From positions 1 through 34,844 of the forward strand of contig CAJAHV010000171.1 in NCBI GenBank assembly GCA_903939555.1: DNA of 34,844 nucleotides. The letters are read 5' to 3'. Below the pieces are notes generated by a model, which was given only the letters and a program-made list of their open reading frames with translations, was not told the DNA's origin and did no database searches. The stretch comes from an uncultured Alphaproteobacteria bacterium. Its GTDB lineage: Bacteria > Pseudomonadota > Alphaproteobacteria > Sphingomonadales > Sphingomonadaceae. The position numbers and the translations under genes were made by a program. Below are positions 1 to 34,844 of the stretch, in pieces; the first letter of the stretch is position 1; the number at the start of each line of letters is the position of its first letter.

Positions 1-393
1 GCCTTCAGTGGCAAGGATCCGACCAAGGTCGATCGCTCCGCCGCCTATATCACCCGTTACCTCGCCAAGAATATTGTCGCCGCCGGGCTGGCACGCCGCT
101 GCACGATACAGCTGAGCTATGCCATCGGCGTTGCCGAGCCGCTGTCGGTCTATGTCGATATGCACGGCACCGGCACGGTGGCCGAGGGCGCCATCGAAGC
201 CGCACTCTCCGATCAGGCGAAGATCGGTTTCAGCCTGACGCCCAAGGGCATTCGGAACCGCCTCGGCCTCAACAAGCCGATCTACCAGCGCAGCGCTGCC
301 TATGGTCACTTCGGCCGCCAGCCCGATGCCGATGGCGGCTTTTCCTGGGAAAAGACCGATCTGGTCGAAAAACTGAGAGCAGCGGTCGCCTGA
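1..393 (+). CDS. metK: S-adenosylmethionine synthetase, C-terminal part (5' end outside window)
   Basis: Makes S-adenosylmethionine from methionine and ATP in the cytoplasm. The frame is open from base 1 and gives 130 residues before the TGA. It begins inside the conserved [16 protein letters not shown] loop that binds ATP and phosphate, and continues through the [12 protein letters not shown] strand and the C-terminal YGHFGR motif, all typical of MetK. Compared with the usual ~385-400 residues, about the last third is present. The ORF track begins only at an internal ATG (160). A perfect hairpin follows the stop. The next gene is convergent, so metK ends its transcription unit here. Confidence 0.95.
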
Positions 394-400
394 AGCCGAG

Positions 401-429
401 CGGCGCTGGTCAGCGATAGACCAGCGCCG
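401..429. terminator. Perfect 11-bp hairpin between convergent metK and monooxygenase gene
   Basis: CGGCGCTGGTC, a 7-base loop AGCGATA, then GACCAGCGCCG form a perfect 11-bp stem. It sits 7 bases after the metK stop and overlaps the last codons of the convergent gene. Neither side has a run of T, so it may be a bidirectional terminator of the stem-only type or an mRNA 3'-end stabiliser. Confidence 0.6.
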
Positions 430-1894
430 AATCACTCAGGTCGATGGTCGGGAACTCTTTCTTTTCGGTCCCGTAATCCTGACTATGGCGCCATTCGTGT
501 TTTGATCCGGCGCGCGGCAACAAGTGCATGCCGCGCTGCAGATAGCCGCTGTTCATGTTGTCGGCATCGATCCACGGGCCCAATGTCATATCGACATCTT
601 CGGGGCGCAGCGCCGGCACCACCGATGTCAAACCCTTGGCATCCATGTGGTTGAGCAGGCGACAGACGAAATCGGCAACCAGATCGGCACGCAGCGTCCA
701 GCTGGCGCGGAAATAGCCAAACACCCAGACCATGTTGGGTACGCCGGTGAACATCATGCCGCGCCACGTTACGGTCTGGCTGAAATCGAGCGGCTGGCCA
801 TCGATCCGAAAGGCGATATCGCCCAAGGGACTCAGGTTGAAGCCTGTTGCCGCGACGATCAGGTCGGCTTCCAGCGTCTCGCCCGACTTCAGCACAATCC
901 CGCCGGCGATGAAATGGTCGATCTCGCCGGTGACCACGCTGGCCTTGCCGGCACAGATTCCGGCGAACAGATCGCCATCGGGCACGAATGCCAGCCGCTG
1001 TCGCCACGGCCGGTACTGCGGCGTGAAATGGCGCATGTCATAGCCCTCGGGCAGCAGCACACGCACGCCTTCGATCAGCTCGGCGGCGACAAGGTCGGGC
1101 TCTTCATAACTGCGCCGGGTGATCTCGGCCTGTGCGAAATTGCGCTCGCGCCGGGCGATGTCATGGATGATCGCGTCATCGACTTCGAGCAGCCGCAGCT
1201 TGTCGACAAGTTCATTGGCATTGAGCCCCGGCATGAAATAGGTCGGTGAGCGTTGCAGCATGGTGACATGTGCTGCCGTGCCCGCCATCGCCGGCACAAT
1301 TGTCGCCGCCGTCGCGCCCGAACCGATGACGACGACGCGCTTGCCGGTGTAATCAAGCTCTTCGGACCATTCCTCACTATGGACGATCTGTCCCTTGAAA
1401 TCCGACATGCCCGGCCATTCGGGCATATACCCCTGATGATGACGGTAATAGCCTTGACACATCCACAGGAAGCCGGCGGTGAAATACCGGGCGTCGCCGG
1501 TATCGGTGCGCACCGCAGTGATCGTCCAGCGCTTTGCCTCGCTCGACCATTCGGCGTTGGTAATACGGTGGCCGTAGCGGATGTGTCGACCGAGATCATT
1601 CTCGTCGATCACCTCGCCAAGATAGGACTGGATTTCAGCTGCGGTGGCGATGGGCGGGCCCACCCAGGGCTTGAAGCGATAGCCGAAGGTATACAGATCA
1701 CTGTCAGACCGGATGCCGGGGAATGTGTGGGTCAGCCACGTGCCGCCATAGCTGCCCTCGGCCTCCAGCACGACAAAACTGGTCCCGTGGCGCTGATCGC
1801 GCAAGTGCCAGGCGCCACCAATCCCTGAAATGCCGGCGCCGACGATCAGAACGTCGAAATGCTCGCTGGCTCTGTTCTCGCTGGCACCTGCCAT
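410..1894 (-). CDS. Flavin-containing (Baeyer-Villiger type) monooxygenase
   Basis: Predicted FAD- and NADPH-dependent monooxygenase, cytoplasmic, inserting one oxygen atom of O2 into a ketone or heteroatom substrate. The substrate cannot be read from the sequence. The 494-residue product has an N-terminal FAD-binding GAGISG (about residues 19-24), the FMO/BVMO fingerprint F-x-G-x3-H-x3-W (FKGQIVHSEEW, about 166-176), and a second Rossmann motif GSGATA (about 191-196). The EthA-like layout and length suit this family. I prefer the ATG at 1894 to the track start at 2011: GGAGAGG lies just upstream, and the FAD motif then sits at the normal distance from the N terminus. It lies between metK and trmB, facing both, with its own promoter region and a perfect FNR-type box about 60 bases upstream. 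Confidence 0.9.
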   Translation of the reverse strand: MAGASENRASEHFDVLIVGAGISGIGGAWHLRDQRHGTSFVVLEAEGSYGGTWLTHTFPGIRSDSDLYTFGYRFKPWVGPPIATAAEIQSYLGEVIDENDLGRHIRYGHRITNAEWSSEAKRWTITAVRTDTGDARYFTAGFLWMCQGYYRHHQGYMPEWPGMSDFKGQIVHSEEWSEELDYTGKRVVVIGSGATAATIVPAMAGTAAHVTMLQRSPTYFMPGLNANELVDKLRLLEVDDAIIHDIARRERNFAQAEITRRSYEEPDLVAAELIEGVRVLLPEGYDMRHFTPQYRPWRQRLAFVPDGDLFAGICAGKASVVTGEIDHFIAGGIVLKSGETLEADLIVAATGFNLSPLGDIAFRIDGQPLDFSQTVTWRGMMFTGVPNMVWVFGYFRASWTLRADLVADFVCRLLNHMDAKGLTSVVPALRPEDVDMTLGPWIDADNMNSGYLQRGMHLLPRAGSKHEWRHSQDYGTEKKEFPTIDLSDSALVYR

Positions 1895-1949
1895 GGCAGT
1901 CCTCTCCCCATGCTTTCGGGCAATGCTGGCACGCTCTGGCAGCATGTCG

Positions 1950-1963
1950 TTGATCGATATCAA
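1950..1963. promoter_or_regulatory. FNR/FixK-type box, TTGATCGATATCAA
   Basis: Exact match to the TTGAT-N4-ATCAA consensus bound by FNR-like regulators of the CRP/FNR family (FnrL, FixK, Dnr). It lies in the divergent gap between the monooxygenase (start 1894) and trmB (start 2011), centred about 62 bases from the former and 55 from the latter. As a palindrome it could serve either side. The accessory monooxygenase is the likelier target. The only comparable exact match I found by eye is at 10951. Confidence 0.65.
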
Positions 1964-2010
1964 ACGCGTGGCGCTTCCCAAATGCAAGCGCCTGCGGCAT
2001 TGGCAAGGCA

Positions 2011-2697
2011 ATGATGCCCGATCCCGCCTCCATCCGCCGGCTCTATGGCCGCCGCACCGGCCACAAGTTGCGCATCGGCCAGGCCGCGCTGGTCGAAGAC
2101 CTGCTGCCCCAGCTCGCCGTACCGGAAACCGGGCCGCTTGATGCCGCCTGCCTGTTCGGCAATGACCGGCCGCTGTGGCTGGAGATCGGCTTTGGCCGCG
2201 GCGAGCACATGGCGGCGCAGGCGGCGGCCAACCCGAATGTCGGTATCATCGGCGCCGAGCCTTTCCTCGACGGCGTGGTCGGCGCCCTGCTCGAAGTGCG
2301 CGATCGCGGACTGACCAATATTCGCCTGCACAATGGCGATGCGCTCGACGTGCTCGACCGCCTGCCCGATGCAAGCCTCGACCGGGTATTCCTGCTGCAC
2401 CCCGACCCGTGGCCCAAGGCGCGCCATGCCAAGCGGCGCTTCGCCAACCCGGGGCCGCTGGCGATCATCGCCCGTGTGCTGAAACCGGGCGGCGAGTTTC
2501 GGCTTGGTACCGACCACCCAGTCTATTGCCGTTGGGCAATGCTGCAAATGGCACAGTCACCCGATTTCGACTGGCTTGTCGAAAGTCCGGTCGATTTCCA
2601 GGTTCGTCCTGATGACTGGCCGCAGACCCGGTACGAAGCCAAGGCAAGGCGCCTTGGCCATGAAGTCTGGTACTTCCGCTATCGGCGGCGTGACTGA
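2011..2697 (+). CDS. trmB: tRNA (guanine-N7-)-methyltransferase
   Basis: Methylates N7 of G46 in the variable loop of tRNAs, using SAM. The 228-residue product has the SAM-binding LEIGFGRGEHM motif (about residues 55-65), the GAEPF segment, and the TrmB signature HPDPWPKARHAKRRF. The length is normal. The start is one of two adjacent ATGs (2011 or 2014), preceded by AAGG. In many alphaproteobacteria trmB follows metK directly. Here the two are separated by the inverted monooxygenase gene, so trmB presumably needs its own promoter in the shared divergent gap. Confidence 0.95.
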   Translation: MMPDPASIRRLYGRRTGHKLRIGQAALVEDLLPQLAVPETGPLDAACLFGNDRPLWLEIGFGRGEHMAAQAAANPNVGIIGAEPFLDGVVGALLEVRDRGLTNIRLHNGDALDVLDRLPDASLDRVFLLHPDPWPKARHAKRRFANPGPLAIIARVLKPGGEFRLGTDHPVYCRWAMLQMAQSPDFDWLVESPVDFQVRPDDWPQTRYEAKARRLGHEVWYFRYRRRD

Positions 2698-2784
2698 CGT
2701 CGTTCGAACCAACGCTCGCGATCAGGTGACGCGGGCGATGGCGATGCAATTGGAAAGCGACCTGGCAAGCGCCTTGTGGATCGA

Positions 2785-2811
2785 TTGACCAACCGGCGAC
2801 AGCGCTATAGG
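2785..2811 (+). promoter_or_regulatory. Possible sigma70 promoter for accA
   Basis: TTGACC at 2785-2790 and TATAGG at 2806-2811, separated by 15 bases, which is shorter than the ideal 17. If used, transcription would start only about 8-10 bases before the accA ATG, giving a very short or leaderless mRNA. That would fit the lack of a clear Shine-Dalgarno. Confidence 0.35.
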
Positions 2812-2824
2812 CCTTTTCAGCGTG

Positions 2825-3775
2825 ATGACATCTTTTCTCGATTTTGAAAAACCCGTGGCGGCCATCCAAGGCCGCGCCGCCGATTATCGCGCCGCCGGCG
2901 ATGAAGCCGGTGCCAAGCATGCGGAAGGCGCGGCGCGTCGGCTGCTTGCTGAAACCTACGCTCGGTTGACACCTTGGCAAAAAACCCAGGTCGCCCGTCA
3001 TCCCAACCGCCCGCACTTTGGCGACATGGTCAAGGCGCTGGTCGACGATTTCACGCCGCTGGCCGGCGATCGCGCCTTTGGCGAAGATTTTGCCATCATC
3101 GGCGGGCTCGGCCGACTGCGCGGCAGCGGTACGCCGGTCATGGTCATCGGACATGAAAAGGGCAATGACACCACGACCCGAGTAAAGCACAATTTCGGCA
3201 TGGGTCGGCCTGAAGGCTATCGCAAGGCAATCCGCCTTATCGAGATGGCCAGCCGCTTTAATGTGCCGGTCATCACGCTTGTCGATACGGCGGGAGCCTT
3301 TCCCGGCCTCGATGCCGAAGAACGCGGCCAAGCCGAAGCCATTGCCCGTGCCACCGAAGCCTGCCTCGCCGCTGAAGTGCCGGTCATCGCCGCGATCACC
3401 GGCGAAGGCGGATCGGGCGGTGCCGTAGCGCTGGCGGCCGCCGACCGGGTGATCATGTTCGAACATGCCGTCTATGCGGTCATTTCGCCCGAAGGCTGCG
3501 CCAGCATATTGTGGCGGACTGCAGACAAGGCCAACAACCATGCTCCCGAAGCTGCCGAAGCGATGCGGGTGACCGCTGCCGACCTCAAGAAGCTGGGCGT
3601 TATCGATACCATCGTTTCTGAACCGCTGGGCGGCGCACATCGCGACCCGTCAGCAGCGATAACCTCCTTGTCGATGGCGCTGGCTGCCGAACTGACACCG
3701 CTGCTGGCAATGGACCCGGTCTTGCTGCGCCGGGCGCGACGCAACAAGTTCGTGGAAATGGGCCGTCTGGCATAG
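2825..3775 (+). CDS. accA: Acetyl-CoA carboxylase carboxyltransferase subunit alpha
   Basis: Alpha subunit of the carboxyltransferase that moves the carboxyl group from biotin to acetyl-CoA, making malonyl-CoA for fatty acid synthesis. It works in an AccA2D2 complex. The 316-residue product begins [11 protein letters not shown] and has the family segments [14 protein letters not shown], the GRPEGYRKA stretch, and the glycine-rich oxyanion region [11 protein letters not shown] with [12 protein letters not shown]. The length matches E. coli AccA (319). The track starts at GTG 2822. ATG 2825 is the more natural start. No strong ribosome-binding site is visible. Confidence 0.96.
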
Positions 3776-4041
3776 GGTGTAGGTGACACGTGGTCGCTGG
3801 AGCCTTGCTCGCCACACGACTGCTTGCCACAGCCACTTTGGCGCAGGTGCCCGGCCCGTCGGAGAATGATCATGCCCAAGGTGCCAAGGCACATTCGCAA
3901 CTCGTGGAGCCGTTCAACGGCTCCCAGAAGGGTGCGTATGGCTGGTGATGATCACCAAGTGCGTTTCCTGAGGTCGAACGATCTTTGCAGTGAAACTTGG
4001 CTGGCAGCCGGCGATCGCGTCAAGCTGATTGTCCTGAACTG
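3776..4041. other. Gap between accA and mutT with a small hairpin
   Basis: No convincing gene fills these 266 bases apart from the doubtful 52-codon ORF. GGAGCCGT-TCA-ACGGCTCC (3906-3924) is a perfect 8-bp stem with a 3-base loop and no T-run, so it is at best a weak terminator or processing site. A second ORF (3824-4042) has its stop overlapping the mutT ATG by one base, but its sequence is not protein-like. Confidence 0.4.
3790..3948 (+). CDS. Possible 52-residue secreted peptide (uncertain)
   Basis: A GTG-started ORF too short for the supplied track lies just after accA. Its first 20 residues are hydrophobic and alanine/leucine-rich (VVAGALLATRLLATATLAQ), like a signal peptide, followed by a short polar tail. 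AGGTG occurs four bases upstream. No family is recognised and the ORF may be chance. A hairpin (3906-3924) lies within its 3' half. Confidence 0.2.
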   Translation: MVAGALLATRLLATATLAQVPGPSENDHAQGAKAHSQLVEPFNGSQKGAYGW

Positions 4042-4449
4042 ATGCAACGGATCGATGTCGTCGCGGTGGCACTGATCGATAGCGATAACCGGGTGTTGGT
4101 CGCACAACGACCGCCGGGTAAACCACTCGCGGGCTTGTGGGAATTTCCCGGTGGCAAGATAGAAACCGGCGAGAGGCCCGCCACTGCGCTGGTGCGGGAA
4201 CTCGCCGAGGAGCTGGGGATACGCGTCGCCGAGGCGGATCTGCATCCGTTGACGTTCGTCGCTCATGACTATTCGGATTTTCAACTGTTGTTGCTGCTCT
4301 ACACCTGCACCCGCTGGAGCGGACAACCGGCGGGCGATGAAGGCCAACCAATCGCCTGGCACAAGCCCGCAGCGCTCGGCGCGTTGGCAATGCCGCCGGC
4401 TGATGTACCTTTGTTGGCACCGCTACAGGCTTTTGTTGCTGGCAAGTGA
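4042..4449 (+). CDS. mutT: MutT-type Nudix hydrolase (8-oxo-dGTP diphosphatase)
   Basis: Likely hydrolyses oxidised nucleotides such as 8-oxo-dGTP, preventing A:T to C:G mutation. The 135-residue product contains a perfect Nudix box, G-x5-E-x7-REUxEExGU, read as GKIETGERPATALVRELAEELGI (about residues 38-60). LWEFPGGK precedes it and a QPIAWHKP segment lies near the C terminus, as in MutT. Length is normal for MutT (~130). I chose ATG 4042, which gives MQRIDVVAVALID, the usual MutT N terminus. The track start (3997) adds 15 unlike residues. Other Nudix substrates cannot be excluded. Confidence 0.88.
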   Translation: MQRIDVVAVALIDSDNRVLVAQRPPGKPLAGLWEFPGGKIETGERPATALVRELAEELGIRVAEADLHPLTFVAHDYSDFQLLLLLYTCTRWSGQPAGDEGQPIAWHKPAALGALAMPPADVPLLAPLQAFVAGK

Positions 4450-4497
4450 CAGCCCGGCTATTGGCGGGGTGTATTTGCTGGGGCCAGGATCCACGCC

Positions 4498-5433
4498 ATG
4501 AAAATTCTCGCCGGTAACGGCAATCCCGAACTTGCACTGGCGATCGCCGACTATCTCGACATGCAGCTCACATCGGCATCGGTACGGCGCTTTGCCGACG
4601 AGGAGATCTTTGTCGAAGTGCATGAAAACGTCCGCGGCGAGGATGTTTTCGTGGTCCAGCCGACGGCGGCGCCCGCAAATGACAATTTGATGGAATTGCT
4701 GATCTGCATCGATGCGTTGCGCCGCGCCTCGGCGCGCCGCATTACGGCCGTGGTGCCCTATTTCGGCTATGCAAGGCAGGATCGCAAACCCGGGCCGCGT
4801 ACGCCGATTTCGGCCAAGCTGGTCGCCAACCTCATCACCAAGGCCGGAGCCGACCGGGTATTGTCAGTCGATCTCCACGCCGGGCAGATCCAGGGCTTTT
4901 TCGACATCCCGACCGACAATCTCTATGCCGCACCAGTCATCGCCGCCGATATCGAATCGCGGCTGGCAAAGCAGGACCTCGTCGTCGTGTCACCCGATGT
5001 CGGCGGCGTCGTTCGTGCCCGCGCGCTGGCCAAGCGGCTTGGCAATGCCCCGCTGGCTATTGTCGACAAGCGCCGCGAACGTGCTGGCGAATCCGAAGTG
5101 ATGAACATTATCGGCGATGTGCGCGGCAAGATGTGTGTCCTCGTCGATGACATCGTCGATTCGGCTGGAACACTTTGCAACGCCGCTGCCGCGTTGCTCC
5201 AGGCCGGCGCGATCGGGGCTACCGCCTATGTAACGCATGGCGTGCTGTCAGGCGGCGCCGTCGCACGCGTCGATGGCTCGGCGCTGACCGAACTCGTTAT
5301 CACCGATTCGATCGCGGCGGTCGCATCGGTGAAGGCGGCAAAGAAGATCCGCCGTATCACCATTGCGCCGCTGGTCGCAGAGGCGATGCGCCGGACCAGC
5401 GAGGAAAGCTCAGTCAGCTCGCTGTTCGATTGA
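4498..5433 (+). CDS. prs: Ribose-phosphate pyrophosphokinase (PRPP synthetase)
   Basis: Makes 5-phosphoribosyl 1-diphosphate from ribose 5-phosphate and ATP for purine, pyrimidine, histidine and NAD synthesis. The 311-residue product has the ATP-binding flexible region ([11 protein letters not shown]), the [12 protein letters not shown] segment with the catalytic-loop histidine, and the PRPP-binding signature [12 protein letters not shown]. Length is normal (~310-315). AGGA lies 8 bases before the ATG. It follows mutT by 48 bases on the same strand and ends 6 bases from a convergent small gene. Confidence 0.97.
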
Positions 5434-5439
5434 CCGGTT

Positions 5440-5658
5440 TCAGTTGCCCATGGACCGGATGATGACCCGGCCATCGGGCAGATAGACCTTTTCCGCCGTC
5501 ACATACTCGCCCTTGGCGGTGCAGATGCCGCCGGGATCCTTGTCGCGGATCCGGGCGCAGAATTCCGTGTCGGGGCGCGGCGCCGGCTGCGCGGCGAGCG
5601 GCACAGCGCCAGCGATCGCAACGGCTAGAACAAGGGCCGAAACCAAGGGTCGCATCAT
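5440..5658 (-). CDS. Small secreted hypothetical protein
   Basis: A 72-residue product with a clear signal peptide: MMRP, then a hydrophobic core (LVSALVLAVAIAGAVPLAA), with a likely cut near AAQ. The mature part is about 48 residues, has two cysteines (EFCARI, GGICTAK) that could form one disulfide, and ends with a YLPDGRVIIRSMGN strand-like tail. No named family is recognised. It is convergent with prs, with only 6 bases between stops. A -10-like TATAAG (5701-5696 on the minus strand) lies about 40 bases upstream. The second ATG (5655) is an equally good start. Confidence 0.65.
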   Translation of the reverse strand: MMRPLVSALVLAVAIAGAVPLAAQPAPRPDTEFCARIRDKDPGGICTAKGEYVTAEKVYLPDGRVIIRSMGN

Positions 5659-5779
5659 GGTCCACTTTCAACAGGCGGATGTGTGCCTTGGCGATCTTAT
5701 AGGACAAACTGGCTTTCGCATCCATGAATGCTCGGGGCCGCTTCCCCGTCCCGGCAAAAGCCCCTAAGCGATACATACG

Positions 5780-6808
5780 ATGCCGCCCCGAAACGCCCGC
5801 CTGACCATCGATACGGCCGCACTGGTGGCTAACTGGCGCCGTTTCGCCAAGGCTGGCGGCGCGGCAGCTTGCGGCGCCGCGGTCAAGGCCGATGGCTATG
5901 GTGTCGGCGCCCGCGCCAGTGCCCAGGCGCTGGTTGCCGCCGGTTGCCGCGATCTTTTCGTCGCGCACTGGCACGAGGTTGAAGCACTGACCGGCATCGA
6001 CGCCCGTATCGCGGTTCTGCATGGCTTCGGCGCCGACGAAATGGCGACAGCATTGGCATCCCCCGCCGTGCCGGTGCTGGCAACCCCCGCGCAGGTCGCG
6101 GCGTGGAAGCCCACGGGCCGGCCGTGCGATGTGATGGTCGATACTGGGCTCAACCGGCTCGGCCTGTCGCCCGGCGAAGCCCTGTCAGGCCTGCTCGACG
6201 GGCTGCAGCTCGACACGCTGCATTCACACCTTGCCTGCGCCGAAATCGCCGGCCATCCGCGCAATGAACTGCAACGGGCACGCTTTGCCGATCTGGCTGC
6301 GCGTATTCCGGCGCGGCGCCATGCGCTGGCCAATTCAGGCGGTATCGGGCTTGGCCCCGGCTATCATTTCGCACTCACCCGGCCCGGCATCGGGCTTTAT
6401 GGCGGTGGCCCTGCCCCTGATGGCGGACATCTGGCGGCAGTGGTGGCGCTGTCGGCGCGCATCCTGCAAATTCGCACCGTCGCTGCCGGCGATTCCATCG
6501 GCTATGGCGCGACCTACACCGCGCCGCACGACCTGCGCATCGCTGTCGTGGCGCTGGGCTATGCCGATGGCTATGTGCGGTCACTGTCCAACGCCGGCGC
6601 GGCCTTGGCAGGCGACGTGCGCTGCCCGGCGGTCGGGCGGGTTTCGATGGACATGGCGGCTTTCGATGTCAGCGCCGCCCCCGCATTGTCCGAAGGCGAT
6701 TTCCTCGATATCGATTTCGATCTCGCCAAGACTGCCGCTGCGTCGGGCCGCAGCGAATATGAGTTGCTTACCGGGCTCGGCGCTCGCTATGCCCGGGTCT
6801 ATACATGA
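5780..6808 (+). CDS. alr: Alanine racemase
   Basis: PLP enzyme that converts L- to D-alanine for peptidoglycan. The 342-residue product has the PLP-lysine motif AAVKADGYG (about residues 33-41), SIGYGATYTA with the catalytic tyrosine (about 233-242), VGRVSMDM, and ALGYADGYVR. Length is near the usual ~360. The ATG at 5780 gives the family's typical N terminus (ARLTIDTAALVANW). Its stop overlaps the mlaE start by four bases (ATGA), so it is translationally coupled to the lipid-transport genes. Confidence 0.95.
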   Translation: MPPRNARLTIDTAALVANWRRFAKAGGAAACGAAVKADGYGVGARASAQALVAAGCRDLFVAHWHEVEALTGIDARIAVLHGFGADEMATALASPAVPVLATPAQVAAWKPTGRPCDVMVDTGLNRLGLSPGEALSGLLDGLQLDTLHSHLACAEIAGHPRNELQRARFADLAARIPARRHALANSGGIGLGPGYHFALTRPGIGLYGGGPAPDGGHLAAVVALSARILQIRTVAAGDSIGYGATYTAPHDLRIAVVALGYADGYVRSLSNAGAALAGDVRCPAVGRVSMDMAAFDVSAAPALSEGDFLDIDFDLAKTAAASGRSEYELLTGLGARYARVYT

Positions 6809-7602
6809 CCGGCCTCGCCACCACTTTTGCACACGCCCTGATCGCCTTGGGCAGCGTCATCATCGCGCTGCTCGGCTCGATCGGTCGCTTGGCGCGCTTT
6901 GCGCTGACCGCTCTGGGCCGGCTGGTGCGGCCGCCCTGGTATCCGGCGCAATTGTTCGAACAGATGCTGGTCATCGGTTATTTCTCACTGCCGGTCGTCG
7001 GGTTGACCGCGCTGTTCACCGGATCGGCGCTGGCGCAGCAAATCTACATCGGCGGCAGCCGTTTCAACGCAGCCGCCACGGTGCCGGCGGTGACGGTCAT
7101 TGGCATCGTGCGCGAACTCGGGCCGGTACTCGGCGGGTTGATGGTCGCAGGCCGGGTATCGAGCGCCATGGCGGCCGAAATTGGCACGATGCGGGTGACC
7201 GAACAGATTGACGCGCTGACGACGCTGCGCACAGATCCGTTCCGCTATCTTGTCGGCCCGCGCATCATCGCCGCCGTGCTGGTCATGCCAGCACTCGTAC
7301 TGGTTTCGAACGCGCTCGGCGTAATGGGCGGCTGGCTGCTTGCAACCGGGCGACTAGGCTTCAACTCGGCGGCCTACCTCAACACCACCGCACAGTTCCT
7401 CAAGACTGACGATGTCATCTCGTCGATGGTCAAGGCGGCGGTCTTCGGTTTCTTCATCGCGCTGATGGGCTGCTATCATGGCTATCACTCGTCAGGCGGT
7501 GCCGCCGGGGTCGGCCGGGCGACGACCAACGCCGTGGTCTCGGCGTTCATCCTCATCCTGTTATCCAATCTCATCATAACCGTGATCGTCTTCGGGTCAT
7601 GA
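6805..7602 (+). CDS. mlaE: MlaE-family ABC transporter permease
   Basis: Inner-membrane permease of an MCE-type lipid transporter. In the Mla system, it moves phospholipid between inner and outer membranes to keep outer-membrane asymmetry. The 265-residue product has about five or six hydrophobic segments and the MlaE signature around residues 95-145: TVIGIVRELGPVLGGLMVAGRVSSAMAAEIG and VTEQIDALTTLRTDP. It starts inside the alr stop and ends inside the ATPase start (ATGA at both). I see no mlaD or mlaB gene beside it. Confidence 0.92.
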   Translation: MTGLATTFAHALIALGSVIIALLGSIGRLARFALTALGRLVRPPWYPAQLFEQMLVIGYFSLPVVGLTALFTGSALAQQIYIGGSRFNAAATVPAVTVIGIVRELGPVLGGLMVAGRVSSAMAAEIGTMRVTEQIDALTTLRTDPFRYLVGPRIIAAVLVMPALVLVSNALGVMGGWLLATGRLGFNSAAYLNTTAQFLKTDDVISSMVKAAVFGFFIALMGCYHGYHSSGGAAGVGRATTNAVVSAFILILLSNLIITVIVFGS

Positions 7603-8357
7603 CCGCCAAGATCGAACTTTCCGGGGTCAAGAAGCACTTTGGGCACAAGGTCGTGCTCAGCGGTGTCGATCTCGCCATCCAGCCGGGCGAATCACTCGTG
7701 ATCATCGGCGGGTCGGGTACCGGCAAATCGGTGATGCTGAAATGCATCCTGGGGCTGCTGACACCCAATGCTGGCACCATCGGTGTCGATGGCTCCAGCG
7801 TTGTAGGCCTGTCGGCACGTGCGCTGGCAGCACATCAGGCGCGCTTCGGCATGTTGTTCCAGGGCGGCGCACTGTTTGATTCGCTCCCCGTCTGGCGCAA
7901 CATCAGCTTTGCCCTTGCCGGCCCGGCGGCAGAACGGCGGGCGGCGGCGATCGACAATCTTTCCCGGGTCGGCCTTGGCGCCGATGTCGCCGATTTGCGG
8001 CCGTCGGAATTATCGGGCGGCATGCAGAAGCGCGTGGCACTGGCGCGGGCCATCGCGGCGCGACCCGAAATACTGTTCTTTGATGAACCCACGACCGGGC
8101 TCGATCCGATCATGGCCGATGTCATCAACAATCTCATCCGCACGCTGGTCACCGATTTGAAGATCACGGCACTGACAATCACCCACGACATGGCGAGCGT
8201 GCGCAAGATAGCCGATTCTGTCGCCATGCTTCATGAGGGCCGGATCGTCTGGCATGGCAGTCGGGATGGCATCGACTCCGCCGACAACCCCTTTGTCGAT
8301 CAATTTGTCCATGGCCGGGCCGACGGGCCGATCAAGATGCAATTAAGAAAGCTTTGA
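7599..8357 (+). CDS. mlaF: MlaF-family ABC transporter ATP-binding protein
   Basis: ATPase of the same MCE-type lipid transporter. The 252-residue product has Walker A GGSGTGKS (about residues 38-45), Q-loop MLFQGGALFDSL (the GGALFDSL wording is typical of MlaF), the ABC signature LSGGMQKR (about 142), Walker B ILFFDEPTTGLDP and an H-loop TITHDM. Its ATG overlaps the mlaE stop by four bases. The expected periplasmic substrate-binding MlaD does not follow. A 580-base gene-poor stretch does. Confidence 0.93.
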   Translation: MTAKIELSGVKKHFGHKVVLSGVDLAIQPGESLVIIGGSGTGKSVMLKCILGLLTPNAGTIGVDGSSVVGLSARALAAHQARFGMLFQGGALFDSLPVWRNISFALAGPAAERRAAAIDNLSRVGLGADVADLRPSELSGGMQKRVALARAIAARPEILFFDEPTTGLDPIMADVINNLIRTLVTDLKITALTITHDMASVRKIADSVAMLHEGRIVWHGSRDGIDSADNPFVDQFVHGRADGPIKMQLRKL

Positions 8358-8866
8358 GCGCTCCGTCATAGGGAGCCGCCGAACTGTCCGTGCTGCTGGA
8401 ACGGACCGCCGATGACGACAGCTAAATATCTGAATTATATTACCAACATGCATCTGTATAAATTTTCGGCATCGTGCTGCCCACGTTGACCGAACGCACC
8501 AACGCGGAAGATATTTTTTCAGCAGGTTTATGTGACAATCTGGCGGGAGGCGGCGGAGTTTGGCCCGGCTCGCGCCATCCCCGCAACATGGACGGCAAAG
8601 CGCTGCACTCGCGATGCTGGTCCGTGGCGAGGAGGGCCCATCGCGCAGCCTAGAGGCGTGTGCGCGGGCTCAAAAAATGGCTCCGGATATGGCCGCCCGT
8701 CACACCGGGGAGCGCAAGCAAGAACCAGCGCCAGGACTTTCGCGTTTGCAAATAACCAATGGCGAGCAGTGATTGTGACGACACCCAAGCGGGGTCGGTT
8801 GATCATTAACAGCAAAACGATACTTTACGAAAACAGACAATTGTCTCGATCATCTTAGCGCCCACG
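8358..8866. other. Gene-poor, partly AT-rich gap after mlaF
   Basis: About 500 bases without a convincing gene. Bases 8410-8475 are unusually AT-rich for this GC-rich window (for example AAATATCTGAATTATATTACC). ORFs at 8532-8858 (+), 8560-8772 (+) and 8528-8815 (-) have no recognisable protein pattern and overlap each other. A 12-bp perfect palindrome AGACAATTGTCT lies at 8835-8846. The stretch could be a decayed gene, a regulatory region or imported DNA. Confidence 0.5.
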
Positions 8867-8904
8867 AAAACGGCCGACGCGTCCTATTGAGGACACGCCG
8901 GCCG
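8867..8904 (-). terminator. Rho-independent terminator of the SWIB operon
   Basis: The minus strand reads a 14-bp stem around TCAATA followed by TTTT. On this strand the stem pairs throughout, with two G-U wobbles. On the plus strand the same positions are A-C mismatches. The structure is therefore oriented for the minus-strand transcript that ends the SWIB gene 34 bases earlier. Confidence 0.85.
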
Positions 8905-8937
8905 ATTTGTTCACACCGAATAAGAATCCGGCGACGT

Positions 8938-9210
8938 TTACTTCAGGTGGCGAGCAAGATGCTTGTTCATTTCGAACATCGAACACTCATCCACACCGAA
9001 AACCTTCTTCAGGTTGGCATCGGCGACGATCTGGCGCTTGTCAGTCGGCTTTTGCAGGTCATGCTTCTTGATGTATTCCCACACCTTGCTGACGACCTGA
9101 CCGCGTGGCAGCTGGTCTTTGCCGACGATTACGGCGAGTTCGGCCGACGGCGTCAGCGGCTTCTGCAATGCATCGATCTTCTTGCCCGCGGGCTTGGCTG
9201 CTTCTGCCAT
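8938..9210 (-). CDS. SWIB/MDM2 domain protein
   Basis: A 90-residue protein that is almost entirely one SWIB (BAF60b) domain: LTPSAELAVIVGKDQLPRGQVVSKVWEYIKKHDLQKPTDKRQIVADANLKKVFGVDECSMFEMNKHLARHL. In eukaryotes such domains occur in chromatin remodellers and MDM2. In bacteria they stand alone or fused to topoisomerase in Chlamydia, and their role in alphaproteobacteria is not settled. A lysine-rich N-terminal tail (AAKPAGKK) might touch nucleic acid (inference). It is the last gene of a three-gene minus-strand run with a methyltransferase and a small helical protein, and has its own strong terminator. Confidence 0.92.
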   Translation of the reverse strand: MAEAAKPAGKKIDALQKPLTPSAELAVIVGKDQLPRGQVVSKVWEYIKKHDLQKPTDKRQIVADANLKKVFGVDECSMFEMNKHLARHLK

Positions 9211-9287
9211 AGGTCTCCCCTTTCATACGCACTTGACGCCGTCCGACGTGGCGGCACCTTCTTTGCTATCTCCTTGCTTAACCGAAC

Positions 9288-9650
9288 TTAGCCGTCACGC
9301 AACTGTCTCGATACGTCTTCGATCGAAGATTCGTTCATTTCGAGACTTTCCATGTCCTGTTGGACGCCCCGCAGGATGCGTGCGGCGAATTCTCGATGCA
9401 TAAGGCCGCGTTCATGGCCGGCGGCGCGGTCGGGCGCAAAGGCTTCGATATCAGCGCGGGTGATGCTGCCCTTGGCATCGAGCAGGCGTTCGACGGTGTC
9501 GAGGCGTTCCTTCACCACCGCGACTTCGCCAGCCAGCGCCATGACGATCGACAGGATACGGTCGCTCGCCGGGTCCTCGAGATATTTCGGGCGGGCGCCT
9601 TTGGCGCGAGCACCGGCGCGGGCGATCCAGTCGATGGTTTCGGCAGTCAT
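9288..9650 (-). CDS. Small helical hypothetical protein, coupled to the methyltransferase
   Basis: A 120-residue, charged, mostly helical protein. The segment ASDRILSIVMALAGEVAVVKERLDTVERLL (about residues 28-57) has heptad-like hydrophobic spacing and may form a coiled coil. No signal peptide or membrane segment is seen. Its ATG overlaps the methyltransferase stop by four bases (ATGA), so the two are probably made together and may interact. I do not recognise a named family. Confidence 0.75.
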   Translation of the reverse strand: MTAETIDWIARAGARAKGARPKYLEDPASDRILSIVMALAGEVAVVKERLDTVERLLDAKGSITRADIEAFAPDRAAGHERGLMHREFAARILRGVQQDMESLEMNESSIEDVSRQLRDG

Positions 9651-10873
9651 TCCGCGGCCTCCCGCAATTCGGCGCGATTCTTCCAGGCGCCATAGGCATG
9701 CCAGACGGCAGCGCGGCCGAAATCCTCGGCCTCGCCCTCCACCGAGGGGGGGAATACCGTGGCGTCGACGACGGCGCGGACCTTCGCCTCAAACTGGTCA
9801 GCGCGCGGCAGGCCGGCGGTTTCGAGCACGTCGTGCATGTCGAAGGCGTGCATCGCCGACCAGAAGGGTTCGTTGTTGTTGAAGGCATCCCAGTCGCGCA
9901 TGAACTGTTCGAACAGCGGCATATCGGCGGTATATTGCGGCTGTTCGAGATGAAGCATCAATCCGCCCGGCGCCAGCACACGCGCGCCCTCGGCGATAAT
10001 GCGCGGCAGGGATTGACCAGATGTTTCATGCAGGAACATCGTCGTCTGCACCCAGTCGAAATAACCATCGGGGAAGCGCGACAGGTCTTCGGCATCGGCC
10101 TGAACGAAGCGGATGTTGTCGACCCCCAGCGAGCGCGCCCGGGCATGGCCGTAGCGCAGGACGGGCGCGGCGGTATCGATGGCGATGACCTCGCAATCGG
10201 GGAAGGCCTGCGCCAGCGGCACAGCGCTGTGGCCGACGGTGACACCGATATCGAGAATGCGGCGCGGCTGCCAGCCGGGGCGGGTTTCCCTTGCCCATTT
10301 CGCCAGCGCCTGGCCACCGCCATCCGACAGCGCACCCATGCCGCCGCCGGTGGTAACGAAGATCCCACAATCGTAATTGGCACCCGCCGAAACGTCACCG
10401 GGGCGCTCCTCCCCATGATAACTGCCAGGCATGCAATGGATATCGACGGCTTTTTGGTAGCGCGGGATGGTGATGGCCGGATCGAGTTCCAGCCCGTCAC
10501 CATTGCCGCTGGCGGCGCGGGCGCGGGCATCGAGATCGTCCAACTGACGCAGTACGATTGAGCGGCCGTTCTGTTGGCGCATTTCCATGTTATTGCGTTT
10601 CAGCGCCGACCAGAAACGGTGGTACGGATCGGCATTCATGGCGCGGCGCACCTCGAAACGGTCCTGGGGCTCGCGGTCATGCTCGGCGATGAACTTGGGC
10701 AGGGCGCGGCGTTCATAGGCCAGCTTGTTGCCCGGGCCGAGCGTGCCGGCGACATGCTTGTTGAGGTTGGCGAGAAAGTTGAAGCGCGCGCGCTCATCAT
10801 GCGAGGCGTGCGGGAAGACACCGTGTTTTCCGACGGCGCTGTACGGCGGCGGAATATCGTCATGAATAGCCAT
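9647..10873 (-). CDS. Class I SAM-dependent methyltransferase, unknown substrate
   Basis: A 408-residue protein with a roughly 190-residue N-terminal region of unknown function followed by a Rossmann methyltransferase domain. Motif I is ILDIGVTVGHSAVPLA (the usual GxGxG is GVTVG), motif II is EVIAIDTA, then VQADAEDLSRFPDGYFDWVQTTMFLHE and a motif-III-like ARVLAPGGLMLHLEQPQY, all as in Methyltransf_11/25 proteins. The C-terminal ~100 residues are rich in aromatic residues. It leads an operon with the small helical protein and SWIB. A perfect FNR-type box and a -10-like TATTAT lie upstream, so expression may follow oxygen. The substrate cannot be inferred. Confidence 0.85.
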   Translation of the reverse strand: MAIHDDIPPPYSAVGKHGVFPHASHDERARFNFLANLNKHVAGTLGPGNKLAYERRALPKFIAEHDREPQDRFEVRRAMNADPYHRFWSALKRNNMEMRQQNGRSIVLRQLDDLDARARAASGNGDGLELDPAITIPRYQKAVDIHCMPGSYHGEERPGDVSAGANYDCGIFVTTGGGMGALSDGGGQALAKWARETRPGWQPRRILDIGVTVGHSAVPLAQAFPDCEVIAIDTAAPVLRYGHARARSLGVDNIRFVQADAEDLSRFPDGYFDWVQTTMFLHETSGQSLPRIIAEGARVLAPGGLMLHLEQPQYTADMPLFEQFMRDWDAFNNNEPFWSAMHAFDMHDVLETAGLPRADQFEAKVRAVVDATVFPPSVEGEAEDFGRAAVWHAYGAWKNRAELREAAE

Positions 10874-10911
10874 GTCTGCTCCTTTTTGCGATCGGGAACC
10901 GATGAGCGTCC

Positions 10912-10924
10912 CTGATAATATCAG
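10912..10924. promoter_or_regulatory. Palindrome CTGATAATATCAG with a -10-like core
   Basis: A perfect 6-1-6 dyad about 40-50 bases before the methyltransferase ATG. On the minus strand its core TATTAT (10920-10915) is a good -10 candidate for the operon. It could be an operator overlapping the promoter, or simply the -10 element. Confidence 0.45.
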
Positions 10925-10950
10925 TCAACCGTGCAAACCTTGCCTCGACA

Positions 10951-10964
10951 TTGATGCAAATCAA
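10951..10964. promoter_or_regulatory. FNR/FixK-type box, TTGATGCAAATCAA
   Basis: Exact TTGAT-N4-ATCAA match for FNR-family regulators. It lies between the end of the nitrilase fragment and the methyltransferase start (10873), about 84 bases upstream of the ATG. Relative to the TATTAT -10 candidate its centre would be near -50. An FNR dimer bound here could activate the methyltransferase-SWIB operon under low oxygen. This is inferred from the site only. Confidence 0.7.
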
Positions 10965-10966
10965 AT

Positions 10967-11608
10967 TCATCCTGCATCGCTCAATCGAGCAATTACCTGT
11001 TCCTGCCCGCGCTTGAAATGGTCGCGATCAGGAATGACCGCAGCGTGGTCGTCGATAAGGGAGTTGGCAGGCTGCTCCTGCCCGGCGTAGGCGGCGAACA
11101 ACTCGAGGCGCTGACGCGACAGATAGTTCGTCATCCCCGGCTTGCGGTTTGCGCGGCGGAGGGCGGCGAACTCCAGATCGGCAAAGGCAGTAAAAGTTTC
11201 ACCACTGTTCGATTCGGCCAGAACATTGCCTTTCCAGTCGATGATCGCTGAATTGCCATCGGCCGAGGCAAGCGGCATCGGTGTACCGCTGATACCAGCG
11301 GTATTCGCGCTGACGACATATCCAAGGTTTTCGATGGCGCGGGCGCGGCGAACAATTTGCTTGTGGGTCGGATTGGGCGAGCCGATCTCCGACGAGCACT
11401 GCACGAAAACTTGTGCACCACGCAGCGCCAGAGCCGGAGCGATTTCGAGGTAGAGAATTTCTTCCGAAGCGATTGCCGCCGAGCGCCCAATCTCGGTGTT
11501 GGCCACTGGGAAAACACCGTCGAGGCCGTAAATGTCGAGGTATTTTGAGCAGACTTCATGAGGCGTCGACTGCATGGCGACAGCAGCGTACAATGAAGGA
11601 TTGGTCAA
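10967..11608 (-). pseudogene. Nitrilase-superfamily hydrolase, N-terminally truncated
   Basis: A 213-residue C-terminal piece of a carbon-nitrogen hydrolase, against ~300-340 residues for intact members. Recognisable parts are YGLDGVFPVANTEIGRSAAIASEEILYLEIAPALALRGAQVFV and RARAIENLGYVVSANTAGISG, then a C-terminal PGMTNYLSRQRLELF. The N-terminal part carrying the catalytic Glu and Lys is absent. At the position of the nucleophilic Cys the sequence reads IASEE. I believe some family members naturally lack the Cys here, but cannot confirm it. The only start in phase with the MFS stop is TTG 11608 (TTGA overlap). The frame stays open, with plausible residues (FFGAGALTNPSLY), into the 3' end of the MFS gene, as expected of a deletion joint. 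Confidence 0.65.
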
Positions 11609-12837
11609 TGCTCCGGCGCCGAAAAATCGGGGTAGCGGCCAAGCGTCAGCGGCAACAGCGCCCCAAGTGCGAACAACCCGATGGCAACAGCGAGCATTGC
11701 ATCATAGTTGCCAGTCGCATCGCGCACGGCGCCGTAAATGGCGGGCGAAACCGCAGATCCGATGCCGAAGGGCATATAGAGCAAGCCATAGATCTTGCCG
11801 TAATGCGCCATGCCGAAATATCGCCCCGCCAGATAGGCAATCAGGTCGCTTTCGGCACCGGCGGCAAAGCCCAGCAGCAGTGCGCCAGCCATCAGGTTGC
11901 TGATCGGGCCTCCTGTACCCATCAAAAGCCAGCACGACAGCGCCGGCGACAACAGGATCGGCACCAGCACCGCCGGTGCCCAGAAACGATCGAACAGGAG
12001 CCCGGTAATGACACGGCCGGCGAGGATGCCGACAGCCATGACGCTCATCACCGTCGCTCCCTGCGCCGCTGAAAAACCATGCAGGCCGACAATCTGGATC
12101 ATGTTTATGAACACCCCGCCATAGGCCAGCGCCACCAGCGCGATCGACAGCCAGATCACCCAGAGCCGGTAACCACGCACCGCCTGACCCACCGTCAGTC
12201 CGGTCAGATTGCCTTGCGCATCGCTGATGCCCGCCGGGCGTTCAGCAACAGTCGGCTCGCGAAACAGCCATAATGACAGCGGTGTAGCAACCAGCAGTGG
12301 TAGCAGCGCGAGGGTGGGAAAGACGACGCGCCAGCCGCTGCCAAACAGCTTGCCGTCGATTGCTGCCTGCGCCAATTGCGGCACAATGATGCCGGCGAGG
12401 CTGGTACCAAGCAGCATGATCCCGAGCGCGAGACCACGACTCTTGAGGAACCACATGTTGATTGCCCGGCTCCAGGTAACCGGCGTCGAGCCAATGGCGA
12501 CAAGGCCCACCAATGCCCAAAGTCCGTACCAGGCCAGCAGCGACGGCGGCATCAAGGCGAAAAGCGCAAAAGTAAGCGAAAATCCGACCAGCGAGGCGAT
12601 GGCGATCCGGCGCACCCCCCAGCGGTCACTGGCCCAGCCGTAGACGGGCGCCAAGAGAGAGGCGACGATCCCTAACAGCGTAATGCCAAGGCTGATCTGT
12701 AGAAAGCTCCAGCCGAGTTCGGCATGAATGGGTCCGATTATGGCGGGCAAGACGTTGAACGGCAACGGCGACGCCCCGCAACCCACGCCGATCATCGCGG
12801 CGAACAGGACGCGGCGGCCGTTACGAAATTCGGACAT
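11605..12837 (-). CDS. Major facilitator superfamily transporter
   Basis: A 410-residue inner-membrane transporter with about 12 hydrophobic segments. It shows the MFS loop 2-3 signature GWASDRWGVRRIA (about residues 66-78) and GRVITGLLFDRF in the second half. The overall type (monocarboxylate/OFA-like, with RAINMWFLKSRGLALGIMLLGTSLAG) suggests an organic acid or similar anion, but the substrate is unknown. I prefer ATG 12837 (MSEFRNGRRVLF) to the track start at 12909, because AAGGG lies 8 bases upstream. It adjoins the TonB receptor and the nitrilase fragment on the same strand, perhaps the remains of an uptake and breakdown cluster. Confidence 0.85.
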   Translation of the reverse strand: MSEFRNGRRVLFAAMIGVGCGASPLPFNVLPAIIGPIHAELGWSFLQISLGITLLGIVASLLAPVYGWASDRWGVRRIAIASLVGFSLTFALFALMPPSLLAWYGLWALVGLVAIGSTPVTWSRAINMWFLKSRGLALGIMLLGTSLAGIIVPQLAQAAIDGKLFGSGWRVVFPTLALLPLLVATPLSLWLFREPTVAERPAGISDAQGNLTGLTVGQAVRGYRLWVIWLSIALVALAYGGVFINMIQIVGLHGFSAAQGATVMSVMAVGILAGRVITGLLFDRFWAPAVLVPILLSPALSCWLLMGTGGPISNLMAGALLLGFAAGAESDLIAYLAGRYFGMAHYGKIYGLLYMPFGIGSAVSPAIYGAVRDATGNYDAMLAVAIGLFALGALLPLTLGRYPDFSAPEH

Positions 12838-13082
12838 TAGTGCACCCTTGCGCTGCGAAGCGGAGCGGACTCGGCGCAGCCAAGCCGCCCAAGCGGCACG
12901 AAAGAGCACAAGGCGATCATGGCACCTCCGGCGCTAGGACGTCAGCAGGTTAGAAACAAGCCGTTAGGAATGGGCCTATGCCGGAACCGGACAGATCGGC
13001 ACGCAGGACACTGCGCCCTTTCTCTGACCGGTCTTGCGCCCGTCAGCGGGTATGCGCCGCGCTAAACGCGCGGCGCAATCTT
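12838..13082. other. Gap between MFS gene and TonB receptor, with a 10-bp hairpin
   Basis: No gene is supported. TGCGCCGCGC-TAAAC-GCGCGGCGCA (13053-13077) is a perfect 10-bp stem directly after the TonB receptor stop. A second small stem CCCG-TCAG-CGGG (13039-13050) follows on the minus strand. There is no T-run. These likely end or protect the receptor transcript. Confidence 0.5.
13053..13077 (-). terminator. Hairpin downstream of TonB-dependent receptor
   Basis: A perfect 10-bp GC-rich stem with a 5-base loop begins 6 bases after the receptor stop. No U-tract follows on the minus strand, so intrinsic termination is likely but not certain. Confidence 0.55.
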
Positions 13083-15647
13083 TCAAAACACCCGCTTTGC
13101 CCGGATCTGCCAAGTCCGCGGCGGATTGAGATAGTTGAAGTTGACAAGGCTGGATTGCGAGAACTGCTTGTCAAAACAGTTCTCGCATTCGAGACTCAGC
13201 GTCCAGTTATTGTCGTCCGTCCGCATCGTCAGTGCAGCGCTGACTTGCCAGAAACTTTCAGTCAACGAGCCCGCGATCACGTCGCCGCCGAACGGATTGG
13301 CCGGATAGATGACGCCACTCGGTGTGGCGATAGTGCCGGTGTAGATCGTGGCACCAGCGGTGCCGGTTTCCAGGCTGGCCCGGTACAGCGCGTTGACCGA
13401 CGGGGTCAGGATGACGCCGGCCGACGGAATGGCGAAGTCATAGGAACCGCCAAAGGCGATGCTGAAGTCCGGGGTTCGAACCGGGGTGGCGATGTTCCCA
13501 TTGGCATCGATGATGCCGGCGGCGCAATCCGGTGCGTTGTTGGCGCCCGCGCCCAGTGGCACCCGCTTGGCGGCAAGCTGCGCGAGGCAGTCGATCTGCT
13601 GCTTGCGCACCGACTTCACGCCATATTTGTTAGGCAGCAGCGTCTCGGAGACCTTGTACTTGTCGTCCTGGTAACCGGCATTGGCATAAAGCGTCAGGCC
13701 CTTGACCGGCACCGCGCTGATTTCGACTTCGAGACCCTTGTTCTGATAGTCGGCGAAATTCTGGGTGATGAAGGTCACCCCGCCGCTGACCGGATCGACG
13801 AACGCCGAAGGCGTCTGCAGATCCTTGGTTTCCAGCCAGAAACCGGTGACGTTCAGGCGCAGGCGGCGATTGAACCACTCGGTCTTGCCACCGACTTCAT
13901 AGCTCCACACCTTTTCCGGATCGAACGGCAGCAGCGTGTTCGGTGCCGAACCCCGGGCGTTCCAGCCGCCAGACTTGAAACCGCGCGTCGCACTTGCAAA
14001 GAACAGCATGTCGTTATTGGGTTTGTAATTGATGGCGAAACGCGGTGTCCAGATCTTGGTGCGCTGAGCCGTCGGGATCGCCAGTCGACCTGTCGGCAAA
14101 TCAACCGCCAGATTGGCTGTGGTGAGGCAAGTTGGCCGCGGCGTCGAGCACGTAGCGCGATTGTCGAAGATACTGATCGTCTTCTTTTCGTCAGTGTAGC
14201 GGATGCCACCGGTCAGCTTCAACTCGTCGGTGACGTTGAAATCAGCTTGGAAATAGCCGGCCTTGGCGGTCGCCGTATTGATCAGCGTGCGGTCGGCGAG
14301 CACCGCCGGAAAGCCGGTCGGGCCCGGAATGCCGAAAATCGGCCCGAGGTTGAAAACATCGGCAAAATCGGTGGTGTTGTTCTCATCGAAATAATAAAAA
14401 CCGGTGACGAATTCGACACGACCGTCGAGCACTTTACCATTCAGCTTGAGTTCCTGGGTGAACTGGTTGTGCTTGCCGTCATTGGTAATGACGAAGCCGC
14501 CGGTCGGATAACCATTGGCGACGGGGAAAGGGTTGGCGACGCTGGGCAGGCCGCGGCCATCGGCGAAATCGAGCAGATACTGCTGCTTGAGATTGATGAA
14601 GCCAGTGATGGCGTTGAGGGTAAAATCTTCGCCGAGCGCCAATTCGAGGTTCGACGTGTACATCTGAGTATCGGTTTTATTGCCGAGCCCGTAATTCGCC
14701 TTGCGCCCTGAAATACCCAGCGTGGAGAATGGAGTGGTCGTCCCGGGACCATATTTCGTGCGGATACCGGTCGAATTGAAACGACCGTTGCAGTTCGCCG
14801 GATTCAGAGGATCACAGTTGAAATTGATCAGGTTCTCGCCATCGTTGCGCATGTACGTGCCGGCAACATTCCAGGTCAGATTTTCGGTCAGCTTGAGTTG
14901 CAGCGCACCCCGCAGGCCAGCAAGATCGCTGTCATTGTTGCGTTCACCGGTCTTGGTGTTGATGGCATAGCCATCGTCATCCTGAAAATAACCAGAAATC
15001 TTTACCTGCACCATCTCGTTAAGCGGCAGGTCGATCGAACCGCGGATCAGTTTCTTGTCATAAGAACCATAGGCCGCTTCCAAGAATCCACCGAGCGTGT
15101 CAGAGGGACGCTTCATGATGACGTTGACGGCGCCGCCGGTGGTGTTGCGGCCGAACAGCGTGCCTTGCGGGCCGCGCAGCACCTCGATCCGGTCGAGATC
15201 GAAAAAGGCAAAGTTGTTGCCATTCTGGCGCGACATGTAGATGTCGTCGACATAGGTGCCGACCGGCGGATCGAAGGTGGCGATGGTTTCGGTATTACCG
15301 AGACCGCGGATGTAATAAGCGTTCGCTGAACCTAACCCGGTATTGTTCGATCCGAACAGATTTGGGACATACTGGATCAACTGAAGTGGCGTCGCGATGC
15401 CGCGCTGCGACAACAGATCAGCCGAAAAAGCGCTGACCGCGATCGGCACGTTCTGCGACGATTCCTTGCGGCGCTGAGCGGTGACGATGATGTCCGGCAA
15501 TAACTCGGAGTCATTGGTGACCGCCGCTGAAGCGCCTGTCGCTGTCTGCGCCAGCGCCGGGACACCGGGCAAAAGGCTACTGGCAATCGTCGCAGCAAGC
15601 AGGGCTGCGCGGCCGTCGCTACGGATATTACGTTTGGTCACCATCAT
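13083..15647 (-). CDS. TonB-dependent outer-membrane receptor
   Basis: Outer-membrane beta-barrel that takes up a large or scarce ligand using energy from TonB-ExbBD. The 854-residue product has a signal peptide (LLAATIASSLLPGVPALAQ), a TonB-box-like DIIVTAQRR near residue 52, and a plug domain with YIRGLG, DDIYMSRQ and RIEVLRGPQGTLFGRNTTGGAVNVI. A long barrel follows, ending ...TWQIRAKRVF with the terminal aromatic residue typical of barrel proteins. GGGGG lies 8 bases before the ATG at 15647. The subtype resembles sphingomonad receptors often tied to degradation of organic compounds. The ligand is unknown. Confidence 0.95.
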   Translation of the reverse strand: MMVTKRNIRSDGRAALLAATIASSLLPGVPALAQTATGASAAVTNDSELLPDIIVTAQRRKESSQNVPIAVSAFSADLLSQRGIATPLQLIQYVPNLFGSNNTGLGSANAYYIRGLGNTETIATFDPPVGTYVDDIYMSRQNGNNFAFFDLDRIEVLRGPQGTLFGRNTTGGAVNVIMKRPSDTLGGFLEAAYGSYDKKLIRGSIDLPLNEMVQVKISGYFQDDDGYAINTKTGERNNDSDLAGLRGALQLKLTENLTWNVAGTYMRNDGENLINFNCDPLNPANCNGRFNSTGIRTKYGPGTTTPFSTLGISGRKANYGLGNKTDTQMYTSNLELALGEDFTLNAITGFINLKQQYLLDFADGRGLPSVANPFPVANGYPTGGFVITNDGKHNQFTQELKLNGKVLDGRVEFVTGFYYFDENNTTDFADVFNLGPIFGIPGPTGFPAVLADRTLINTATAKAGYFQADFNVTDELKLTGGIRYTDEKKTISIFDNRATCSTPRPTCLTTANLAVDLPTGRLAIPTAQRTKIWTPRFAINYKPNNDMLFFASATRGFKSGGWNARGSAPNTLLPFDPEKVWSYEVGGKTEWFNRRLRLNVTGFWLETKDLQTPSAFVDPVSGGVTFITQNFADYQNKGLEVEISAVPVKGLTLYANAGYQDDKYKVSETLLPNKYGVKSVRKQQIDCLAQLAAKRVPLGAGANNAPDCAAGIIDANGNIATPVRTPDFSIAFGGSYDFAIPSAGVILTPSVNALYRASLETGTAGATIYTGTIATPSGVIYPANPFGGDVIAGSLTESFWQVSAALTMRTDDNNWTLSLECENCFDKQFSQSSLVNFNYLNPPRTWQIRAKRVF

Positions 15648-15752
15648 TTACTGAACCCCCATTGGCGCGACCCAAAGTCCCGCCCGCTCTACATTGCGCA
15701 TCGATTTTGCCGGGTTTCCCCCACTTTGCAACAGATACGTCCGGACAAATCT

Positions 15753-15781
15753 TTGACACGCTCTTTTTTGCACGAGATAGT
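15753..15781 (+). promoter_or_regulatory. Sigma70-type promoter for the DUF1330 / membrane protein pair
   Basis: TTGACA (15753-15758), 17 bases, then GATAGT (15776-15781). The -35 is a perfect match and the -10 keeps four consensus bases, including the key A and T. Transcription would start near 15788, about 40 bases before the ATG. Confidence 0.6.
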
Positions 15782-15826
15782 CGCGCTTGCGCAACAGTCG
15801 AAATGAACCTCCATGCCTGAAGACTC

Positions 15827-16141
15827 ATGCCTGAAGAACAGCCTCAATTCCCATGGCGCCAGGCTTTTCTGCTGGTCAGCGCGCGCGTTACAGATCAAGT
15901 GCTGATGGGTGGATATGCTCGCGCCCGCGCGTCGTCGGGGCTTTATGCCCGGCACGGCGGGCATACCCTGTTCGCCGGCAAGGCGGCGGTGCCGCTGGAG
16001 GATTGGCCGCACGAAACCAGCGTGGTCTGCGGGCGCTTTCCAGCCGAAGCCTTTTGGGCTGGTGCACATTGGCAGGACGACGTGATGCCGCTGCGAGCCG
16101 GTGCCGGTGACTTTCACATCGCGATTTTCGAGGATCTGTGA
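15827..16141 (+). CDS. DUF1330-like small protein
   Basis: A 104-residue cytoplasmic protein resembling DUF1330, a dimeric alpha/beta-barrel fold. It runs LLVSARVTDQVLMGGYARA, then a GLYARHGGHTLFAGKAAVPLEDW strand-turn, then HETSVVCGRFPAEAFWAGAHWQDDVMPLRAGAGDFHIAIFE, in the family's order. The function is not known. The stop (TGA) shares its last base with the ATG of the next gene, so the pair is coupled. The start region carries a 14-base direct repeat that includes the ATG. Confidence 0.65.
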   Translation: MPEEQPQFPWRQAFLLVSARVTDQVLMGGYARARASSGLYARHGGHTLFAGKAAVPLEDWPHETSVVCGRFPAEAFWAGAHWQDDVMPLRAGAGDFHIAIFEDL

Positions 16142-16806
16142 TGCTCTATGCGACGTTAGTCTATGCGCATCTGCTGTTGTTCGTGCTGTGGCTGGGAGGC
16201 GACCTTGGCGTTTTCGTTCTCGGCCAGCATTTTCGTATTCGCAGCTATTCGCTGGCCGAACGACTGACACTGCTCAAATTGCTTGTCGCCATCGATATGG
16301 GGCCGCGCTCGGCCTGGGCATTGATGGTGCCGATGTCGCTGACTTTGTTGTTTGTTGGCAATTGGTGGCCGGGGCTACCGCTGTGGGGCGTCGCTTCTGC
16401 TTGGGCAGTCGGGTTGTTCTGGCTATGGCTGGTCTGGGACGCGCACGCTCATGACCTCACACCGCGCGCGGCCCGAGACCGCCGCATCGAAGGCTGGCTG
16501 CGCTATGCGCTCACCGCCTTCTACCTTGGCCTTGGTGGGTCTTCACTGGCCGTCGGTGCACCATTGGCCGAACACTGGCTGGCGTTAAAGGCGTTGCTGT
16601 TCGGACTGATCTTCGCCGCTGCGATCATGATCGACCATGCCTTCAAGCCTGTCGGGGTACAGTTGATGGCGCTGATCAACCAAGGTTCATCGGATGCCAC
16701 CGAAATACCGTTACGTTCGACCATGGACGGCACGAGGCGCTGGGTATTCACCGTTTATGGCCTGCTGTTCGCCACGAGTTGGCTCGGATCGGTTAAGCCT
16801 TTTTAG
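16141..16806 (+). CDS. Multi-pass membrane protein (CopD-like)
   Basis: A 221-residue inner-membrane protein with about six hydrophobic segments: LVYAHLLLFVLWLGGDLGVFVLG, SAWALMVPMSLTLLFVGNWW, WAVGLFWLWLVW, YALTAFYLGLGGSSLAVG, ALKALLFGLIFAAAIMI and FTVYGLLFATSWLGSV. The first helix (YAHLLLFVLWLGG) with conserved His and Gly recalls CopD and related haem- or copper-associated membrane proteins. I cannot assign a function. The TGATG overlap with the DUF1330-like gene indicates co-translation. The track's GTG start (16138) adds one residue. Confidence 0.75.
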   Translation: MLYATLVYAHLLLFVLWLGGDLGVFVLGQHFRIRSYSLAERLTLLKLLVAIDMGPRSAWALMVPMSLTLLFVGNWWPGLPLWGVASAWAVGLFWLWLVWDAHAHDLTPRAARDRRIEGWLRYALTAFYLGLGGSSLAVGAPLAEHWLALKALLFGLIFAAAIMIDHAFKPVGVQLMALINQGSSDATEIPLRSTMDGTRRWVFTVYGLLFATSWLGSVKPF

Positions 16807-16844
16807 ATTCCTGGCGCGAACCGGATGGCGTATTCGGCCTGCTT

Positions 16845-17348
16845 CTAACGCGGCCCATCGCGGCCGGTGTTACTGGTATTGGGCCCACCGCCCAATCCGC
16901 CAGCACCGACACTACCCAGGTTGCCAAACAATTCTTCCAGGAAGCCGGTGTCACGGCCCAGCGTGACGGTCTTGTCCTTTTCGGGCGAGATGCGCGCCAC
17001 CTGCTCCATGCCACGGCGTTCGACCTTGGCGACATTGCCTGCCTTGTCGAAGCTGATGATCAGGATCGACTGTTCGAGGACCTTGGGGTTGGCAAAGGCA
17101 TATTGGCCCGTATTGCGCGAGACATAATACCATTCTCCGGCATCGAACTGCGCCGAAAAGGTCGGTCGGCCCAGCGTCTTGGCTACCGAATCACGATTAT
17201 CGACACCCGGCTGAATCGACGTCAGCAGGGTTTCATCGATTAAATAGCCTTGCGACTGGCGAATACGGCTGCAGCCGCTGCTGGCCAGCGCCAAAGCGGT
17301 CAGTCCGACCAGCCAGAAACGGGTCCGGACAGAGGCACGGTTACGCAT
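16845..17348 (-). CDS. bamE: Outer membrane assembly lipoprotein BamE
   Basis: Lipoprotein subunit of the BAM complex, which inserts beta-barrel proteins into the outer membrane. The 167-residue product has a lipoprotein signal ending LASSGC, with the lipidated Cys near residue 26, and the SmpA/OmlA domain: GYLIDETLLTSIQPGVDNRDSVAKTLGRPTFSAQFDAGEWYYVSRN (residues ~34-80). The tail is Gly-rich. ATG 17348 has GGGAGAG upstream and puts the lipobox at the right place. The track start (17399) adds 17 unlikely residues. It is divergent from the cytochrome bc1 chaperone gene. Confidence 0.93.
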   Translation of the reverse strand: MRNRASVRTRFWLVGLTALALASSGCSRIRQSQGYLIDETLLTSIQPGVDNRDSVAKTLGRPTFSAQFDAGEWYYVSRNTGQYAFANPKVLEQSILIISFDKAGNVAKVERRGMEQVARISPEKDKTVTLGRDTGFLEELFGNLGSVGAGGLGGGPNTSNTGRDGPR

Positions 17349-17365
17349 CACACTCTCCCAAACGT

Positions 17366-17429
17366 CGCAACCGGTTGCGCGACGCAGTGGCACGCTCAAT
17401 ATGGCATATTGCGGCCGCTTCCAAGCGGC
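17366..17429. promoter_or_regulatory. Three adjacent dyads in the bamE / chaperone divergent gap
   Basis: CGCAACCGGTTGCG (17366-17379, perfect 14-bp palindrome), CAATATG-G-CATATTG (17397-17411) and GCCGCTT-CC-AAGCGGC (17414-17429) lie within 64 bases between two divergent starts. They could be operators or overlapping promoter elements. No known regulator motif is recognised. Confidence 0.4.
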
Positions 17430-17449
17430 GATGACAAATGGAACGCCCG

Positions 17450-17986
17450 ATGTCGATTCTCTCTGCTCTCAGGCGCGTTGTCCGGGTCACTTTGCCCGGT
17501 GAAGCGCTCTATAATGCCGTGGTTGCCGAAGCGCGCCGCCCGGCCTGGTATCTGGAGGGCGCCGCGCCCGACACAATCGATGGCCGATTCGACATGGTAG
17601 CACTCATCCTGTCGCTGGTGCTGATCCGGCTGGAAGAAGATGGCGCGGCGCAATTGTGCGCCGATGTCACCGAATGCTTCATTGCCGACATGGATGGCTC
17701 GCTGCGCCAGGACGGCGTTGGGGATCAAGTCGTCGGCAAGCATATCGGCCGAATGGTCGCCGCGCTGGGCGGCCGCCTCGGGGCGTATCGTGACAGCCGC
17801 ACCGACGATGTCGCCTTTGCCGACGCGTTGCGCCGCAACCTGTGGCGCGGCGAGCCGGTCGCAGACGCGGCAGTGGCGTTTGTGGTCGCCGAAGCGCGCG
17901 CCGTGGCGGCGCGGCTGACGGCGACATCGCTGGCACTACTGAGTGCGGGCACGGTGGCAACGGCCGCGTCAGAAGCGCGCGCATGA
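17450..17986 (+). CDS. Ubiquinol-cytochrome c chaperone (Cbp3-like)
   Basis: Assembly factor for the cytochrome bc1 complex. The 178-residue product matches the Ubiq_cyt_C_chap family: YNAVVAEARRPAWY (about residues 21-34), then TIDGRFDMVALILSLVLIRL, CADVTECFIADMDGSLRQDGVGDQVVGKHIGRM and AFADALRRNLW, in order. I chose ATG 17450 (MSILSALRR). ATG 17438 would add MERP. Its stop overlaps the yceD start by four bases. The chaperone-yceD pair is a common alphaproteobacterial arrangement. Confidence 0.9.
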   Translation: MSILSALRRVVRVTLPGEALYNAVVAEARRPAWYLEGAAPDTIDGRFDMVALILSLVLIRLEEDGAAQLCADVTECFIADMDGSLRQDGVGDQVVGKHIGRMVAALGGRLGAYRDSRTDDVAFADALRRNLWRGEPVADAAVAFVVAEARAVAARLTATSLALLSAGTVATAASEARA

Positions 17987-18477
17987 CGCCGGAATTCTCA
18001 CGCCCGCTGCGCGCCCATGAAATCGGCGGCAATCCGCGTCGGCAGGCCATCGAGGCGAACGAGGCCGAGCGCGCAGCGCTGGCGGCGCGCTTCGACCTGC
18101 TGGCGCTCGACCGGCTGGTCGCTGACATCACGCTGCGCCGTGACGCCGCCGGCATCCGCATTATCGGGCAGATCGATGCCGCCGGTGCACAGCCTTGTGT
18201 CGCCACCGCCGAGCCTGTGCCTTTCCTGATCACCGAGCCGGTGGCGCTGCTGCTTACCGAAAGCCTGCCCGAAGGCGACGAGATCGAGCTGGCCGATGCC
18301 GATCTCGACAGCGAGCCGTTGACCGGCGACGTGATCGACATCGGCGAGATTGCCGCCCAAGCCCTGGCGCTGGCACTCAATCCCTATCCGCGCTCAACCG
18401 CGCCGGCACCGGGCGTGATCAGCGAGGAAGCCGCGCGGGCAGCATCGAACCCGTTCGCGGTGCTCCGCAAGGGCTGA
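17983..18477 (+). CDS. yceD: YceD / DUF177 family protein
   Basis: A 164-residue protein of the DUF177 family, linked in E. coli and plants to 23S rRNA accumulation. Family marks are the FSRPLRAHEI start, a VTADITL-like VADITLRRDAAGIRIIGQI segment, and the C-terminal core VIDIGEIAAQALALALNPYPR with NPFAVLRKG. The usual CxxC pair is reduced to one Cys (AQPCVAT). The start is ATG 17983, inside the chaperone stop (ATGA). The track's longer version (from 17842) is an out-of-frame extension through the chaperone gene. Confidence 0.9.
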   Translation: MTPEFSRPLRAHEIGGNPRRQAIEANEAERAALAARFDLLALDRLVADITLRRDAAGIRIIGQIDAAGAQPCVATAEPVPFLITEPVALLLTESLPEGDEIELADADLDSEPLTGDVIDIGEIAAQALALALNPYPRSTAPAPGVISEEAARAASNPFAVLRKG

Positions 18478-18707
18478 GGTGGCCCGGTCAGGCGCCCAAG
18501 TTGTGGCAACCCAGGCGGAAAACCGAGCGGCGGTGCGCACGCAGAACCGGTCGTCGCCCAATCACGGCGTCGGGGTGGCGCCAACCAGAGTGGCCATCAT
18601 CCCTATCCTTAGCGTCTCATTGACAGGAAAAAGTGACCCGAAGTGCCCGCAGGATCAACGGCGACGCTTGGGCAGCACAACAGGCGCACAACCCGGTGCC
18701 TCTACGC
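18478..18707. other. Gap between yceD and the shared terminator
   Basis: About 230 bases with no convincing gene. The ORF 18479-18748 (+) starts right after the yceD stop but has no protein-like pattern. Partial likeness to an SRP RNA core (GGTCAGG, then GCGGAAAAC) was checked and not supported. Confidence 0.4.
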
Positions 18708-18740
18708 AAAAAGTGCCGCCCGTTTCCGAGCGGCACTTTT
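18708..18740. terminator. Bidirectional terminator between yceD and ftsH
   Basis: AAAAGTGCCGC, a 10-base loop, then GCGGCACTTTT form a perfect 11-bp stem. It gives TTTT on the plus strand and TTTTT on the minus strand. It lies 20 bases past the ftsH stop and 230 past yceD, so it mainly ends the ftsH operon but also blocks read-through from yceD. Confidence 0.85.
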
Positions 18741-18759
18741 CAGATTGAGGATGGTTCTA

Positions 18760-20703
18760 TCAGACTTGCGGGGCAGGCTCGGTGAACCCGCCGCGACGCC
18801 CGGTCTTGGGGATTGCCGACGTGCCGGTGGCCGGACGTGAAGCCGGCGTACCGGTGGTCGCCGACCGGTCGATGGTTTCACCCGCCATGACCTTCTTGAT
18901 CTCGTCCCCCGACAGGGTTTCGAGTTCGAGGAGAGCGGCGGCGAGCGCGTGCAACTGGTCGATATTGTCCGAAAGCACCTGCTTGGCGCGGTCGTAGCCG
19001 CTGGTGACGATGGTGCGCACTTCGGCGTCGATCATCTGGGCGGTCTGCTCGCTGACATTCTGGGTGCGCGTCACACTGTGGCCCAGGAAGACTTCTTCCT
19101 GGTTGTCAGCGTATTTCAGCGGCCCGAGCTTGTCGCTCATCCCCCATTGCGTCACCATCGAACGTGCCAGGTCGGTTGCATAGCTGATGTCCGACGAGGC
19201 ACCCGAGCTGACCTTGTCGTAACCGAAGATCAACTCTTCGGCGACGCGGCCCCCCATCGAGACCGACAGGTTCGCGTACATCTTGTCGCGATGATAGCTG
19301 TACTGGTCTCGTTCCGGCAGACGCATGACCATGCCGAGGGCGCGGCCACGCGGGATGATTGTCGCTTTGTGGATAGGGTCCGATGCCGCTTCGTGCACCG
19401 AGACGACGGCATGGCCGGCCTCGTGATACGCGGTCATCTTCTTTTCGTCCTCGGTCATCACCATCGACTTGCGTTCGACGCCCATCAGTACCTTGTCCTT
19501 GGCGTCTTCGAAATCGCGCATCGAAACGAGCCGTTTGGCCCTACGCGCCGCAAGCAGCGCGGCTTCATTGACCAGATTGGCAAGATCGGCACCGGAAAAG
19601 CCGGGCGTACCGCGCGCGATCGTGCGAGCGTTGACATCCGGCGCCAGCGGCACCTTCTTCATGTGGACGGCAAGAATCTTCTCACGCCCCTCGATGTCCG
19701 GACGACCGACGACCACCTGGCGATCAAAACGACCGGGGCGCAGCAGTGCGGGGTCAAGCACATCGGGACGGTTGGTGGCGGCGACGATGATAATGCCTTC
19801 ATTGGCATCAAAACCGTCCATTTCGACGAGCAGCTGGTTGAGCGTCTGTTCACGCTCGTCATTGCCGCCGCCCAGCCCGGCACCGCGCGAGCGGCCGACC
19901 GCGTCGATTTCATCGATGAAGATGATGCATGGCGCTGCCTTCTTGCCCTGTTCGAACATGTCGCGAACGCGGCTGGCGCCAACGCCAACGAACATCTCGA
20001 CGAAATCTGAACCCGAAATATTGAAAAACGGCACATTGGCTTCACCGGCAATGGCGCGGGCGAGCAGCGTCTTGCCGGTCCCGGGAGGGCCAACAAGCAG
20101 CGCACCTTTGGGTATCTTGCCGCCAAGACGATGGAAACGGCCGGGATCCTTCAGGAAATCAACGATTTCCTGCAACTCCTCACGCGCTTCATCAATACCG
20201 GCGACATCATCAAATGTGACACGACCTTCCTTGGCGACCAGTAATTTAGCACGGCTCTTGCCGAAGCCCATGGCGCCGCGGCCAGCACCATTCTGCATCT
20301 GGCGCATCACGAAAATCCAAATGCCGATCATCAGCACGAAGGGCAAAATATTGATCAGCAACTGAGCCAACAGACTGCGGCTTTCTTCCGGTTTGGCATC
20401 GAAGCGCACATTCTTGCTGCGCAGCCGCGAAATCAGGTCGGTGTCACCTGGATTGTAGGTGCGAAAATCTTCATCCGACCCCGTCTTACCGACAATTTCA
20501 GCACCGCGGATCTCCACCGATTTGACAGCGCCTTCATCGACCTTGGTCAGAAAATCCGAATAGGCCAAAGCACTGCCTGCTCCACCGGATGGTGACGGAC
20601 CCTGCATGACATTAACGACCACAACGAGGCCGAGGAGGATCACAAACCACAATCCGAGGTTCTTCATCCAGGGGCTGGGCGGGCGCTTGTTATTGTCGGC
20701 CAT
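18760..20703 (-). CDS. ftsH: ATP-dependent zinc metalloprotease FtsH
   Basis: Membrane-bound AAA+ protease that degrades misfolded membrane proteins and regulators. In E. coli these include LpxC and sigma32. The 647-residue product has two membrane segments (about 15-32 and 112-132) around a periplasmic domain, Walker A GPPGTGKT (205-212), Walker [16 protein letters not shown], the second region of homology ([20 protein letters not shown]) and the zinc site HEAGH near residue 430. The tail is Gly/Pro/Thr-rich. I chose ATG 20703 ([12 protein letters not shown]) over the track start 20763. Last gene of the rodZ-like/cpoB/tilS/ftsH run. Confidence 0.96.
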
Positions 20704-20800
20704 GGGCACGGCTTTCTGCGTAGGAGTCGACGTTAAAGATAAGCATGCCAGCCGCGCTTGCAATCAGCCTGTGCGCTTCTGCCTCGCCTTATACGACGTT

Positions 20801-21769
20801 TTAATCGGGTTTTCGGGCGCTTCGTCCGATTTGCCGGCGCGGCGGTGCACGGGTGAAGCGCCAAGGCGTACTGCCACATGCCTTTACCCCCGCCAACGTG
20901 GCAGCGCCGCCACTGTCGAGTCGCCCGATCAGCCGGGTGATGTCGGCGCCGCGCGGGACCGCATCGGGAACGAAATGGTGAATGGCCCGCACCACAAGCC
21001 GGCGCACGAGTGCCACCGGCAGGCCGGCGGCATCGAGTGACAATCCGGCATTATCGACGCTGGCCCGGCCTGCCCAGGCACGTTCTGTAACCCAATCGAG
21101 TGCCATCTCAGTTTCCGCGAGATGGGCGGCGCTGCCGGCAAGCTGCGCGGCATCGATCCAGCCAGTCGTCGCGAGCAGCCGCCGGGCATGAGTGCGATCG
21201 TAATGCGGGTCATCATTGGAGGGATCAACGACAGGCACGATGCCGGCATCAGCCACGATTGCCGCCAATACGCTGCGGCGCGTGCCAAGCAAGGGTCGCA
21301 GCAGCGTAACGCCAGCCCCCAACGACCGTTGCACCCGAATGCCCGCCAAACCGGCGCCGCTCCCGCGTGCCAACCGCATCAGCAGCGTTTCGGCCTGGTC
21401 ATCGGCGTGATGGGCCGTGACCAGCACGCCGATACCGGCTGCGACGCAGGCGTCACGCATGAGCGCATAACGGGCGCGACGTGCCTCGGCCTGTACATTG
21501 GCGACAGGCTTGGTGCCGACCCAAGACAGCGTTGCATGCGAGACGCCACGGGCGGCACAGAGTGCGGCCACCTCGGCGGCTTCCAGCGCTGCTGCGGGAC
21601 GCAAGCCATGATCAACAGTCAGCGCCAGAAGCCGGCCAGTATAGGTCGCCTGCGCGAGCAGCAGCAGCGCCACGCTGTCGGGCCCGCCTGACACCGCAAT
21701 CGCCAGCCGTTCACCGCCATCGAGCGGGCGACCCAATGCCGCGTCAAGCAACGCGGCCAGATCAGGCAT
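20801..21769 (-). CDS. tilS: tRNA(Ile)-lysidine synthase
   Basis: Converts C34 of the CAU-anticodon tRNA(Ile) to lysidine with ATP and lysine, so that it reads AUA. The 322-residue product has the PP-loop SGGPDS (about residues 26-31), LTVDHGLR, TAHHADDQAET and RPLLGTRRS with VVDPSNDDPHYDRTHAR. It is shorter than E. coli TilS (432), as in other alphaproteobacteria, lacking most of the C-terminal domain. ATG 21769 lies 8 bases after the cpoB stop and is preceded by GGGGG. The track start (21790, GTG) would overlap cpoB. Confidence 0.94.
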   Translation of the reverse strand: MPDLAALLDAALGRPLDGGERLAIAVSGGPDSVALLLLAQATYTGRLLALTVDHGLRPAAALEAAEVAALCAARGVSHATLSWVGTKPVANVQAEARRARYALMRDACVAAGIGVLVTAHHADDQAETLLMRLARGSGAGLAGIRVQRSLGAGVTLLRPLLGTRRSVLAAIVADAGIVPVVDPSNDDPHYDRTHARRLLATTGWIDAAQLAGSAAHLAETEMALDWVTERAWAGRASVDNAGLSLDAAGLPVALVRRLVVRAIHHFVPDAVPRGADITRLIGRLDSGGAATLAGVKACGSTPWRFTRAPPRRQIGRSARKPD

Positions 21770-21777
21770 CCCCCGGC

Positions 21778-22671
21778 TCAGGCCGTGCACTTGGCTTTGA
21801 TACGGAGCATCTTCGCCTCGGCTTTTTGTGCCGGGCTAAGCTTGGCGCCATAGACGCTGTCGAGCTCGCCGAGCACGCGGCAGGCGTCCTTGGGCTTTTT
21901 CAGCCCGTTCATAGCGCTGGCGAGGCCAATCAGCGCATCGGGAGCCCGATCATTGCGCGGTGCCGTCTGATAGAGTTCGAGATAAGCCTTGGCCGCCAAT
22001 GCATGCTCATCGCGCAGCGCGTGTGACCGGCCGAGCCAATATTGCGCCTGGGGGATGCGCGGCGACTTAGGATAGCCGGCAATGAAATCGCTCATCGCCT
22101 GCTCGGTGCCGGGCCAATCCTTGGCTGTAACATTGACATAGGCTGCCTTCCACGCGGCGTCGGGTGTTACGTCCCGAGCCCCGGGCCGGGCCTCAGGCCG
22201 AATCTCAGGCTTTGCCACCGGCTTGGCAACTGGCTTGGATGGCATGACCATCGCGGCACCGGCAGGAGGCACAGGGGCGGTAGTGCCGCCACCTTCGAGG
22301 GCCGTCATGCGAAACTCCAAGTCCCCGCGCAGCTTCGCCTGGGCTTCCTCCAATTGGCGCACTTTGAACTGGCTGGCCTCGACTTGGCCGGTCAGGGTGC
22401 GCAACTGGCGCTCGAGTTCGCCAACCCGTTCGGCAAGGTCGACCAGCGGCGCCGTTGCCGGTGTGCCGATGGTGGCGGCGGCGGGAACGACGGGGGCCGT
22501 GATTTCGGGCTCGAAGAACTTGGGATCGGCTCCGGGAAACACTTTGCGCTGCACGGCGCGCATTTCGGATTCGAGCTTGCCAACACGTTTTTCCACCTTA
22601 ACCGGATCAAGCTCCTGCGCTGGAGCGGCAAGCGGCATGAGCAAAAGCGCTACAAGCAACATCAGGCGCAT
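21778..22671 (-). CDS. cpoB: Cell division coordinator CpoB (YbgF), Tol-Pal associated
   Basis: Periplasmic protein that links Tol-Pal outer-membrane constriction with peptidoglycan synthesis. The 297-residue product has a signal peptide (MRLMLLVALLLMPLAAPAQ), an N-terminal coiled coil (VEKRVGKLESEMRAVQRK; LAERVGELERQLRTLTGQVEASQFKVRQLEEAQAKL), a Pro/Ala/Lys linker and C-terminal TPR-like repeats (AWKAAYVNVTAKDWPGTEQAMSDFIAGYPKSPRIPQAQYWLGRSHAL). This is the YbgF layout. No tol or pal genes are in the window. It starts 4 bases after the rodZ-like stop. Confidence 0.92.
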   Translation of the reverse strand: MRLMLLVALLLMPLAAPAQELDPVKVEKRVGKLESEMRAVQRKVFPGADPKFFEPEITAPVVPAAATIGTPATAPLVDLAERVGELERQLRTLTGQVEASQFKVRQLEEAQAKLRGDLEFRMTALEGGGTTAPVPPAGAAMVMPSKPVAKPVAKPEIRPEARPGARDVTPDAAWKAAYVNVTAKDWPGTEQAMSDFIAGYPKSPRIPQAQYWLGRSHALRDEHALAAKAYLELYQTAPRNDRAPDALIGLASAMNGLKKPKDACRVLGELDSVYGAKLSPAQKAEAKMLRIKAKCTA

Positions 22672-22675
22672 CAGT

Positions 22676-23620
22676 TCAATTTCCCGGAATGGTGGCGATC
22701 GACCGCGATGCGCCTGTCAAAGGACGGGGCGCCACGACGGGCGGCGTGGCAATGGGCACCGCGATCGACCGGTCAGTCGCGACTACTGGCGCGCCGTCAC
22801 CGGCCGGGGGGGCGCCGCGGGCAAGCAGGTTGGCCGGTAAAAGGCTGACATCGCGTACTGTTTCTACCGGCCCGCCGAGCGGCGGCAAAGCCCGGCCTCC
22901 AACGCTTACAGACAAGGCGCCGGCCATGCCGGTCCAAAGTGTCAGCCCGGGGCGGTCGGCGGGGATGGTAACGCTTTCACCAGCCGTCAAAACCCCGACT
23001 TTCAGCGTTTCACCGCTCGCCTTGTCCCAAATTTTTACCCAGACATCGCGTGATGCCGTTAGTACGACCGGACCGGTGGCAGCGGCGGCAGTCCCGGCTG
23101 GGATGGCGGGAACAGTCGCCGGCACGCCGACATCGCCGGCAGGTTCGGCGGTCACTAAGGGATCGGGACCTGAAGGTGCCGGCATGACCGAAGCAGTCAT
23201 TTCAGGCGCCGCCGGCAGTGCGGGGTCAAACGCACCGGCCCCCCAAGCCGACAGACCTGCGATGATAACGATAATCGCGACCAGGCTCCCAACCCACAAA
23301 CCAAGCGACGGCAGCCGGCGTTCGTCAAGAGGCTCCAAGCTTAACGGGGTCGGCACATGCGCGGATTTGGAAGTCTCGATGCGAAACTGGTTAGCCATCG
23401 TTTCGGAATCCAACCCGACAGTGCGGGCGTATGATTTCACGAAACCGATCGCATAGGGCAACGCGGGCAGATCATCATGCTTATCGGCTTCCAACGCTCT
23501 GAGATGCCGGATCGGCACGCGGGTTTCGCGCGCCACATCAGCCAATTCCATCCCAGCAGCGGTGCGCGCAGCCATCAGCATCGCACCGGTGCGCCTGGCG
23601 CCGAATTCAACCGCTTCCAC
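22676..23620 (-). CDS. RodZ-like membrane protein with N-terminal HTH and DUF4115
   Basis: A 314-residue protein with the RodZ layout: a cytoplasmic Xre-type helix-turn-helix (GAMLMAARTAAGMELADVARETRVPIRHLRALEADKHDDLPALPYAIGFVKSYART, about 10-65), one membrane segment (LGLWVGSLVAIIVIIAGLSAWGAG), a Pro/Ala linker and a DUF4115-like domain (TASRDVWVKIWDKASGETLKVGVLTAGESVTIP). RodZ anchors MreB and sets cell shape. I moved the start to GTG 23620: AGAGGGA lies 8 bases upstream, and the track's extra 81 residues look non-coding. It heads the cpoB-tilS-ftsH run. Confidence 0.8.
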   Translation of the reverse strand: MEAVEFGARRTGAMLMAARTAAGMELADVARETRVPIRHLRALEADKHDDLPALPYAIGFVKSYARTVGLDSETMANQFRIETSKSAHVPTPLSLEPLDERRLPSLGLWVGSLVAIIVIIAGLSAWGAGAFDPALPAAPEMTASVMPAPSGPDPLVTAEPAGDVGVPATVPAIPAGTAAAATGPVVLTASRDVWVKIWDKASGETLKVGVLTAGESVTIPADRPGLTLWTGMAGALSVSVGGRALPPLGGPVETVRDVSLLPANLLARGAPPAGDGAPVVATDRSIAVPIATPPVVAPRPLTGASRSIATIPGN

Positions 23621-23707
23621 GCCGCGATTCCCTCTTTTAGGCCTGCGCCGGGGCCGTTGCAAACCGCTGCCCGGCGCCGACGTAGCAACCGTTATACATG
23701 CTTCCTG

Positions 23708-23736
23708 TCTATCCCGGTGAGCACCCTTGGAGTCAA
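23708..23736 (-). promoter_or_regulatory. Candidate promoter for the rodZ-like/ftsH operon
   Basis: On the minus strand TTGACT (23736-23731), 17 bases, then GATAGA (23713-23708). Transcription would start near 23701, about 80 bases before the GTG. A second -10-like TATAAC lies at 23697-23692. Confidence 0.4.
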
Positions 23737-23882
23737 TGCACCGCGAGATGTAAGCGGCTGTTCCTGCGCCCAATGGATTGAAGCGACCTTGTTGCATCGC
23801 ATCAAAGAGGCTATGGGGCCGCGCTTGCCCGGGCTTTGATGTCCTTGCGACAACTTTGGCCATCCCACAGGATCGAAATTAA

Positions 23883-25718
23883 ATGCCTTTGCGGAATATC
23901 GCGATTATCGCGCACGTTGACCACGGCAAGACCACGCTTGTCGACCAGCTGTTCCGGCAGTCGGGGACCTTCCGCGAGAATCAGCGCGTCGCCGAACGCG
24001 CCATGGATTCGAACGATCTCGAAAAAGAACGCGGCATCACCATTCTCGCCAAGTGCACGTCGATCGAATGGACCGACAAGACCAACAACGAAACCACCCA
24101 CATCAACATCGTCGACACTCCCGGACACGCCGATTTCGGCGGCGAAGTCGAACGCATTCTGTCGATGGTCGATGGCGTCGTGCTGCTCGTCGATGCCGCC
24201 GAAGGGCCGATGCCGCAGACAAAGTTCGTTACCGGCAAGGCTTTGGCTTTGGGCCTGCGCCCGATTGTCGTCGTCAACAAGATCGACCGCCCCGATGCGC
24301 GCGCCCAGGAAGTGCTCGACGAAGTCTTCGACTTGTTCGTCACACTGGAGGCCAATGACGAGCAACTCGATTTCCCGGTGATCTTTGCCTCTGGACGCAA
24401 CGGCTATGCCGGCCGCGATTCGGAGGTGCGCTCGGGCGACCTCACACCATTGTTCGAAACGATTGTAGCGCATGTCCCGCCGCCGGCTGCCGATGTCGAT
24501 GGTGAGTTCAAAATGTTGGTGTCGCTGCTTGATCGCGACAATTTCGTCGGACGCATCCTGACCGGCCGCATCCTGTCGGGCACGCTGCGCCTCAACACCC
24601 AGATCCGCGCCCTCAACCCGGACGGCAAGGTCGTCGAGGAAGGCCGCGCGTCGAAGATCTTCGCATTTCGCGGCCTCGAACGCGTGCCTGTCGATGAAGC
24701 CAAGGCCGGCGATATCATCGCGCTCGCCGGGTTTTCGAAGGCCACCGTCGCCGACACGATTGCCGATATCAGTGTCACCGAGCCGTTGAAGGCACAGCCG
24801 ATCGATCCGCCAACGCTGAGCATGACCTTTGCGGTCAATGATTCGCCCTATGCCGGTCGCGATGGCTCCAAGGTTACCAGCCGGATGATCTCGGACCGCC
24901 TGCAGCGCGAAGCCGAAGGCAATGTCGCGGTCAAGGTCACCGAAAGCGCGTCTAAGGATGCCTTTGAAGTCGCCGGGCGCGGTGAATTGCAGCTGGGCGT
25001 GCTGATCGAAACGATGCGCCGCGAAGGGTTCGAACTGTCGATCAGCCGTCCGCGCGTCATTTACGGTGTCGATGAAAATGGCAAGCGCACCGAGCCATAT
25101 GAAACCGTCGTCATCGACGTCGACGAACAATATTCGGGCACGGTCGTCGAGAAGATGGCCGGCCGCAAGGCCGAGATGACCGATATGCGACCCAGCGGTG
25201 GCGGCAAGACCCGCCTGACCTTCTCGGCCCCGGCGCGCGGCCTTATCGGCTATCATGGCGAGTTCCTGTCGGACACCCGCGGCACCGGCATCATGAACCG
25301 ACTGTTCGAAAAATACGGCCCCTACAAGGGCAATGTCTCGGGTCGCGGCAACGGCGTCCTGATCTCGACCGAAACCGGTGAAGCGGTCGGCTATGCACTC
25401 GGCTATCTCCAGCCGCGCGGCATTCTGATGATCGAGCCCGGCGAAGCCGTCTATCAGGGCATGGTGATTGGTGAAAACGCGAGAGACGAGGATCTGGAAG
25501 TCAACCCGCTGAAATCGAAGGCGCTGACCAACTTCCGCGCCAGCGGTAAGGACGACGCCATCCAGCTTTCTCCGCCCAAGCGGCTGACGCTCGAACAGGC
25601 GATCGCCTATATCGACGAGGACGAGCTCGTCGAAGTGACGCCGAACTTCATCCGCCTGCGCAAGATCCATCTCGATCCGAACGAGCGCAAGAAGGCGAGC
25701 CGGGCCAAGCGCGACTGA
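23883..25718 (+). CDS. typA: GTP-binding protein TypA/BipA
   Basis: Ribosome-associated translational GTPase involved in stress adaptation and 50S assembly. The 611-residue product has the elongation-factor G motifs: AHVDHGKTT (G1, about residues 10-18), RGITI (G2), DTPGH (G3), NKID (G4), plus EF-G-like domains III and V ([25 protein letters not shown]) and the BipA C-terminal domain ([34 protein letters not shown]). The length is normal. AGGA lies 10 bases before the ATG. A 689-codon antisense ORF over this gene is a GC-rich shadow. Confidence 0.97.
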
Positions 25719-25819
25719 CCCGGCGGGCACAGTGGTAGGGGCCTGCGACACTTGCGAGGTTGCGCAATCGGCGCCGGGCCACCAACTGCTGGCCCTATTC
25801 GAATTGGGGAGACGCCAGC

Positions 25820-26443
25820 ATGAGCGGCATTGACGACGATGATTATGGTGGCGGCCACCCGGCGTTGCGTATCGAGCCAATTCCGGCCGCCGAGGCCGAG
25901 GCGGCAGTGCGTACCCTCATCCGCTGGGCGGGAGACGATCCCGATCGGGAAGGCCTGCTCGACACGCCGGGGCGGGTGACGCGGGCCTATCGCGAATATT
26001 TCCGCGGTTATCAGCAAGACCCGGGCGTGCATTTGGCGACGACCTTCGGCGAAGTCGGCGGCTATGACGAGATCGTCATCCTGCGCGATATCCCGTTCCA
26101 GTCGCATTGCGAACATCACATGGCGCCGATCATCGGCAAGGCGCACATCGCCTATCTGCCTCGAAAGCGTGTTGTCGGCATCTCCAAGCTGGCGCGCGTG
26201 CTGCACGGCTTTGCCAAGCGCATGCAGGTGCAGGAAAGGCTGACCGCCGAAGTCGCCGATTGCATCCAGAAGCATCTCGATCCGGTCGGCGTCGCCGTCG
26301 TCATCGAAGCAAGCCATGCCTGCATGAGCGCGCGCGGCGTGATGACCCAAGGCGTGACGATGACCACCAGCCGCATGATGGGCGTGTTCCGCGAGGACGA
26401 CCGCAGCCGCAAGGAAGTGCTGGCGCTGATGGGGCGCGGCTGA
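25820..26443 (+). CDS. folE: GTP cyclohydrolase I
   Basis: First step of tetrahydrofolate synthesis: GTP to 7,8-dihydroneopterin triphosphate. The 207-residue product has the zinc and active-site motifs SHCEHHMAPIIGKAHIAYLP, VVGISKLARVLHGFAKRMQVQERLT and ASHACMSARGV, in family order. ATG 25820 has GGGGAG upstream and gives MSGIDDDDYGG. The track start (25760) adds 20 unlikely residues. It follows typA by about 100 bases with no clear terminator between them. Confidence 0.95.
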   Translation: MSGIDDDDYGGGHPALRIEPIPAAEAEAAVRTLIRWAGDDPDREGLLDTPGRVTRAYREYFRGYQQDPGVHLATTFGEVGGYDEIVILRDIPFQSHCEHHMAPIIGKAHIAYLPRKRVVGISKLARVLHGFAKRMQVQERLTAEVADCIQKHLDPVGVAVVIEASHACMSARGVMTQGVTMTTSRMMGVFREDDRSRKEVLALMGRG

Positions 26444-26464
26444 GGGCTGGCGCGTAAACCCGGC

Positions 26465-26493
26465 TTAACAAGACCGCTGCGGTAGCCTATAGA
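26465..26493 (+). promoter_or_regulatory. Sigma70-type promoter for the PuuD-like gene
   Basis: TTAACA (26465-26470), 17 bases, TATAGA (26488-26493). Transcription would start near 26500, about 24 bases before the ATG, and the short leader carries AAAAGGG as ribosome-binding site. Confidence 0.55.
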
Positions 26494-26523
26494 CGAACGG
26501 ACAGGTTCAAAAGGGCACGCGAC

Positions 26524-27111
26524 ATGGTCAATATTCTGGGCAATCTCAACCGGGCACTGCTGCTCGGCGGCACACTGCTGGTGCTGGTCATCGCCATCCT
26601 CAATGGCGGCGACATTATGACCAATGGCAACTGGCTCAACGCCTTTCTGCGTTTCGTCCATGCCGTGGTCGGCGTCCTCTGGATCGGCCTGCTCTATTAT
26701 TTCAACTTCGTGCAGATTCCCACCATGCCCAAGGTGCCCGCCGAACTGAAACCAGCGGTCGGCAAGTATATCGCTCCCGAAGCGCTGTTCTGGTTCCGCT
26801 GGTCGGCGCTGGCGACGCTGGTGATCGGCATCGCCATCGCAGGCGCGCCGCCAAACCTCTATCTGGTTCAGGCGCTGACCTTCCAGGAAGGTTTCCGCAA
26901 CATCGGCCTCGGCATGTGGCTCGGCATCATCATGGCCGCCAACGTCTGGATGTTCATCTGGCCGGCGCAGAAGATCGCCTTGGGCATCGTCGATGGCACG
27001 CCGGATGAAAAGGCCGCCGCCGCCAAGAAGGCGATGTTGTTCAGCCGCACCAATTTCGTGCTCAGCTTTCCGATGCTCTATTGCATGGTGACGCGCGGCG
27101 TTCTGGGCTAA
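26524..27111 (+). CDS. PuuD-like (urate oxidase N-terminal domain) membrane protein
   Basis: A 195-residue inner-membrane protein with about four or five hydrophobic segments, matching the membrane domain seen in PuuD: WLNAFLRFVHAVVGVLWIGLLYYFNFVQIPTMPKVPAELKPAVGKYIAPEALFWFRWSALATLVIG and IGLGMWLGIIMAANVWMFIWPAQ. Intracellular His and aromatic residues could bind haem (inference). The cytochrome c domain found in full PuuD is missing, and no purine-catabolism genes are nearby, so a urate role is not supported. It has its own predicted promoter. Confidence 0.8.
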   Translation: MVNILGNLNRALLLGGTLLVLVIAILNGGDIMTNGNWLNAFLRFVHAVVGVLWIGLLYYFNFVQIPTMPKVPAELKPAVGKYIAPEALFWFRWSALATLVIGIAIAGAPPNLYLVQALTFQEGFRNIGLGMWLGIIMAANVWMFIWPAQKIALGIVDGTPDEKAAAAKKAMLFSRTNFVLSFPMLYCMVTRGVLG

Positions 27112-27183
27112 ACTGCTCGGGCAGACGTTTTCCGGGGGGCACGTCGCGCTGGCGTGCTGTGCCTCTACCCGGAGTTTTGCCCG

Positions 27184-28056
27184 ATGACCCAGAGTTTCGT
27201 CGCCGTCGACTGGGGATCTACCAACCGTCGTATTTTCCACATCGCCGCTGATGGCCGCGTTATCAGCCGCAGCAACGACGATCGCGGCCTGCGCGCCATC
27301 ACCGACTTTCCGGCCGAAATCGACCGGTTGCGAAGCAATGCCGGGGCGCTGCCGCTATTGCTGGCCGGCACGATCGGGTCGAACCGCGGTTGGGTGGAAG
27401 TGCCTTATGTGCCAGCCCCGGCGCGGCTGGCCGACGTCGCTGTCGGCGTGTTGCAGGTAGCTGACGGCGTCGCCATCGTCCCCGGCGTGTCGTTTGCCGA
27501 TCCGCTACGGCCCGATGTGATGCGCGGTGAAGAGGTGCAGGTTCTGGGCGCGCTGGCGCTGGGCTTGATCGACGACGGGCTTGTCTGTCTGCCGGGCACC
27601 CACAGCAAATGGGTAGCGGTCAACGACGGCGCCATCGCTTCGTTTCGCACTGTCATGACCGGCGACATCTTTGCCGCGTTGCAAAGCGCCTCCGTCCTCG
27701 CTGATCTTCTTGTCGATGTCCCGGCCTGCGACGGCGTGTTCGCGCTCGGTGTCGACCATGGGCTCGAGACCAATGATCTGACCGCTGAATTGTTCACTAC
27801 CCGCGCTCGCGTGCTGACGGCGGGGATGACCCGCGCTGACGCCGCCAGCCGCATATCGGGGCTGTTGATCGGCGCCGATGTTCGGATCGGACTCGGCCAT
27901 CGTCGCGCCGATGTCGTACCGTTGATCGGCACATCCGGCTTGTGCGAACGCTTTGCGCTGGCGCTGCAGCGCGCCGGGCGCGAAGCGATGATCATCGATG
28001 GCGACACCGTTTTCGTCGCCGGCGCCAGCGCCATCATGAAGGAGCTTGCCACATGA
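27184..28056 (+). CDS. dgoK: 2-dehydro-3-deoxygalactonokinase
   Basis: Phosphorylates 2-dehydro-3-deoxy-galactonate (KDGal) to its 6-phosphate in the De Ley-Doudoroff galactonate pathway. The 290-residue product has the DgoK N terminus FVAVDWGSTNRRIF, the GTIGSNRGW segment, VMRGEEVQVLGAL, LPGTHSKWV and the VMTGDIFAAL motif, all typical of the family. ATG 27184 has CGGAG upstream. The track start (27154) is less likely. Its stop overlaps the aldolase start by four bases, so the two steps are made together. No galactonate dehydratase or transporter gene is in view. Confidence 0.92.
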   Translation: MTQSFVAVDWGSTNRRIFHIAADGRVISRSNDDRGLRAITDFPAEIDRLRSNAGALPLLLAGTIGSNRGWVEVPYVPAPARLADVAVGVLQVADGVAIVPGVSFADPLRPDVMRGEEVQVLGALALGLIDDGLVCLPGTHSKWVAVNDGAIASFRTVMTGDIFAALQSASVLADLLVDVPACDGVFALGVDHGLETNDLTAELFTTRARVLTAGMTRADAASRISGLLIGADVRIGLGHRRADVVPLIGTSGLCERFALALQRAGREAMIIDGDTVFVAGASAIMKELAT

Positions 28057-28694
28057 CCAGCGCCTCCGGCGATCTTGTCCGTCACCTCGCCGCCTGCCCG
28101 CTGGTCGCGGTGCTGCGCGGCATCACACCCGGCGAAGTCACTGCGGTTGGCGCCGCGCTGCTCGGTGCCGGCATCCGCGTCATCGAGGTGCCGCTGAACT
28201 CTCCCGAGCCATTCGAATCGATCGCCCGCCTTTGCGATCTTACCGGCGACGATGCGCTGGTCGGCGCCGGCACTGTCCTCGATGTGCCCGGTGTCGAGCG
28301 TGTCGCGGCGGCCGGTGGCCGGCTGGTGGTATCGCCGTCGACCGACCCTGAAGTCATCGCCGCGACCGTGGCGCTCGGTATGGCGTCACTGCCGGGCTTC
28401 TTCACGCCGAGTGAAGCCTTTGCCGCGCTGCGGGCCGGTGCGCATGGCCTCAAGTTTTTTCCTGCCGAAGCTGGTTCTCCTCCCGTTCTGCGGGCGTTGA
28501 AGGCAGTGCTGCCACGGGGTGTACCTGTACTCGCGGTGGGCGGCATGACGCCGGACGGTATCGCCGCCTGGGCTGCTGCCGGCGCTGATGGCTTTGGCTT
28601 GGGGGCCTCGCTTTACAAGCCGGGGATGAACGCCGAGGCAGTGGGTGCCATGGCGGCACGCTTCGTGGCGGCGGTCAGACCTTCAAAGGGTTGA
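28053..28694 (+). CDS. dgoA: 2-dehydro-3-deoxy-6-phosphogalactonate aldolase
   Basis: Splits KDPGal to pyruvate and glyceraldehyde 3-phosphate. The 213-residue class I aldolase has PLVAVLRGITPGEV, IRVIEVPLNSPEPF (catalytic Glu), LVGAGTVLD, PGFFTPSEAF, GLKFFPAE with the Schiff-base Lys, and AVGGMTPDGIAAWAAAGADGFGLGASLY. The paired kinase favours DgoA over the KDPG aldolase Eda, though the folds are the same. The start is ATG 28053, inside the dgoK stop. The track's 27942 start reads through dgoK out of frame. The last 20 bases overlap the convergent gene. Confidence 0.92.
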   Translation: MTSASGDLVRHLAACPLVAVLRGITPGEVTAVGAALLGAGIRVIEVPLNSPEPFESIARLCDLTGDDALVGAGTVLDVPGVERVAAAGGRLVVSPSTDPEVIAATVALGMASLPGFFTPSEAFAALRAGAHGLKFFPAEAGSPPVLRALKAVLPRGVPVLAVGGMTPDGIAAWAAAGADGFGLGASLYKPGMNAEAVGAMAARFVAAVRPSKG

Positions 28695-29052
28695 CCATGA
28701 CCCCGGTTTGCGGAGCACAATCGGGCAGTTCGGCATAGCTGGCGCGGCGGCCATCGCGGCTGATCCAGACCCGCAACGACGCGGCTTGCGGGCACAGGCG
28801 ATAGCGCCAGCGGAACTCCCAGCCATCGGCCCATATCCGGTCCTCGCGCGCCGCGAAGTCACGCAGCGGATCGCCGCTGCGACGGTGATATTGCACCAGC
28901 AACTGGTCGGCGATGCTTGCCGCGGCCTTGGCGTCGATATCCGGGTGGTAAAGGCTGATGCTGATCAGCGCCGCCAGCGCCAGCGCGATGCCAATCAGGA
29001 GCTTGCGGGTGCGGGTCATGCCCGGTTGGACGAAGGTTTCCACGCCGGTCAT
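28675..29052 (-). CDS. Membrane-anchored hypothetical protein
   Basis: A 125-residue protein with one N-terminal hydrophobic segment (KLLIGIALALAALISISLY, about residues 17-35) after a short basic stretch, so it is probably an anchored periplasmic protein. The rest is polar, with two cysteines (YRLCPQ, LPDCAPQ). No family is recognised. ATG 29052 overlaps the aldehyde dehydrogenase stop by four bases. ATG 29019 is another possible start. It overlaps the aldolase gene tail-to-tail by 20 bases. Confidence 0.65.
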   Translation of the reverse strand: MTGVETFVQPGMTRTRKLLIGIALALAALISISLYHPDIDAKAAASIADQLLVQYHRRSGDPLRDFAAREDRIWADGWEFRWRYRLCPQAASLRVWISRDGRRASYAELPDCAPQTGVMVNPLKV

Positions 29053-29963
29053 CCGCGCTCGGCATAAGCGGCAAGCGGCAAGGGCGCACCTGTCTGGCGC
29101 AACAATGCCTGGCGGCGGAAGAACCTCTGCCGCCCCGATGCTCCCATTCGCGACGGTCCCAGCCCAGACAGGCCGAACGCGCCGGTGTTGGCCGCTGCCA
29201 CAGGGTTGGCGCTGGCCAGCACCAACATCGGGTCCTTGCCGCCCAATTCAGGGTTGACCGGAATGAAAGCGCGCGCCGCTGATTCGCCAACCTTGCGGCC
29301 GGTGGCAACCGAGCCGGCAAAGGCGATGAAGTCGACAATGTCGACCAGCGCCGCGCCAGTGTCGCCATCGCTTTCGATGACGGCGAAAACACTTGCCAGC
29401 GCCGGCACGCTGGCGATGGCCTGCATCAGCGAGCGAATGAAACGCGGCGTGATTTCCGATGGATTGACGATGACGGCGCAGCCCGCCTCCAACGCCGGGA
29501 TGGCATCGATCAGCATCAGCTTCAGCGTCAGCGGACAATTCCATGGGCTGATGACACCGACCAGCGGATAAGGATGCAGCCGTGTCGAGGACGTGATCGA
29601 CGCGACGGCGGTCGGCATGCGCTGCGATTCGACGCCGTTGACCAGCCCGGACGCGTCGCGGCTCCAGCACGCTAGCATGGCTTTGATCCCGTCCAGTTCG
29701 ACGCGTGCAATCGTGCGGCGGCCGGTATCCTGGCTGAGTGTCGCCATGATCGCATCGGCATGGTCATTCAATGCCGCAATAAAGGCCCCCAGCGCCTCGA
29801 GCCGCGCCGCCAACGACAATCCTGCCCAATCAGGTTGCGCCGCCCTCAGTCGGGTTGCCAGCGCCGCCACGGCGGTCGAATCGAGCGGTTCGATGCGATA
29901 ATCGTCAATACCGGTACGCGGATTGGCGACAGCAAGCGAGCGGGAGAGCGGAGCGGACGCCAT
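29049..29963 (-). pseudogene. Aldehyde dehydrogenase with internal in-frame deletion (catalytic Cys lost)
   Basis: A 304-residue product against ~480 for the family. Residues 1 to ~255 match the ALDH N-terminal half: PLVGVISPWNCPLTLKL, NPSEITPRF, the NAD-binding FAGSVATGRKV and the Glu motif ELGGKDPMLV. It then jumps at about ASANPVAAANTG to a normal ALDH C terminus, AFGLSGLGPSRMGASGRQRFFRRQALLRQTG. The missing ~170-180 residues include the catalytic Cys (about position 302 in the family). The frame is kept, so a protein could still be made, but it should not oxidise aldehydes. The joint is near bases 29180-29200. Confidence 0.8.
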
Positions 29964-30074
29964 AACGGTGACACTCTAGCTGCCCGGATGCTCTCGTGCG
30001 AGAGGGCAATGGGCGCCGAGACGCAGCAAAGTGCGCCGCTGGGCGCTGTGGCGGCCGCGTCGTGCAGCGCTGCG

Positions 30075-30103
30075 TTGACAGGCGGGCCACCTTGCCCTAT
30101 CGC
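30075..30103 (+). promoter_or_regulatory. Sigma70-type promoter for rplU-rpmA
   Basis: Perfect TTGACA (30075-30080), 17 bases, then TATCGC (30098-30103). The leader before rplU would be about 62 bases. The rest of the 29964-30171 gap shows no gene. Confidence 0.6.
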
Positions 30104-30171
30104 CCCGCCTTCGCACCGGCTGGTCTTCCGAGTCCCGCTGTTCACGAGATTTGCATTCAAGGTTTCTAACG

Positions 30172-30459
30172 ATGTTCGCAGTTGTGCGCACCGGCGGCAA
30201 ACAATATCGGGTCGCCACCGATGACACGATCCTGGTCGAAAAGATCGAGGGTGAAGCCGGCGCGAGCGTAACGCTCGAAACGCTGATGTCCGGCGATGCC
30301 GGCACAATCACCCAGGGTGGCAGCGTTACCGCTACGATCGTCGCACAGACGAAGGCCGACAAGGTCATCATTTTCAAGAAGCGTCGTCGTCACAACTATC
30401 GTCGCAAGAACGGTCATCGCCAGCAGTTGACCGTGCTCAAGATCACCTCAGTAGGCTAA
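30172..30459 (+). CDS. rplU: 50S ribosomal protein L21
   Basis: Large-subunit ribosomal protein that binds 23S rRNA. The 95-residue product has the L21 pattern [14 protein letters not shown] at the N terminus and [27 protein letters not shown] at the basic C terminus. ATG 30172 gives the standard MFAVV start. The track start (30151) adds seven residues. AAGG lies upstream. It is followed by rpmA after six bases, the usual pair. Confidence 0.97.
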
Positions 30460-30465
30460 GGTACC

Positions 30466-30741
30466 ATGGCACATAAGAAAGCAGGCGGTTCATCGCGCAA
30501 CGGTCGTGATTCGGCCGGTCGTCGCCTTGGCGTGAAGCGTTTTGGCGGGCAGGAACTGCTTGCCGGCACCATCATCATTCGCCAGCGTGGCACCCGGGTT
30601 CACCCCGGCCGCAACGTCGGCCTCGGCAAGGATCACACCCTGTTCGCCACTGCGCATGGTGTGGTCGTGTTTCATGAAGGCAAGCTGGGTCGCAAGTACG
30701 TCAGCGTCGACCCACGCCCGGAAGCCATTGCGGCTGAATAA
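30466..30741 (+). CDS. rpmA: 50S ribosomal protein L27
   Basis: Large-subunit protein whose N-terminal tail reaches the peptidyl-transferase centre. The 91-residue product has the classic [16 protein letters not shown] start, LGVKRFGGQ and [22 protein letters not shown]. There is no cleavable N-terminal extension of the Firmicutes type. Confidence 0.98.
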
Positions 30742-30774
30742 GCCCGTCCGGACTTCGCCTTTTGCGTTTCGATT

Positions 30775-30804
30775 GGGGGAGCCGGGCGACTGGCTCCCCC
30801 TTTT
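30775..30804 (+). terminator. Rho-independent terminator after rpmA
   Basis: GGGGGAGCC, an 8-base loop, GGCTCCCCC, then TTTT. It is a perfect 9-bp GC stem, 33 bases after rpmA and only 20 bases before obgE. It should end most ribosomal-protein transcription while letting some through to obgE. Confidence 0.85.
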
Positions 30805-30811
30805 CGTTTGA

Positions 30812-32993
<2,182 letters not shown>

Positions 32994-32997
<4 letters not shown>

Positions 32998-34244
32998 GCC
33001 CGCAAACGAGCATCGCCACCATAGCGCGGTCGGCACGCGCGGCGGTTGCGGGGCTGGCGCAGGCGCCTGCCGGGCAGAAGGCGCTGGCGATCAGCACGGC
33101 GGCGCAGGCCATTCGCGCCCGGTCGAGCGCGCTGATTGCGGCCAATGCCGATGATGTCACGGCGGCGCGGGCGGCAGGTATTTCGGCGGCGTTGATCGAC
33201 CGGCTGGCGCTTGATGCCGGGCGCGTGGAAGCGATTGCGGCGGGTCTCGACACGGTCGCGGGGCTGCCGGACCCGGTCGGGGAGGTCATCAAGTGCTGGG
33301 AAACCGGCAATGGCCTGCACTTCGAACGGGTGCGCGTGCCGCTCGGGGTGATCGGCATCATCTATGAAAGCCGGCCCGGGGTGACCGCCGATGCGGCGGC
33401 ACTGTGCCTGATGGCGGGCAATGCGTGTCTGTTGCGTGGCGGTTCCGAGGCGGCGCGGTCGAACATGGTGCTGCTGGAATGCGTCGGCGAAGGGTTGCGG
33501 GCGGCGGGTTTGCCGGCGGCGGCGGTGCAATTGGTGCCGGCCGGCGACCGCGCGCTGGTCGGTGCGATGCTGGCAGCGCACGGTTTGATCGATGTCATCA
33601 TCCCGCGTGGCGGCAAGGGGCTGGTGGCGCGGGTCCAAGCCGAGGCGCGGGTGCCGGTGCTGGCGCATCTGGATGGCATCAATCATGTCTATGTCGATGC
33701 GTCGGCGGAGCCGGCGATGGCGGCGGCGATTGTCGTCAATTCCAAGTTGCGGCGCACCGCGGTGTGCGGGGCAATGGAGACATTGCTGATCGACCGGGCC
33801 GCAGCCCCGGCGCTGGCGCAGGCAGTGCTGGCGGCGCTTGTCGATGCCGGTTGCGAAGTACGCGGCGACGTGGCGGCGCTGGAGCCGCGTGCGGTGCCGG
33901 CACCGGCCGGTGCCTTTGATACCGAATATCTCGATGCCATCGCCTCGGTGGCGCTGGTCGATGGTGTCGAAGGGGCCATCGCGCATATCGCGCAGCATGG
34001 TTCGGCGCATACCGATGCGATTGTCGCGGGCGATGCGGTGGTGGCGGAACGCTTTCTGGCGGCGGTCGACAGTGCCATCGTGCTGTGGAATGCCTCCACC
34101 CAGTTCGCCGATGGCGGCGAATTCGGCTTCGGTGCCGAAATCGGCATCGCCACCGGCCGGCTGCATGCGCGCGGCCCGGTAGCGCTTGAAGGGCTGACGA
34201 TCTACAAGACGCGGGTCACCGGCACCGGCCAGGTGCGGCCCTGA
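32994..34244 (+). CDS. proA: Gamma-glutamyl phosphate reductase
   Basis: Second step of proline synthesis: reduces glutamyl 5-phosphate to the semialdehyde with NADPH. The 416-residue ALDH-fold protein has the signatures [49 protein letters not shown]-like [31 protein letters not shown] with the catalytic Cys, and [35 protein letters not shown]. Start GTG 32994 sits inside the proB stop (GTGA). The stop TGA overlaps a CTG that seems to be the nadD start. Confidence 0.96.
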
Positions 34245-34844
34245 AACGCGTCGGCCTGCTCGGCGGCTCGTTCAACCCGGCACATGCCGGGCACCGCCAT
34301 ATCAGCCTGGAGGCGATGCGCTTGCTCGGGCTGGATGAGGTCTGGTGGCTGGTCAGCCCGCAAAATCCGTTGAAATCCACCGCTGGCATGGCGCCGCTGG
34401 CGGCACGATTGGGCTCGGCGCGGGCGATGGCGCGGCATCCGCGCATCCGGCCGATGGCGATAGAGGCCGAAATCGGCACGCGCTTTGCCGTCGATACAGT
34501 GGCGTCGCTGCGCCGGCGCTGGCCCAATACGGCGTTCATCTGGTTGATGGGTGCCGATATTCTGCCCGAATTGCACCGCTGGCACCGCTGGCGCGCCTTT
34601 GCACAGGGCGTGCCGATTGCCGTTTTGGCGCGTCCGCGCTATATGGGGACTGCTCTGGTATCGCCCGCAATGGCGTGGCTGGGGCGCTGGCGGCGGCCTT
34701 TGGGGTCGATTCGCGATTGGACGCGCTGGCCATTGCCGGCAATCATCGTCCTGTCGATCCGCCAGACGCCCTTGTCGGCGACGGCGATTCGCGCCGCCGA
34801 TCCTGATTGGGCGCAGCAATTCATGCCGGCAGCCACCGGCAACC
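34241..34844 (+). CDS. nadD: Nicotinate-nucleotide adenylyltransferase, 3' end outside window, CTG start
   Basis: Adenylylates nicotinate mononucleotide in NAD synthesis. The frame, not in the ORF track because it is open at the window edge, reads [21 protein letters not shown] (nucleotidyl-transferase GGSFNP and HxGH), [33 protein letters not shown] and a C-terminal [13 protein letters not shown]. The frame is closed by TGA at 34187-34189, and no ATG, GTG or TTG lies between there and the conserved N terminus. The only reasonable start is CTG 34241, overlapping the proA stop (CTGA). AGGTG lies 5 bases upstream. About 201 codons are visible. Confidence 0.9.

Follow-up and report, generated by a model that had tools for sequence, protein, structure and literature searches.

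The window, a stretch of 34,844 nucleotides from an uncultured Alphaproteobacteria bacterium of the Sphingomonadaceae, carries on one strand genes for a methyltransferase (MT), a small helical protein (HEL) and a SWIB-domain protein (SWIB), with further genes that belong to the same cassette as MT and HEL lying upstream (Table 1). Gene calls and sequence confirmed what a preliminary description of this DNA had given as the gene positions, the ATGA overlap between HEL and MT, the terminator downstream and the FNR box upstream. For this we used a codon-based gene caller, adopted after a long open reading frame from our first gene-calling method (c143 in locus L032) had been set aside as a probable antisense artefact. 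The membrane protein that diverges from the receptor gave no Pfam match above cut-off. At the other end of the locus, between an ABC ATPase gene and SWIB (8400-8870), no gene is called, and the broken frames present there resemble, by eye, the remnant of an ECF sigma factor.

Table 1. Genes and sequence elements of the locus, in coordinates of the window
Feature	Coordinates	Strand	Basis
Strong intrinsic terminator after SWIB	8871..8904	-	15-bp stem, 4-nt loop, T tail
SWIB, 90-aa stand-alone SWIB/MDM2-domain protein	8938..9210	-	PF02201, 98.9 bits
Promoter-like element of SWIB (TTGCGT ... GTTAAG)	9277..9302	-	Straddles HEL stop codon; first box in last HEL codons
HEL, 120-aa helical hairpin protein, dedicated partner family	9288..9650	-	ATGA overlap with MT, pairing, structure
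MT, 408-aa class I SAM-dependent methyltransferase, helical N-terminal domain at residues ~1-190	9647..10873	-	Methyltransf_25 (5e-18), AlphaFold, relatives
Exact FNR-type box TTGAT-N4-ATCAA, TTGATGCAAATCAA	10951..10964	.	78-91 nt before MT start codon
Carbon-nitrogen hydrolase of cassette	10967..11608	-	PF00795 match, profile 132-254 only; alignment with orthologues
MFS transporter of cassette	11605..12909	-	PF07690; same order in L156, L161, L163, L165, L037, L039, L049
TonB-dependent receptor of cassette	13083..15647	-	TonB-receptor-like sequence, conserved order
Membrane protein divergent from receptor	16138..16803	+	Cluster c21, five loci; upstream of cassette in sister genomes

Sequence and predicted structure of MT and HEL

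By sequence MT is a class I SAM-dependent methyltransferase, scoring 66.0 bits against PF13649 (cut-off 27), with the matched domain beginning at about residue 206. The preliminary description had spoken of an uncharacterised N-terminal region of ~190 residues, and this was borne out, as no family match precedes the domain. In the AlphaFold model (pLDDT 90, pTM 0.90) the N-terminal part is largely helical, with long helices at residues 25-65 and 83-109, and is followed by the Rossmann-like fold of class I methyltransferases, in which the SAM-binding motif positions I206, D208, G210 and G214 are conserved. Foldseek matched this model with a probability of 1.00 to many methyltransferases in the PDB; these are small-molecule enzymes, including RebM, CouO, Rv2258c and AtmM, matched with partial coverage and TM scores of 0.30-0.45 by query length. 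The best NCBIfam match was the corrinoid protein-associated methyltransferase CpaM (NF043040), which covers residues 165-307 only and at 50.5 bits falls far under the cut-off of 180, placing MT outside that family. Relatives of MT were found at 80 loci in Sphingomonadales, Gammaproteobacteria, Betaproteobacteria and Saprospiraceae, with 45-90% identity, nearly all of them aligned over their whole length. The fold model and the PDB matches fit an enzyme that would transfer a methyl group from SAM to a small molecule.

HEL gave no match to any Pfam or NCBIfam family, and a search of the HEL family against Pfam at a loose threshold returned scattered weak matches only. Its predicted structure (pLDDT 90) consists of two long helices, at residues 27-60 and 75-119, for which a Foldseek search of the PDB gave no significant match; likewise, a HEL profile found nothing significant among PDB sequences. 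Only R49 and E54 are invariant in the family. Two rows taken from plasmid records were left out of the structure work. A very weak resemblance to the N-terminal helices of nitrile hydratase alpha and beta subunits (4ob1, E 0.15; NHase_beta_N, 0.014 in 3/65 members) is not significant and serves as a lead only.

MT and HEL form a widespread two-gene unit

Pairing was surveyed in 121 genomes of the order Sphingomonadales, searching for MT and HEL separately to avoid sampling bias and counting genes within 300 bp as adjacent. An MT adjoins 39 of the 42 HEL genes, with HEL downstream in 32 cases, upstream in 3 and on the opposite strand in 4, which upholds the earlier proposal that the small helical protein is coupled to the methyltransferase. 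Conversely, a HEL accompanies 39/47 MTs, and among the others are several short fragments close to the ends of contigs. The 3.02-Mb genome from which the window comes encodes eight MTs and eight HELs, all of them paired. A HEL relative also lies beside almost all of the MT relatives found in the MT-led search, and the 4-nt overlap between the two genes recurs in 84 loci. Taxonomically the pairs extend over Alpha-, Beta- and Gammaproteobacteria and Saprospiraceae, and plasmids of Novosphingobium and Sphingomonas carry them as well. Since adjacency survives changes of both order and strand, a joint function is strongly indicated, and MT and HEL are a genuine, widespread two-gene unit. We found no description of the pair in the literature on DUF1838, HapK, strain JE1, bilin catabolism or SWIB in Sphingomonadales.

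In one paralogous group (G065, G089, G092 and G106) MT and HEL stand on opposite strands and so do not form an operon, with adjacency nonetheless kept. The distances between paralogues of MT and HEL within the window's own genome are weakly correlated (r 0.69, p 0.03, five pairs), while the correlation over all pairs (r 0.93) is confounded by shared ancestry.

Setting of the pair

The order TonB-dependent receptor, MFS transporter, carbon-nitrogen hydrolase, MT, HEL is found in the window and in four loci of the same genus (L156, L161, L163 and L165), and in part in L154. It recurs in other genera (L037, L039 and L049), where SWIB is not beside it. The receptor of the cassette shares pairwise identities of 48-61% with the receptor that lies beside SWIB in genomes lacking MT.

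Compared with its orthologues, the carbon-nitrogen hydrolase of the window is without ~130 residues of its N-terminal half, a shortening that could reflect either decay of the cassette in this genome or an assembly error. A cysteine present in L039, L049 and NOR5-3, probably the nitrilase cysteine, is an alanine in the window's genus. Together, the shortening and the replacement of cysteine by alanine suggest either decay or a putative non-hydrolytic role.

Elsewhere the neighbours of MT-HEL are mostly catabolic-looking, and include carbon-nitrogen hydrolases, PuuE- and AllB-like hydrolases, an amidase and isochorismatase, and further MmgE/PrpD, CoA-transferase III, glyoxalase-fold proteins, DUF1838, CpeT and HapK. 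Many of these enzymes are C-N hydrolases, but the set differs from pair to pair, and for this reason no single substrate fits MT-HEL. CpeT/CpcT-family proteins, a family known from phycobilin attachment in cyanobacteria, were seen near MT-HEL in non-cyanobacterial genomes (L077 at 1113-2114, L076 and G106:C3).

An FNR-type box upstream of MT

Exact FNR-type sites number eight in the 3.02-Mb genome, the MT box included, against none for the reversed control, and others of them precede HemN-like and CcoN-like genes (gene names read from the sequences). A gene for FNR, its name likewise read from the sequence, is present as well, and its product carries a cluster of cysteines at the N-terminus. 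Both features expected of a member of an FNR regulon are thus in place, an exact box upstream of MT and an FNR of the cysteine type. Within 250 nt upstream, 10/80 MT loci carry a box that is exact or has a single mismatch where 0.69 would be expected, several of these loci being inter-related. However, the box is absent in the five same-genus MT loci that we examined, and an oxygen-controlled common transcript therefore appears not to be conserved. Of the oxygen control that had been proposed for this locus, what stands is a plausible, local control of the window's MT by FnrL, as judged from sequence. A second exact box, at 1950-1963, lies between a divergent gene resembling FAD-dependent monooxygenases (413-1945, minus strand) and a gene at 2011-2694 (plus strand).

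Distribution and upstream element of SWIB

SWIB aligns with PF02201 over profile positions 1-74 (cut-off 25), and is thus a clear, full-length member of the SWIB/MDM2-domain family that consists of this single domain. In Chlamydia, SWIB is found at the C-terminus of TopA (PMC12445093). Among the 61 genomes sampled, SWIB occurs in 31/37 of the window's family, as a single copy in all but one, and in 0/24 of other families of the order. The exception, G006 (L153, L154 and L166; same contig match as Polymorphobacter multimanifer, L099), has three SWIB genes.

SWIB adjoins MT-HEL in six genomes only, all of one genus (G000, G004, G006, G007, G018 and G023). Of the family's remaining 25 genomes with SWIB, many lack an orthologous MT altogether, and others, among them G005, G008, G014, G015, G027, G030 and G036, carry both genes at separate places. 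A setting of MiaB-, PhoH-, YbeY- and CorC-like genes (names read from the sequences) surrounds SWIB in the MT-positive loci L156, L163 and L165 and in the MT-lacking L152, L158 and L162 alike, from which the window differs in having alanine racemase and Mla-type genes downstream.

Just upstream of SWIB, three MT-lacking loci retain sequences resembling the 3' end of HEL: L162 (59% over 37 aa, E 3e-11), L152 (4e-6) and L160 (1e-4). Because the C-terminal tail of HEL is conserved in other genera, these fragments are HEL remnants and not SWIB sequence that HEL had captured, and their presence in genomes without MT implies that the pair was lost while SWIB persisted. We had considered the locus to be a cassette inserted beside SWIB, and dropped this idea as the remnants mark genomes in which the pair was present and later lost. 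The present pattern of MT-HEL and SWIB would thus be, at least partly, one of loss.

The gap of 77 nt between HEL and SWIB holds part of a conserved promoter-like element, located at about -92 relative to SWIB. In its strict form (TTGC-G/A ... CTAAG, 83-93 nt before SWIB) this was present in 10/31 loci, MT-positive and MT-negative alike, and in 2/432 upstream regions of other genes; the pattern was drawn up after viewing the alignment and these counts are descriptive. Near-variants occur in the window (GTTAAG) and in L152 (CTAATC). We take the element to be a putative promoter of SWIB's own, which speaks against a dependence of SWIB on the MT promoter, and SWIB itself is, on our reading of these sequences, an independent neighbour outside the MT-HEL unit.

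Alternative explanations

The preliminary description had joined the three genes in a single oxygen-controlled system, a proposal that can be extended to a methyltransferase modifying chromatin or a topoisomerase by way of SWIB. The genes do share a strand, no terminator separates HEL from SWIB, adjacency is kept in six genomes and the FNR box is exact, but the neighbourhood survey suggested at the time found the three together only rarely: in 25/31 of the SWIB-bearing family genomes an orthologous MT is missing or far off, and nearly all other MT-HEL loci have no SWIB nearby. Furthermore, MT resembles small-molecule enzymes, SWIB's upstream element is shared with MT-lacking genomes, and the HEL remnants mark places where the pair was lost and SWIB kept. 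Co-occurrence largely refutes such a system, which we consider extremely improbable, and the tempting notion that bacteria have here a chromatin-like system built on a methyltransferase is set aside as unsupported. The role of HEL is open to a different reading, as a chaperone for MT or an adaptor to a membrane or another enzyme and not a structural subunit. Its small, highly helical form without an evident catalytic motif, in which R49 and E54 alone are invariant, would suit such a role, but that every paralogue is strictly matched with one partner is at least equally compatible with a stable subunit, and we regard a chaperone or adaptor as an unlikely though serious candidate.

As a special form of the explanation that we prefer, MT-HEL could be part of gene clusters that break down linear tetrapyrroles, tripyrroles or other imide/lactam N-heterocycles, with oxidation yielding maleimide-type rings that amidohydrolases then open. 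The neighbours that point this way are CpeT/CpcT-family proteins, HapK, PuuE-/AllB-like and other C-N hydrolases, arylmalonate decarboxylase/EutA-like proteins and MmgE/PrpD; CpeT is found in 7/13 HEL-bearing genomes against 3/108 others (p 3e-6) and DUF1838 in 11/13 against 15/108 (p 4e-7), although phylogeny is a confounder in both cases. Any one of these neighbour families appears in some clusters only, the window's genome has no CpeT, and other pairs have genes for a molybdo-hydroxylase, PhyH or an aldehyde dehydrogenase as neighbours; we consider this special form rather unlikely. In its boldest version, MT-HEL pairs would be an undescribed family of obligate two-subunit methyltransferases, multiplied within a 3-Mb genome to eight copies, whose methylation step makes the catabolism of pyrrole- or imide-type natural products possible and which FnrL switches on at low oxygen in some lineages, a picture that we think decidedly doubtful. 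Methylation of a nutrient would be unusual in a degradation cluster, and the fold of MT might have been re-used for decarboxylation, hydroxylation or pericyclic chemistry; the retained SAM-binding positions argue against this, and we hold a non-methylating reaction to be very unlikely.

Proposed function of MT-HEL and its relation to known systems

With moderate confidence, we read MT-HEL as an unnamed two-subunit small-molecule methyltransferase, or an enzyme with a dedicated partner, that is plausibly under FnrL control and ends a scavenging cassette, with SWIB as an independent neighbour. The TonB-dependent receptor and the MFS carrier would import an organic compound, and MT would methylate this compound or a breakdown product of it such that later enzymes can process it; the cassette would run in the catabolic direction. 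HEL may form a physical complex with MT, its two long helices packing on the long N-terminal helices of MT and so forming or stabilising the substrate site. FnrL would bind at the site just before MT and probably raise expression at low oxygen. SWIB would be expressed from its own promoter, if the upstream element acts as one, and end at its own terminator, while read-through from MT-HEL may happen but would be incidental.

The C-terminal domain of MT is alike in sequence and fold to class I small-molecule methyltransferases (Methyltransf_25/Methyltransf_11; RebM, CouO, AtmM and UbiE-like enzymes), from which MT is set apart by a helical N-terminal domain of its own, ~190 residues long and kept throughout its family, and by a separately encoded small partner. 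Two-component methyltransferases, in which a catalytic methyltransferase works with a small dedicated partner or activator, are known in the Trm112-dependent enzymes. MT-HEL may be likened to these, but differs in that HEL is a predicted helical hairpin with no fold match in the PDB, and in that the MT paralogues do not share one activator but come each with a separate partner gene.

The SWIB locus illustrates how the probable promoter of a neighbour, where it overlaps the last codons of a gene, can preserve this fragment after the rest of the gene is lost. MT-HEL, unnamed and widely distributed, recurs in many degradation clusters, and recognition of the unit could help to assign the substrates of these clusters.
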